Assembly (NCBI GenBank): GCA_021792795.1 | Contig: JAJYUB010000025.1 | Coordinates: 1 to 51,403 of the forward strand | Length of the DNA: 51,403 nucleotides | Direction of reading: 5' to 3' | From: Acidobacteriota bacterium | GTDB lineage: Bacteria; Acidobacteriota; Terriglobia; Terriglobales; Acidobacteriaceae | Shown here: in pieces, positions 1 to 51,403 of the stretch | How positions within the stretch are numbered: position 1 is the stretch's first letter | Layout: every line of letters starts with the position of its first letter | Position numbers and translations under genes: made by a program | Notes under the pieces: model-generated | Told to the model about the DNA's origin: nothing | Databases searched by the model: none | What the model saw: only the letters and a program-made list of their open reading frames with translations

Positions 1-2
1 CG

Positions 3-245
3 TCTCCCGGCGCGTGGCCGAAAGAGGCGATGCGGGAAAAGTTGCGAACCGAGGCTGGCCGCGCCGTGTACAAGATGCGCAAGGCGATCGTCGAGCCGGT
101 CTTCGGACAGATCAAGGAACAGCGCGGTTTTCGCCGCTTCAGCTTGCGTGGCAAAGAGAATGTCAGCCGCGAGTGGAAGCTGGCGTGCGCGGTCAGCAAC
201 CTGCTGAAGCTGTTCCGGGCCGGCGGGGTTTTGGAAATGGCATAA
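3..245 (+). CDS. IS transposase, C-terminal part (IS1182/DDE type), cut by window edge
   Basis: The reading frame is open from the window edge to a TAA at 243-245, leaving about 80 residues. The segment AVYKMRKAIVEPVFGQIKEQ followed by RGFRRFSLRG and a terminal SNLLKLF is typical of the C-terminal end of IS1182-like DDE transposases. There the glutamate of 'VEPVFGQIK' is the last acidic residue of the catalytic triad. The rest of the element lies to the left, so whether the transposase is intact cannot be seen. No clear terminal inverted repeat was found in the following 100 bases. Confidence 0.8.
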   Translation, partial: SPGAWPKEAMREKLRTEAGRAVYKMRKAIVEPVFGQIKEQRGFRRFSLRGKENVSREWKLACAVSNLLKLFRAGGVLEMA

Positions 246-608
246 AACGGCGGGGAATGAGGCCCGTTGAATCCGAAACGGCCCAGAAAGCTTGCTATAA
301 GCTACCAACGGGATACTGCCTGCGCTCCCCAATACGAACACCAGCTTTGCGAATCGCTGCATCGCCCTTGGCAAAATGCTATGCCCGACACACACCTAGA
401 ACACCCCAGTCAGCACCAGGCGCGTGTCGTCGTGCCACGGCCGACCGCGATTGTCCGTCCGGCGCTACCATCAAAGCCGCGCCGATTCCCACCACGCTAC
501 ATGCAGAGCAGGTTTACGCTCAACTGTATAGTATAGTACCGCGCGAGACATACACTAGTTGTGAGCCGAAGCAAGCGCGGCTCGATTCAGGATGACCAAA
601 CAAGCCTT
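246..608. other. Gene-free stretch after the transposase
   Basis: No convincing gene is visible. The short open frames here have no recognisable motif. Two overlapping TATAGT hexamers at 527-532 and 532-537 could form a -10 region for the gene that starts near 609, but no good -35 lies at the right distance. The stretch probably includes the unseen right end of the insertion sequence. Confidence 0.4.
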
Positions 609-1223
609 ATGAGCGGAAGACCCTGCACTTTCGACACGACCTTTCCCTACAACTGGCAAGTGGAATTCCTGGAAGGGCCGCCGCCGATTGCGCCCGCTCG
701 GCAATATGTCTACCCCAAGGTCGTGGAGGAAGTGGAGCGGGGGGCATTGCAGATTCTTCTCCGGCCTCGACCAAGGGCTGCGCCGGCGATGGCGACCTTC
801 GCTCTTGGGTTTGCCGATCCATCTCTGCCGCATGGTATCTGGAGTTGTCCGAGCCCGCAGCAACTAAGCGCGATAGCCGGGGGATACGCCTACATCGTCA
901 ACGCCGATAGCCCAGAGCAGTGGATGCAGATACCGTACCGGCCTGTCACCTGGGTCCACGCGGCGCCGGAACAGGAACTTCTCCTGTTCGCCAGCTTTCA
1001 CCGTTTCTGGGCCTTAGGTGTTGCGGGCAAAGCATGGGAAACATCTCGACTGACGTGGGAAGGGTTGCGTGTGACGGGAATCAATGGTCAACAATTGCAA
1101 GGTTTCGGATGGGACCTGGATTCCGATGCCGAGGTTCCATTTACGGTGGATCTGACGACAGGGCAACATATCGGAGGCGCGGGGCCAGCCGCTGGAAGAG
1201 AGGGTGGAACTGGTCGGGAATAA
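609..1223 (+). CDS. Unrecognised protein, about 204 aa
   Basis: I do not recognise a family. The product is soluble in appearance, with no signal peptide or membrane segment, and is rich in aromatic residues: WQVEFLEG near the start, then QIPYRPVTWVHAAPEQELLLF and FHRFWALG in the middle, and GWDLD near the C-terminus. The steady hydrophobic pattern suggests a real folded protein. I prefer the ATG at 609; an in-frame start at 561 is possible but would add an atypical Ser/Arg/Gln-rich leader. The last 15 residues are Gly-rich and probably disordered. It stands alone, convergent with the secreted protein gene downstream. Its position beside an insertion sequence fits an accessory gene. Confidence 0.6.
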   Translation: MSGRPCTFDTTFPYNWQVEFLEGPPPIAPARQYVYPKVVEEVERGALQILLRPRPRAAPAMATFALGFADPSLPHGIWSCPSPQQLSAIAGGYAYIVNADSPEQWMQIPYRPVTWVHAAPEQELLLFASFHRFWALGVAGKAWETSRLTWEGLRVTGINGQQLQGFGWDLDSDAEVPFTVDLTTGQHIGGAGPAAGREGGTGRE

Positions 1224-1272
1224 AAAAGGCGGCGCAAGCGCGAAATGGCTCAAGCCGCACAGACAACGAAAA

Positions 1273-1968
1273 CTACTGGCCGGCGCGCAGCGAGGCTCTG
1301 GCCTCATTGGCGAGCGATGCCCGATAGTTGCTGAAGACCACTTCGCTACCCTGCGGACCATCCAAAAGCAGTCCGAAGCGCAGCGGTTCCTGCCAGTTGG
1401 TCAGCACCCGATTCGCCGCGGAATTCCCCAGGGGGTGCCATGCGCTGTCTCCCTGATGGCGCCAGAAGAAGCGTACGTCGGCCGCATCGCCGCCCGACAC
1501 TCGAAATTCGAACTGGGAGTCGGTATTGACGGGTTGACGAGCCAAGACTCTGGCGGAGTTCGGTTCCATCTGCCAAAGGACGATGCTGCCATCCCCGAGA
1601 CCGATGACCATCGCATGCTGCGCATCGCCCACCAGGCCCAGACCTGAGATGGAAGAAGTGCTCATCGGCGCGCGGGTCAGCAGAACTTCGGCGGTCGTGC
1701 CCGAAGCGTCCGCATCGCGGCTCAACAACACCGTGCTGCGTTTGCGCGATTTGATTCGCACTTGATTGCCCTTGAAGTGGAGCTTGGGGCTCTGACCGGG
1801 GAACGAATACCATCCGGCCTGCGTAGAGCCGTCGAAGACAACGGTCCGGACATGCCCCGTCGACCATCCACGGGCCTGCAGAGCAGCCGCCTGGGTTGCC
1901 GTCATGGATACAGCGCATAAGAACGGAACCGCCGAAACCGCAATACCGCGCAGAAAGTGAATTTTCAT
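1273..1968 (-). CDS. Secreted protein with concanavalin-like beta-sandwich features
   Basis: The 231-residue product begins MKIHFLRGIAVSAVPFLCAV and has a plausible signal peptide with cleavage near residue 24-28 (TQA/AALQA). The mature part has alternating beta-strand patterns. It ends with a stretch, PLRFGLLLDGPQGSEVVFSN, resembling the C-terminal beta-sandwich (DUF1349/GH43 C-terminal type, concanavalin-like) found in secreted carbohydrate-binding proteins. No catalytic residues can be assigned, so a binding or accessory role is a guess. The ATG at 1968 is chosen because GAGGG lies 8 bases upstream; a start 18 bases earlier would place this ribosome-binding site inside the gene. Confidence 0.65.
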   Translation of the reverse strand: MKIHFLRGIAVSAVPFLCAVSMTATQAAALQARGWSTGHVRTVVFDGSTQAGWYSFPGQSPKLHFKGNQVRIKSRKRSTVLLSRDADASGTTAEVLLTRAPMSTSSISGLGLVGDAQHAMVIGLGDGSIVLWQMEPNSARVLARQPVNTDSQFEFRVSGGDAADVRFFWRHQGDSAWHPLGNSAANRVLTNWQEPLRFGLLLDGPQGSEVVFSNYRASLANEARASLRAGQ

Positions 1969-1996
1969 CTGATCAACCCTCGTCATCTAGCCTCGA

Positions 1997-2035
1997 CCAA
2001 CGTTTCGTTGGAGTGAACCTAAGGTAGCTGGCTAC
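1997..2035 (-). promoter_or_regulatory. Paired dyads upstream of the secreted-protein gene
   Basis: Two short inverted repeats lie just upstream of the minus-strand start at 1968. CCAACG-TTT-CGTTGG spans 1997-2011 and GTAGC-TG-GCTAC spans 2024-2035. The first could form a small hairpin in the 5' leader; the second has the size of an operator. No regulator can be assigned. Confidence 0.3.
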
Positions 2036-2149
2036 TTACACCATAACAAGGAATTCGGTCACCGCACTTTAGTTATGCTAAGGTAACCCAAGTAATTGAC
2101 AGGTTCTAGAATGGGAACAAGGGCCGTACGAAAGTTCTTCAAAAGTTCT

Positions 2150-2740
2150 TCAATTGCCCCCCAAACTGCGGCGAGATTCCGCGTTTATATTGCAACGAAA
2201 GAAGGTTAGAGACGCTTCGCCTTGTTCGATCATGCGATAGGGCAGTAGCTTTGAGCCAACCTCTGGCAGGCAGAAACGTCGAGAATGTTCCACGATCACA
2301 AGGGCGCCGGCAGGGAGAATCGGGTGCTCTGCGAGAAAACCCAGGACTGTCCGATACGCTAGCTGATCTTTATAAGGGGGGTCAAAGAATATCAGATCCA
2401 GGTTGATTTTCTGCCGCAACAGCTTCCGGAGGAGAGGCATTGTGCCTGCGGGGTCGACAGTCGCCTGCTCGCGAATTTGAAGCCGGTCGAGGTTGCTGCG
2501 CAAGATTTCAAGCGGCACTTTGGCGTTTTCCGCGAAGTACACCTGGCGCGCTCCGCGGCTCAAAGCCTCGATTCCGACCGCCCCAGTGCCGGCAAACAAG
2601 TCTGCAAAGACGGCGTCCTGAATGTGGGGAGCGATGATATTGAACAGCGTTTCACGCAGCCGATCACTGGTGGGACGAGTGTTTCTCCCTTTTGGGGAGT
2701 CGAGCGGCTGCGAACGGAATTTGCCTGCGATGACGCGCAT
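2150..2740 (-). CDS. rsmD: 16S rRNA (guanine(966)-N2)-methyltransferase
   Basis: The 196-residue product matches RsmD from end to end. It starts MRVIAGKFRSQPL, a form typical of the family, followed by RPTSDRLRETLFNII. The SAM-binding motif I is DLFAGTGAVGIEALSRGA (about residues 47-64). The catalytic N6/N2-methyltransferase motif is FFDPPYKD (about residues 118-125). The enzyme methylates G966 of 16S rRNA on the assembled 30S particle. It is divergent from the membrane protease-like gene at 2877, with about 136 bp between them. Length and motifs are those of a functional enzyme. Confidence 0.95.
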   Translation of the reverse strand: MRVIAGKFRSQPLDSPKGRNTRPTSDRLRETLFNIIAPHIQDAVFADLFAGTGAVGIEALSRGARQVYFAENAKVPLEILRSNLDRLQIREQATVDPAGTMPLLRKLLRQKINLDLIFFDPPYKDQLAYRTVLGFLAEHPILPAGALVIVEHSRRFCLPEVGSKLLPYRMIEQGEASLTFFRCNINAESRRSLGGN

Positions 2741-2876
2741 TTATTTCGGCGACCCTGCCCATTATTTCTGGCACTGAACGGATTTTGCCCACGCCCGTAC
2801 ATGCTTTTTCTTACATAGTTCCTTTGTCTCGGGAAGCGCAGGGCAACTGCATCTACAATACTGGAGAGGCTTCGAC

Positions 2877-3986
2877 ATGCGCGGTTGGTCCATCCCGATG
2901 GGGCGTTTGCTGGGCGTGGAGATTCGCCTGCACTTTTTCTTCGCGCTATTGCTGGGTCTCTCCTTGTTGTACACGGGGATGAGCGGTATGGCAGCAATTC
3001 GCGGCGTCTCGCTGTGGCTGTTGCTGCTGGGGATTGTTGGATTGCGTGAACTGGCCCGCGCCATCGCGTGTGCCTACCATGGGCTGGAAATACGCAGCGT
3101 GCTGCTGCTTCCAATCGGTGGGCTACCTTCCTACGCAACGCCGGAGTCAGTCGAACATGCCTCTGAAGGAAGCGCCCAGCTTGCGCTGGCGATGGCGGGG
3201 CCAATCACAAATTTTGTGGCGGCGTTCGTGTTGCTGGGCTTTATTGTGGGAGTTTCACCCAGCGTCTCGGTGCTGGCAAAACCGTGGGTGAGCGCCGAGC
3301 ATCTGCTACGTAGCGCTTTCTGGCTGAACATTTTCCTCGCTGGGGTGAATCTGTTGCCTGCGTACCCGCTGGATGCGGGCCGGTTGATGCGCGGCAATTT
3401 TTCGCGTTCACAGGGAGCGCTCAAAGGCACCCGCGCCGCCTCCGGTGTGGGCCAGGCGATTGCGCTGGCATTGTTCGTCGCAGGCGTGGTCATGCAAAGT
3501 CCTTGGCTGCTGCTGGCGGGCTTTTTCATTTTTGTGGGCGCGCAGTTGGAAGACCAGGGCCTGGTCTTTCAATCTGTCGTCGATACGGTGCGGATGCGCG
3601 ATATTATGTTGACGGATTTTGCGTGCCTTTCGGCCTCCGACACGCTGGAGGATGCGATCTGCAAATCCATCCACAATCTGCAGGACGACTTTCCGGTGCT
3701 GCGCGGCGGGTTGCTAGTTGGAGTGGTTTCGCGGCAGCGGATACTGGAGACCTTACAGATCGACGGCAATGGCTATGTTCAGTCCATTATGTCGCGCGGG
3801 TTCCAGGTGGCGCAGCCGGAAGATTCGCTCGGAGCCACCTTTCGCCGCATCAATGCGGGACGCGGGCTTTCGCTGGTTCCCGTGGTCGACGGCGAGCAGA
3901 TTGTCGGCATCGTGACCCTGCAGAACCTGATGCACAGCATGGGATTGCTGGCGGAAAGCCGACGACTGCAACAGCAGTCCTCTTGA
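2877..3986 (+). CDS. Site-2-protease-like membrane protein with two CBS domains; metal-binding histidines replaced
   Basis: The 369-residue product has the fold signature of M50 site-2 proteases: about five to six membrane segments (residues 12-34, 42-66, 102-127, 143-165, 190-226) followed by two CBS domains (about 238-296 and 303-360). The second metal-ligand motif is partly kept, NLLPAYPLDAGR with D166, although the usual DGG reads DAG. The first motif, normally HExxH, reads R57-E-L-A-R61: the catalytic Glu stays but both zinc-binding histidines are arginine. It therefore looks like an inactive S2P relative that may bind rather than cut membrane substrates, with CBS domains sensing an adenine nucleotide. 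GGAGAGG at 2862-2868 supports the ATG at 2877. The gene is followed 7 bases later by rsmI and is probably co-transcribed with it. Confidence 0.8.
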   Translation: MRGWSIPMGRLLGVEIRLHFFFALLLGLSLLYTGMSGMAAIRGVSLWLLLLGIVGLRELARAIACAYHGLEIRSVLLLPIGGLPSYATPESVEHASEGSAQLALAMAGPITNFVAAFVLLGFIVGVSPSVSVLAKPWVSAEHLLRSAFWLNIFLAGVNLLPAYPLDAGRLMRGNFSRSQGALKGTRAASGVGQAIALALFVAGVVMQSPWLLLAGFFIFVGAQLEDQGLVFQSVVDTVRMRDIMLTDFACLSASDTLEDAICKSIHNLQDDFPVLRGGLLVGVVSRQRILETLQIDGNGYVQSIMSRGFQVAQPEDSLGATFRRINAGRGLSLVPVVDGEQIVGIVTLQNLMHSMGLLAESRRLQQQSS

Positions 3987-3993
3987 AATCCTA

Positions 3994-4917
3994 ATGGCAA
4001 GAGGCAAGCAGGGCGCGAAGGAACTATCTTCGACAACGGAGGGTGGGACGGCAAAGCCGCTTCCGCCTGGACTCTATATTGTTGCTACGCCGATTGGAAA
4101 CCTGGAAGACATTACATTCCGGGCGTTGCGCGTTTTGCGCAGCGTCGACTGGATTGCGTGCGAAGATACGCGCCAGGCACAAAAACTGCTTTCGCATTTT
4201 GGCATTGCCGTGCCGACGGTAAGTTGCCACGCCCATAATGAACGCCAACGCGCGGAAGAATTGATCGCGGAATTAGAGGGCGGGGCACGCATCGCGTTGG
4301 TTTCGGATGCTGGAATGCCGTGTATTTCCGATCCAGGAGCGCATCTGGTGGCGCAGGCGGCGGCTGCGGGAATTCCGGTGATCCCGATTCCCGGCGCGTC
4401 GGCCGTGGTATCGGCGTTGGCTGCATCGGGCCTCGACACAACATCGTTTCTGTTTGTTGGATTTCCGCCCCCACGCCCCGGAGAACGGCGCAGTTTCTTT
4501 GAAACACTTCGCGCCGAGCGAGCGACACTGATTTTCTACGAAGCTCCGCACAGGGTAGTGGAATCGCTGCGGGATGCGGTGCGAATTTTTGGGCCAGAGC
4601 GAAGGGCGGTGCTGGCCCGCGAGATCACCAAGATCCATGAAGAATTTTTGCGCGGCACGTTGCGGGATCTGGATGTCAGTTGCGCGGGCCGTGACTTAAT
4701 GCGGGGAGAGATGACGTTGCTGGTGGCCGGGGCCAATCCGGCTGAGTTCGCAGCCGCCGGAGCAGCGCCCGCGAGCGATCTTCGCGATGCCATGGCTGTT
4801 TATCGTGGACAAGGGTTGGACGAGCAAGCCGCTCTGAAACGTGTCGCCCGCGATCGCGGAGTGTCGAAAAGCGAAGTTTATCGAGAATGGCAGCGCGAGC
4901 AAGGCCGACGCAAATAA
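3994..4917 (+). CDS. rsmI: 16S rRNA (cytidine(1402)-2'-O)-methyltransferase
   Basis: The 307-residue product is a tetrapyrrole-methylase-fold protein. The family signature GLYIVATPIGNLEDITFRAL appears near residues 28-47, CEDTRQAQKLLSHF follows, and SDAGMPCISDPG (about 105-116) and PGASAVVSALAASG (about 133-146) form the SAM pocket. RsmI 2'-O-methylates C1402 at the ribosomal decoding centre. The C-terminal helical region (SKSEVYREWQREQG) is also typical. The N-terminal 25 residues are extra and rich in Lys/Gly/Ser. The gene begins 7 bases after the previous stop, suggesting an operon. Confidence 0.95.
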   Translation: MARGKQGAKELSSTTEGGTAKPLPPGLYIVATPIGNLEDITFRALRVLRSVDWIACEDTRQAQKLLSHFGIAVPTVSCHAHNERQRAEELIAELEGGARIALVSDAGMPCISDPGAHLVAQAAAAGIPVIPIPGASAVVSALAASGLDTTSFLFVGFPPPRPGERRSFFETLRAERATLIFYEAPHRVVESLRDAVRIFGPERRAVLAREITKIHEEFLRGTLRDLDVSCAGRDLMRGEMTLLVAGANPAEFAAAGAAPASDLRDAMAVYRGQGLDEQAALKRVARDRGVSKSEVYREWQREQGRRK

Positions 4918-5042
4918 ACCTCTTCGGCTGTTTGCAGGAGTTGACAGGGTCACTCCATATCAGGGCATGGGCCGACGAGAAGCACACAAGCGCTACCCAC
5001 ACTTTCTAAAAGTTGGCGTATCGAGTTGGGTCTCCTCTGAAT

Positions 5043-5057
5043 CCGCAAGACTTGCGG
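5043..5057. repeat. Perfect 7-bp inverted repeat
   Basis: CCGCAAG-A-CTTGCGG is a perfect dyad with a single central base. With a 1-base centre it is more likely a protein-binding dyad or chance palindrome than an RNA hairpin. It lies about 130 bases after rsmI. Confidence 0.35.
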
Positions 5058-5400
5058 CGAGCACTTACCAAGGTAGAGTTGCTCAATGTCTTTCGAGTCT
5101 GAATGCCCTACAAAGCCGAAGCGCTTTCCTTGCTTGTGCCAATTGACATGTCTGGGTGGGACTTCATGGAAATGGATCTTACTGACGGGGGCCATTCGTC
5201 TGCCTCTAACACTCCGACTACGACGCCCTTTGACACGGCCATCGCATACTCGCTCGGCCCGTTCTGCCTTTGCGGGATGGATCTTCCACGAATAGCGAGC
5301 CGCATCATAATGTGCCGATTAATTCGTGTGTCTTGTTAATGCAGGCCAGCGCGATAAAGAATTTCTCCTGAAGGTGTATAGCGTGGAAAAAGAAGCTCCA

Positions 5401-5428
5401 CGCAGCCTTTCCTTAAAGAAAGGTTGCG
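5401..5428. repeat. 11-bp hairpin in the rsmI-def convergent region
   Basis: CGCAGCCTTTC (5401-5411) pairs with GAAAGGTTGCG (5418-5428) around a 6-base loop, CTTAAA, with one G-T pair. The stem is long enough for a stable RNA hairpin in either orientation. No run of T follows on either strand, so a classical Rho-independent terminator is not supported. Confidence 0.45.
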
Positions 5429-5595
5429 CGAAACCATCTCCGCCACTCTACAGCATCAGGAGAAATGCCCTAGACACTACACCAGCGGTGCTCTTGTCGA
5501 TTCCAGCAGACGAAAAACTGTTGCGGAGAAACTCATTTTGCGCAGCCACATTTCTCTCTGCAACGGTAATTCACCGTCGTCGGGTTTGAAGTGTA

Positions 5596-6162
5596 TCAGC
5601 CTCCAGATGCGCGATTTTTCCAGTGGCGCTGATAGTTTTCCAGCGTTGAAAACGTCTGGCTCTGCATGCGATTGATGTAGATTTTTCCATGCAGATGATC
5701 GATCTCATGCTGCAGAATGCGCGCATACCATCCCTTCGCTTCGATGACTCGGGGCTTGCCATGGTGATCGAGACAGGTGACGCGAACCGAGCGCGACCGT
5801 GGAACCTCCGCCATAAATCCCGGCAGGCTGAGGCAGCCTTCAAAAAAGGAAACCTGCGAATCCGAAAGCAGTTCAATCTGCGGATTGATCAGCACGTGGA
5901 AGTCGACGGGCACGCGTTCTCTTTCCTTCAACTCGGCTTCCGTCGCCGCCTTGTGATATTCCGCCCGATCTTCAATCACGGCCAGGTTCAGAGGTTGACC
6001 AATCTGCGGCGCTGCCAATCCAACTCCAGGCGCGTCTCGCAGCGTCTCGCGCATATGCTCAATCAAGTCCTGGATCGCAGGGCTGCAAATGTCTTTCGGC
6101 GCGATCGCACACGGTGTTTGCCGCAACACGGGATGTCCAACTTGAACGATCTTGAGCAGCAT
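5596..6162 (-). CDS. def: Peptide deformylase
   Basis: The 188-residue product has all three peptide deformylase motifs. GVGLAAPQIG is at residues 46-55. EGCLSLPG gives the metal-binding Cys110. QHEIDHLHG gives His152 and His156 with catalytic Glu153. The enzyme removes the formyl group from the initiator methionine of nascent proteins at the ribosome exit, using Fe2+. It is divergent from the leader region of the trans-sulfuration genes. A loop of about 20 residues (around 67-86, charged) between motifs 1 and 2 is somewhat longer than in E. coli Def. Confidence 0.96.
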   Translation of the reverse strand: MLLKIVQVGHPVLRQTPCAIAPKDICSPAIQDLIEHMRETLRDAPGVGLAAPQIGQPLNLAVIEDRAEYHKAATEAELKERERVPVDFHVLINPQIELLSDSQVSFFEGCLSLPGFMAEVPRSRSVRVTCLDHHGKPRVIEAKGWYARILQHEIDHLHGKIYINRMQSQTFSTLENYQRHWKNRASGG

Positions 6163-6225
6163 TTTCCCTGCAATTCTTCCGATCGGACGTGGAGTTCGGC
6201 CATCGGAATCGCATTCTTCCTATGC

Positions 6226-6231
6226 TACAAT
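6226..6231 (+). promoter_or_regulatory. Possible -10 element for the methionine/cysteine gene leader
   Basis: TACAAT at 6226-6231 is a 5-of-6 match to the sigma-70 -10 consensus and lies 40 bases before the candidate leader ORF. No convincing -35 is seen 16-18 bases upstream, so the promoter may need an activator or may be wrongly assigned. Confidence 0.3.
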
Positions 6232-6270
6232 TTAGCAACTTCTTTGGTAGTGGAGTTCTGCCGAGTGACG

Positions 6271-6342
6271 ATGATTCAACTTTCTCGAATGTATATGGCC
6301 ATGCGCGCCCCAGGCGGTCGCAGGCCAGCTTCAGAAGTCTGA
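6271..6342 (+). CDS. Candidate Met-rich leader peptide, 23 codons
   Basis: A short open frame begins ATG at 6271 and ends TGA at 6340-6342. It encodes MIQLSRMYMAM and then a Pro/Gly/Arg-rich tail. Methionine codons fall at positions 1, 7, 9 and 11, a strong local enrichment immediately before a gene for methionine/cysteine metabolism. Codons 13-16 coincide with the 5' arm of a 10-bp stem (6308-6317). A ribosome slowed at the Met codons at 6295-6303 would cover that arm. This is the arrangement of a translation-dependent attenuator, but it is an inference. The ribosome-binding site is weak (GAG at 6263-6265). Confidence 0.4.
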   Translation: MIQLSRMYMAMRAPGGRRPASEV

Positions 6343-6399
6343 GTTGTCCCGCTCAATCTTCATTCTGGCAGCCGCCTGGGGAATTCCCGCCACGGCCAG
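6308..6399 (+). promoter_or_regulatory. Structured leader with mutually exclusive hairpins (attenuator or riboswitch candidate)
   Basis: CCCCAGGCGG (6308-6317) pairs perfectly with CCGCCTGGGG (6372-6381). Inside it, GCCAG (6324-6328) pairs with CTGGC (6365-6369). The same CTGGC can instead pair with a second GCCAG at 6395-6399, enclosing the palindrome GGGAATTCCC (6379-6388). The two folds cannot coexist. No T-run follows, so control would be at translation or through Rho. The leader does not match the SAM-I, SAM-II or SAH riboswitch consensus sequences that I know. Confidence 0.45.
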
Positions 6400-6444
6400 T
6401 TTCTTCCCCGGAACCATTGCACCAGCCTGAATGGAGAGAGTGTT

Positions 6445-7647
6445 TTGAGCGCACCCGATTTAGATATTTCTACCGTCGCGATTCATGGCGGCCGATCGCT
6501 GGACTCTCACGCCAGTTCGATCCTGTTTCCTCTCTACCAGACCAGCACTTTCGTACACGACGCGGTCGGCGTCGACAAGGGATTTAGCTACTCGCGGGTG
6601 TCCAACCCAACTGTGGACGCGCTGGAAAAAGCAATTGGAGCGCTGGAAGGTACGCCTCCGGCCGTTTGCTTTCGGACCGGCATGGCCGCAGTGACTACGC
6701 TGTTTCTTTCCGTATTGAAAGCGGGCGATCACGCGGTGCTGACCGACGTCGTATATGGCGGCACTATGCGCCTGTTTCGCGAAGTGCTGGACCATCTCGG
6801 CATCACCGCATCGTTCGTGGACACTTCCGATCCAGCCAACGTTGAAGCTGCCATCAAGCCAACGACGCGTATTGTTTTTCTGGAGACGCCGGGCAATCCG
6901 ACGCTGAAGCTGACGGACATTGCCGCGGTCGCGGAGATTACTCGACGCCATTCGATTTTGCTGGGGGTCGACAATACGTTTCTGACGCCAGTTCTGCAGA
7001 ATGTTCTGCAACTGGGCGCGGACATTTCTCTGTTGTCGACAACGAAGTACATTGACGGCCATAACGCAACCGTCGGTGGCTCGTTGGCCACGCAGGACGA
7101 GACACTGCTGGAGCGGTTCCGGCTGATTCGCAAGACCATCGGCACCACGCAGGCGCCATTCGAGGCCTGGCTCACATTGCAAGGGATGAAGACGTTGCCT
7201 GCGCGATTGAAACTCCACTGCGAAAATGCAGAGGCCATCGCGCAGTGGCTCGAGAACAATCCAGCGGTTGCGCGGGTTTATTTTCCGGGACTCGCTTCCT
7301 GTCCGCAAAAAGCCTTGGCGGAAAAACAACAGGACGCGGCCGGCGGCATGATTGCCTTCGAGTTAAAGGCTGGCTACGACGCCACCATTCGCATGTTGAA
7401 CAGCGTGCAGCTTTGCTCGCGCGCGGAAAGTTTGGGAGGATTGGAAACTCTGATTACGCACCCAGCTTCGACAACCCACGCCGACCTTGGTCCAGAGTTG
7501 CGGCATACCCTCGGCATCACGGATGGTTTGGTTCGACTTTCGATCGGACTTGAAGCTCCGCAAGATATCATCCGCGATTTGGAGCAGGCATTCGCGGCGG
7601 CCGGATGCGATGCCGAAGCGAAAGAGGTTGACCATGAAGCTCGCTAG
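6445..7647 (+). CDS. Trans-sulfuration PLP enzyme (cystathionine gamma-synthase/lyase type)
   Basis: The 400-residue product belongs to the Cys/Met-metabolism PLP family. It has the substrate-loop YSRVSNPT (about 49-56), FRTGMAAVT (about 76-84), DVVYGGT with the PLP-stacking Tyr104, VDNTF with Asp176, and the PLP-binding lysine in STTKYIDGH (Lys201). The C-terminal RLSIGLE motif is present. Members make or cleave cystathionine or release methanethiol from methionine, and sequence alone does not separate these activities safely. The start is a TTG at 6445 with GGAGAG at 6433-6438. It overlaps the next gene, a paralogue, by 14 bases. The leader suggests control by methionine or a related signal. 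Confidence 0.9.
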   Translation: MSAPDLDISTVAIHGGRSLDSHASSILFPLYQTSTFVHDAVGVDKGFSYSRVSNPTVDALEKAIGALEGTPPAVCFRTGMAAVTTLFLSVLKAGDHAVLTDVVYGGTMRLFREVLDHLGITASFVDTSDPANVEAAIKPTTRIVFLETPGNPTLKLTDIAAVAEITRRHSILLGVDNTFLTPVLQNVLQLGADISLLSTTKYIDGHNATVGGSLATQDETLLERFRLIRKTIGTTQAPFEAWLTLQGMKTLPARLKLHCENAEAIAQWLENNPAVARVYFPGLASCPQKALAEKQQDAAGGMIAFELKAGYDATIRMLNSVQLCSRAESLGGLETLITHPASTTHADLGPELRHTLGITDGLVRLSIGLEAPQDIIRDLEQAFAAAGCDAEAKEVDHEAR

Positions 7648-8776
7648 CCGCTTGGTAAGTTTCGATCCCGCTCCCGGAGATCGCTTCCGCCCCATCTCCA
7701 CTCCGATCTATCAGACCGCGACGTTTGAGCAGGAATTTGCCGACCAGTTTGGCGAATACGATTATTCCCGCAGCGGAAATCCGACCCGCGCGGTGCTGGA
7801 AAAGCAGATTGCATCGCTGGAAAACGGCACGCACGGCTATTGTTTTTCCAGTGGCATGGCCGCCATCACTACCGCGACCAAGTTGCTGCAGAACGACGAA
7901 GAGATTCTCGCCGACAACGATTTGTATGGTGGCACCTGCCGACTGTTCACCAAAGTGCTCAAGCGCACCGGCATCTCCGCGAAATACGCGGACGCGTGCG
8001 ATCTTGAAAATTTCGAGCGACAGATCACGGCGAAGACAAAATTGATTTACGTGGAGTCGCCAACCAATCCATTGCTGCGTGTAGTGGACTTGCGGAAGCT
8101 GGCTGCAATGGCCCATGCCCATGGTGCGCTGCTCTGCGTGGACAACAGTACCATGTCGCCGTATTTGCAGAACCCGCTTGATCTGGGAGCGGATGTTGTG
8201 CTGCACTCCGGAACAAAATTTCTTGGCGGCCACCATGACGTGACGGCTGGAACCATCGTGGTCAAGGACAAGGCACTTGCCGAACAAATTTATTTTGTGC
8301 AGAACGCAGAGGGCAATGCGCTCGCGCCGTTCGATTGCTATCTTCTGCTGCGCGGTATGAAGACGCTGAAACTGCGCCTCGATTGCCAGCAAAAAAACGC
8401 GCAGGCTATCGCGGAGTATCTTGCCCAACATAAAGCGATCCAGCGCGTCTGTTATCCCGGCCTGAAAAATGATCGCGGATATGAGTTGCAGCGTTCTCAG
8501 GCGCGCGGCGCGGGCGCTGTCTTGAGCTTCACGACCGGTTCCGTCGCGCTCTCAAAAGCCATTGCGGAAAATACCAAGCTGTTTCGCATCACCGTCAGTT
8601 TCGGAAGCGTCAACTCATCGATCAGCGTGCCGGGAAACATGTCGCACGCCAGCGTTCCGGCGGAATTGCTGGCGCAACGCGACCTGCCGAAGGACCTGGT
8701 GCGCATTTCTGTCGGCATCGAGGATGAGGAAGATTTGCTCGCCGATCTTGACCGCGCCATCCTGTCCTATCGGTGA
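7634..8776 (+). CDS. Second trans-sulfuration PLP enzyme (cystathionine lyase/synthase type)
   Basis: The 380-residue product is a paralogue of the preceding enzyme. It shows STPIYQTATFEQ, YDYSRSGNPTR (about 42-52), FSSGMAAITT, DLYGGT with Tyr98, CVDNSTMSPY with Asp170, and the PLP lysine in HSGTKFLGGHHD (Lys195). LVRISVGIED ends the fold. A tandem pair of this family fits cystathionine gamma-synthase plus beta-lyase (cysteine to homocysteine) or gamma-lyase in the reverse direction; which is which is not decided here. The ATG at 7634 lies inside the end of the previous gene with GAGG 8 bases upstream, implying translational coupling. Upstream in-frame extension to 7487 would overlap the first gene and is rejected. 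Confidence 0.9.
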   Translation: MKLASRLVSFDPAPGDRFRPISTPIYQTATFEQEFADQFGEYDYSRSGNPTRAVLEKQIASLENGTHGYCFSSGMAAITTATKLLQNDEEILADNDLYGGTCRLFTKVLKRTGISAKYADACDLENFERQITAKTKLIYVESPTNPLLRVVDLRKLAAMAHAHGALLCVDNSTMSPYLQNPLDLGADVVLHSGTKFLGGHHDVTAGTIVVKDKALAEQIYFVQNAEGNALAPFDCYLLLRGMKTLKLRLDCQQKNAQAIAEYLAQHKAIQRVCYPGLKNDRGYELQRSQARGAGAVLSFTTGSVALSKAIAENTKLFRITVSFGSVNSSISVPGNMSHASVPAELLAQRDLPKDLVRISVGIEDEEDLLADLDRAILSYR

Positions 8777-8819
8777 GGTTCGTGGCCCGGGCTGACCGTA
8801 AACCGCATACCGCCGCGGG

Positions 8820-9314
8820 TCATTTGCTCCCGCGATCGCTCTCGAACATGGCCATCGCTTCAATTTCAATCAGCAGGTCCGGGCGGCACAGGATCGCCTG
8901 AATCCCGGTCGAGGCTGGCAGCGGGTCGAGTCCGCGTTCCTTGAAGAACTGCGTGCGCACTTGGTTGAATTCGTCGTAGTCGCGCTCAATGTCGCGCAGA
9001 TAGCAGGTCGTCCGGACAACATCCTTCCAGGTGGCGCCTTCCGCGGCCAGCAGGCCGGTAATGTTATGCAGCGTCCTTGCCATTTGTGCGCGAAAGTCCC
9101 CTACGTGGACGGTTTTTCCATGTTCGTCGATGCTGGCGGTGCCAGAGATCATCAGAATGGTGACGCCTTTAATGTCCAGCCGCAGTCCACGCGAGAACGA
9201 CGACGGTTTCGCGTATTCGTAGGCCTCGTTCAGCACCCGCGGTTCGGTGATGGCTTTTTTGCAGACCGGAGTATGGGTTTCGGTAGAGGCAACGATCGTT
9301 TCTGTTGGAGACAT
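8820..9314 (-). CDS. Rid (YjgF/YER057c/UK114) family protein without the catalytic Arg
   Basis: The 164-residue product has a Rid-family core from about residue 45 on: LMISGTASIDEHG, FRAQMARTLHNI, a middle VVRTTCYLRDI and the end segment LPASTGIQAI to IEIEAMAMF. RidA proteins hydrolyse reactive enamine/imine intermediates such as 2-aminoacrylate, made by PLP enzymes that eliminate from Ser or Cys. The arginine essential for that reaction, in the 'PAR' motif, is Ser135 here ('PAS'), so a different substrate or role is likely. The protein has about 40 extra N-terminal residues. It is convergent with the PLP enzymes at 6445-8776, which is suggestive but not proof of a link. Confidence 0.8.
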   Translation of the reverse strand: MSPTETIVASTETHTPVCKKAITEPRVLNEAYEYAKPSSFSRGLRLDIKGVTILMISGTASIDEHGKTVHVGDFRAQMARTLHNITGLLAAEGATWKDVVRTTCYLRDIERDYDEFNQVRTQFFKERGLDPLPASTGIQAILCRPDLLIEIEAMAMFESDRGSK

Positions 9315-9427
9315 GAAGTACCACCTTCTTCGATTTTAATTCCAGAGTTCATCGGCGGCCGTAAGGCCATCGATGGAGTTTTCTTCTACCTGACGCAGCG
9401 AGTGGACGGCACCCGCTGCCTTGTTGC

Positions 9428-10156
9428 TTATGCGGCGCGGATACGATACCCGTCCGGATCTTTGCCGCGAACGCGCCGCCACCATACCTGGAATGTGGGT
9501 ACGTTGACGGTGACGATAAACAGTTTCCGCAATCTGCCGGATGGGCACTCAAGTGGCCGCACGCCGTGCCAGGAGTGTTCCGTGCGCTGAAAAAACAGGC
9601 TCTCATTGCCGCGCGGCACCAGAGCAGCGGCGACTTTCAAATCGTCGAACGCCGGAGCAGAATGCGGCTTGAAGCGGCCTTCGTCGTCCATTATCAGGAT
9701 CTGCCCCCCCCAGCTCGTTTCCCAATCCTCTTCCGTGTTGAAGTAAAAGATGTGTGTTGCCAGCTTGCGCCGGGCATCGCAGTGGGGAGAAACCGAACAC
9801 CCCTGCCAGGCGTAATACCACTCCATCGTGAGGATGAATTTTTGCGGTCCCAGCATCCTGCGCAGCAAGGACTGATAGGCGTCTCCCTCCAGCTCCGCGA
9901 CGAATTCCCGCCACGGTTCCGGCAACTCGATGCCCGGTCTGTAATGCAGAATGTAGCGATCGTGCGGGGCTTGCCCGTATCCTCGTTTGACGCCAACCTT
10001 GCGATCGAACTTTTCCACGTCCGGCATGGTGTTGCGAAGGCGCTCAAAACCCTCGTCCGTCAGCGCCCCCGGAATGCTGATCCACGGATAGGGGTGCCGC
10101 GCACGAAAAGCTTCCGGGGAAAGGGCCTCGATATGCCCTGCGTCGAGATATGTCAT
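9428..10156 (-). CDS. 2-oxoglutarate/Fe(II)-dependent oxygenase
   Basis: The 242-residue product has the jelly-roll oxygenase signature. The iron ligands are an H-x-D pair in SPHCDARRK (about His125, Asp127) and a distal His in TEHSWHGVRP. An Arg (about Arg208, in CPSGRLRK) would bind 2-oxoglutarate. The motif THIFYFNTEEDW...WGGQ is typical of prolyl-hydroxylase-like members that act on proteins or small molecules; the substrate is unknown. The ATG at 10156 has GGAGG 6 bases upstream and is preferred over a TTG at 10162. A perfect CRP-type dyad lies about 60 bases upstream, placing the gene in the same putative regulon as the NO/low-oxygen genes. Oxygen- and iron-dependent, it could also serve as an oxygen-linked modifier. 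Confidence 0.85.
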   Translation of the reverse strand: MTYLDAGHIEALSPEAFRARHPYPWISIPGALTDEGFERLRNTMPDVEKFDRKVGVKRGYGQAPHDRYILHYRPGIELPEPWREFVAELEGDAYQSLLRRMLGPQKFILTMEWYYAWQGCSVSPHCDARRKLATHIFYFNTEEDWETSWGGQILIMDDEGRFKPHSAPAFDDLKVAAALVPRGNESLFFQRTEHSWHGVRPLECPSGRLRKLFIVTVNVPTFQVWWRRVRGKDPDGYRIRAA

Positions 10157-10187
10157 GCCCAACCTCCGAAGACAGCCACTCAGGAAT

Positions 10188-10230
10188 ACGGTCTCATCCC
10201 TGGGAGCATTCCTCTGTGACGCACATCACA
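10188..10230 (-). promoter_or_regulatory. CRP/HcpR-type box and -10 upstream of the 2OG oxygenase
   Basis: TGTGACGCACATCACA at 10215-10230 is a perfect TGTGA-N6-TCACA dyad. Read on the minus strand, GACCGT at 10193-10188 is centred exactly 32 bp from the dyad centre. This is the class II spacing seen at the three related promoters, though the hexamer itself is a poor -10. The transcription start would fall near 10181, 25 bases before the ATG. Confidence 0.65.
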
Positions 10231-10306
10231 TTACTGTGGCATGACAATTCCGCGCACTGGCGAGTGTCCTGGAGGCACATCGATAAGCTCTGAGATTCAA
10301 TTGGAC

Positions 10307-11053
10307 CTAGCGCCGGGCTGCGCTTGCTGGCGAGACTTTGGAATGCGGATCTGTCTGTGCGCGGAGCGCCTGCAGGTCCAGGATCACGACGCGATGGCCA
10401 TGAATGGCCACGACTTCCTGCTGCACCAGCTTCTGCAGGCTGCGTGTGACCACCTCGCGCACGGAACCAAGCCGGGATGCGAGCTGCAGGTGCGACAGCG
10501 GCATGGAAAAGGAGACGCCATCCTGCAGCTTCGGATTTTTTCGGCGGGCTTCCTCCAGCAGCAGCGTCGCCAACCGCTGGGTCACATCTTTCAACGAGAG
10601 TTGCTCGGCCAGGGACGCGACCGCGCGCAGTTTCTTTGCTAGAATCGCCAGCGCGGCGAGGGCCGCCTCTGGATGCTGCAGCAGGAAACTGCGGACATCT
10701 TCTTTCGCCAGAAACAACAACTCTGAATCTTCTTCCGCCATGGTGGTGGAAGGATAGGCCCCGCCGTCGAAAACGGACACCTCGGCGAGCATGCCGCCCA
10801 CGCCCTCCACATGGATCGTCTGCTCGCGTCCATCGATGTTTTCACGGAAGGCGCGCACGGAGCCGGAGAGCACCATATACATCCCCTCCGCCGGTTGGTT
10901 GGCGGTAAACAGTACCTGGCCGCGTGAAAGCTTGCGTTCCCGGCCTTGCGCCGCCAGTTCTGCCAATGCCTTCGCAGGAAGGTCTTCAAACCAGGCGGAC
11001 TTGGCCAGAACATCCATGCGGCGCTGGAGGGGCATGACGCAATGTTGCCGCAT
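10307..11053 (-). CDS. Crp/Fnr-family transcription regulator
   Basis: The 248-residue product has an N-terminal cyclic-nucleotide-binding-type beta barrel (about 10-125), a dimerisation helix (about 128-155) and a C-terminal winged helix. The barrel contains LSRGQVLFTANQPAEGMYMV and a glycine-rich turn. The recognition helix, in LASRLGSVREVVTRSLQKL, has the R-E-x3-R spacing that reads TGTGA in E. coli CRP. No N-terminal Cys cluster is present, so it is not FNR-like; heme or small-molecule sensing as in DNR/HcpR is possible but unproven. The ATG at 11053 is chosen for its GGAG 5 bases upstream. It is divergent from ric, with a CRP-type dyad between them, so it may control itself and ric. Confidence 0.9.
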   Translation of the reverse strand: MRQHCVMPLQRRMDVLAKSAWFEDLPAKALAELAAQGRERKLSRGQVLFTANQPAEGMYMVLSGSVRAFRENIDGREQTIHVEGVGGMLAEVSVFDGGAYPSTTMAEEDSELLFLAKEDVRSFLLQHPEAALAALAILAKKLRAVASLAEQLSLKDVTQRLATLLLEEARRKNPKLQDGVSFSMPLSHLQLASRLGSVREVVTRSLQKLVQQEVVAIHGHRVVILDLQALRAQTDPHSKVSPASAARR

Positions 11054-11112
11054 GTATCTCCAGTTTGGCAATCGGCGGTTGCATTCCGGCAGAAAGTCAT
11101 GTGCGACAGCCG

Positions 11113-11155
11113 GGTGATTTAAGTCACTGAGTTGGGCACGCCCGGTCACTACTGT
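11113..11155 (+). promoter_or_regulatory. CRP/HcpR-type box and -10 upstream of ric
   Basis: GGTGATTTAAGTCACT (11113-11128) is a GTGA-N6-TCAC dyad. TACTGT at 11150-11155 is a -10-like hexamer centred 32 bp from the dyad centre, putting the dyad near -41.5 as in class II CRP/FNR activation. The leader before the ric ATG would be about 14 bases. The dyad also lies 60 bases before the divergent regulator gene. Confidence 0.65.
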
Positions 11156-11175
11156 CGGAACTGGGAGATGCAATC

Positions 11176-11889
11176 ATGATCATCACAACGGAAACACAAG
11201 TTTGCGACATTGCCGTCGAATATCCAACCGCCATCCCGGTGCTGGAGCGTTTCGGCATCGATTTTTGCTGCGGTGGAAAGCATACATTGGCGGAAGCCTG
11301 CACGCAGCGGGATGTAGACGTTGTTCCCGTGCTGGAGGAACTGGAGCGTCAGCAACGGAAAACGGGTGCCCCCGAGGCACACTGGCAGAAAGCCCCATTG
11401 AAAGAGCTGGCCGACTACATCGTCAGCAGGCATCATGTCTTTACGCGGGAGCAGATCCAGTTGATTGCCGGCCTGATGACGAAGGTAGAGGCGCGCCATG
11501 GGGCCGATCATACGGTAGTCCCGCAGATCGGCAAGGTCTTTGCCGTGGTCAGCGCCGAGTTGGCGCACCACTTTATTTGCGAAGAAACCATCCTGTTCCC
11601 GTATATAGGCAAGTTGGGTGGTGGTCAGCAAGCGGCCTTACCACCCATGTTCGGCAGCGTGGAGCAGCCCATCGCGCGCATGATGGCGGACCACGACCAG
11701 GCCGGCGCGGAGCTGCGAGAACTGCGCGGTCTGACCGGCAATTACACGCCGCCAACCGCCGCCTGCCCCACCTGGCGCGCCCTCTATCGCGCCCTCGAAG
11801 ACCTGGAACAGGACCTGCACCAGCACATTCATCTGGAGAACAACATCCTGTTCCCGCGCGCTTTGGCGCAAGCGAAGGGGACGGCGTGA
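11176..11889 (+). CDS. ric: Iron-sulfur cluster repair di-iron protein
   Basis: The 237-residue product matches RIC/ScdA/YtfE. The N-terminal ScdA_N domain carries the hallmark DFCCGGKHTLAEAC (Cys31, Cys32). The C-terminal hemerythrin-like helical bundle provides the di-iron ligands: H and E in SRHHVFTRE, HHFICEE and HDQAGAE, and H in HQHIHLENNILFP. RIC proteins repair Fe-S clusters damaged by NO and oxidants and release NO-linked iron. The gene heads a run with the NnrS-like and NO reductase genes: its TGA overlaps the next GTG start by 4 bases. A CRP-type box at 11113 suggests induction by NO or low oxygen. Confidence 0.95.
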   Translation: MIITTETQVCDIAVEYPTAIPVLERFGIDFCCGGKHTLAEACTQRDVDVVPVLEELERQQRKTGAPEAHWQKAPLKELADYIVSRHHVFTREQIQLIAGLMTKVEARHGADHTVVPQIGKVFAVVSAELAHHFICEETILFPYIGKLGGGQQAALPPMFGSVEQPIARMMADHDQAGAELRELRGLTGNYTPPTAACPTWRALYRALEDLEQDLHQHIHLENNILFPRALAQAKGTA

Positions 11890-13196
11890 GTGCGCCGCTT
11901 CCTTCGCCGGAGCAACCGGGGAATATGGCGCGGGTATCGATGGAACGGCACAGCCAGCGGCTGGTGACCGCCTTTATTGCCAGCGGGATGCTGTTCATGT
12001 TGCTGCCGGGGACGTTTCTGGGGGTATGGAACCTGATCGGCATCTCCCAGCAACGCACGCTCAACAGCCTGTCCGCGGCATGGTTGCAGGCGCACGGGCA
12101 GGCACAAATCTATGGTTGGGTCGGCTCGTTCATTCTGGGGATTGGATTCTATTCCCTGACCAAGATGCAGAGCACCCTGAGCTTTCCGGTGTGCGCGGCA
12201 TGGACTTCATGGACGCTGTGGACGCTGGGGATTGCGATGCGCTGGACCGGCGGCGTTACAGGCTGGCAATGGAGAATCCTGCTGCCGCTTTCCGGCGTGC
12301 TGCAACTGATTGCCTGCCTGCTGTTCTATCGCTCGGTGCGGCGGCATCGTCCCGCGGACCCGGCGCACCATCCGCCGCGGCGGGAAGCCTGGATGGTGAT
12401 TGTGATCGCGGCAACCATCGCGTTTCTGGTTGCAGTGACGGTGAATTTTTTCGCCATGACGCATCTGGCGCTCTATGGAACATCGCCCGCACTGCCGCAT
12501 GTTTTCGATCAGCAGCTCGTGGTATTGGCAGTCTGGGGCGTGCTGGTGCCGACCATCTGGGGATTCAATGCGCGCTGGCTGCCGGTATTTGCCGGATTCA
12601 AGAAGCCCGACGGCATTCGTCTGCTGGTGGCGTATGGACTCATCGTTGCCAGTGTGGTTGCGGTCTTCCTGCAATGGCTGCCCATTGCTGCCGTCCTATT
12701 TCTGTTGGCGGCTTTATTGGCGATCGATGCGCTGCACGTGTGGCAGCCAGCCGTCCAGCCTGCCAAGCTCTTGCATGTCCACAAAACATTTCCGTTTTTT
12801 ATCCGCGTCGCGTATGTCTGGCTGGTGGTGTCGTGCGCATTGGATGCCCTCGCAGTTCGCAACGACCATGCTGGGGGTATCTGGGGAGCCAGCCGCCACG
12901 CGCTCACCGTAGGCTTCATCGCGGGCATGGTCTTCGCCATCGGCCAGCGAGTTCTGCCTGCCTTCTGCGGTATGCGAATACTTTGGAGTACGCGGCTGAT
13001 GTTCTGGTCGCTGTTGTTGTTGCATGTCGGTTGTGCGCTGCGCGTCACACTGGAGCCGCTGGCATATGAGAGCTATTGGATGTTTGCATGGAAGCTGTTG
13101 CCGTACTCCGCATTCGTCGAATTGACCGCGGTTGTCCTGTTCGCCATAAATATCATCGGCACGCTGTTGCATCCACCCGCCCATCTTCGCCCTTAA
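11886..13196 (+). CDS. NnrS-like polytopic heme-protein family membrane protein
   Basis: The 436-residue product has about twelve hydrophobic segments. It contains HGQAQIYGWVGSFILGIGF near residue 60 and SRHALTVGFIAGMVFAIGQR near residue 340, which resemble the histidine-containing helices of NnrS. NnrS is a heme- and copper-binding membrane protein linked to NO tolerance; its chemistry is not fully known. It is flanked by ric and NO reductase, which supports this identity. The GTG at 11886 overlaps the ric stop (GTGA) and has AAGGGG 5 bases upstream; an ATG at 11925 is the alternative. A distant cytochrome-oxidase-subunit-I-like relationship is also possible for this fold. Confidence 0.75.
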   Translation: MSAPLPSPEQPGNMARVSMERHSQRLVTAFIASGMLFMLLPGTFLGVWNLIGISQQRTLNSLSAAWLQAHGQAQIYGWVGSFILGIGFYSLTKMQSTLSFPVCAAWTSWTLWTLGIAMRWTGGVTGWQWRILLPLSGVLQLIACLLFYRSVRRHRPADPAHHPPRREAWMVIVIAATIAFLVAVTVNFFAMTHLALYGTSPALPHVFDQQLVVLAVWGVLVPTIWGFNARWLPVFAGFKKPDGIRLLVAYGLIVASVVAVFLQWLPIAAVLFLLAALLAIDALHVWQPAVQPAKLLHVHKTFPFFIRVAYVWLVVSCALDALAVRNDHAGGIWGASRHALTVGFIAGMVFAIGQRVLPAFCGMRILWSTRLMFWSLLLLHVGCALRVTLEPLAYESYWMFAWKLLPYSAFVELTAVVLFAINIIGTLLHPPAHLRP

Positions 13197-13228
13197 ATTC
13201 ATTCTCCATTGCCCACACGAGGTGCTGC

Positions 13229-15520
13229 TTGAACTCCTATAAACGTCTTTGGATTGCATTGTCCATTGTTGTCTTTGGCTCTTTCATCATCCTTGGCGCC
13301 GTGGGGCGCCACATTATCAGCCATGCGCCGCCGATTCCCAACCAGGTGGTCACCACCGACGGAAAGGCGCTGTTTACAGGGACCGACATCACCGATGGCC
13401 AGGGAGTCTGGCAGTCGATCGGCGGCCAGGAGATTGGCACGGTCTGGGGCCACGGTGCGTATGTCGCGCCCGACTGGACGGCCGACTGGCTGCATCGCGA
13501 ATCTATTTTCACGCTGGACACCTGGGCGCGCCAGCAGGGAGCGGTTTCCTACGCGACGCTTTCCGATGAGCAAAAGGCCGCGCTCGATGCCCGGCTGCGC
13601 GATTCGCTGCGGCGCAACACCTACGATCCAGCGACGGGCAACATCGTCATCCTGCCGGTACGCGCGGAGGCGTTCGAATCGCTGGAAAGGTATTACTCCA
13701 ACATCTTTGGCAATGGTCGCGACAACTACGCCATTCCGCGCGACACCCTGAGCGATCCGGTGAAGCAACGGCAAATGGCGGCATTCTTTTGGTGGACATC
13801 CTGGGCGGCGGCCACCGACCGACCCGGTGAGGACGTGACCTATACCAACAACTGGCCGCATGAGCCGCTGGTAGGCAATCAGCCGACGCCGGGGGCCATC
13901 GTGTGGAGCGTCCTCAGCTTCGTTTTCCTGCTGGCCGCTGTGGGTGCGATGGTCTGGTATTTCGCGGCCCGCGAGGTGGATCCGATCCGTGACCTGCCGC
14001 CGTCGCACGATCCCTTGCTCGGACTGCATCCGACGCCGTCGCAACGCGCCACCATGAAGTATTTTTTTGTTGCGGCGGCCATGGCGCTGGTGCAGATCGC
14101 CTGCGGAATCATCACCGCGCACTATGGCGTCGAGGGGTCTCATTTCTATGGCATTCCGCTGGCCAAGTGGTTCCCTTACGCTGTATCGCGCACCTGGCAC
14201 CTGCAACTGGGCATCTTCTGGATTGCAACCTCATGGCTTGCGACGGGATTGTATGTCGCTCCCGCAGTCAGCGGTCATGAACCCAAAGGGCAGCGGCTGG
14301 CCGTGAATCTCCTGTTTGGTGCATTGGTGCTGGTCGTCGCCGGCTCGCTGGCAGGGGAATGGATGGGGATTGAGCAGAAGCTGGGCAACCTGTGGTTCTG
14401 GTTCGGCAGCCAGGGATACGAGTATGTGGACCTGGGACGGTTCTGGCAGATTCTTCTGTTTGTTGGGCTGGTCTTCTGGCTGTGGCTGATGTGGCGAGCA
14501 TTGCGGCCTGCGCTGGCTGTTCCATCGGAAGGCCGGCACTTGTTGGTGCTGTTTCTCATCAGCAGTATCGCCATTCCGCTTTTCTATGGCGCGGGACTGA
14601 TGTACGGACAACGCAGCAACCTGGTCACTGCGGAGTATTGGCGCTGGTGGGTGGTGCATCTGTGGGTGGAAGGGTTCTTTGAGGTCTTCGCCACAGTGGT
14701 GATAGCGTTCCTGTTTACCCGACTGAATCTGCTCCGAGTGCAAACAGCGACAAGAGCAGTGCTGTTCTCAACGATCATCTTTTTGTCCGGTGGCATCGTT
14801 GGCACCTTTCACCATTTGTACTTCAGCGGGACGGGCGCGGCAGTCATCGCGCTTGGCTCTGTGTTCAGCGCATTGGAAGTAGTGCCGCTGGTGCTGATCG
14901 GATTTGAGGCATGGGACAACATCCGTCTTGGGCAGCAACGCTCGAAAGCGGTGTGGATCGCCGCCTACAAGTGGCCCATCTGGTTCTTCGTTGCCGTCGC
15001 CTTCTGGAACTTTGTGGGAGCTGGACTGTTTGGATTTTTGATCAATCCGCCGGTCGCGCTCTACTACATGCAAGGCCTCAACACGACTGCTGTTCATGGC
15101 CATACCGCGTTGTTTGGCGTGTACGGAATGCTTGGCCTGGGGCTGATGTTGTTTTGCCTGCGCGCGCTGCGCCCCGGCAGAGCATGGAAGGACCGACCGC
15201 TGGCCATCTCCTTCTGGTCGATCAACATAGGCCTTTCACTGATGGTCCTGCTAAGTTTGCTGCCCATTGGCATTCTGCAAGCATGGGCCTCGGTGCAATA
15301 CGGGACTTGGTATGCGCGCTCGTCCCAGTTTCTACAGACTGGCCTGATGAACGATCTGCGCTGGATGCGGATTCCGGGCGATACATTGTTCGCCTTCGGA
15401 ATGGTCGTCTTCTGTTGGTTCCTGCTGGGTCTGGTGACGGGCCACTCCTTTGCGGACAAAGGATTTGTGGACGAAGGGAGTTGGGAGGTCACAGCCGAGC
15501 AAGCTACCGCGGATAAATAG
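13229..15520 (+). CDS. norZ: Quinol-dependent nitric oxide reductase, single subunit
   Basis: The 763-residue product has the qNOR layout: one N-terminal membrane helix, a large periplasmic domain resembling cytochrome c/NorC without heme (containing [21 protein letters not shown]), then a NorB-like twelve-helix core. Metal-ligand motifs include the His of [43 protein letters not shown] and [14 protein letters not shown]. The enzyme reduces two NO to N2O with quinol electrons at the inner membrane. The start is taken as TTG at 13229 with ACGAGGTG upstream, giving the usual family length; an in-frame start at 13076 would overlap the preceding gene by 120 bases. Without nir or nos genes nearby, a detoxifying role is more likely than full denitrification. 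Confidence 0.93.
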
Positions 15521-15529
15521 GACAGGCCG

Positions 15530-15558
15530 TTCTTAAAGAAGGCAAAAGACGGTATGCT
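15530..15558 (+). promoter_or_regulatory. Possible sigma-70 promoter of cysK
   Basis: TTCTTA (15530-15535), 17 bases, TATGCT (15553-15558) gives correct spacing with a weak -35. The start point would be about 30 bases before the ATG at 15592, and GAAAGGA lies just before the start codon. It would give cysK-cysE a promoter separate from the NO operon. Confidence 0.35.
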
Positions 15559-15591
15559 TTCGGTATCTGGGATTTTAGAAAGGACCTACCC

Positions 15592-16563
15592 ATGAATATT
15601 GCCGCAAGCGTAACGGACCTGATTGGACGGACTCCACTGGTGGAGTTGCATCGCGTGACGAAGGGTTGCCAGGCGAGGGTCGTGGCCAAGCTGGAAAGTG
15701 CGAACCCGTTGAGCAGCGTCAAAGACCGCATCGGCATGGCCATGATTGAGGCGGCCGAGCGCGAAGGCAAGATCAAGCCGGGCAAAACAGTGCTGATTGA
15801 GCCGACCAGCGGCAACACTGGCATTGCGCTGGCTTTTGTGGCTGCGGTGAAGGGCTACGACATTATTCTGACCATGCCGGAAACGATGAGCCTCGAGCGC
15901 CGCATCCTATTGCTGGCCTTTGGGGCCAAAATTGTGCTGACACCTGGACCCAATGGCGTCAAGGGATCGATTGCCAAGGCAGAGGAGCTGTTGCGTGAGA
16001 CGCCAAATGGCTACATGTTGCAGCAGTTCAACAACCCGGCCAACCCGAAGATTCACCTGGACACCACTGGGCCGGAAATCTGGAACGATACCGACGGCAT
16101 GGCGGACATTCTGGTGTCGGGCATTGGTACCGGCGGCACGCTGACCGGAGTGAGCGAATACATCAAGGCCAGAAAGCCCGGTTTTTGGTCGGTTGCAGTA
16201 GAACCCGCGGACAGCGCCGTGCTCTCCGGAGGCAAACCGGGGCCGCACAAGATTCAGGGGCTCGGCGCCGGGTTCGTACCCAAGATCCTGAAGACGGAGT
16301 TGATCGACGAGATCGTCGCTGTGACGAATGACGACGCCATCGCCATGGCGCGGCGGCTGCCGAAAGAGGAGGGCCTGCTGGTCGGCATTTCTTCAGGAGC
16401 GGCGGTCCATGCCGCGCTACAGTTGGCGCGCAACCCAAAGCATGCTGGCAAACTGATCGTCGTGATCATTCCCAGCGCCGGCGAGCGGTATCTCTCAACT
16501 GTCTTGTTCGATGAGTTGCGCAAAGAGGCCATGGAGACGAAGACGTCCGCCGTGACGGTATGA
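15592..16563 (+). CDS. cysK: Cysteine synthase (O-acetylserine sulfhydrylase)
   Basis: The 323-residue product is a typical fold-type II PLP enzyme. [12 protein letters not shown] carries the PLP lysine (Lys44), [10 protein letters not shown] (71-80) is the substrate loop, [10 protein letters not shown] binds phosphate, and [10 protein letters not shown] lies near the C-terminus. It makes cysteine from O-acetylserine and sulfide. The neighbouring cysE supplies O-acetylserine, and the two may form the cysteine synthase complex. The gene lies between NO-defence genes, where cysteine supply for Fe-S rebuilding would make sense. Its stop codon sits inside the left arm of a palindromic element that separates it from cysE. 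Confidence 0.96.
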
Positions 16564-16682
16564 AGCGGTCTCATAAGCCTGAAGTAGATCGTTATAAGAG
16601 ACCCGCCTACTTAGCGGGGCTGTCTCCGCAGCGACCCGAACCGGCTCGCCGCGGCGAGCATAGATGAGACCGCTTCTATGAA
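16559..16682. repeat. 115-bp palindromic element between cysK and cysE, MITE-like or structured RNA
   Basis: Perfect 13-bp inverted repeats, GAAGCGGTCTCAT (16562-16574) and ATGAGACCGCTTC (16664-16676), enclose two further hairpins. One is CCCGC/GCGGG at 16602-16618, extended by GAGA/TCTC at 16598-16601 and 16623-16626. The other is the 16-bp palindrome GCTCGCCGCGGCGAGC at 16644-16659. The element is bordered by direct repeats TATGAA at 16559-16564 and 16677-16682. Removing it together with one copy would restore a cysK/cysE ATGA stop-start overlap, as expected if a small element inserted there with target duplication. The right arm also covers the only purine-rich stretch before the cysE ATG. 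Confidence 0.7.
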
Positions 16683-17439
16683 CCTGGTCCGACTGATTCG
16701 CGAAGATATCCGATGCGTGTTCGAGCGCGACCCCGCGGCCACGTCGAAGGCCATGGTGCTGCTGTGCTATCCGGGCCTGCACGCGGTGTGGTCCCATCGC
16801 ATTCACCATTGGCTTTGGTCGAGAAAGTTGAAGCTGCTGGCGCGTGTGCTGTCGCAGATTACGCGCTTCTGGACGGGGATTGAAATCCATCCAGAGGCGC
16901 AAATCGGTCGACGATTGTTTATCGATCACGGAATCGGCGTGGTCATCGGGCAGACCTCGATCATTGGCAATGACGTGACGCTGTACCAGGGCGTGACGCT
17001 TGGAGGTACCGGAAAGGGCAGCGGCAAACGGCATCCCACCCTGCGCGACGGCGTCTTTGTCGGCAACAATGCCAACATTTTGGGCGATATCACCATTGGA
17101 GAACACTCTCGTGTCGGCGCGGGCTCTGTGGTTCTGCGCGACGTGCCTCCGGACTCGACCGTCGTGGGTGTTCCAGCGCACATCGTGTACCAGGGCGGCA
17201 AACGCGTACTGATTACCGATCCTCGAGAAATCAACGATCCGCTTTCCGATGTCATCGTCGCCCTGTGTGACGAAGTGAAGCGTCTGAAAGCCCGCGTCGA
17301 GCGGCTGGATGGCGAACTGCAGCAGTCGCGCCTGGTGGAGCCGGAGAGCGCGCTCGCGGTGGAAGAAGAAGAACGTGAGCGCTACCGCAGCCAGCAGTAT
17401 CCGCGGTCGGACTACGTCAGCATGGGCGAAGGCATCTGA
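16678..17439 (+). CDS. cysE: Serine O-acetyltransferase
   Basis: The 253-residue product has a short N-terminal helical region and a left-handed beta-helix of hexapeptide repeats: [12 protein letters not shown], then [12 protein letters not shown] with His84 as likely catalytic base, then [13 protein letters not shown] and [20 protein letters not shown]. It is the EpsC/short CysE type. It acetylates serine with acetyl-CoA to feed cysK. The C-terminal 60 residues are a charged coiled-coil-like tail ([15 protein letters not shown]) not needed for the fold. The position of the usual catalytic Asp reads Glu69, which occurs in this subfamily. The start codon lies 2 bases after the palindromic element, whose stem could hide the initiation region. 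Confidence 0.95.
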
Positions 17440-17478
17440 GCGGGGCGCGCTTTTAGACCAGACACAACGATGGCGCCG

Positions 17479-18642
17479 TCACATTCCCGGATGGGAAAGC
17501 TGGTTTGCGTTCGGCACCAGTTCCAGATAAAGCGACCGTGGCAGGTTTGTTTTCCAGTGGCCGGTCGCCTTGGCATAGCCGACGAAACCGAAAAACATGC
17601 ACGCCAGCACAATAGTGACGGCCATGGGAGTCAGCACAAGATTGCGCCAGCGATCATTGACTTCCGTCGCGCGACGTGGTGGCAGCGAGAACTGCAATGC
17701 GTTCTGCGCCGGGCACACGGCAATACATTCCATGCAGGCTGCGCATTCAACAGAGCGAATCTGTATCAGGCGATCCACTGGCAAGTTGGCAGAGCAGGCG
17801 CGCGCACACTTGCCGCAGTCAATACATGCAGCCGCGTCGCGGCGAATCTTCGCCGGGCTTAGCAGGGACGCCAACCCCATCAACGCGCCGTACGGGCACA
17901 AATAACGGCACCAGAAATTTCGTATGAAGAAAGAAAGCGCAAGAAGCACGACCAAGACGATGATTCCGGTCTGGCCCAGGTCGCGAAAGAAATTCAGCAT
18001 TTTGACATCCGCCACCATGCCGTACGGCGAATGTAAAAAATCCGCCAACGCTGCGGCCGACATGCTCCCAATCACAAACGCGAAAAATCCCAGCAGAACA
18101 TATTTCAATCCGCGCAGCGGAAGATCAAGCCATTTTGGAAGTTGGAAGCTCTTGCCGAAAAACTTCTCGCCAGTTTTCCATAACAGTTCTGAGAGTGTGC
18201 CGATCGGGCAAAGCCAGGAGCAAAAGGCTTTTTTCAACAGCAGGCTGGAGAGAAGAAACGCGAGGAACAGAAACATCGCGGCCGGATGAATCCGTGGAAT
18301 GCTGCGCGTTTCAACCAGGAATTTCGTATTCATCGTTCCGGCAATGGGTAACCAGCCTTCTACGCCAGCAGGCCGGCTTACGTACAATGTTCGCCCTGCG
18401 GATTCGTAGTAGCGCACCCACAGAATGAACTGAATCCCCAGCCAGAGGTTCAGCATTGCAAATGCGGCCTGAACGCCATGGCGAAACCACTGAGAACGGT
18501 CCTGAACCTGGCGCCGAATCAGCTTCTTGACAGATCGGCGAGCCGTTGGGCTGGGGCTTTTGTGGTCGTCGGCTGGAGGCGGGGCGGAGGAATTGCCGGG
18601 TAGGGGATGCTGCAGGACTTCGGTCTCGGATATTGGGGACAT
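17479..18642 (-). CDS. Membrane polyferredoxin, CcoG/NapH/NosR-like
   Basis: The 387-residue product has about five membrane helices, two cytoplasmic Cys motifs (CSWLCPIG and CRYLCPYG) and two [4Fe-4S] ferredoxin motifs (CIDCGKCARAC and CAACMECIAVCP). This is the core of the CcoG/FixG, NapH and NosR-C-terminal family, which passes electrons at the membrane or helps oxidase copper handling. It lacks the C-terminal Ig-like domain of CcoG, and no cbb3 oxidase genes are nearby, so a role in electron supply to NO or oxygen reduction is a guess. The first 50 residues are disordered and Pro/Ser-rich. The ATG at 18642 has GGAAGG 5 bases upstream. A perfect CRP-type promoter precedes it. Confidence 0.85.
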   Translation of the reverse strand: MSPISETEVLQHPLPGNSSAPPPADDHKSPSPTARRSVKKLIRRQVQDRSQWFRHGVQAAFAMLNLWLGIQFILWVRYYESAGRTLYVSRPAGVEGWLPIAGTMNTKFLVETRSIPRIHPAAMFLFLAFLLSSLLLKKAFCSWLCPIGTLSELLWKTGEKFFGKSFQLPKWLDLPLRGLKYVLLGFFAFVIGSMSAAALADFLHSPYGMVADVKMLNFFRDLGQTGIIVLVVLLALSFFIRNFWCRYLCPYGALMGLASLLSPAKIRRDAAACIDCGKCARACSANLPVDRLIQIRSVECAACMECIAVCPAQNALQFSLPPRRATEVNDRWRNLVLTPMAVTIVLACMFFGFVGYAKATGHWKTNLPRSLYLELVPNANQLSHPGM

Positions 18643-18659
18643 CCTCACCTTCCAACTTC

Positions 18660-18702
18660 ACTGTAGAGGAGCCTCAAAGAGACATCTGTGACTTGCGTCA
18701 CA
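18660..18702 (-). promoter_or_regulatory. CRP/HcpR-type class II promoter of the polyferredoxin gene, shared with the divergent regulator
   Basis: TGTGACTTGCGTCACA at 18687-18702 is a perfect TGTGA-N6-TCACA dyad. On the minus strand TACAGT (18665-18660) is centred 32 bp from the dyad centre, and the leader to the ATG at 18642 would be about 11 bases. On the plus strand CATACT (18724-18729) lies at the same distance in the other direction, so the one dyad may also control the regulator at 18760. Confidence 0.7.
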
Positions 18703-18759
18703 AACGATTGCAGCCGGGAAAACCATACTAGTCTATGCTGGAAGTGACAGGGTGCGACC

Positions 18760-19467
18760 ATGGCGGACAACTGTGCGAACCGGATGGAAAACGAAGGCTG
18801 TTTCATGTGCAAGGAGAGGCACACCGACTGGTTCTGCAATCTATCTCCGCAAGCGTTGGTGGAATTTGAATCTCTCGGCATGCAGATGACCGTGCCCGCG
18901 GGCAGCACGCTTTTCTTTGAAGCGCAGACCGCTCGCAGCGTGTACATATTGTGCAGCGGCCATGTGAAGCTGACAACCTCCTCAAAAGATGGAAAAACTC
19001 TGCTAGTGCGAATCGCCAAGCCGGGGGATGTGCTGGGCTTGAGCGCTGCCATCTCCGGTACATCGTACGAGATCACTGCGCAGGCCATTGAGCCGGTGCA
19101 GGTGAAGTCTTTTCAGCGCCAGGACTTTCTCCACTTCATCGAACACCACCTGGAAGGCAGTATGCACGCGACGAAAATGATCAACAAGGAGTATCGCGAT
19201 GCATTGGGCGACGCTACCCGCCTCGCGCTTTCCATGTCGATCGCCGGAAGGGTCGCCCGGCTCCTGCTGGAGATGACATCTGGCGTTCGGGACGCAAAGC
19301 CCCGCTTCACTATGTCGCTGACGCATGAAGAGCTGGCCACCATGCTGGGCACGACACGCGAATCGATCACACGCGTTTTAAGTGAATTGAAGCGGAAAGA
19401 GATCATTTCCATCAAAGGCACTTCTGTGACCATTCTTCGCAAAGCCGCGCTCGAACTCCTCGTATAG
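18760..19467 (+). CDS. Crp/Fnr-family regulator with N-terminal cysteine cluster
   Basis: The 235-residue product has an N-terminal Cys-rich segment (Cys5, Cys14, Cys17, Cys26), a CRP-type beta barrel (VPAGSTLFFEAQTARSVYIL), a dimer helix, and a winged helix, LTHEELATMLGTTRESITRV. The recognition helix reads R-E-x3-R, as in CRP, and so should recognise TGTGA half-sites. The Cys spacing recalls FNR, in which N-terminal cysteines hold an oxygen- and NO-sensitive [4Fe-4S] cluster, but it is not identical. It sits between the polyferredoxin and cydAB, each with a matching dyad, and is the best candidate for their low-oxygen/NO regulator. An in-frame ATG at 18784 would remove Cys5 only. Confidence 0.9.
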   Translation: MADNCANRMENEGCFMCKERHTDWFCNLSPQALVEFESLGMQMTVPAGSTLFFEAQTARSVYILCSGHVKLTTSSKDGKTLLVRIAKPGDVLGLSAAISGTSYEITAQAIEPVQVKSFQRQDFLHFIEHHLEGSMHATKMINKEYRDALGDATRLALSMSIAGRVARLLLEMTSGVRDAKPRFTMSLTHEELATMLGTTRESITRVLSELKRKEIISIKGTSVTILRKAALELLV

Positions 19468-19498
19468 CCCGCCCCAGTCCTTCAATCCTTGACACATC

Positions 19499-19541
19499 CG
19501 TGACAGTCGTCACCGCTGTTCGACCGGGGCATTACTATTGT
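19499..19541 (+). promoter_or_regulatory. CRP/HcpR-type class II promoter of cydAB
   Basis: CGTGACAGTCGTCACC (19499-19514) keeps the GTGA-N6-TCAC core. TATTGT (19536-19541) is centred 32 bp from the dyad centre; the overlapping TACTAT at 19533-19538 is an alternative. The start would be near 19548, about 10 bases before the ATG at 19558, with AGAGGGG as ribosome-binding site. Confidence 0.6.
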
Positions 19542-19557
19542 GGTGAAGAGGGGCCGC

Positions 19558-20922
19558 ATGTCTGACGCGCTATTGCTCCATCGCCTGCATTTCGCCTTTA
19601 CGATCACGTATCACTACCTGTTTCCCCAGCTCACCATGGGGTTGGCGTTGTTGATCGTCATTCTGAAGATGATCGCCATTCGCAAGAATGATCCCGTCTA
19701 CGACGACGCAGCCCGGTTTTGGGCGCGCATTTTCGGGATCAATTTCATCATGGGCGTGGTCACTGGGATTCCGATGGAGTTCCAGTTCGGTACCAACTGG
19801 GCCCAGTTTTCGCGCATGACCGGAGGCGTGATTGGCCAGCCGCTGGCCATGGAAGGGGTGTTTTCCTTCTTTCTGGAGTCGGCATTTCTCGGCATGTTCC
19901 TCTACGGAGAAAAACGCTTGTCCCGGTGGCAGCACTGGACGGCGGCATTCCTGGTCTTCCTCGGCTCGTGGATCTCAGGATTTTTCATCATCGTCACCGA
20001 TGCCTGGATGCAGCATCCGGTCGCCTATCGCGTGCTGACCAACGGCACCTATGAGATAACAAGTTTCTGGAAACTGTTGCTGAATCATTGGGCGCTGCTG
20101 CAGTATGCCCACAATATGAGCGGGGCCGTCATTACGGGCGCTTTCGTCATGTGTTCCGTTGGCGCGTTCTATCTGCTGGAAGACAAGTTCTCCGACTATG
20201 CCCGTGTATTTCTGCGCGTGGGCGTCGTCGGCGGCGTGATTGCCTGCATCTTCCAGATTTTTCCCAGCGGCGATCTGCACGGCAAATATATGGCGCACCA
20301 TCAGCCAGCAACCACCGCCGCGATGGAAGGGCTTTTCAATTCAGAGACGGGCGCGCCCATGGTCCTGATGGGCCAGCCGAACGTCTCGCGGCAACAGATC
20401 GACAATCCGCTGGTCGTCAATAAGGTGCTCAGCTTTTTGATCTATGGCACCAGCATGGCGGAAGTGAAAGGGCTGAACAATTTTCCCCGGGACCGGTGGC
20501 CGACGAACATTCCGCTGCTGTTCTTCGCGTATCACATCATGGCTGGCCTGGGCACCTATTTCGTCGCGCTGATGGCGCTGGCCGTCGTATGGCTGTGGCG
20601 CGGGAAGTTGTTCCAGGCGAAGTGGCTGCTGTGGCCGCTGATGTTGAGCTTCCCACTTCCATACGTAGCAAACATTGCCGGCTGGATGACGGCTGAGGTG
20701 GGCAGGCAACCCTGGCTGGTGTACGGCCTGATGCATACCACCCAGGGATACTCCCAATACGTATCGGCGGGGAACACGCTGTTTACCTTGTTGGGATTCA
20801 TGGGACTGTACGCCGTCCTGTCGATCCTGTTCGTCTTCCTGATTTATGCCGAACTCGCCCGCGGGCCACAGCGCACACCCGCAGCCGGCATCCATACAGG
20901 AGCGCCGGTCAGCGCCGCATAG
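19558..20922 (+). CDS. cydA: Cytochrome bd-type quinol oxidase subunit I
   Basis: The 454-residue product is a polytopic heme protein of the cytochrome bd/CIO family. The heme b595 His is His19 (HFAFTITYHYLFP). A heme b558 His lies in LLQYAHNMSG and the b558 Met in YHIMAGLG. GQPLAMEG and GWMTAEVGRQPW are family signatures. The Q-loop is short, and the usual Lys of 'QPxKxAAxE' is Thr (HHQPATTAAMEG). Bd oxidases reduce oxygen with quinol at high affinity and resist NO, matching the neighbouring NO reductase. The ATG at 19558 has AGAGGGG upstream; a GTG at 19540 would overlap the proposed -10. Confidence 0.94.
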   Translation: MSDALLLHRLHFAFTITYHYLFPQLTMGLALLIVILKMIAIRKNDPVYDDAARFWARIFGINFIMGVVTGIPMEFQFGTNWAQFSRMTGGVIGQPLAMEGVFSFFLESAFLGMFLYGEKRLSRWQHWTAAFLVFLGSWISGFFIIVTDAWMQHPVAYRVLTNGTYEITSFWKLLLNHWALLQYAHNMSGAVITGAFVMCSVGAFYLLEDKFSDYARVFLRVGVVGGVIACIFQIFPSGDLHGKYMAHHQPATTAAMEGLFNSETGAPMVLMGQPNVSRQQIDNPLVVNKVLSFLIYGTSMAEVKGLNNFPRDRWPTNIPLLFFAYHIMAGLGTYFVALMALAVVWLWRGKLFQAKWLLWPLMLSFPLPYVANIAGWMTAEVGRQPWLVYGLMHTTQGYSQYVSAGNTLFTLLGFMGLYAVLSILFVFLIYAELARGPQRTPAAGIHTGAPVSAA

Positions 20923-20945
20923 GCAAAGGCGCAGGAGATACCGTG

Positions 20946-21992
20946 ATGGGCTTGATCTGGTTCTGGATTGTCGCATTGATGCTGGTGGCGTATGTGGTGC
21001 TCGATGGCTTCGATATTGGAGTGGGCATCGCGCATTTTCTGGTCGGTCGATCGGACCAGGACCGCGACACCATCCTTCGCACCATCGGTCCGGTTTGGGA
21101 CGGCAATGAAGTCTGGCTGCTGGCCGGCGGCGGCACACTGTACTTTGCCTTTCCGCTGCTCTACGCTTCGTCGTTCAGCGGATTCTATCTGCCGCTGATG
21201 ATCGTGTTGTGGCTGCTGATCTTGCGCGGCATTGGCGTTGAGCTGCGGTCGCACTTCGGCACCGTGGTGTGGCGCGGGTTCTTCGATGGATCGTTTGCCA
21301 TCTCCAGTATTCTGCTTGCAATTTTTCTTGGCGCTGCGTTGGCCAACGTCATCCGCGGAGTTCCGCTGAACGCCGACGGTTATTTCTTCGCTCCGTTGTG
21401 GACGAACTGGCGCGTCGGCCCCAACCCCGGCATTCTCGATTGGTATACGGTCATTGGCGGCGTGCTTGCGCTGGTTGCGCTCGGCATTCACGGCTGTCTG
21501 TATCTGGCGGTGAAAACCAGCGGAGAGCTGCAGCAGCGGGCGCGCCAACTGGCGCAGCGCTCGTGGATCGTTCTGCTGCTGCTCACGATCGTCAGTCTGA
21601 CGACCACCATGGTGGTTCGACCTGCGGTCCTGCTGAGTTATCTGCATTATCCGGTCGCGTTTCTTGTTCCCGCGGGTGTGGTTGCCAGCCTCTTCGGCAT
21701 TTTGCTCTACTCTCGCAAAGGCAGAGATTTCCCGGCGTTTCTTAGCTCCTGTTTGTATCTGGCGCTGATGCTGGGTGGGGCGGCCGTGGGTCTGTGTCCC
21801 GTCCTGCTGCCGTCCAGCCGGAATGCGGCCCAGGACATCACCATCTCGAATGCGCTCGCCGGTCATCATGGACTGGCGGTCGGTCTTGTCTGGTGGGCCC
21901 TCGGAATTTTGCTGGCCATTGGATATTTTGTCTTTGTCTATCGCATGTTTCGAGGCAAAGTGGTTGCAACCGCGGAATCCCATGGGGATTGA
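20946..21992 (+). CDS. cydB: Cytochrome bd-type quinol oxidase subunit II
   Basis: The 348-residue product is the CydB partner of the gene just upstream. It starts with WFWIVALMLVAYVVLDGFD, typical of the family, followed by DRDTILRTIGPVWDGNEVWL and eight or so further hydrophobic helices. The spacer from cydA is 23 bases, with AGGAG 8 bases before the ATG at 20946 (a GTG at 20943 is possible). It stabilises the heme subunit in the inner membrane. No cydX-like small subunit was found after it. Confidence 0.94.
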   Translation: MGLIWFWIVALMLVAYVVLDGFDIGVGIAHFLVGRSDQDRDTILRTIGPVWDGNEVWLLAGGGTLYFAFPLLYASSFSGFYLPLMIVLWLLILRGIGVELRSHFGTVVWRGFFDGSFAISSILLAIFLGAALANVIRGVPLNADGYFFAPLWTNWRVGPNPGILDWYTVIGGVLALVALGIHGCLYLAVKTSGELQQRARQLAQRSWIVLLLLTIVSLTTTMVVRPAVLLSYLHYPVAFLVPAGVVASLFGILLYSRKGRDFPAFLSSCLYLALMLGGAAVGLCPVLLPSSRNAAQDITISNALAGHHGLAVGLVWWALGILLAIGYFVFVYRMFRGKVVATAESHGD

Positions 21993-22108
21993 ACGGCGAT
22001 GAATCGGCTGCAGCAATGTGAAGTTGCCGTCAATCTCTGCCTTCCATGGTGACCTTGCCTGCTGGAAATCGTCATCTAAGTAAGTGCAACGCCGAATGAG
22101 GGGATTTC

Positions 22109-24541
22109 GTGAGTTCTGACAGCCGCACCGCTTCCGCCCGTCGTTCCATCGCTATCGCCGCCAAGGTCAGTTCGCGCAAGCCGCTTGCCGCAGAAGAGTT
22201 GCGCAAGATGGATGCCTACTGGCGCGCCTGTAATTATCTCTGCGTGGGGATGCTCTATCTGCTGGAGAACCCGCTGCTGAAACAGCCGCTCCAGCCGGAG
22301 CACATCAAACAGCGCCTACTCGGTCATTGGGGATCCGACCCCGGCCAGACGTTTACCTGGGTCCACCTGAACCGGCTCATCAAGAAATATGACCTGGACA
22401 TGATCTATATTTCCGGTCCCGGCCACGGCGCGCCCGCCACTCTTTCCAATGCCTACCTGGAGGGCACATATTCCGAGGTCTATCCAGACAAGAGTCAGGA
22501 TGAAGAAGGGCTGCTGAACTTCTTCAAGCAATTTTCTTTCCCTGGGGGAATTGGAAGCCATTGCACTCCGGAAACACCCGGCTCGATCCATGAAGGCGGC
22601 GAGCTTGGCTATAGCATTTCGCACGCGTTTGGAGCGACGTTCGACAATCCCAACCTGATCGCCACCGTTGTAGTTGGAGATGGTGAAGCGGAAACCGGCC
22701 CACTGGCGACTTCGTGGCATTCCAATAAGTTTCTCAATCCCATTCGTGATGGCGCGGTGCTTCCCATCCTGCACCTGAATGGATACAAGATCGCCAATCC
22801 GACGGTCTTGGCGCGCATTTCTTCAGAGGAGTTGGAGCAGTTGTTTCGCGGCTATGGATGGACGCCTTATGTTGTGGAAGGCGCCGATCCCCACACCATG
22901 CACCAGCAGATGGCCGCCACGCTGGAGCATTGCGTGCAGGAGATTCGCGCCTTCCAGAAACATGCGCGCAGCACGAACACCGCTGACCGGCCCAGGTGGC
23001 CGATGGTGATTCTACGAACCCCAAAGGGGTGGACAGGACCGAAGGAGTTGGACGGGCACAAGGTAGAGGGATTCTGGCGGGCGCACCAGATTCCTATCCT
23101 CGACGTCACCACCAATCCAGCGCACATGCGGCTGCTGGAAGAGTGGATGAAAAGCTACAAGCCGGAGGAATTGTTCGATGCAGCCGGCGCGCTGATGCCG
23201 GAGCTGAAGGAGTTGCCGCCCAAAGGCAATCGCCGCCTCAGCGCCAATCCCCATGCCAACGGCGGCGTGCTGCGCAAGGCGTTGCGGCTGCCGGAGTTTC
23301 GAGACTTCGCGTTTCCGGTAACAAAGCCGGGTACAACCGAAGTAGGACCCACAGAAGTCCTGGCACATTTCCTGGCTGAAACCATGCGCAGGAACATGAG
23401 CAGTTTTCGCGTCTTCGGCCCGGACGAAACCGCCTCCAACAAGTTGCAGGCGATTTACGAGGCCAGCAAGAAAACGTGGCTGGCGGAATTCAAGCCGGAG
23501 GATTCGGATGGCGGCGAGCTTTCAACCGATGGCCGCGTCATGGAGATGCTGAGCGAGCACACGCTGGAGGGATGGTTTGAGGGATATGTCCTGACCGGAC
23601 GGCACGGTCTTTTCGCCAGCTATGAGGCGTTTGTCCACGTCATCGACTCCATGTTCAATCAACATGCGAAATGGCTGGAGAAATGCATCTCAGAAGTGAA
23701 ATGGCGTGTTCCCATATCGTCGTTGAACATCCTGATTACCTCGCTTGTCTGGCGCCAGGACCATAACGGATTCACCCATCAGGACCCAGGGTTTCTCGAT
23801 GTCGTCACCAACAAAAGCGCCGCCATTACGCGCATTTATCTGCCGCCCGATGCCAATTGTCTGTTAAGTGTCGGCGATCACTGCTTGCGCAGTACCAATT
23901 ACGTTAACGTGATTGTTGCGGACAAGCAGCCACACTTGCAGTACATGGACATTGAAGAAGCGGTTCGACACTGCACCAAGGGCATTGGCATTTGGGATTG
24001 GGCGAGCAATGACCAGGATGCTGAACCGGATGTGGTGATGGCGACGGCCGGCGATATCGCCACCATGGAATCGCTCGCGGCCGTGGCAATTCTGCGCGAA
24101 CATTTTCCAGAGCTGAATATCCGTTTTGTCAACGTGGTCGACCTGTTCAAGTTGGAGCCGGACACCGAACATCCGCACGGATTGTCGGACCGCGACTTCG
24201 ATTCGTTGTTTACGCTGGACAAGCCGGTCATTTTCAATTTTCACGGCTATCCATCGCTGATCCATAAACTGACGTATCGACGCGCCAATCACGACAATAT
24301 GCATGTGCGCGGATACAAGGAAAAAGGGAACATCAACACGCCCCTGGAACTCGCTATTTTGAACCAGGTCGACAGATTCAACCTGGCGATCGATGTGATT
24401 GACCGCGTACCGAAACTGCGAGCGATCGGGGCGCATACTAAAGAATGGCTGAAAGACCAAATCGCAGACGCGATCGACTACGCGCATGAAAACGGCATCG
24501 ACAGAAAGGAAATTCGAGAGTGGACGTGGCCCCTGGGATGA
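22109..24541 (+). CDS. xfp: Phosphoketolase (xylulose-5-phosphate/fructose-6-phosphate)
   Basis: The 810-residue product is a full-length thiamine-diphosphate phosphoketolase. It has [10 protein letters not shown] near the N-terminus, [20 protein letters not shown], the thiamine-diphosphate motif [19 protein letters not shown], and [20 protein letters not shown] with the catalytic Glu region later in the chain. The enzyme splits xylulose-5-P or fructose-6-P with phosphate into acetyl phosphate and a shorter sugar phosphate. It starts with GTG at 22109 and its stop overlaps the acetate kinase start, giving a compact route to ATP and acetate. It follows cydAB by 116 bases. No clear CRP-type dyad lies in this gap, so co-transcription from the cyd promoter is possible. 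Confidence 0.95.
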
Positions 24542-25791
24542 GACCGGACCTGCAACACTTGCCAATCCTTGTTCTTAACGGCGGCTCTTCGTCGATCAAG
24601 TTTTCCATCTTCATTGCAGAGGGCACGAAACTCATTCGGCTGAACGAGGGCGAGGCTGGCGGCATCGGCACTCCCAAGCCGCAGTTTAGCTTCTATGTCT
24701 TTCGAGATGGAAAGCGCGAAACTCTGGTGTCGGAGTCTGAACCCAGGGGCCTTGGCTCAATTCGCGACGCAGTGCGCAAGATTGCCGCTCTGCTGCAGCA
24801 ACCAGGGCTGACGCGCCCGGCAGCCATCGGCCATCGCATCGTCCATACTGGGCCGAACCTGCACGCGCATCAACGGATTACATCGGCCGTGTTGCTGGAA
24901 ATTGAAATGGCGACAAGTTTTGCCCCACTGCATCAGCCGATCGGGCTTGAAATTATTCAAGAAGCGAAAGAGAGCTTTCCTGGCGTGGACAATTACGCCT
25001 GCTTCGATACCATCTTCGACCAGGATTTGCCGGAGGTGGCATCGATTTATCCGCTGCCCAAGGAAATTCGCGAACAGGGTGTGCACCGCTATGGCTTTCA
25101 CGGTCTATCATGCGAATCGATCGTGCAACAGTTTCAGAATGGAAGGGTGCCGGACCTGTTTCCACCGAACAAGGTTCCAGAGCGGCTGATCTATGTGCAT
25201 CTGGGCAGCGGGGCCAGCGTCACCGCCATCCGCGATGGCAAAGCCATCGATGTCTCGCTGGGTTTTACGCCGTGCGGAGGGGTCATCATGGGCACTCGTC
25301 CCGGCGATCTCGATCCTGGACTGGTCTTCTATTTGCTGCGTATGCACGCGGGCAGCGCGGCGAATGCGACGGACGCTGTGGAGCAGTTGCTGAACAAGCG
25401 CTCGGGTATGCTGGCGCTCTCCGGACTTTCCAATGACATGCGCATTCTGCGCGATGCCGCAAAGAATGGGGACCGGCAGGCCGCGCTGGCGATTGAGGCG
25501 TTCGCGCTATCGGTAAAGAAGATGATCGGCGGCTACGTTGCGCTGATGGGAGGCCTGGATGCGCTGGTTTTTTCCGGGGGCATTGGCGAACGCGATCCGA
25601 TGACTCGCGCCCAGGTCTGCGCCGGAATGGATGCGTTTGGGCTGACGCTGAATCCGGAGGAAAATGGTCCCGCGCACGCCGGGCCGAAGACCATCAGTCA
25701 GAAGGAATCGAAGATTGCCGTCTATGTTCTCCCTGCGGATGAAGACCGCGTGATCGCCGGCCATGTCGCGCGACTGGCTGCCGAGGAATAG
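24538..25791 (+). CDS. ackA: Acetate kinase
   Basis: The 417-residue product carries the acetate/propionate kinase signatures: [13 protein letters not shown] at the start, [29 protein letters not shown], and [13 protein letters not shown] near the end. It makes ATP from acetyl phosphate. The ATG at 24538 overlaps the xfp stop as ATGA and gives the usual short N-terminus; a GTG at 24520 would add six residues. With phosphoketolase it completes sugar phosphate to acetate plus ATP without oxygen, and without phosphotransacetylase. It is about 15 residues longer than many AckA proteins, due to small insertions. Confidence 0.95.
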
Positions 25792-25803
25792 GCGGAATTT
25801 GCG

Positions 25804-27540
25804 CTAGTCCATCGCCACCCACAGGCTCGGATCGACGTGGGGAAACACACTGTCCTGCACTTCGATCTTGCGTAACGCCGTCTCTTCATCGGAACCGAGC
25901 GTGCCTCCGCCGAAATGCAACTGCCACATCTTCTCAATTGCGCGGAATGAGGCAAGGTGCTCATTGAAGCGGTCTTCTGCATAGTCCCGTGCCGCTTCCG
26001 TCGTAATCAGAAATTGCCAGTCGGAAGACTCCAGCAGCAGCAACTCGCGACACAACTGTTTCAGGATGCGTTCTCCCTGCGGATTGCCTTTCCAGCGATC
26101 GGAACTGGCGGCATCGCGCACCGCGACTTCCGCCGGATATAAATACTCCCACGTCCAGCGCGTATCCGGGCTCAGCCAGACTTCGTGGGTGCCGTTTTTC
26201 CCCCAGGAGCCTTCCGGCAGGGCAAGAAAGCTGTCCGGCGGATGGCGATCGAGATACGCGGCGCAACTGGTCAGCGCAACCGGAATTTCCGCGCGCGCCA
26301 TGATGCGCGCTACGTGCTCCAGCCACATGGGGCCTTCAAACCACCAGTGACCGAACAGCTCGGCATCGAACGGAGAAGTCAAGATTGCCGTCACCGGGCC
26401 TTTGAAGCCAGTCTTCAGGGAATCCACCACCAGGCTGACGTAATGTTCTGCGTGCGATTTGGTCCGCGCCGCAGCCTTTTCCGGGTAGTACGGCGTTTTG
26501 TACTCCATGTCGATTTTCGAGCCGGTCACCTGCCAGTAACGATGTCCGCCGGGGAAACGTTTCTTGTGGAAGTCGAGATAGTTGCTGTCGCCCGGGTATC
26601 CGGCGTCTCCGCTCCAGACCTGCAGCCCGGTGCGAGGATCGCGCGGGAAAATCGTCACTGGCCTGCGGTGCGCGCGAGGACCCTCCACATAATACGGCTT
26701 GTACAGGGAGTGATGCGGTTCGCAGGTTTCAACGGCCAGCGATGCGCCGACGCCCACAGCTCCACCTGCCCGCAGTTCATACGGCGTGAACAGGACAGAT
26801 TCCTCCACCAGGTGGGTATCGACAAAGAAGTAGTCGATCTCGGCATCTTCCAAGGGCTCTTCCACGCCTTTGCGGTCAAACGGACGCCAAGGCTGGCTGC
26901 TGCCGTGGGGAGTGACCGGATAACTCCACATGCCGGCCGGACGATAGGCGCATTCTGGCAGCCAGATGCCGCGGGGATGCCGGCCAATATGCCGTTCATG
27001 CGTGGCCACACCGGTCTGCACCTGGGCGCGGATCGACTCGTCGGTCCCCAGCAGAGGAAAATAGCCATGCGTCGCGCCGCAGGTAATAATGTCGATCAAC
27101 CCGCGCTCGGCGGCCTCGCGAAATCCGCGGATGATATCTCCGCCGAGAGCTTCAAACTGCTCCAACGCCTGTTGGAAATAGGCGCGCCAGTACCGGGCGA
27201 TCTCGGCCAGGTGCGGTTCGCCATTTTGATTGAAATAGGCTTCATCCTCATTCGCGGCCGTGATCTTGCGCTTCAGATACTGGGGGAATTCCGCGCGAAA
27301 GACCGGGTGCGCCAACTGCTCCAGCAGAATGGGAGAGAGGTTCAGATTGGCGCGCAAGGCAACTCCATCGCGCTCCAGATTGGCGATGACGCGCTGCAGG
27401 GGCAGGTATGTCTCCGCGGCGGCTTCCAGCAACCACTCCAAACCATGCGGCCACGTCCCATGATTCACCACATACGGCAGATGCGCATGCAAAGTGAACG
27501 TCAAATACGCACAAGGGCGTTCGTGAGACGTATCGATCAT
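25804..27540 (-). CDS. Glycoside hydrolase family 57 (1,4-alpha-glucan branching enzyme type)
   Basis: The 578-residue product is a GH57 enzyme with the C-terminal DUF1957-type helical domain. The N-terminal motif FTLHAHLPYVVNHG, the region CGATHGYFPLL, the catalytic nucleophile in GIWLPECAYR (Glu196) and the acid/base Asp392 in TSPFDAELFGHWWFEG are all present. GH57 members of this arrangement make alpha-1,6 branches in glycogen. It is convergent with acetate kinase (12-base gap), which may be coincidence but fits sugar storage and mobilisation next to phosphoketolase. Length and motifs indicate an active cytoplasmic enzyme. Confidence 0.92.
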   Translation of the reverse strand: MIDTSHERPCAYLTFTLHAHLPYVVNHGTWPHGLEWLLEAAAETYLPLQRVIANLERDGVALRANLNLSPILLEQLAHPVFRAEFPQYLKRKITAANEDEAYFNQNGEPHLAEIARYWRAYFQQALEQFEALGGDIIRGFREAAERGLIDIITCGATHGYFPLLGTDESIRAQVQTGVATHERHIGRHPRGIWLPECAYRPAGMWSYPVTPHGSSQPWRPFDRKGVEEPLEDAEIDYFFVDTHLVEESVLFTPYELRAGGAVGVGASLAVETCEPHHSLYKPYYVEGPRAHRRPVTIFPRDPRTGLQVWSGDAGYPGDSNYLDFHKKRFPGGHRYWQVTGSKIDMEYKTPYYPEKAAARTKSHAEHYVSLVVDSLKTGFKGPVTAILTSPFDAELFGHWWFEGPMWLEHVARIMARAEIPVALTSCAAYLDRHPPDSFLALPEGSWGKNGTHEVWLSPDTRWTWEYLYPAEVAVRDAASSDRWKGNPQGERILKQLCRELLLLESSDWQFLITTEAARDYAEDRFNEHLASFRAIEKMWQLHFGGGTLGSDEETALRKIEVQDSVFPHVDPSLWVAMD

Positions 27541-27848
27541 GAATTCCCCTTTTAACCTTACGTTAGATGCAGATGGGGGAAGAACGAGAAATCAGGCGCC
27601 CTGACTGCCGGACGATCGCCCCGGACATCTGCGATCTTGGTCGAGACAAATGCAGACCCTATTTTTACTATATCCGGGCTGCATAAAATTCTGGTAAGGA
27701 CCGGCTCCTGAACAGGCATCGTCGCTGGATTCGCGTGCCCTGTTCGTCGGCGGAGGGAGAATCGTAGGCAGAACGACTAGGAACTCGACCGCTCCTGCCG
27801 CGGCCCTTGCCGCCGCCGCTGGAAACCCTCGGGGAACCCAACTGCGCA
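27541..27848. other. Gene-free stretch between GH57 and ytxH-like genes
   Basis: No open frame here looks like a gene. The stretch should hold the promoter of the minus-strand GH57 gene, but I could not assign a clear -35/-10. The right half is GC-rich with Gly/Ala-type trinucleotide runs (GCCGCC). The next promoter starts at 27849. Confidence 0.35.
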
Positions 27849-27877
27849 TTGCCGCGCCAATGTCCTTTTGCTACTAT
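27849..27877 (+). promoter_or_regulatory. Sigma-70-like promoter of the YtxH-type gene
   Basis: TTGCCG (27849-27854), a 17-base spacer, and TACTAT (27872-27877). The start point would fall near 27884, so the hairpin at 27887-27908 would form the very 5' end of the mRNA. Confidence 0.45.
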
Positions 27878-27886
27878 CCAGATGAT

Positions 27887-27908
27887 CGCGTAATTCCTCC
27901 ATTACGCG
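27887..27908 (+). promoter_or_regulatory. 5'-end hairpin with anti-SD-like loop before the YtxH-type gene
   Basis: CGCGTAAT (27887-27894) and ATTACGCG (27901-27908) form a perfect 8-bp stem around the loop TCCTCC. The loop is complementary to the Shine-Dalgarno core (AAGGAG, 27909-27914) that directly follows. It could stabilise the mRNA or modulate initiation. Confidence 0.5.
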
Positions 27909-27922
27909 AAGGAGATAAGCGA

Positions 27923-28294
27923 ATGTCAGAACAGGAAACGACAGGAATTGGGTGGTTTATCGCAGGCCTTGGTCTGGGCGCGTTGCTAGGCATCTTGTTT
28001 GCGCCCAAGGCAGGCAAAGAACTTCGCGAAGGCCTGATGACTAGCGCGAAGGATAAAAAAGATTATGTGACCGCCCGCAGCCGAGAGGCGCGTGAACAGA
28101 TCAACTCCGTGGTAGACAGAGGCCGAGAACAGGTCAACGAGTTTGCTGAGCGCGGCAAGGAAGCCGCCGAAAAGGGCCGCGAACGCTGGAGCGGCATTGT
28201 GGACCGTGTCTCCGGCAGCAGGAGCGAGGCCGAACACAGTTCCCACGACGTCGAGGAACCATTTCGCGGCGGTGCAGCCGAAAATCGCTTTTAG
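27923..28294 (+). CDS. YtxH-domain small membrane protein
   Basis: The 123-residue product has one N-terminal hydrophobic segment (about residues 8-27, GIGWFIAGLGLGALLGILFA) ending in PKAGKELREGL, the signature of YtxH/general-stress proteins. The rest is a charged helical region with repeats of the type EQINSVVDRGREQVNEFAER, probably a coiled coil in the cytoplasm or periplasm. The ATG at 27923 follows a strong GAAGGAGAT. The exact role is unknown; relatives are often stress-induced. A second coiled-coil membrane protein follows at 28487. Confidence 0.85.
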   Translation: MSEQETTGIGWFIAGLGLGALLGILFAPKAGKELREGLMTSAKDKKDYVTARSREAREQINSVVDRGREQVNEFAERGKEAAEKGRERWSGIVDRVSGSRSEAEHSSHDVEEPFRGGAAENRF

Positions 28295-28486
28295 CGCATC
28301 TCACGGGCAGACGCACCATGCGATTCCTGCCGCAGTGGGTTTCGAGGTGCCCGCCGCAGCGGGTGGTTCTAAATTTGTGCTCAGGCCACTGACTTCGGCT
28401 CCCTTTTAGCGGATTTCGCCCATGGGGTCTGGGCCACGGGTCGGCTCAAGAGTCTGCTAGTGCAAATTTCGTAATGAGGGGGCTTC

Positions 28487-29005
28487 ATGCCAACCGGATC
28501 GACGCTCTTCCTTGTATTTACTGGAGTAGTTACGTTTGCAGTGGTCTTGCAAACGATTGTTTTGGTTGTGTTTGCAGTTGCGGCCAAGGTGGCCCAAGCC
28601 AAAATCATGGAACAGGCCGAACGGCTGCAAGCCGAGGTGCATACCATCGTCGAGTCCACCGCGGGCTTGATGGAAACGCTCGACGATCTAACGCCGCGCG
28701 TTCGCGCCATCACGGAGAATGTGCAAAAAGCCAGTGAGGTCTTGCGCCAACAGGTGGACCATATCGATGGCGTCGTGACAGACATTACTGGAAAGACGCG
28801 CCACCAGGTTTCCCGCGTCGACGGCATGGTGACGGACACGCTGGATGTCATCGCCCGCGGTACGCGCACGATCCAGGACAATATCATGGCGCCGTTGCGG
28901 CAGATTGGCGGATGGATGAACACCATCCGCACCGCCCTGGATCTGCTGCGCGGGGGCGGAGACCGTCGCGGCGATCGCCGGACCCGCAGGTACGACGAAG
29001 AGTAG
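28487..29005 (+). CDS. Single-helix membrane protein with coiled coil (DUF948-like)
   Basis: The 172-residue product begins with a hydrophobic segment (residues 8-34) and continues as a long amphipathic helix: AERLQAEVHTIVESTAGLME, then heptad-like HIDGVVTDITGKTRHQVSRV. It ends in a basic RRGDRRTRRYDEE tail. This resembles DUF948 and related proteins that often sit beside YtxH genes, which matches its place here. No enzyme motif is seen. It may act with the YtxH protein in envelope stress or cell shape, but this is a guess from co-location. Confidence 0.75.
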   Translation: MPTGSTLFLVFTGVVTFAVVLQTIVLVVFAVAAKVAQAKIMEQAERLQAEVHTIVESTAGLMETLDDLTPRVRAITENVQKASEVLRQQVDHIDGVVTDITGKTRHQVSRVDGMVTDTLDVIARGTRTIQDNIMAPLRQIGGWMNTIRTALDLLRGGGDRRGDRRTRRYDEE

Positions 29006-29068
29006 GGCCGCATGCTTGCTTGCATTCGGATGAATTGAATACGTTCCCGGCATTTCCACGCTGCAGGC

Positions 29069-29998
29069 CTACTTCAAGAGATTTTTTGCGATGAAAAGAA
29101 CGTTTGCCGGACGTTCCGCCAGACGGCGCATGAAATATGGGTACCATTCCGTGCCGAACGGCACGTAGACGCGCATGCCGTAGCCTTCCTTGACCAGCGA
29201 GCTTTGCAGGTCGTGGCGAATGCCGTAGAGCATCTGGAACTCAAAGCTGCGTTTGTCGATGCCCTCTTCTTCCACAAATTTTTTGGTCGCGCGGATGATG
29301 GTTTCATCGTGCGTGGCCAGGCCGTGATAGACGCCGCTGGTCAGCAAAATCTTCATCAACTTCACGTAGTTGGCATCCACGTCCTTCTTGTCCGGGAAGG
29401 CCACGGTCGGCGGCTCTTTGTATGCGCCTTTACATAGCCGGATGCGAATGCGGTCGGCCAGCAGCACGCGAACGTCTTCTTCACAGCGGCGCAGGTACGA
29501 CTGCAATACAGCCCCGACGCGCCCGGCGTGGCTGGGCATGGCATGCAATTCGCGGGTCATGTCGAGCGTTGCCTGGGTCAGGTCTGTGCCTTCCATGTCC
29601 ACGCGGAGAAAGCTGTCGGCGGCGGCCGCATGGTCGACCAGTTCGCTGGTGATCTGGCGCGCAATGGCGGGGCTGATGTTCATCCCCATCTGGGTCAGCT
29701 TCACGCTGACGTTGGCCTGAAGCTGGCGCTGCTGGATCTCATCCAGCAACTGGTGGTAGATGTGGGCGGCCCGCTGCGCCTCCGCTTCGGTGGAGACATT
29801 TTCCCCCAGGCTGTCGAGCGAAACCGGTATGCCTTCCCGGTTCAGCGTCTCGGCGACACGCAAGGCGTCGGAGACCTGCATGCCGGCGATAAATCGGCCA
29901 GACATTTTTTGCCCCATGCGGGACTGCTCCGCAAAAGACCGCAAGGACTTGTTCTGCGACAGCGCAATCAACGCAGAGCGTAGGGGGTTCATACTCAT
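29069..29998 (-). CDS. Proline dehydrogenase (monofunctional)
   Basis: The 309-residue product is the FAD-binding beta/alpha barrel of proline dehydrogenase without the P5C dehydrogenase or DNA-binding parts of PutA. Visible motifs are NVSVKLTQMG, FLRVDMEGT, VLQSYLRRCEEDV, RIRLCKGAYKEP, GLATHDETII, FEFQMLYGIR and MRVYVPFGTEWYPYFMRRL with the substrate-binding double arginine. It oxidises proline to pyrroline-5-carboxylate and passes electrons to the quinone pool. It stands alone, so the second enzyme must be elsewhere. Confidence 0.95.
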   Translation of the reverse strand: MSMNPLRSALIALSQNKSLRSFAEQSRMGQKMSGRFIAGMQVSDALRVAETLNREGIPVSLDSLGENVSTEAEAQRAAHIYHQLLDEIQQRQLQANVSVKLTQMGMNISPAIARQITSELVDHAAAADSFLRVDMEGTDLTQATLDMTRELHAMPSHAGRVGAVLQSYLRRCEEDVRVLLADRIRIRLCKGAYKEPPTVAFPDKKDVDANYVKLMKILLTSGVYHGLATHDETIIRATKKFVEEEGIDKRSFEFQMLYGIRHDLQSSLVKEGYGMRVYVPFGTEWYPYFMRRLAERPANVLFIAKNLLK

Positions 29999-30104
29999 AG
30001 GAAAGGTGCCTCGACCAAACCTTCTATTGTGTCACAACGTCCAACAACGCGAAGTGACGGTCCGCTCGAATCAATTGGAAGCGGAAAATATCGAGGGAAT
30101 TTCA

Positions 30105-30644
30105 ATGAAATGGATATGCTACTTCTTCGCCTGCCTTGCTCTAGCTCCATTCGCCGCCGCGCAAAATGCACCCACGGTCAAACAGGCCGAATCTGCTTGC
30201 GGCCCATTCGACGTGAAATTTGATGTGAAGACCAGCGGGGCACAACATCCGTTAGCGCCGGCGTCAGTTGGTAAGGCGCAGGTGTACCTCATCGAGGACT
30301 GGGTGCCATTGGGAGTATCCGCAGGGCCAGGCACGCCAATCATCCGCGTAGGAATGGACGGCCGATGGATGGGCGCGGATCAAGGAGATTCCTATTTATT
30401 CTTTACAGTAGATCCAGGCGAACACCACCTATGCGTTAGCTGGCAACCGGGCTTTTTGGCGCCACCTCATTCAACAACTTCTCTTTATGCGTTCGAAGCA
30501 AAGCCAGATCAGACGTATTTCTTTCGTGCGCGCATGCCCGATCTGCCGAACGGGCTTGGCATTCTTCTTGGCCCGATCAATATCGATGAAGCTCGACTTT
30601 TGCTGGCGCAATATCCACATGCCATGTCACAGAAGAAGAAGTGA
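30105..30644 (+). CDS. Secreted DUF2846-like protein
   Basis: The 179-residue product has a signal peptide (MKWICYFFACLALAPFAAAQ, cleavage near residue 19-20). The mature part contains KAQVYLIEDW, IRVGMDGRWMGADQGDSYLF, VDPGEHHLCVSW and YFFRAR. This is the beta-rich pattern of DUF2846, whose members have a short 'x-VDG-x-x-G-x-L...PG-x-H' layout. The function of the family is unknown. GAGGGA at 30093-30098 supports the ATG at 30105. It is convergent with citrate synthase. Confidence 0.7.
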   Translation: MKWICYFFACLALAPFAAAQNAPTVKQAESACGPFDVKFDVKTSGAQHPLAPASVGKAQVYLIEDWVPLGVSAGPGTPIIRVGMDGRWMGADQGDSYLFFTVDPGEHHLCVSWQPGFLAPPHSTTSLYAFEAKPDQTYFFRARMPDLPNGLGILLGPINIDEARLLLAQYPHAMSQKKK

Positions 30645-30659
30645 CCGGCACTGCAATAG

Positions 30660-31799
30660 TTATCGGTTTTCAATCGCTACGTACTTGTTCGGATAGGCGG
30701 GGCCAATATATTCGGCGCGGGGACGGATGAGACGGTTGTCCTCGAATTGCTCAATCACATGTGCGGACCAGCCGGCAATGCGGCTGACAGCGAAGATCGG
30801 CGTGAACAAATCGACGTCGATTCCCAGCGTTGTGTAGGTTGAAGCCGAATAAAAATCCACGTTGGCGTTCAGCTTCTTTTCCTCTTTTACAAACAGCTCA
30901 ATTCTGCGCGACATGTCGAACCATTTGGGATTGCCATCGGCGCGTCCCAGGTCCTGCGACATGCGGCGCAAATGCGTCGCGCGCGGGTCTTCCGTGTGGT
31001 AGACGCGATGTCCGAAGCCAGGGACCTTCTTTTTGTCGGCCAGCATCTGCCGCACATATTCCACCGGGTCCGCGCCTGCCTTGTCGATTGCGAACAGGAT
31101 GCGCATCACGGCCTCGTTCGCGCCGCCGTGCAGCGATCCCTTCAACGCGCCAATGGCGCCGGTGATGGCCGAATGCATGTCCGACAGCGTGGCGATGATG
31201 ACGCGGGCGGCAAAGGTGGAGGCGTTAAATTCATGGTCGGCGTGCAGAATCAGCGCGACATCCAGCGCGCGCTCTGCCGTCGGCGAAGGCTTCTCGCCAT
31301 TCAACATCCATAGAAAGTTGCCGGCATGGCTCAGCGAAGGGTCGGGCGGAACGATCGATTTTCCTTTGCGAACGCGGTCAAACGTCGCGATAATCATCGG
31401 GATTTGCGCGGTCAGACGGAAGGCTTTGCGAACGTTGGCCTCGTGCGTCATACTTTCCTGATCGGGGTCGTACATGCTGAGCGCGGAGACCGCGGTGCGC
31501 AGGACCGCCATCGGCAACGCATCCTTCGGCAACGCTTCCATCAGCCGGACGACCTCCGGCGGCAAGGTCCGGCTATTTGTCAGATGTCGATTGAACTCCG
31601 CCAGCTCCGCGGCTGCAGGCAGGCGCCCAAACCACAACAGATAGGCCGTTTCCGGGAACGTCGACTTCTCCGCCAGTTCATGAATGTCCATGCCGCGGTA
31701 GGCCAGGATGCCTGCGTCTCCATCGATCAAACAAATTGCAGAGTCGGAAGCAACGATATCTTCCAGCCCACGTGCCGCGGCAGTCATCGCCATATTCAT
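30660..31799 (-). CDS. Citrate synthase (short, type II-like)
   Basis: The 379-residue product shows the citrate synthase signatures LIDGDAGILAYRG, SLSHAGNFLWML, LHADHEFNASTFAAR (oxaloacetate binding His), GSLHGGANEAVM and PGFGHRVYHTEDPRA. The short length is that of the dimeric type, which includes 2-methylcitrate synthases; the C-terminal end PRAEYIGP is found in both. Citrate synthase is the more general reading because no prp genes are nearby. GGAG directly precedes the ATG at 31799. Confidence 0.93.
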   Translation of the reverse strand: MNMAMTAAARGLEDIVASDSAICLIDGDAGILAYRGMDIHELAEKSTFPETAYLLWFGRLPAAAELAEFNRHLTNSRTLPPEVVRLMEALPKDALPMAVLRTAVSALSMYDPDQESMTHEANVRKAFRLTAQIPMIIATFDRVRKGKSIVPPDPSLSHAGNFLWMLNGEKPSPTAERALDVALILHADHEFNASTFAARVIIATLSDMHSAITGAIGALKGSLHGGANEAVMRILFAIDKAGADPVEYVRQMLADKKKVPGFGHRVYHTEDPRATHLRRMSQDLGRADGNPKWFDMSRRIELFVKEEKKLNANVDFYSASTYTTLGIDVDLFTPIFAVSRIAGWSAHVIEQFEDNRLIRPRAEYIGPAYPNKYVAIENR

Positions 31800-32128
31800 G
31801 TTCTCCAGGCTACTTTCTCTTGTGTGGGGTCCGGTGTCAGTCCGCTCTACACCACTGTTTCGATACTACAATGCAAGCCGGAGGTTCGTCATGCAGGCGG
31901 GCGGTTTCCATTCCCACTCCACAAGTCCCAGCGGGTCGATTTGGCCCTCAGCGTCCATACCGTGCCATCCTGATTACCGCACAAAGGCGGCTTTTCACCA
32001 ACAGTTGTTCATTTGTGCAGGCCTTGTTTTTGTGAAAACCTAGGGCGTGCCGTTTGACTGCGCGCAACCTGTTCTGAATCGCATGTCTCGCTGCAGCCGC
32101 ATCGCAGGATGCGAGGAGTTCTTTCGAA
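31800..32128. other. Divergent intergenic region, citrate synthase / coiled-coil protein
   Basis: No gene is seen. A TACAAT hexamer (31867-31872, plus strand) lacks a good -35. The region should hold divergent promoters for both neighbours, but I can assign neither, and no dyad of the CRP type is present. Confidence 0.35.
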
Positions 32129-32962
32129 ATGCCTGAAGACGACGATTTGTTTGGGGAACAGAGAAATTCTCCCGGCCTCCTGATTTTGATTGCAGGACTC
32201 TCCTTTTTGCTGGCGGTTGGCGCGCTGGCGTGGAGCTATTTCTTGCAGAATCGGCTGGATGCAACAGAAGCAAAGCTGAACCAGACGCAGGAACATATCG
32301 AGCATCTCTCTGCCCAGAATGCGGAGGTATGGCGTCAGATGCGCGCGACGAATGACGAATTTGGGGCCAAACTGGGCATCACGCAGCAGCAAATTGAACT
32401 TCGCGCGCAAAACATACTGCATCAACAGCAGCTTTCAGATGCACGTATCGCCAGTCAGGAAGCAGCCACCCGCCAGAAAATGACCGACGTTTCCCATGCC
32501 GTGTCCAACGTACAGACCGATGTGGGAGGCGTCAAGCAAGATGTCGTCACCACCCGGCAAGAGTTGGCCAGCACGGAACAGCAACTCCATGCCGTTGTCG
32601 GAGACCTGGGTGTGCAGAGTGGCCTGATCGCGACCAATACCGACCAGATGAATTACCTGAAGCACCTGGGAGATCGCGACTACATTGAGTTCACCCTGCG
32701 CAAAGGCCAGCCGCCGTCCTTGGTTTCCATCGTGAAACTGCAATTGCGGAAGGCCGATACCAAACATTCGCGCTATACGCTGGTGATTTTTTCCAATGAC
32801 AAGCGGATTGAGAAGAAGGACCGCGACATCGACGAGCCGTTGCAGTTCTACACGGGCAAGCCGCCGATGCTGTTTGAAGTGGTCGTCAACCGAATCGGCA
32901 AGAATCAAGTTTCCGGCTATTTGTCGGCACCCAAAAACGCACCCAAGTCCTTCATCCCATAG
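32129..32962 (+). CDS. Unrecognised single-pass membrane protein with long coiled coil
   Basis: The 277-residue product has an acidic N-terminus (MPEDDDLFGEQ), one membrane helix (about 16-37), a coiled coil of about 120 residues rich in Gln (LDATEAKLNQTQEHIEHLSA onwards), and a C-terminal globular part (about 180-277). The globular part is beta-rich, with YIEFTLRKGQPPSLVSIVKL, YTLVIFSNDKRIEKKDRDID and LFEVVVNRIGKNQVSGYLS. I do not know this family. The topology suggests the C-terminal domain is presented outside the membrane on a stalk. It stands alone, convergent with another small membrane-anchored protein gene. Confidence 0.7.
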   Translation: MPEDDDLFGEQRNSPGLLILIAGLSFLLAVGALAWSYFLQNRLDATEAKLNQTQEHIEHLSAQNAEVWRQMRATNDEFGAKLGITQQQIELRAQNILHQQQLSDARIASQEAATRQKMTDVSHAVSNVQTDVGGVKQDVVTTRQELASTEQQLHAVVGDLGVQSGLIATNTDQMNYLKHLGDRDYIEFTLRKGQPPSLVSIVKLQLRKADTKHSRYTLVIFSNDKRIEKKDRDIDEPLQFYTGKPPMLFEVVVNRIGKNQVSGYLSAPKNAPKSFIP

Positions 32963-33092
32963 AGGGGATTTTCTTGAGGTGGAGTGGAAGCGGGCAATCG
33001 AGTAGCGCCAGTAGAAAGTCCTGCGCAACTCCCTGAATGCGCAGATTTTTCGGTCGGTCGCCGCAGCAGCTTTCATGCAATAAAATGGCCGC

Positions 33093-33740
33093 CTATTGCA
33101 GCGGAAGCATCACGGAACGTCCGCGCGCAAAACTGATGATGACGTGAGCTTCCTTGTGCTGATTCCACTGGTTCTTCGTCCACGGATAGGCGAAGACCAT
33201 CAGACCTTCCGCTGAACCTCCCGGTGCAATCATCGTGTGGCGTGTCAACGGTGGCATGTTCATGGACGCCAATTCTGGAAAGCGCTGCATGAACTTGTCA
33301 ATGTCCGCAGGCAACGCTGCCGAGCTTTGACTGCCGAACGCCTCGCCGCCGAGTTTCACATCGGACACAAGATCGAAAACGGTCAGCGGCTGTTTGCTGA
33401 TATTGGTGACCCGAGCCTGCACCAGGATCACAGTCTCATTCTGCTCCGGGAGAGTCCCTGGCATTCCTGGCCCTTGCGGCGATTCGCCGGAATCCACTAA
33501 CACCGGGTAGACAAACTGTCGCAGCAACGTGGCGGAAGCGTCCGGTCTCGGTCGGCCGAAATGCGCGAACAGCGCCCACGCAATGGCGAGTCCCACGACG
33601 ACGACAATCGCAGGAACGACGAGGGGGCGCCAAGGTTCGGTGGGCTCAATCTCATCCATCTCGAGCCCACCGACATTGAGGGAACTCGAATCGGATACCT
33701 TTGGCAAATCGGACGGCGTTGGGGGTTCCGGGGTAATCAT
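33093..33740 (-). CDS. Unrecognised membrane-anchored protein with beta-sandwich domain
   Basis: The 215-residue product has a Pro/Ser-rich cytoplasmic N-terminus, one membrane helix (PLVVPAIVVVVGLAIAWALF, about 38-57), and an extracytoplasmic domain. The pattern VILVQARVTNISKQPLTVFD in that domain is typical of Ig-like/DUF4352-like beta-sandwich proteins. Its end is SFARGRSVMLPLQ. The function is unknown. The ATG at 33740 is preferred over a TTG at 33767; neither has a strong ribosome-binding site, so the start is uncertain. It lies 48 bases upstream of the polX stop on the opposite side of the gap, reading away from polX's 3' end. Confidence 0.65.
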   Translation of the reverse strand: MITPEPPTPSDLPKVSDSSSLNVGGLEMDEIEPTEPWRPLVVPAIVVVVGLAIAWALFAHFGRPRPDASATLLRQFVYPVLVDSGESPQGPGMPGTLPEQNETVILVQARVTNISKQPLTVFDLVSDVKLGGEAFGSQSSAALPADIDKFMQRFPELASMNMPPLTRHTMIAPGGSAEGLMVFAYPWTKNQWNQHKEAHVIISFARGRSVMLPLQ

Positions 33741-33787
33741 AGTTGCAAGCAGTTTACTCGGAATCAAGCAAAATCAGGAGACAAAGT

Positions 33788-35533
33788 TTAGAGAATTCGT
33801 GGACGAAATTCCCGCAGCACGTCCTCGGCCGATCTGGTATTCAAAACGTCTTCCGCCCGCAGGCCAGCTCGGCGCAGTTGACGGATGCCGTAGCGGATTT
33901 TCCCGAGATGCGAAGTGTGATGGGCGTCCGTGTTTACGGCGATCTTGCACCCCAGCTCCTTGGCGCGACGCAAATTGCGATCGTTCAGGTCCAGGCGGTC
34001 GGGATAGGCATTGTGCTCTACGGCCACCCCCAAGTCCGCACAGCGTCGCAGGACAGCATCGAGGTCGAGCGCGTATGCCTCCCGTCGTAGCAGCAAGCGC
34101 CCGGTTGGATGCCCCAGGATACGCACGAAAGGGTTCGCGATGGCGCGCAGGATGCGTTCCGTCATCTGTTCCGACGGCTGGCTGAAATAGGAATGCACGC
34201 TGGCCACGACGACCTCCATCCGTGACAGAACGTCGTCGGAAAGGTCAAGCGCTCCGTCGACGAGAATATCGACTTCAATGCCGGGGAAAATACGTATCTG
34301 GCCCGCCATCTCCCGGTCTACGGCGCGAATGCGTTCGATATGCTCCAGCGCGCGAGCATCGTCCAGCCCATTCGTCATGGCTAGATTTTTCGAGTGGTCG
34401 GTGATCGCGATGTAGCCATAGCCGCGCGCCAGCGCCGCCTCCGCCATTTCGCGAATCGTGTTTTTTCCATCGGTAGCGTTCGTGTGCATATGCAGATCGC
34501 CGCGGATGTCGGACTGCTCGATCAGCACTGGAAGCCGATGTTCGGCGGCGGCCTCAATCTCTCCCAGATCCTCGCGCAGTTCCGGCGGAATCCAGTCCAG
34601 ACCGAGCGCCGCATAAATTTCTTCTTCTGTGCCGCTGGGAAGCGCGCTGCCATCGTCCAATCGAGTCAATGCGTACTCGTTCAGGGTGTAGCCCATTTTC
34701 AGCGCGCGCTGCCGCAGCGCCACATTGTGCAGCTTGGAGCCGGTAAAGTATTGCAGGGCGGCGCCATAGCTCTTTTCCGGCAGCAGGCGCACATCCACCT
34801 GCAGGCCCTGGCGCAGCCGAAAACTCACCTTGTTCTGGCCCTTGCCAAGGATGTCGGCAATGGGAGGATACGCGGCCACATGTTCCACCAGATCAGCCAC
34901 TTTGTCTTTCTCGCAGGCTGGGCCGGCGACCAGAAAATCCAGATCGCCGACCGTTTCGCGGCCCCGCCGCAACGAGCCCGCCGGCGTCACTCGGTCGATG
35001 CCAGGGAAACTGCGCAGATATTCCGTCAGCTTTTCTGCCGCCAACTCAGCGTCATCCAGGTGGAACCGTCCAATGTTCTTGCGGTGCTCGGCGATGCCCT
35101 GCAACAGTTTTGCGATCTGTTTGGGGCCGCATCGCGGCAGGTGATTCAGCCTGCCTTCCTTACACGCGGCTTCCAGTTCGTCGACACTCGAAATCTGCGC
35201 CGCATCCCAGAACAGCGCCACCGTCTTCGGTCCCATGCCAGGCAGCTTTAATAGTTCCAGCATCGAAGGCTTGTACTTGGCCAGCAATTCCCGATGCAGA
35301 CCCAGCGTGCCGGTCTGCTCCAACTCGACAATGTTTGCCGCCATTCCCTTGCCAATGCCGGGAAGCTCCAACAATTTTTTCGGCTCCGCCGCCAACGCGC
35401 CCACAGAAACCGTGCTCTGCTCCACCACTTCCGCTGCGCGCCGGTAAGAGCGAATCCGAAACGAGTCAGCCGCGCCGACTTCCAGCAGATCGGCCGTCTC
35501 CGAAAGGATTTGTGCAATCTGACAATTTTCCAT
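33788..35533 (-). CDS. polX: DNA polymerase X family with PHP domain
   Basis: The 581-residue product has helix-hairpin-helix regions (LLELPGIGKGMAANIVELEQ and LKLPGMGPKTVALFWDAAQI), a nucleotidyltransferase palm with GSLRRGRETVGDLDFLVAG (the DxD metal site), and a C-terminal PHP phosphoesterase domain with DLHMHTNATDGKNTI, ITDHSKN and VNTDAHHTSHL. Bacterial PolX enzymes fill short gaps and have 3'-5' exonuclease activity from the PHP domain, both for base-excision repair. All motifs are present. The gene is probably monocistronic, with the cold-shock gene's terminator upstream of it. Confidence 0.95.
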   Translation of the reverse strand: MENCQIAQILSETADLLEVGAADSFRIRSYRRAAEVVEQSTVSVGALAAEPKKLLELPGIGKGMAANIVELEQTGTLGLHRELLAKYKPSMLELLKLPGMGPKTVALFWDAAQISSVDELEAACKEGRLNHLPRCGPKQIAKLLQGIAEHRKNIGRFHLDDAELAAEKLTEYLRSFPGIDRVTPAGSLRRGRETVGDLDFLVAGPACEKDKVADLVEHVAAYPPIADILGKGQNKVSFRLRQGLQVDVRLLPEKSYGAALQYFTGSKLHNVALRQRALKMGYTLNEYALTRLDDGSALPSGTEEEIYAALGLDWIPPELREDLGEIEAAAEHRLPVLIEQSDIRGDLHMHTNATDGKNTIREMAEAALARGYGYIAITDHSKNLAMTNGLDDARALEHIERIRAVDREMAGQIRIFPGIEVDILVDGALDLSDDVLSRMEVVVASVHSYFSQPSEQMTERILRAIANPFVRILGHPTGRLLLRREAYALDLDAVLRRCADLGVAVEHNAYPDRLDLNDRNLRRAKELGCKIAVNTDAHHTSHLGKIRYGIRQLRRAGLRAEDVLNTRSAEDVLREFRPRIL

Positions 35534-35590
35534 GGCAATCGATGGGGCGAAAATTCCGCTCCCTCGAAGGCATCATCGCACTCCGCGGGC

Positions 35591-35621
35591 AAAAATGAAA
35601 ACCCGGCGCAGCGGCCGGGTT
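35591..35621 (-). terminator. Rho-independent terminator after the cold-shock gene
   Basis: On the minus strand AACCCGGC-CGCTGC-GCCGGGTT (35621-35600) forms an 8-bp GC-rich stem with a 6-base loop, followed by TTCATTTTT. It lies 140 bases after the cold-shock stop codon and about 65 bases before the polX start, separating the two transcripts. Confidence 0.65.
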
Positions 35622-35761
35622 GGGGAAAAGGCATAGGGTGCAATCGCGCGCAAGTAAATCAGCGGTGTCGCGCGTCTTGATCGATAAGGAGACGCAGAAG
35701 AACACACGAAATCAATCGCTTGCGAAGGCCGTCAATTCGAGGGTATTCTTCGCGAGTATCT

Positions 35762-35989
35762 CTATTGACTTTGCAGGGCGCCTTCCAACCGTAGCACCTG
35801 GTCTGCTTGCGGCCCTTTCTCTCCCTGGACGATGTCGAACTCGACAGGGTCGCCTTCCTTCAGGCTCTTGTACCCTTCGGTTTGAATCGCCGTGTAATGC
35901 ACGAACACATCGGGGCCATCGTCGCGCCCAATGAATCCGAACCCTTTTGCATTATTGAACCATTTCACTTTGCCTTTATGGTGAGACAC
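35762..35989 (-). CDS. csp: Cold-shock-domain protein
   Basis: The 75-residue product is one cold-shock domain: [20 protein letters not shown] contains RNP1 (KGFGFI) and [10 protein letters not shown] contains RNP2 (VFVHY). [20 protein letters not shown] completes the barrel. It binds single-stranded RNA/DNA and melts RNA structure. The start is a GTG at 35989 with AGAGGTG 8-9 bases upstream, matching the usual CspA N-terminus; an in-frame start at 36028 would add 13 unrelated residues. A leader of up to 230 bases free of genes lies upstream, and long leaders are common for this family. A terminator follows at 35621-35591. Confidence 0.93.
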
Positions 35990-36220
35990 GGAACACGCAC
36001 CTCTTAATCTACAGATCGGAAACCGCAAGGGGATCCTGCCGATATAGACGCAGGCTGGAAGGAATTGTTATGCGGAGAATTCGAAAATAATGAGTCGTGG
36101 ACAGAAGAAATGGCGAAACGCTTATTGATAAAAATACGTTCTCGTGGCGATCCATAGATCGCCGCCGCACAAAGTAAGAGCGGAGATGCTCTACGATAAT
36201 CCTCTGCCGGATGAATCGTT

Positions 36221-36967
36221 CTACAAAATTCCGGCGGCGCGGCGGCGCACATACATCAGAATGGCGATGATGGATTTGGCGTCGATCATCTTTCCGCTTT
36301 CGATCCACTGGAGCGCTTGTGACAGCGGAATTTGCCGGTGCTGAATGTATTCATCCTCATCCGGCGCGGATTGTCCGCAGCTCAATCCCTCTGCCAGGTA
36401 GACCTGCATCCACTCGCCGAGAAATCCAGGGCTTACGTAGAACCGCGCGATCTTGGTCCAGCGTTTGGCGATGTAACCGGTCTCTTCCAGCAACTCGCGT
36501 TTCGCGCCGGGCAACGGCGCTTCCTCCGGCTCTTTGCGCCCGGCCGGAATCTCCCACATATATTGTCCGGCGGCATGGCGATACTGGCGCTCGACAACAA
36601 TCAGCGGATCGGCTGGATTGAGGGTATCGTCCACGGCCAGAATGACCACGGAACCGGAGTGGCGGATGACATCCCGCCGCGCTGTGTCTCCCTCGGGCTC
36701 TCGCACATAATCCGTGTACACATCGAACAGCGGCCCTTGATACGCCAGCTTGGATGAAATCAGGGCAACTTTGCCATTCCCGTTTCCGTTCAGCGCGGGA
36801 CCGCTAGAAACGGATTTGGATACGACAGGTTTTGCAGTGGCAAGAACGGCTTTCTCGCGAGTCGCAAGCTTTTTGTCGGAGATTGGATGCTTGTGGGTTT
36901 TACTTTTATCTTTTCCGCGCTGTTCTTTCGCCGCCGTCTTCAACTGTGTTTTCTGCCCAGTTCGCAT
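36221..36967 (-). CDS. NUDIX hydrolase (ADP-ribose pyrophosphatase type) with basic N-terminal extension
   Basis: The 248-residue product has a C-terminal NUDIX domain with the box G-x5-E-x7-REUxEExGU in GRKEPEEAPLPGAKRELLEE. Preceding strands DVIRHSGSVVILAVDD and QYRHAAGQYMWEIPAGR, and YVSPGFLGEWMQVYLAE after the box, are typical of ADP-ribose/nucleoside-diphosphate-sugar hydrolases. The first 65 residues are Lys/Gln/Thr-rich and look disordered, an unusual extension that might bind nucleic acid. The ATG at 36967 has AAAGGAAC just upstream; an in-frame start at 37054 would add 29 residues without a ribosome-binding site. Confidence 0.88.
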   Translation of the reverse strand: MRTGQKTQLKTAAKEQRGKDKSKTHKHPISDKKLATREKAVLATAKPVVSKSVSSGPALNGNGNGKVALISSKLAYQGPLFDVYTDYVREPEGDTARRDVIRHSGSVVILAVDDTLNPADPLIVVERQYRHAAGQYMWEIPAGRKEPEEAPLPGAKRELLEETGYIAKRWTKIARFYVSPGFLGEWMQVYLAEGLSCGQSAPDEDEYIQHRQIPLSQALQWIESGKMIDAKSIIAILMYVRRRAAGIL

Positions 36968-37099
36968 CCAGTTCCTTTCGGGGTGTTCGTCTCGGTCGGA
37001 ATCTCTCCAACCAGTATCGGCGGAACATCCGTTCCACATGAGACCATAAACCAAACTTGCCCGCGTGACAAAAAAAGTTGAGGAAATCGGGCCAGTTTT

Positions 37100-37684
37100 C
37101 TATCGCGAGGCTGGCTTGGCTTCCTGGTGATTGATCTCGGCAAAGGTCATGTTCCCCGCTGGGTGGCCTGTTGCGCGCTTCCAATCCTGAAATAGCTGCC
37201 CGTAGCTCGCCTTCAGATAGTTCACCGGAGCAATCCCAAGCCTCGCGGCCATGCGATCGATCCATGCGGATTCGCCTTCCAATTCGGCGAAATCTCCAAT
37301 AGGAGTTACGTCCACCACCACGTGACCCTCGTTATCGGCCCATTCGGTCCGAAGCTTTTCATAGACAAAGATCGGGGCATACCCAAGCCGCTCAAAAATG
37401 GCAGCCAGCGGGCGACCGTCCTCGACCTCCGTTTCCATTTCCGCGCGTACCTTATGCGCGCTTGCCGCGGAGTTTTCCACGGGCGCTTTGTGGGTCAGGA
37501 TCCAGCGGTCGCCGTATTGTCGAATGCGCAGCAATTCCCCGCGCTGCCGCAACTGTCCGTCGGGCGTGTCGAACAACATATTGCGCTCCATGGTCTCCGC
37601 AGTCAGCAGATGAAACCCCAGCGTGGGCAGCCGTATGGTAAAGGCAGGAAGGTCCGTCAGTCGAACTTTAATTTCCGTTTCCAT
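37100..37684 (-). CDS. CYTH-domain protein (class IV adenylate cyclase / triphosphatase fold)
   Basis: The 194-residue product starts METEIKVRL, the ExExK motif of the CYTH superfamily. The tunnel-fold strands follow: MLFDTPDGQLRQRGELLRIR, WILTHKAPV, and VVVDVTPIGDFAELEGESAWI. Members act on triphosphates (class IV adenylate cyclase, thiamine triphosphatase or inorganic triphosphatase), and sequence does not decide which. The ATG at 37684 places the motif at the N-terminus as usual; an in-frame ATG at 37711 would add nine residues. It is divergent from the Sua5-type gene. Confidence 0.85.
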   Translation of the reverse strand: METEIKVRLTDLPAFTIRLPTLGFHLLTAETMERNMLFDTPDGQLRQRGELLRIRQYGDRWILTHKAPVENSAASAHKVRAEMETEVEDGRPLAAIFERLGYAPIFVYEKLRTEWADNEGHVVVDVTPIGDFAELEGESAWIDRMAARLGIAPVNYLKASYGQLFQDWKRATGHPAGNMTFAEINHQEAKPASR

Positions 37685-37824
37685 CTTGCCTGGCGCAATT
37701 TCCCCGGTCATGCCACTAGTTTCGCAGATGCGGCCGGCTTAGCGGAAACCGGAAGAATCCCGGCAGACAGATTAGGATGAAGGACGGATGGCTTGCCTTG
37801 CGCAAGAGGCATCCGCGCACCCAG

Positions 37825-38928
37825 ATGACCGCAAAACATACAGTCCGGCTGGCGATTTCCGCCGATTGCATCTCGTCCGCAGCGGCACAAAGCGTTCTGG
37901 CTCAGGCTGCCGAGGTGATTCGCTCCGGCGGTACGGTGGCGTTTCCCACTGAGACCGTATACGGTCTGGGAGCGAACGCGCTCGATGCAACCGCGGTGGA
38001 AGGCATTTTTCTCGCGAAGCAGCGGCCCGCCTGGGACCCCATGATCGTGCATATCGCCGACCGGACGATGTTCGATCAGGTCGCCGTCCGTGTTCCGGGC
38101 GCGACGGGGCAAGTGCTCGACAAATTGGAAGCCCTCATGGAAAAATTCTGGCCGGGTCCCTTGACGCTCCTGTTGCCCAAGCAACCGGCGGTGCCGTCCA
38201 TTGTTACCGCCGGCCGCGCACTCGTCGGCGTCCGCATCCCCGCGCATCCGATGGCGCTTGCCTTGATTGCTCTGGCGAAGGTCCCCATTGCGGCACCCAG
38301 CGCCAATCGGTTCGGCCACGCCAGCCCCACCACCGCGCAGCACGTGCTGGAGGACCTGGACGGTCGAATTGACATGGTGCTCGATGCCGGGCCGGCCTGG
38401 TGCGGTGTTGAGTCAACTGTGATTGAGGTTCGCGAGCGCGAGACGATTCTCTATCGTCCCGGCGCAATTACGGCAGAGGAAATCGAGGCGGTCAGCGGAC
38501 CAGTGGTCCGCTATCAGCCGCCGACAACAGAGCTTGGATCGCCAGAACAGCCGGAATCTTTACCCTCTCCGGGAGTGGACATCCGCCACTACGCACCGAA
38601 CGCGCGCGTGATTCCGCTTGAGATCAATGGGAACACGGAAACTGACGTGCAAGCAAAATGGCTGCGGGCGGTGCGCGAGCAATCCCAAAACGCGCGGAAA
38701 CTCGGTATTCTGCTTCCCACGGAATGGCTGCTGCCGGAGGGATTTGCAGGCATCCATTTTGCCTGGGGAAACTGGGAAGATGATCGGGAACTGGCCCAGC
38801 GGCTCTTTGCCGGTCTACGAACGCTGGATGCCATGGCGGCGGATGTCATTCTGTGTCCGTTGCCGCCCGACTCCGGTTTGGGTGCGGCCATCCGAGATCG
38901 CCTGCTGAAGGCCGCCCGCCCGCAATAG
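37825..38928 (+). CDS. tsaC: L-threonylcarbamoyladenylate synthase (Sua5 type)
   Basis: The 367-residue product has the TsaC/YrdC domain with IRSGGTVAFPTETVYGLGAN, then FLAKQRPAWDPMIVHI, WPGPLTLLL, VGVRIPAHP and PIAAPSANRFGHASPTTAQH. A C-terminal Sua5 domain follows, with SPGVDIRHYAPNARV in the linker. It makes threonylcarbamoyl-AMP from threonine, bicarbonate and ATP for t6A37 in tRNAs. The length is that of full Sua5 rather than short TsaC. The ATG at 37825 gives the usual N-terminal length before the core; an in-frame ATG at 37777 is possible. Confidence 0.93.
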   Translation: MTAKHTVRLAISADCISSAAAQSVLAQAAEVIRSGGTVAFPTETVYGLGANALDATAVEGIFLAKQRPAWDPMIVHIADRTMFDQVAVRVPGATGQVLDKLEALMEKFWPGPLTLLLPKQPAVPSIVTAGRALVGVRIPAHPMALALIALAKVPIAAPSANRFGHASPTTAQHVLEDLDGRIDMVLDAGPAWCGVESTVIEVRERETILYRPGAITAEEIEAVSGPVVRYQPPTTELGSPEQPESLPSPGVDIRHYAPNARVIPLEINGNTETDVQAKWLRAVREQSQNARKLGILLPTEWLLPEGFAGIHFAWGNWEDDRELAQRLFAGLRTLDAMAADVILCPLPPDSGLGAAIRDRLLKAARPQ

Positions 38929-38949
38929 ACTGCTTGGGTTCGATCGGAG

Positions 38950-39417
38950 CTACGACATGGTCTGGGGCAGGTTTTCGCCGGCTTTGTAGATGTAGCGGAT
39001 GCTGTCTTTATAGACCAGTACACGGGAACGGGCGCCATTCCGCAAGCCGCCGCGGCCCACATTCCGCAATTTAATGGCATAACGGTCATACCATTCAATC
39101 GAGCCCTCCAGCTCATCGCCGTTCTCCAGCATCACGATCATCCGGGTCTGCGCCTGGATCTGTTTCTGGAAGTAGAAGACTTCGGCATGGGAACTGTCCT
39201 CGACTGTACCGTCTGACATGGCGCGGGAGGTCAACGCGGAACCATGGCCAAAAATTGCCGGCTGACGTGCGGCAACCGAGCGCAAGGGGAGGCTGGGACG
39301 GATGAGACGCCGCTGCCCGGAAAAGTCGCTGTCCGTCGTCGGCGCGGGGGCCGCAACCACCATGGCGGCGTGCTCGATAGGTTTGGGCTTGGGCAAGGGC
39401 ATGGGTTTCGTCCGCAT
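38950..39417 (-). CDS. Hfq-like Sm-fold RNA chaperone with long N-terminal extension
   Basis: The C-terminal part of this roughly 155-residue product matches the Sm fold. FYFQKQIQAQTRM forms the alpha1/beta1 entry, IVMLENGDELEGSIEWYDRY (residues 94-113) is the Sm1 motif, and VLVYKDSIRYIYKAGE is an Sm2 motif in which Hfq's YKHAIS becomes YKDSIR. A 12-residue Gly/Arg-rich loop separates the two. The first 75 residues are Pro/Ala/Ser-rich and probably disordered. Hfq hexamers pair small RNAs with mRNAs; the changed Sm2 residues could alter RNA binding. The start is uncertain: ATG at 39417 lacks a good ribosome-binding site and the frame is open to 39531. Confidence 0.7.
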   Translation of the reverse strand: MRTKPMPLPKPKPIEHAAMVVAAPAPTTDSDFSGQRRLIRPSLPLRSVAARQPAIFGHGSALTSRAMSDGTVEDSSHAEVFYFQKQIQAQTRMIVMLENGDELEGSIEWYDRYAIKLRNVGRGGLRNGARSRVLVYKDSIRYIYKAGENLPQTMS

Positions 39418-39573
39418 GGATCGCAAAGTCAAGCCTTTCCGTATCCGGCAACCCGGATGAAGGACAGATCCTAAAGCAACTTGATTCTGCTGAATGAATA
39501 CGATGCTAGACGAAGACCGAACGTTTTCCAACTGGAGTTTTCTTTTGTTTAGCGGGCCGACAGGATCGAGGCA

Positions 39574-40671
39574 CTACCGTTGCTGCAGGCCAGCCGTCAG
39601 AGCGTCCAAAGAGAGTGAGCGCAGCAGGTTGCGCCGCATGCCAGATTCCACCTCGGCGATCCGCCGCACTGCTCGTTCGATCCAGTCGAAGGGGACATTT
39701 TCGGCCAGACGGCGAAGTTCCGGCAAAATGTCGATGTTGCGCGCCATATCCGGCTGCCCAGCCTGCAACAACATCATGTCTTCCAGCAGCAAGTACAGGC
39801 TGCGCAACAAGTCCTGGGTCTTCTGCTGGCCTTCGGCCCCGGCGCGATAGGTTTCGGTCATGTGAAACAGCGCCGAGTGGTCTGGTTCAACAGTGGCCGT
39901 CCGCAACAGCAGCAAGGCGTCCTTGCGGCTGGCAAGGTACGTGTCGGCGTCGAACGAGACTGTCCGCCCAACCGCTCCTTCCGCCAAGCGCGCCACCAGG
40001 GTTCGGCGAGCGGGTGGCCATTCCGGGTGATGCTGCGCCAGGATTTCTTCCAGCCTGTCCATCGGCACGGCATGCAGACGCATCTGGCTGCACCGGGAGC
40101 GGATGGTCGGCAGCAGGTCCGATGGATTTTCCGCCAGCAGCAACAGGTGCGCATATTCCGGCGGCTCCTCCAACACTTTTAGCAGGGAATTGGCAGCTTC
40201 GCTCATGAACTTTGCGGTTGGGAAGATGTAGATTTTGCCTTTGCCTTCTGCCGGGGCCCGTTGCACGTTGTGGATCAGGGAGCGAACTTGTCCCACCTTC
40301 ACCAGCATCTGCGGCGGGTCGGGTGGCACCACCAGGACATCGGGATGGGTCTGGATCAGAATGCGGGTGTCTTTGCGGTCGGCATCGCGCAGGTCTTCAC
40401 GCGCCTCGACGGCCTCGGCGACGCGCGCGTCCAGGTCGAGCGCGGCGGCAATCCGGGTGCAGTTGTGGCAGACGTCGCAGGCGTCTGGCAGTCCGTTGAA
40501 TGTCTGCGGATCGAGGCAGTTCTGTGTTTGCGCCAGCGCAATCGCCAGCGAATATTTGCCCGAGCCACGCGGCCCGGACAGCAAAATGGCATGAGGCAGC
40601 CGCCCCGATGCAGCCGATTCCTGCAGTTGCCGCGCCGTCGCCTCATTGCCGAGAAAGCTGCGAAAGTTCAC
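39574..40671 (-). CDS. holB: DNA polymerase III subunit delta'
   Basis: The 365-residue product has an AAA+ clamp-loader domain with HAILLSGPRGSGKYSLAIAL (P-loop), the zinc motif CLDPQTFNGLPDACDVCHNC, IYIFPTAKFMSEAANSLLKV, LEEPPEYAHLLLLAE and the sensor RSRC. Delta' helps load the sliding clamp at the replication fork. The GTG at 40671 overlaps the stop of the upstream P450 gene (GTGA). The upstream order tmk - P450 - holB suggests co-transcription; tmk and holB are direct neighbours in many bacteria. Confidence 0.94.
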   Translation of the reverse strand: MNFRSFLGNEATARQLQESAASGRLPHAILLSGPRGSGKYSLAIALAQTQNCLDPQTFNGLPDACDVCHNCTRIAAALDLDARVAEAVEAREDLRDADRKDTRILIQTHPDVLVVPPDPPQMLVKVGQVRSLIHNVQRAPAEGKGKIYIFPTAKFMSEAANSLLKVLEEPPEYAHLLLLAENPSDLLPTIRSRCSQMRLHAVPMDRLEEILAQHHPEWPPARRTLVARLAEGAVGRTVSFDADTYLASRKDALLLLRTATVEPDHSALFHMTETYRAGAEGQQKTQDLLRSLYLLLEDMMLLQAGQPDMARNIDILPELRRLAENVPFDWIERAVRRIAEVESGMRRNLLRSLSLDALTAGLQQR

Positions 40672-42131
40672 ATTTTGAGCCTAGCAGAATTGGCTCCGCG
40701 TTCCTTGGCGACCATCATCATCGGATATTTCGGTCGCAACGTAATTTTCGGCTGCACGTCGACCGTCTGGCCGGGGACCATACCAAAATTCCAGCGCTGC
40801 GCCAGCGTCGCCAGAATCAGCACGCCTTCCATCCAGGCGAACGCCTCGCCAATGCACTGGCGGGAACCGCCGCCGAAGGGAAAATACGCAAACCGCGGCC
40901 GCGTCGCTTTCTGCTCCGGCGTGAATCGCTCGGGATCGAACCGCAACGGATCGGGGTAAAATTGCTCGCTGCGCTGCAGAATGTATTGGCTGAAGAAAAA
41001 ATACGTCCCCGCTGGTAGCCGGTACGGGCCGAGTTCGACGATCTGCGTGGATTGCCGTCCCATGGCCCACGCCGGCGGATAGAGCCGCATCGATTCCGCG
41101 AACACCATCTCCGTGTAGCGTAAGCGGGGCAAGTCGTCCAGCGTTGGCAGTCTGCCTTCGAGCGCATCGTCAATCTCGCGCTGCATTCGTTCCGCGGCCG
41201 CCGGATTTTCCGACAGCAAATACCACGTCCAGGTCATCGCGTTCGCGACCGTCTCATATCCTGCGAGAAAGATGGTGATGACTTCATCGCGCAGTTGCCG
41301 ATCGCTCATCCCTGTCTGCGGCGCGGCGTCTTTGCGGCCAGCGTCGGCGGTCGCTTCGTCCTCATCTCGCGCCGCCATCAACATGGAGAGCAGATCGCCG
41401 CGATCTTCATTGGAGGCACGCCGCTCTGCAATCATGCGATAGACCTGGGCATCCAGCCGCGCCCGCGCCTTGCGAAACCGCACCAGCCCTGGGATAGGCC
41501 AGTGTAGATAGCTCTCCGCTCTCGGCAGCGCGATCAGATAGTTGTACAGGCGCATGATCACGTTCACCTCGTCGTTGATCTCGCGAATGGCCGCTGTCAC
41601 GTCCGTGGCGAACAGCGTGCGAGCAACTATTTCCAGCGTCAATTCCATCATGGCGGCGGACATGTCGAAGGTCTGCCCCGACTGCCAGCCTGTGCGCATG
41701 GCTGCGGCGCGTTCCACCATCATCCCCGCGTAGGCCTGGATGCGCTGGCGATGAAACGCTGGCGCGGCAATTCGGCGCTGCCGCATGTGGAATTCGCCCT
41801 CACTGGTAATCAACCCGTCGCCCAGCAGGATTTTCATGCGGTTCTGCGTGCGCTCTTTGATGAAGGAGGAAGCTTGCGTGACGAGAATCTCGCGAATCAA
41901 GTCCGGATCGTTAATGAACACAATGTTGCTGCTGCCCAGCTTGTAGTGCGACACCGGGCCGAAAGTTTTCGCCAGGTGTTCAAACAGCAGGATCGGATTT
42001 CCAGGCCGAAAAAAACGCCGAAACAAATAGAGCGGCAAGTTCCGCTGAAGGCCGGGCGGAAAACGAAATGGCTCTGACTCGCGCTCGGGATCGTTCTGTG
42101 CCGACGTTGCAGATGGGGATGGGGTGGCCAT
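40668..42131 (-). CDS. Cytochrome P450
   Basis: The 487-residue product has the P450 signatures in order: the I-helix oxygen-binding AGYETV, the K-helix ExxR in FAESMRLYPPAW, the PERF region (DPERFTPEQ), and the heme loop FGGGSRQCIG with the Cys thiolate. The N-terminus has no strong membrane anchor (MATPSPSATSAQ), so it is probably soluble. It resembles CYP102/CYP4-like fatty-acid or hydrocarbon hydroxylases, but the substrate is not known. It lies between tmk and holB: its stop overlaps the holB start by 4 bases and its start region abuts the tmk stop. A TTG at 42164 directly after the tmk stop is an alternative start. Confidence 0.93.
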   Translation of the reverse strand: MATPSPSATSAQNDPERESEPFRFPPGLQRNLPLYLFRRFFRPGNPILLFEHLAKTFGPVSHYKLGSSNIVFINDPDLIREILVTQASSFIKERTQNRMKILLGDGLITSEGEFHMRQRRIAAPAFHRQRIQAYAGMMVERAAAMRTGWQSGQTFDMSAAMMELTLEIVARTLFATDVTAAIREINDEVNVIMRLYNYLIALPRAESYLHWPIPGLVRFRKARARLDAQVYRMIAERRASNEDRGDLLSMLMAARDEDEATADAGRKDAAPQTGMSDRQLRDEVITIFLAGYETVANAMTWTWYLLSENPAAAERMQREIDDALEGRLPTLDDLPRLRYTEMVFAESMRLYPPAWAMGRQSTQIVELGPYRLPAGTYFFFSQYILQRSEQFYPDPLRFDPERFTPEQKATRPRFAYFPFGGGSRQCIGEAFAWMEGVLILATLAQRWNFGMVPGQTVDVQPKITLRPKYPMMMVAKERGANSARLKM

Positions 42132-42164
42132 GAAGGGAAGTGGAAACTGCGCGTGCGGGTTCAA

Positions 42165-42830
42165 TCAACCGGAGGCGGCGAACCGTGCCAGTCGCTCCTC
42201 GACAATTTCCACGATACGCTTTTCTATCGTCTCCACCGGTGCATCTTCCGCGATGGTGACCATCCGCAAACTATCGCGTGCCGCAATTTCCCGATACTTC
42301 AAAAACACGCGCTCGTAGAAGGCCAGCCCCTCGGCTTCGAATCGATTTTCATCCGTGCCCTGGGCCATTTGCCGGCCATTCCGCCTGCGCGCCCGCGCCA
42401 GAGATGCGTCCAGGCTCGGCAGCAGCAAGATTGTCAGGTCCGGCCACAGATTGCCGCACACGGCTCGATGCAATGCAAGCACTGGCTCGCTGCCCAGATT
42501 GCGGCCGCCACCCTGGTAGGCTTCCGTCGAGTCGGTGAATCGATCGCACAGGACAATCTTTCCTTCCGCCAACGCCGGCTGAATAATCTGATGAATGGAT
42601 TGCGCGCGGTCGGCAAACATCAGCGCCATCTCCGCCAGCGGCGCTACATTCTGCGTCGCGGAGTGCAGCAGCACCGCGCGAATCTGGTCGCCCAGTTCCG
42701 TGCCTCCGGGCTGCCGGGTCACCGTGACCGCTCGACCCTGCGCCTGCAAGGTGCGAGCCAACAGCCGAAGCTGGGTGGATTTTCCCGAACCGTCCAACCC
42801 TTCGAAGGTAATAAAAAAACCGCGCGGCAT
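42165..42830 (-). CDS. tmk: Thymidylate kinase
   Basis: The 221-residue product has the P-loop in FFITFEGLDGSGKSTQ near the N-terminus, the DRx motif in VLCDRFTDSTEAYQGGGR, and the lid region ARRRNGRQMAQGTDENRFE. It phosphorylates dTMP to dTDP. The ATG at 42830 gives the normal short N-terminus; the frame is open to 42914, but the extra residues do not resemble the family. It is divergent from the DUF1572 gene and heads the tmk-P450-holB run. Confidence 0.94.
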   Translation of the reverse strand: MPRGFFITFEGLDGSGKSTQLRLLARTLQAQGRAVTVTRQPGGTELGDQIRAVLLHSATQNVAPLAEMALMFADRAQSIHQIIQPALAEGKIVLCDRFTDSTEAYQGGGRNLGSEPVLALHRAVCGNLWPDLTILLLPSLDASLARARRRNGRQMAQGTDENRFEAEGLAFYERVFLKYREIAARDSLRMVTIAEDAPVETIEKRIVEIVEERLARFAASG

Positions 42831-42907
42831 GGCGGGAGTGTACCACTGCGTTCGATGTGGATGCGGGGAAGCTGTCTGCCGTCGATCATATCTGAGAGAA
42901 TCGTCCC

Positions 42908-43456
42908 ATGGCACTGCAATTCACCACTTCCTATCTCGAAGATTCAATCCATCTGCTGCGCTACTACAAGAAACTTGCGGAGCGCGCCATCTCGCAAGCG
43001 ACAGGGCCGCAGATGTACCAACTGCTTGATGAGGATGCGAACTCTATCGCCATCGTTATGCAGCATATGTCGGGCAACATGAAATCCCGCTGGACGAACT
43101 TTTTGTCGGAGGACGGCGAAAAACCGTGGCGCAATCGCGACAGCGAATTCGAGCAGCCGCCCGCCACCAGGGTGGCCCTGATGCAGCTTTGGGATGAGGG
43201 CTGGGACTGCATGTTCCAGGCTCTTGAATCCTTGACGGATGCGGATTTGGACCGCTCCGTTCCCATTCGCGGCGAGGCCCATTCCGTCATGCAGGCCATC
43301 AACCGGCAGGTCGCGCATTACTCCTACCATTGCGGCCAGATTGTTCTGCTGGCCAAACATTTCCAGCATACCCAATGGACTTCGCTCACCGTCCCGAAAG
43401 GAAAGTCCGCGGAGTTCAACGCAAAGGTGCTCGCGCGCGAAGCCAGCCAGAGGTAG
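42908..43456 (+). CDS. DUF1572 (DinB-superfamily) protein
   Basis: The 182-residue product is a four-helix protein of the DUF1572/DinB-like superfamily. Three histidines in metal-binding positions are visible: IVMQHMSGNMKSRW, HSVMQAINRQVAH and HYSYHCGQIVLLAK. The DinB superfamily includes metal-dependent thiol transferases such as bacillithiol transferase; the activity of DUF1572 is not known. The start at 42908 has GAGAATCG just upstream. It stands alone before a secreted peptidase. Confidence 0.88.
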   Translation: MALQFTTSYLEDSIHLLRYYKKLAERAISQATGPQMYQLLDEDANSIAIVMQHMSGNMKSRWTNFLSEDGEKPWRNRDSEFEQPPATRVALMQLWDEGWDCMFQALESLTDADLDRSVPIRGEAHSVMQAINRQVAHYSYHCGQIVLLAKHFQHTQWTSLTVPKGKSAEFNAKVLAREASQR

Positions 43457-43531
43457 CCGCATTTCTGCCTTTTCTGTGCGCACTGCATTACACTGTTGCT
43501 TCGTCCGCACGTTGTAAATCTCAGGAGTTCT

Positions 43532-45457
43532 ATGCGTCTAAACATTTCTATCGCCTTGGCGTCCTTTGTCCTGGCTGCGGCATTTCCACGCAGCAGCGTC
43601 GCACAAGCCGCTGCCGCGGCGCCAACCCAGCCAGCCTCCGCGGCTCCCATAACGATTACTGTCGATGCCAGCGATGCGCCACGCAAAATGCTGCACGCGG
43701 ACCTTGCAATCCCGGTCCAGCCCGGCGATTTGACCCTGGTGTACGCAAAGTGGATTCCTGGCGAGCACGAAGCGTCCGGTCCCATTGGCGACCTGACCGG
43801 CATCGTCATCCAGGCCAACGGTCAGACACTTCCCTGGGTGCGCGACAGTATCAACATGTTTGAGTTCCACGTGCATGTGCCCCAGGGTGTGACGGAATTG
43901 CATGTGCATGACGACTTTCTGGCGACCGTCGGGCCCGTCGGCTTTTCTGCTGGCGCTTCCACCAGCGAAAATCTCGCGATGATCAGTTGGAATGAGGTGA
44001 TGCTGTGGCCGCAGGTGGCCTCCGCGAAGGATGTGCTGGTGGCACCTAGCGTGACGCTGCCGGAAGATTGGAAGTTTGCCACCGCTCTAACTTCAGCAGG
44101 TAGCCAAGGCACGACCACGCACTTCGCCACCGTCCCGCTGAATGAACTTGTCGACTCGCCCGTGCTCTCCGGCCGCTACTTCAAGGAAATTCCCTTAGCG
44201 CCGGAGATTTCTCCCAAGCATTATCTCGATCTTGCCGCCGACGGTCCGGAAGACCTGGAAGTTCCTGCGCAAATGCTGGCGGGATTCAACGATCTGGTCC
44301 GCCAAGCCAGCGCGCTTTACCAGTCGCATCATTACGGCAGCTACCACTTTTTAATGACGCTCAGCGATCAGGTCGCGCACTTCGGACTGGAGCATCATCA
44401 GTCGAACGACGACCGCGTGCCGGAGAAGACCTTCCTCGATCCGAATCTGGACGTGCTGGAGGCTGGCTTGCTGCCGCATGAATTCACCCATTCGTGGAAT
44501 GGAAAATATCGGCGCCCTGAAGGACTGCTGTCGCCGGATTTCCAGTCGCCGATGAAGGGCAATCTGCTGTGGGTGTATGAGGGGCTGACGGAGTATCTTG
44601 GCGACATGCTCACCGCGCGCAGCGGTCTGTGGACGGACGATCAATATCGCGAAGCGTTGGCGAATTCCGCGGCGATGCTCGACAATCGGCCGGGCCGCAC
44701 CTGGCGCGACCTGCAGGACACGGCCACCGCCGCGCAAACTTTGTATGAAACCAGCGGTCAGTGGGGCAACTGGCGTCGCAGTGTCGACTATTATCCTGAA
44801 GGCGAACTGCTCTGGCTGCAAGTGGACACGATGATTCGCCAGCAAAGCCATGGCAAGAAATCGCTGAACGATTTTTGTGCGCGCTTTCTTGGTCTCGACG
44901 GCGATACCGGACCGATCACCGTGCCCTATACGTTTCAGGATGTGGTGAGCAATCTGAACGCGGTGCAGCCCTATGATTGGGCCGGATTTTTGACCGAGCG
45001 GCTGACAACCAAGGTAGATCGCGCGCCGCTGGGCGGAATCGAGAACGGCGGTTATCGGCTGGTCTATACGGATACGGCGAACCCCATGGAGGAATCGCTG
45101 GAGACGCTGCGCGGAGTCGATGCCTGGTATTCGCTCGGCCTTCATCTCTCCCACCAGGGAGTATTGAGAGATGTGCTGTTCTATTCGCCGGCATACAAGG
45201 CGGGTCTGGGCCCAGGAATGAAGATCGTCGCGGTCAACGGGCGCGCCTATACAGATGCTCTGATGCACGACGCAGTTCGCAATTCCAAAACCACGCAGAC
45301 GCCGATGGAGCTGATCGTCGAGAACACCGGCTACTACCGCGTGGTGAAGCTCGATTATCATGGCGGCGAACGCTATCCGCATTTGCAGCGCGTCGACTCG
45401 AAGCCCGACATTCTGGACCAGATTCTGCAGCCGTTGCCGGCGCAAGCGAAGAAGTAA
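43532..45457 (+). CDS. Secreted M61 family metallopeptidase
   Basis: The 641-residue product has a signal peptide (MRLNISIALASFVLAAAFPR, cleavage near AQA at about 27). An N-terminal beta domain is followed by the M61 catalytic region with LPHEFTHSWNGKYRRPEG, where HEFTH is the HExxH zinc site, and WVYEGLTEYLGD, which supplies the third ligand Glu. A PDZ domain follows near residues 545-600 (SPAYKAGLGPGMKIVAVNGR). The family contains glycyl aminopeptidases. AGGAG at 43523-43527 fixes the ATG at 43532. It is likely periplasmic or extracellular and fits a peptide-scavenging lifestyle. Confidence 0.92.
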   Translation: MRLNISIALASFVLAAAFPRSSVAQAAAAAPTQPASAAPITITVDASDAPRKMLHADLAIPVQPGDLTLVYAKWIPGEHEASGPIGDLTGIVIQANGQTLPWVRDSINMFEFHVHVPQGVTELHVHDDFLATVGPVGFSAGASTSENLAMISWNEVMLWPQVASAKDVLVAPSVTLPEDWKFATALTSAGSQGTTTHFATVPLNELVDSPVLSGRYFKEIPLAPEISPKHYLDLAADGPEDLEVPAQMLAGFNDLVRQASALYQSHHYGSYHFLMTLSDQVAHFGLEHHQSNDDRVPEKTFLDPNLDVLEAGLLPHEFTHSWNGKYRRPEGLLSPDFQSPMKGNLLWVYEGLTEYLGDMLTARSGLWTDDQYREALANSAAMLDNRPGRTWRDLQDTATAAQTLYETSGQWGNWRRSVDYYPEGELLWLQVDTMIRQQSHGKKSLNDFCARFLGLDGDTGPITVPYTFQDVVSNLNAVQPYDWAGFLTERLTTKVDRAPLGGIENGGYRLVYTDTANPMEESLETLRGVDAWYSLGLHLSHQGVLRDVLFYSPAYKAGLGPGMKIVAVNGRAYTDALMHDAVRNSKTTQTPMELIVENTGYYRVVKLDYHGGERYPHLQRVDSKPDILDQILQPLPAQAKK

Positions 45458-45538
45458 AGATGATATTTCTCGATTGCCGAAGATGCCGCTGCCCATCTAC
45501 GGTGGCGGCGTTTTTGCTGGACGTTCGCGGAGAAATGA

Positions 45539-47389
45539 ATGAGCAAACGGTTATTGCCTCTTTCGCGTTTCATCGGCTATGGGGGAACGCTGGCGGCGAT
45601 GTTGCTGCTGGCAGGTCATCTCTTTGCGCAATCCACCCAGATGTTGGTCGATGTGGACCACCGCGCCGCGACCAGTCTGGATGGGCCATGGCACGCCATA
45701 ATCGACCCCTATGGCAACGGGCTTTATAACGCGGACGGTAGTATCAATCTGCACGGCTATGGCGAAAACCGCCATGCGAAATCAAAAAGCGATCTGGTCG
45801 AATACAGCTTCGCAAAGAGCGCCACGCTCCAGGTCCCCGGGGATTGGAATACTCAGCGCAAAGACCTATTGTTCTACGAAGGCGTCGTCTGGTATGAAAA
45901 GGATTTCACCTACATTCCCAAACCGAATACGCGTGTGTTTCTGCATATCGGGGCGGCGAATTATCGCGCCTATGTCTTCGTGAACGGAACTAAGATTTGC
46001 CAGCATGAGGGAGGCTTCACGCCGTTCGATTGTGACGCGACCAGCGTGCTGCACAGCGGCAATAACTTTGCCGTGATAGCAGTCGACAACACCCGTCTGC
46101 GGGATGGCGTGCCCACGCTGAAGACAGATTGGTGGAACTATGGCGGGCTGACGCGCGATGTTTCGCTGATCCAGGTGCCGGAGAAGTACATCGACGACTA
46201 CGACCTGCATTTGCAGCGCGGCACGACAACAGAAATTGCGGGCTACGTCCATGTGCAGGGCGCGGGCGTCGGGGAGCCGGTTGAGGTGCGCATCCCGCAG
46301 GCGGGCATAGTGCGGCAGGCCACGACCGACGCCTCCGGACGCGCGCAGATTTCATTCCATGCGCCTGGATTGGAGCTTTGGTCGCCCGGGCATCCCAAGC
46401 TCTACCGCGTCGAAATCCAGGCCGGTAGCGGATCGGACCATGATGTGCTGACCGACGACATCGGCTTTCGCACCATTGAAGTGCGCGGCACGGAAATTCT
46501 GCTGAACGGTACCCCAATTTTCCTCCGCGGTGTTTCCATCCATGGCGAAGCTCCCATCCGCGGCGGCCGCTCCACCAGCAACCAGGACGACGAGACGCTT
46601 CTACGATGGGCAAAGGAAATGGGCGCAAATTTTGTGCGTCTGCCGCACTACCCGCAGGGCGCTCGCATGTTGCGCATGGCGGACCGCATCGGCCTTCTGG
46701 CGTGGGAAGAAGTTCCCGTCTACTGGGCCATCGAGTTTGACAATCCGCAGGTGCTGGCCAAGGCGCAGCGGCAGCTCGCGGAAATCATCCAGCGCGACCG
46801 TGACAAAGCATCCGTCATCTTCTGGTCCGTCGCCAACGAAATCCCAGTGACTCCGGCCCGCAATACATTTCTTCAAGCGATGATCTCCTCGGCGCGGGCG
46901 CAGGACAGTACGCGCCTGGTCACCGCGGCCTTGTTATCTTCGCGGCACGGAAATGAAATCCAAGTGAATGATCCGCTGGGGGCGTATCTCGATGTGGTGA
47001 GCTTCAACGAATATGCGGGATGGTATCAAGGCACGCCGCAAGATGTCGTCAACATCAAGATCACCTCTATCTACCAAAAGCCGCTGCTGTTAAGCGAGTT
47101 CGGCGCGGGCGCGAAGGCCGGCTTCCACGCCGATGCCCAGACCCGCTGGAGCGAGGAATTCCAGGCGAACGTCTACCGCCAGCAGTTGACGATGCTTCGT
47201 GGCGTGAAAAATCTGCGCGGCATCTGTCCATGGCTGCTGGTCGATTTCCGCTCCCCGCTCCGCGAACTCCCTGGCATTCAGGACTTCTACAACCGCAAAG
47301 GTCTCATCTCCGACCAGGGCCAGAAAAAACAGGCCTATTTCGTGATGCAAAAGGCTTATCTGCAACACACCATCGGCAACGCAAGGTAA
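45539..47389 (+). CDS. Secreted glycoside hydrolase family 2 (beta-glucuronidase type)
   Basis: The 616-residue product has a signal peptide (about residues 1-30, ending HLFAQ), a sugar-binding beta domain with WYEKDFTYIPKPNTRVFLHI and GAANYRAYVFVNG, an Ig-like middle domain, and a TIM barrel. The barrel contains FLRGVSIHGEAP, the acid/base Glu in IFWSVANEIP and the nucleophile Glu in LLLSEFGAGA. GH2 members of this order include beta-glucuronidases and beta-galactosidases; FVRLPHYPQ and the barrel region favour the glucuronidase side. It is followed by a 70-base gap and the convergent recJ gene. Confidence 0.92.
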   Translation: MSKRLLPLSRFIGYGGTLAAMLLLAGHLFAQSTQMLVDVDHRAATSLDGPWHAIIDPYGNGLYNADGSINLHGYGENRHAKSKSDLVEYSFAKSATLQVPGDWNTQRKDLLFYEGVVWYEKDFTYIPKPNTRVFLHIGAANYRAYVFVNGTKICQHEGGFTPFDCDATSVLHSGNNFAVIAVDNTRLRDGVPTLKTDWWNYGGLTRDVSLIQVPEKYIDDYDLHLQRGTTTEIAGYVHVQGAGVGEPVEVRIPQAGIVRQATTDASGRAQISFHAPGLELWSPGHPKLYRVEIQAGSGSDHDVLTDDIGFRTIEVRGTEILLNGTPIFLRGVSIHGEAPIRGGRSTSNQDDETLLRWAKEMGANFVRLPHYPQGARMLRMADRIGLLAWEEVPVYWAIEFDNPQVLAKAQRQLAEIIQRDRDKASVIFWSVANEIPVTPARNTFLQAMISSARAQDSTRLVTAALLSSRHGNEIQVNDPLGAYLDVVSFNEYAGWYQGTPQDVVNIKITSIYQKPLLLSEFGAGAKAGFHADAQTRWSEEFQANVYRQQLTMLRGVKNLRGICPWLLVDFRSPLRELPGIQDFYNRKGLISDQGQKKQAYFVMQKAYLQHTIGNAR

Positions 47390-47459
47390 CGCATGGGCGC
47401 GGTTTTCAAAAAAGGCCGATCTATCCCGCCAGCTTCGCCTACCCCGATAGAAAATCTGC

Positions 47460-49361
47460 CTATTGTAGCGTTCCAGCCACAATCGTGGCCTGCACTTCCA
47501 CATGCCCTCGAAATTCGTGTCGCGTCAGCCGATAGGCAATTTGCATCGTGTCGCCCACCTCGGGCGGCCGGTCCAGTGCGGAGTCAATCGAAAACCAGAC
47601 GGCTTCCAGGGTCAGTGCTTCGCGTTCGAGGCGCAAGCGGCCATGCCGTCCGTTCGTCAGCGTCCGATACATGGCCACGCGAAAGGTTCCAGAGTACAGC
47701 GGCGCCTCGAAGCCTCGTCCAAACGGGCCCATCGCGTCGAGAGCATGAATGCTTCTCAGGTCGTGCGAGTTAGCATCGAGTTCGCCATCGGTCCAAAGGG
47801 TTGGACCGGTTGCCACCGTTCCTCCGGTTTGCTCCGCAACCGCGAAGGAAAAAGTTTGTCGAAAGCGCTCCATGTCGGTCACGCGGATGGTTGCGCCCGC
47901 CGCAGCATGGTGCCCGCCGTACGCCACCAGCAGGTCCGGATGTGAATGCGCAATCTCCTTCAGTGCGCGTTGCACATCGATGCCCGGCACCGAGCGAAAC
48001 GATCCGCTGGCCAGACCGGCCGCAAGACCCGTGGCCGATCCAGTCGCCAGCGCCGGTGCTGTAGGGCGCGCTCCTTGCCCCTGCGGCGCAAAGATGGCGC
48101 ACGGCTTTCCAAAGGCCTCGACAACGCGGCTCGCGGTAATGCCATGCACGCCGGAGTGTCCGTCTTCCAGAAACAGAACGATGGCCGGTTCCTTGACCCG
48201 GGCCGCTTGCGGAAAGGCCTGCGCGCGCAATCTGCGTTCAATTGCCTGGCGCTCGGCGTTATCGCGCTTCAGTTCGCTCCAACAGGTTGCGGCGTCCACT
48301 TCCGTTTTTGCGATAAGAAACCGAAAGCCCACCTCCGCCCAATCCAGCCTTCCAGAGGCTGCGATAGCGGGCACCAGCCGAAAGGCAATCGTTTCGGCGT
48401 CAATCTCGCCCGGAACGTCCGCCGAAAAAATCTTCCAGCAGGGTCGGCATCCCGAGCGGACCAGATTCAGGCCGCGACGAAGGAACGCGCGATTGATCAG
48501 GCTGGCGCCAGGAGACAAAGAGACACAATCCGCGACGGTCGCAACGGCGACAAAATCCAACAGACTGGCCAGCGAAGGCAATTGCGCAAACACGCCCTGC
48601 TCCAGCAACGCGCTTCGCACCTTTGCCATCACCAGGAACGCGACTCCCGCGCCGCACACATGCTTGTCGTACTCCGAATCCAGCCGCGACGGATTGACGA
48701 CGGCATAGGCAGACCGTGGCGGTCCTTCCGGCGGGATCACATGGTGATCGGTCACCACAACGTCAATTCTCCTGGCGGCCAGCGTGGCAATCCTCGGCTC
48801 GTCGCTGCTGCCTTTGTCGGCGGAGATGACCAGTTGCGCGTCGAAGGCCCGAATGCGCGCAACCACGCCATCGCCAATGCCGTAGCCTTCGGTCAGTCGA
48901 TGGCTGGTGATGACGCAGATCCGGTCGTGTGCAACTCCAAAGCATTCGACCATCGCGGTCCATAGGACAGCCGCCGATGCGGTGCCGTCCATATCGTGAT
49001 CGCACGTCAGCGCAATGCGCTCGCCCTGCACGATGGCGCGCACGATACGTTCCACGGCGCGATCCATCGACGGAATCGCACCGGGATCGACGATGTCTGA
49101 CAGTCTTGCGGCAGTCAGTGATTCCAAGCCGATGAAGCGATCCAGACGCTTGCCCAGGAAATTTGCGATGGCTGGAGCGATGCCGGCATTCAGGTAGGCA
49201 TCGCGCACAACCGCGTTGCACGGTCGCTCAAGAAGGATTTTTCGAGGCAGTTTCCACGGCGCTTCGTCGTTCTCCGCCGGAACAATCTCGGCAGGCGGTT
49301 CGCTGCGGCGAGGTTCCGAAATGCAAGCCTCCACTGCCAAGGCTGCGCGGTCGTCGCTCAC
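47460..49361 (-). CDS. recJ: Single-stranded-DNA-specific exonuclease
   Basis: The 633-residue product has the DHH-family core. The first motif reads CDHDMDGTASAAVLW (usual DYDVDG), then SADKGSSDEP, VVTDHHVIPPEG, and later NPSRLDSEYDKHVCGAGVAF. A DHHA1 domain with AYGGHHAAAGATI and an OB-like end complete it. RecJ degrades single-stranded DNA 5'-3' in recombination and repair. A GTG at 49361 overlaps the stop of the preceding gene as GTGA, with GAGGAAG upstream. All metal-binding Asp and His positions visible here look intact. Confidence 0.95.
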   Translation of the reverse strand: MSDDRAALAVEACISEPRRSEPPAEIVPAENDEAPWKLPRKILLERPCNAVVRDAYLNAGIAPAIANFLGKRLDRFIGLESLTAARLSDIVDPGAIPSMDRAVERIVRAIVQGERIALTCDHDMDGTASAAVLWTAMVECFGVAHDRICVITSHRLTEGYGIGDGVVARIRAFDAQLVISADKGSSDEPRIATLAARRIDVVVTDHHVIPPEGPPRSAYAVVNPSRLDSEYDKHVCGAGVAFLVMAKVRSALLEQGVFAQLPSLASLLDFVAVATVADCVSLSPGASLINRAFLRRGLNLVRSGCRPCWKIFSADVPGEIDAETIAFRLVPAIAASGRLDWAEVGFRFLIAKTEVDAATCWSELKRDNAERQAIERRLRAQAFPQAARVKEPAIVLFLEDGHSGVHGITASRVVEAFGKPCAIFAPQGQGARPTAPALATGSATGLAAGLASGSFRSVPGIDVQRALKEIAHSHPDLLVAYGGHHAAAGATIRVTDMERFRQTFSFAVAEQTGGTVATGPTLWTDGELDANSHDLRSIHALDAMGPFGRGFEAPLYSGTFRVAMYRTLTNGRHGRLRLEREALTLEAVWFSIDSALDRPPEVGDTMQIAYRLTRHEFRGHVEVQATIVAGTLQ

Positions 49362-49861
49362 TCGTCTTCCTCATCGTCTTCATCGAGCGCATCTTCGATC
49401 AGCTCCTGCAGGCCGTCGATGGTGTTCACCATCGCTCGATACTCGCGATACCATTCCGTCTGGGTCTCATGCACAAACAGAATCCCCTGGTGAGCGAAAG
49501 CCAGCTCAAGATGGCCGACCTTGCCGATTTCAAGGAACATTCGATTCAGTTTGTCCATTTCCGGACCGGACACTTCTGGACTGGAAATGTCCTGGAGTTC
49601 GCTGACCAGCAGCTCCAGCGTGGCCCGGTCGACGGAATCCTCGCCAATGCAGACCAGCGGCGCGCTGGCGGTCTTCGCCATTTCCACAAAGTCCTTCCAG
49701 CTCTCCTTGGCGCTCTGGGCAGCGTCGTCGGCTGTTTCCTGGTCGTGCCACCACACACGCGGAGTGTCCTCCGGGATCAGTGCGGGAAAATGGCGCATGC
49801 CATGACCTTCGATAAACGCGATCATGTCGTCTTTCAGCGAAGTCAGGTTGTTGGAATCCAT
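49358..49861 (-). CDS. Unrecognised acidic protein upstream of recJ
   Basis: The 167-residue product is acidic and soluble, ending in a Glu/Asp tail (LDEDDEEDE). It contains RVWWHDQETADDAAQSAKES and HQGILFVHETQTEWYREYRA. I do not recognise a family. Its GTGA overlap with recJ implies translational coupling, so a role with RecJ or in the same response is plausible but unproven. The ATG at 49861 has GGATGG upstream; an ATG at 49870 is three codons earlier. Confidence 0.7.
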   Translation of the reverse strand: MDSNNLTSLKDDMIAFIEGHGMRHFPALIPEDTPRVWWHDQETADDAAQSAKESWKDFVEMAKTASAPLVCIGEDSVDRATLELLVSELQDISSPEVSGPEMDKLNRMFLEIGKVGHLELAFAHQGILFVHETQTEWYREYRAMVNTIDGLQELIEDALDEDDEEDE

Positions 49862-49932
49862 CCTTTCCATCCTAGAGCAGCGGACGCTTTATGATAAAAG
49901 GTATCGGCAGGATTTTTTGGGGAGAGGTCTTC

Positions 49933-50292
49933 TTGGCCAAATATCGGCGGCACGTGTTTGTCTGCACCAACCAGCGCGAACCCGGCAGCGCGCGTCCCAG
50001 CTGCAACGCCAATGGCACATCGCAATTGCACGCTCAGTTGAAGCAGGCTGTCGACGCCGCCGGCCTGAAGGGGACGGTCCGCGTCAACAAGGCTGGCTGC
50101 CTGGACCAGTGTGAACATGGGCCAAACGTTGTGGTCTATCCCGAAGCGGTCTGGTATGGGCACGTCAGTACAGCGGATGTGGCCGAGATTGTTGCATCGC
50201 ACCTGGTTGCCGGCCGCCCGCTGGAAAGACTGGTGCTGCCCGATGCCTGTATCCACACGGAAGCCTGCGAACACCGGCCTTCCAAGACCTGA
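49933..50292 (+). CDS. Thioredoxin-like [2Fe-2S] ferredoxin
   Basis: The 119-residue product has the four cluster cysteines of the thioredoxin-like ferredoxin family: Cys11 and Cys24 in HVFVCTNQREPG to RPSC, and Cys56 and Cys60 in NKAGCLDQCEHGPNVVVYPE. The start is a TTG at 49933 with GGAGAGG 5 bases upstream, giving the usual N-terminus MAKYRRHVFVC; an in-frame start at 49891 adds 14 unrelated residues. These proteins carry electrons in poorly known reactions. It is divergent from the recJ gene pair and followed by the DUF507 pair. Confidence 0.9.
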   Translation: MAKYRRHVFVCTNQREPGSARPSCNANGTSQLHAQLKQAVDAAGLKGTVRVNKAGCLDQCEHGPNVVVYPEAVWYGHVSTADVAEIVASHLVAGRPLERLVLPDACIHTEACEHRPSKT

Positions 50293-50348
50293 AACCCGTT
50301 GCGGCTGAAATCTGGGGCCGCTGGCTGTGCTATATTCCGAGGGGAACA

Positions 50349-50627
50349 ATGAATTTTTCGAGAGATTATGTTGGATACTTAGGCCGACGCACGATCAAGC
50401 ATCTGATCGATGTCAAGATGATCCAGACCGAGAAAGTCGAGGTCTTGAATACCCGCGTGCAGGCTGCCCTGATCGACGAGCTGATGCTGGAAGACCGCAT
50501 CAATGACGAGGTTCGGCTCATCCTGGAGGCCTACCAGGAAGAGATGCGCCGCACCGGCGCCAGCTACCAGGAAATGTTCAAGAAAATCAAGCAGGAACTG
50601 GCCCGCAAATACAAGGCGGTGCTATGA
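50349..50627 (+). CDS. DUF507 family protein (first copy)
   Basis: The 92-residue product is all-helical and charged. It starts MNFSRDYVGYLGRRTIKHLI and ends IKQELARKYKAVL, the DUF507 pattern. The family function is unknown. It overlaps the second copy as ATGA. Such tandem pairs are common in Acidobacteriota and Deltaproteobacteria-like lineages, which is part of the taxonomic inference. Confidence 0.88.
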   Translation: MNFSRDYVGYLGRRTIKHLIDVKMIQTEKVEVLNTRVQAALIDELMLEDRINDEVRLILEAYQEEMRRTGASYQEMFKKIKQELARKYKAVL

Positions 50628-50899
50628 GAGTTTCCCACGACAAGCTCAACAAGCTGGCCCACGTCATTGCCGACACGCTTGCCGAAACCGACGAATGCGA
50701 ATTCCACGAAGACCGCAATACCATCCGTCAGGAATCGCGCAAGATGCTGGAAAAGTTGTTTGCCGAGGAACTGAAGATCGACCAGGCCGCGCGCCTGAAG
50801 GTCTCCTCCCACAAGAAAAACATTCCTGAAGGCAGCCAGGAATGGGAAATCCTCTACCGCAAGTATTATCAGGAAGAAGTAAAGAAACTCGGGCTATAA
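50624..50899 (+). CDS. DUF507 family protein (second copy)
   Basis: The 91-residue product starts MRVSHDKLNKLAHVIADTL and ends EWEILYRKYYQEEVKKLGL. It is related to the first copy by layout, an N-terminal helix followed by a long charged helix, but the sequences have diverged. The 4-base overlap implies equal synthesis, and the two may form a heteromer. Confidence 0.88.
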   Translation: MRVSHDKLNKLAHVIADTLAETDECEFHEDRNTIRQESRKMLEKLFAEELKIDQAARLKVSSHKKNIPEGSQEWEILYRKYYQEEVKKLGL

Positions 50900-50955
50900 C
50901 AGTCAAACGGAACTTGCATCCGGTTTCGCGATTGCTAGTCTATTCTACAATCGGT

Positions 50956-51351
50956 CTACTGTACGGTAAAGTCTTGTTGCAGCGGAACATTCTCTGACGA
51001 GTCCCCAACATACGCCACAAACCTTCCTGGATCGACCTTCCACGCATGGGTGTTCGCGTCCCAGTAGGCAAGCGAGCGTTTGTCGAGCGTGGCCGCCACA
51101 TGGCGAACTTCTCCCGGCTGCAGCATCACCCTCGAAAATTCCTTCAACTCCATCTTTGGACGTTTCACGGTCGCCGAAGGGTCACCGACATACACCTGCG
51201 CGACTTCCGCGCCCGCAACAGGGCCAGTGTTTTTTACGTCGAACGCAACCTGAATCGTCCCCTCTGTGCCAACATGAGTGAGACAAGTACCCCCTGGACA
51301 ATTACTGTAGGGCGGAGAAGGAAATCTCATCTTGGTAAGCCCCTTGAACCA
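50956..51351 (-). pseudogene. Remnant of a GH3 beta-glucosidase C-terminal domain
   Basis: The open stretch encodes a fibronectin-III-like domain typical of the C-terminus of GH3 glycosidases: IQVAFDVKNTGPVAGAEVAQ, then a region like YVGDPSATVKRPKMELKEF, RHVAATLDKRSLAYWD and WKVDPGRFVAYVGDSS. GLTKMRFPSPPYSN at the N-terminal end resembles the GLSYTxFxYS join to the upstream domain. Two TGA codons at 51352-51357 close the frame, and neither other frame to the window edge resembles GH3. The catalytic domains are therefore absent or frameshifted, so this looks like a decayed fragment, though the left part of the gene is outside the window. Confidence 0.6.
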
Positions 51352-51403
51352 TCATCAGCAGGGTTCTTCTTCCGCTGCGTTGGCCGCTTCGGAGCGTAGC
51401 GGA

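Follow-up and report, generated by a model that had tools for sequence, protein, structure and literature searches.

A candidate methionine-responsive leader-peptide attenuator upstream of metB and metC in one family of Acidobacteriota

Gene context and leader reading frame

The window (the whole stretch of DNA that we analysed, 51,403 nucleotides of an Acidobacteriaceae genome) carries on its forward strand a metB-type gene for a cystathionine gamma-synthase-like protein (6445–7647, with a TTG start and its best model match below that model's equivalog cut-off), followed by a metC-type gene for cystathionine beta-lyase (7634–8776; TIGR01329, over the cut-off). A peptide deformylase gene on the reverse strand (5596–6162; NF001159, over the cut-off) adjoins the leader divergently. 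Between this gene and metB lies a forward-strand frame of 23 codons, running from ATG 6271 to TGA 6340–6342 (MIQLSRMYMAMRAPGGRRPASEV), with Met at codons 1, 7, 9 and 11 (ATG 6271, 6289, 6295 and 6301); the last three make up a Met cluster at 6289–6303. A first-pass annotation, made from the sequence without database searches, had proposed that this frame and the stem into which it runs form a methionine-responsive attenuator ahead of trans-sulfuration genes. The Met-rich frame, the 10-bp stem and both of the CTGGC:GCCAG pairings that it described are all present in the window. The start that it assigned, ATG 6271, does open a frame; however, the true start may be GTG 6265, which is in frame (giving 6265–6342 as the longer possible leader) and is preceded by a possible Shine-Dalgarno sequence, GGAG, at 6252–6255. 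Among relatives, locus L012 has ATG where the window has GTG 6265, and L008 has lost the ATG equivalent to 6271.

Hexamer matching places a possible promoter at 6203–6231 of the forward strand: TCGGAA (6203–6208), a 17-nt spacer, and TACAAT (6226–6231) with TG ahead of it (TGCTACAAT). At 3 + 5 of 12 matches this candidate is weak on its own, since 19 of 50 shuffles were equally good. Its TACAAT stands at the same distance as the −10 element of those relatives that have TTGACA, and 16 of 43 copies have TTGACA plus a −10 on the 5' side of the leader (L139 and L163 were left out of this count). Simple promoter and terminator scans of window positions 6100–6500 returned no promoter-like or terminator-like site. 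At L122, L159 and L161, TTGACA and the −10 end very close to the leader ATG; with such spacing, transcription may begin on or right beside that ATG, and the leader peptide would then be made from a leaderless mRNA. The 208-nt leader of the window as a whole folds better than 200 of 200 shuffles (z −2.87).

Distribution of the leader and its target genes

Covariance-model searches found the element in 40 of 398 genomes of one Acidobacteriota family (14 of 79 genera), in 15 of 399 genomes of the class, all of them in that family (f1), and in 6 of 396 genomes of the phylum. One of these six lies outside f1 (G1027; 24.4 bits over 66 bases), a doubtful match that we take as chance. At the level of the order, a degenerate core pattern matched 13 of 200 genomes, and the reversed pattern used as a control matched none; within the genome from which the window comes, the core pattern minus the stem matches exactly once, in the window itself. 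A mobile origin was considered and set aside, the plasmid collection being without a match.

Among 23 related metB loci whose upstream sequence was available (L008–L031 without L014; genus assignments are assumed for L009 and L011), 11 carry the leader, down to 59% MetB identity, and 12 do not; the DNA 5' of the leader is not conserved among the 11. Decayed relatives of the leader also occur 5' of metB, with weak model matches at L016 (23.1 bits), L015 (22.8 bits) and L013 (7.8 bits, E 0.82) and no model match at L017. By eye, L015 has lost two of the cluster Met codons, and its MetB is 74% identical to that of the window.

The comparisons below rest on 45 copies of the leader. Repeats were dropped by eye (L001, L088, L100, L104, L105, L108–L118, L121, L140–L142, L145, L146, L149, L152 and L157, and the longer stretches L168–L177), as were L144, where the match could not be placed, and L124, a degenerate second copy in G053; near-identical g24 copies were kept, so counts over the 45 do not represent independent events. 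The second leader at L124 (G053:C1) scores 30.8 bits and precedes a metB-like gene that yielded no long frame. All 45 copies precede genes for steps towards homocysteine and methionine: 42 a metB-type gene, two a metC-type gene (L164 and L167, both in g38, where separate metB copies at L165 and L166 also have the leader) and one a MetB–aspartokinase fusion (L151). In this last case (L151/L168, G492:C88), the first MetB residues are fused in frame to aspartokinase, about 300 residues in all, and the gene may be a deletion product. The metB-type frame at L158 breaks after about 70 residues. At L169 (g24) the operon order is metB, aspartokinase/homoserine dehydrogenase, metC, and L172 (g11) looks alike by eye.

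Conservation of the Met cluster

The first-pass annotation had suggested aligning the leaders of orthologous genes, and the alignment supports its core idea in both the Met codons and the base pairing. The number of Met codons in the window, taken alone, is no more than mildly unusual (P = 0.012 for three or more Met in 22 codons, with background frequencies from the 16 long ORFs of the window). Across the 45 copies, the conserved part of the peptide is the cluster itself, RM-x-M-A-M, with all three Met present in 39 copies and the first, second and third in 40, 44 and 45, respectively. Nine different residues occupy the position between the first two Met. The cluster Ala is kept in 42 copies; the next two positions are variable, and are followed by P (36) or L (9), G (42) and G (45). 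The Arg codon ahead of the cluster (6286–6288 in the window) is CGA in 41 of 45 copies, whereas CGA makes up 10% of the Arg codons in the window's 16 long ORFs; slow decoding, pausing of RNA polymerase or a constraint of another kind could account for this preference. An in-frame start was found in 44 copies, the remaining one being cut by a contig end, and in 37 of 45 copies the stop codon falls 15 codons beyond the second Met of the cluster. Outside the cluster we detected no codon-position bias among the 45 copies (74, 88 and 104 differences at positions 1, 2 and 3) and saw no selection on the peptide, which drifts there; translation is thus supported mainly by the Met codons, the start and the stop. 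As in classical attenuators, the leader ORF carries conserved codons for the amino acid that its operon serves.

Covarying and mutually exclusive helices

Downstream of the Met cluster, the leader RNA can form an antiterminator-like stem. Region 2 of the window (CCCCAGGCGG, 6308–6317) is the exact complement of region 3 (CCGCCTGGGG, 6372–6381) over 10 bp, and an extension of region 2, GCCAG at 6324–6328, pairs with 6365–6369. Over the 45 copies, 444 of 450 cells of stem 2:3 (45 copies × 10 pairs) are standard pairs. Both-sided changes occur at four pairs, some of them altering the encoded residue: pair 1 changes from C-G to U-A (g2), pair 4 from C-G to U-A (g24, g38) or U-G (g36), pair 5 from A-U to G-C (g4, g38), and pair 7 from G-C to C-G and U-G (g38). 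When the partners were swapped among 18 representatives (17 in one control), 0 of 20,000 swapped sets matched the native one; the extension (segments 2b and 2c) gave a weaker result, 71 of 20,000. An earlier covariation test on 21 copies was weak (two both-sided pairs; 122 of 500 shuffles did as well), owing to the invariance of most pairs in those copies. When the 3' side was shuffled copy by copy, the median z was −2.3, and 15 of 45 copies did better than every one of their 100 shuffles. The antiterminator is kept by compensatory changes, as in the classical systems.

Region 1 (6296–6306), which overlaps the Met cluster, pairs with 6319–6327 and neighbouring bases (−19.5 kcal/mol for 6296–6328). 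This helix 1:2 would provide the classical means of holding region 2 once the control codons have been passed; its register differs between clades, and 10 of 20,000 swaps were as good.

Region 3 can alternatively pair downstream with region 4 (CGGC 6393–6396 or GCCAG 6395–6399), followed by the U-rich tail TTTCTTCC at 6400–6407; folding predicts a weak terminator, with its downstream part at 6384–6407. In the window the 3:4 hairpin has −10.3 kcal/mol (2 of 60 shuffles as good), and an alternative at 6365–6399, 5' of UUUCUUCC, has −12.4 kcal/mol. We scored region 3 with the downstream strand, followed by at least five U in nine, and found such a U-tailed competitor of 2:3 in 35 of 45 copies, compared with 16.1 expected from shuffled downstream strands; in just 5 of the 35 did the native hairpin outscore each of its 60 shuffles, and the swap test gave a weak signal of covariation (485 of 20,000 swaps did as well). 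Strong hairpins of this kind occur at L119, L012, L103 and L107, and the ten copies that fail are L008, L010, L023, L099, L120, L160, L162, L164, L165 and L167. The first-pass annotation had placed the competition in CTGGC 6365–6369, which can pair with GCCAG on either side. Both pairings are real in the window, but the downstream one (6395–6399) is a local form, found in the window and some close relatives and broken in L010; the general competition is that of region 3 with region 4, together with a third helix that the annotation had overlooked.

This third helix joins the strand immediately 5' of region 3 (6349–6370, which contains CTGGC 6365–6369 and can also pair in part with the region 2 extension) to the metB Shine-Dalgarno region (6424–6443, with GGAG at 6433–6436; −23.6 kcal/mol in the window). 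It covaries: the paired strands are UCUCCAAUCG with CGAUUGGAGA in L122 and L159, AAAACUCCAA with UUGGAGUUUU in L163, AUCUCCAUUC with GAAUGGAGAU in L012, and AAUCUUCCUG with CAGGAGGAUU in L101. Among the 18 representatives, the mean energy is −16.9 kcal/mol for native partners and −12.3 for swapped ones, with 0 of 20,000 swaps as good, and in 39 of 43 copies (L164 and L167 left out) the native helix beats the cross-genus mean. Five control segment pairs were negative. Weak cases include L019 (−7.4), L160 (−10.2; both g4), L023 and L162. In the minimum-energy fold of the window the Shine-Dalgarno helix encloses the 3:4 hairpin, and being nested, the two can form together. Helices 1:2 and 3:4 and the Shine-Dalgarno helix are thus mutually compatible, and all of them compete with 2:3 and its extension. 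Pairing of the Shine-Dalgarno sequence in the repressed fold is one of two traits expected of translational attenuators, the other being its release when the leader ribosome stalls.

A model of control by methionine supply

We regard it as likely that the leader is an attenuator in which the ribosome senses methionine supply, and that it acts on both the transcription and the translation of the metB-metC operon. With charged Met-tRNA plentiful, a ribosome would pass the Met cluster and reach the stop codon, where it would cover the 3' part of region 2, and helix 1:2 would re-form behind it. Region 3 would then pair with region 4 as a terminator and the adjacent upstream strand with the metB Shine-Dalgarno sequence, leaving the operon OFF. 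With Met-tRNA short, the ribosome would stall at 6289–6303 and cover region 1; with region 3 and some of the strand 5' of it captured by region 2, terminator formation would be prevented and the Shine-Dalgarno sequence would be free (ON). Since the terminator is weak in the window's genus, blocking of the Shine-Dalgarno sequence is probably the main effect there. The Met codon is also the start codon, so that a lack of methionine could act on the leader both by stalling and by hampering its initiation.

A ribosome protects about 15 nt past its P site. Placed so that its A site holds the first or the second Met of the cluster, it would cover region 1 and end at about the start of region 2. We folded 42 copies under such ribosome masks (equilibrium models; L164, L167 and L147 left out). 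Mean 2:3 pairing was 0.66 with the first-Met mask and 0.63 with the second-Met mask, compared with 0.28 with no ribosome and 0.38 with a ribosome at the stop; mean exposure of the Shine-Dalgarno sequence was 0.25, 0.21, 0.11 and 0.15, respectively. This predicted release is modest: compared with a ribosome at the stop, stalling leaves the sequence freer in 32 of 42 copies, by more than 0.2 in nine, and less free by more than 0.2 in two. On average the models support the proposed mechanism. The window itself fits poorly: 2:3 pairing is 0.14 under the first-Met mask, 0.99 under the second-Met mask and 0.21 with no ribosome, but reaches 1.0 when a ribosome sits at the stop. The missing difference would have to come from the order in which the RNA folds as it is transcribed, which equilibrium models leave out.

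Alternative readings of the leader

The first-pass annotation had drawn the opposite polarity, with a ribosome slowed at the Met codons blocking the first fold (2:3 with its extension) and favouring the second, and hence with termination when methionine is short. Its two CTGGC:GCCAG pairings do exist in the window, but a ribosome on 6289–6303 falls short of 6324–6328; it sits over region 1, with 6308–6328 wholly or mostly free, and thus should favour the first fold, the antiterminator. The masks over the cluster likewise raise mean 2:3 pairing rather than lowering it, and the operon for methionine synthesis would be shut just when methionine is scarce. We consider the polarity to be reversed and give the original version next to no credence. 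More substantial is the idea that each leader acts on one level only, purely translational in the window's genus and purely transcriptional in others, with the other helix idle. By our test the terminator is weak or absent in 2 of 4 g1, 4 of 10 g4 and 3 of 4 g38 copies, and the Shine-Dalgarno helix is weak in some g4 copies (L019, L160); against this, most copies of g24, g30, g11, g36 and g44 have both helices together, nested and able to form at once, which makes a single level of control unlikely on the whole.

Two further readings concern what the reading frame itself does. The MTO1 region of plant cystathionine gamma-synthase is a nascent peptide that senses methionine or SAM in the exit tunnel, and a peptide with CGA-Met-x-Met-Ala-Met could do likewise, stalling the ribosome on excess; the leader would then be a bacterial counterpart of MTO1, on the same enzyme. 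The conserved core R-M-x-M-A-M-x-x-(P/L)-G-G and the CGA kept ahead of the cluster in spite of its low use elsewhere would suit such an arrest, yet P has become L in 9 of 45 copies and G has become A or V in 3 of 45, changing along with the RNA pairing, and no amino acid constraint is seen in the rest of the peptide. We judge nascent-chain sensing to be quite improbable. If the leader were instead a riboswitch or a protein-binding RNA, never translated, the frame would arise incidentally from conservation of the RNA; helices do contain much of the conserved sequence, and CGAATG is conserved at the nucleotide level. This reading leaves unexplained, however, the retention of an in-frame start and of the stop distance, as well as the first cluster ATG, which is kept in 40 of 45 copies outside the described helices while the codon that follows it varies freely; moreover, no Rfam family matches. 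It seems to us more improbable still. The combined attenuator thus stays our preferred reading, and the covariation supplies defined base changes for testing it.

Relation to known leaders and riboswitches

Across the whole window, no Rfam family, including T-box, amino acid leader and SAM riboswitch families, matched at its gathering score, in agreement with the first-pass statement that known SAM riboswitch sequences are not matched. A weak SAM-SAH match (11.8 bits; gathering score 40) lies at 6599–6642, inside the metB-type gene, and was rejected. SAM-I was found in 74 of 150 genomes of the family, and none was found in the window's genome. The idea that the leader has taken the place of SAM-I at one and the same gene is unsupported: the loci read have SAM-I before a different gene, and SAM-I occurs elsewhere in 6 of the 18 genomes that carry the leader, all six in g4. 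Among loci L125–L138, the gene behind SAM-I was read in 7 of 8 loci of one set and 6 of 6 of another, and by its translation it looks like threonine synthase, an unusual target for this riboswitch, and tblastn returned no match to metB or metC at the SAM-I loci examined.

Like the first-pass annotation, which knew of no Met leader peptide of this form, our literature search gave no description of a methionine leader peptide or attenuator among the matches listed; many subscription papers and all bioRxiv preprints lay outside the search, and absence from print is unproven. The attenuators listed in one account are those for His, Leu, Thr and Trp in Rfam, plus Ile/Val and Phe, and methionine is not among the specificities listed there (PMC3766115). 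In Actinobacteria, cysteine leader peptides place Cys codons before sulfur genes; the report on them describes no conserved terminator hairpins in Mycobacterium and saw no conserved RNA structure before methionine operons of Actinobacteria (PMC1262725). Those leaders share with ours a leader ORF with codons for a sulfur amino acid ahead of sulfur genes, and differ in that the codons are for Cys. SAM-I likewise places methionine genes under RNA control, and two reports describe a form in Xanthomonas that also senses uncharged initiator tRNA (PMC7270179, PMC6230763).

With the classical attenuators (his, leu, thr, trp, ilv and phe) the present leader shares control codons in a leader ORF, an antiterminator with a predicted alternative terminator fold, and an operon that matches the codons; unlike them, it adds a helix that would block the Shine-Dalgarno sequence of the first gene and has no Rfam leader match. 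In translational attenuators of the ermC type, a ribosome stalled on the leader frees a paired Shine-Dalgarno sequence, with an antibiotic as the signal. The release of a Shine-Dalgarno sequence by a ribosome stalled on a leader ORF would be the same here, whereas the signal would be amino acid shortage and a predicted terminator is combined with it. The leader is most likely a methionine-specific member of a class of attenuators already described for other amino acids, in which termination and ribosome binding would be controlled together. If this is true, adjoining segments of one RNA strand would let a single leader control both.
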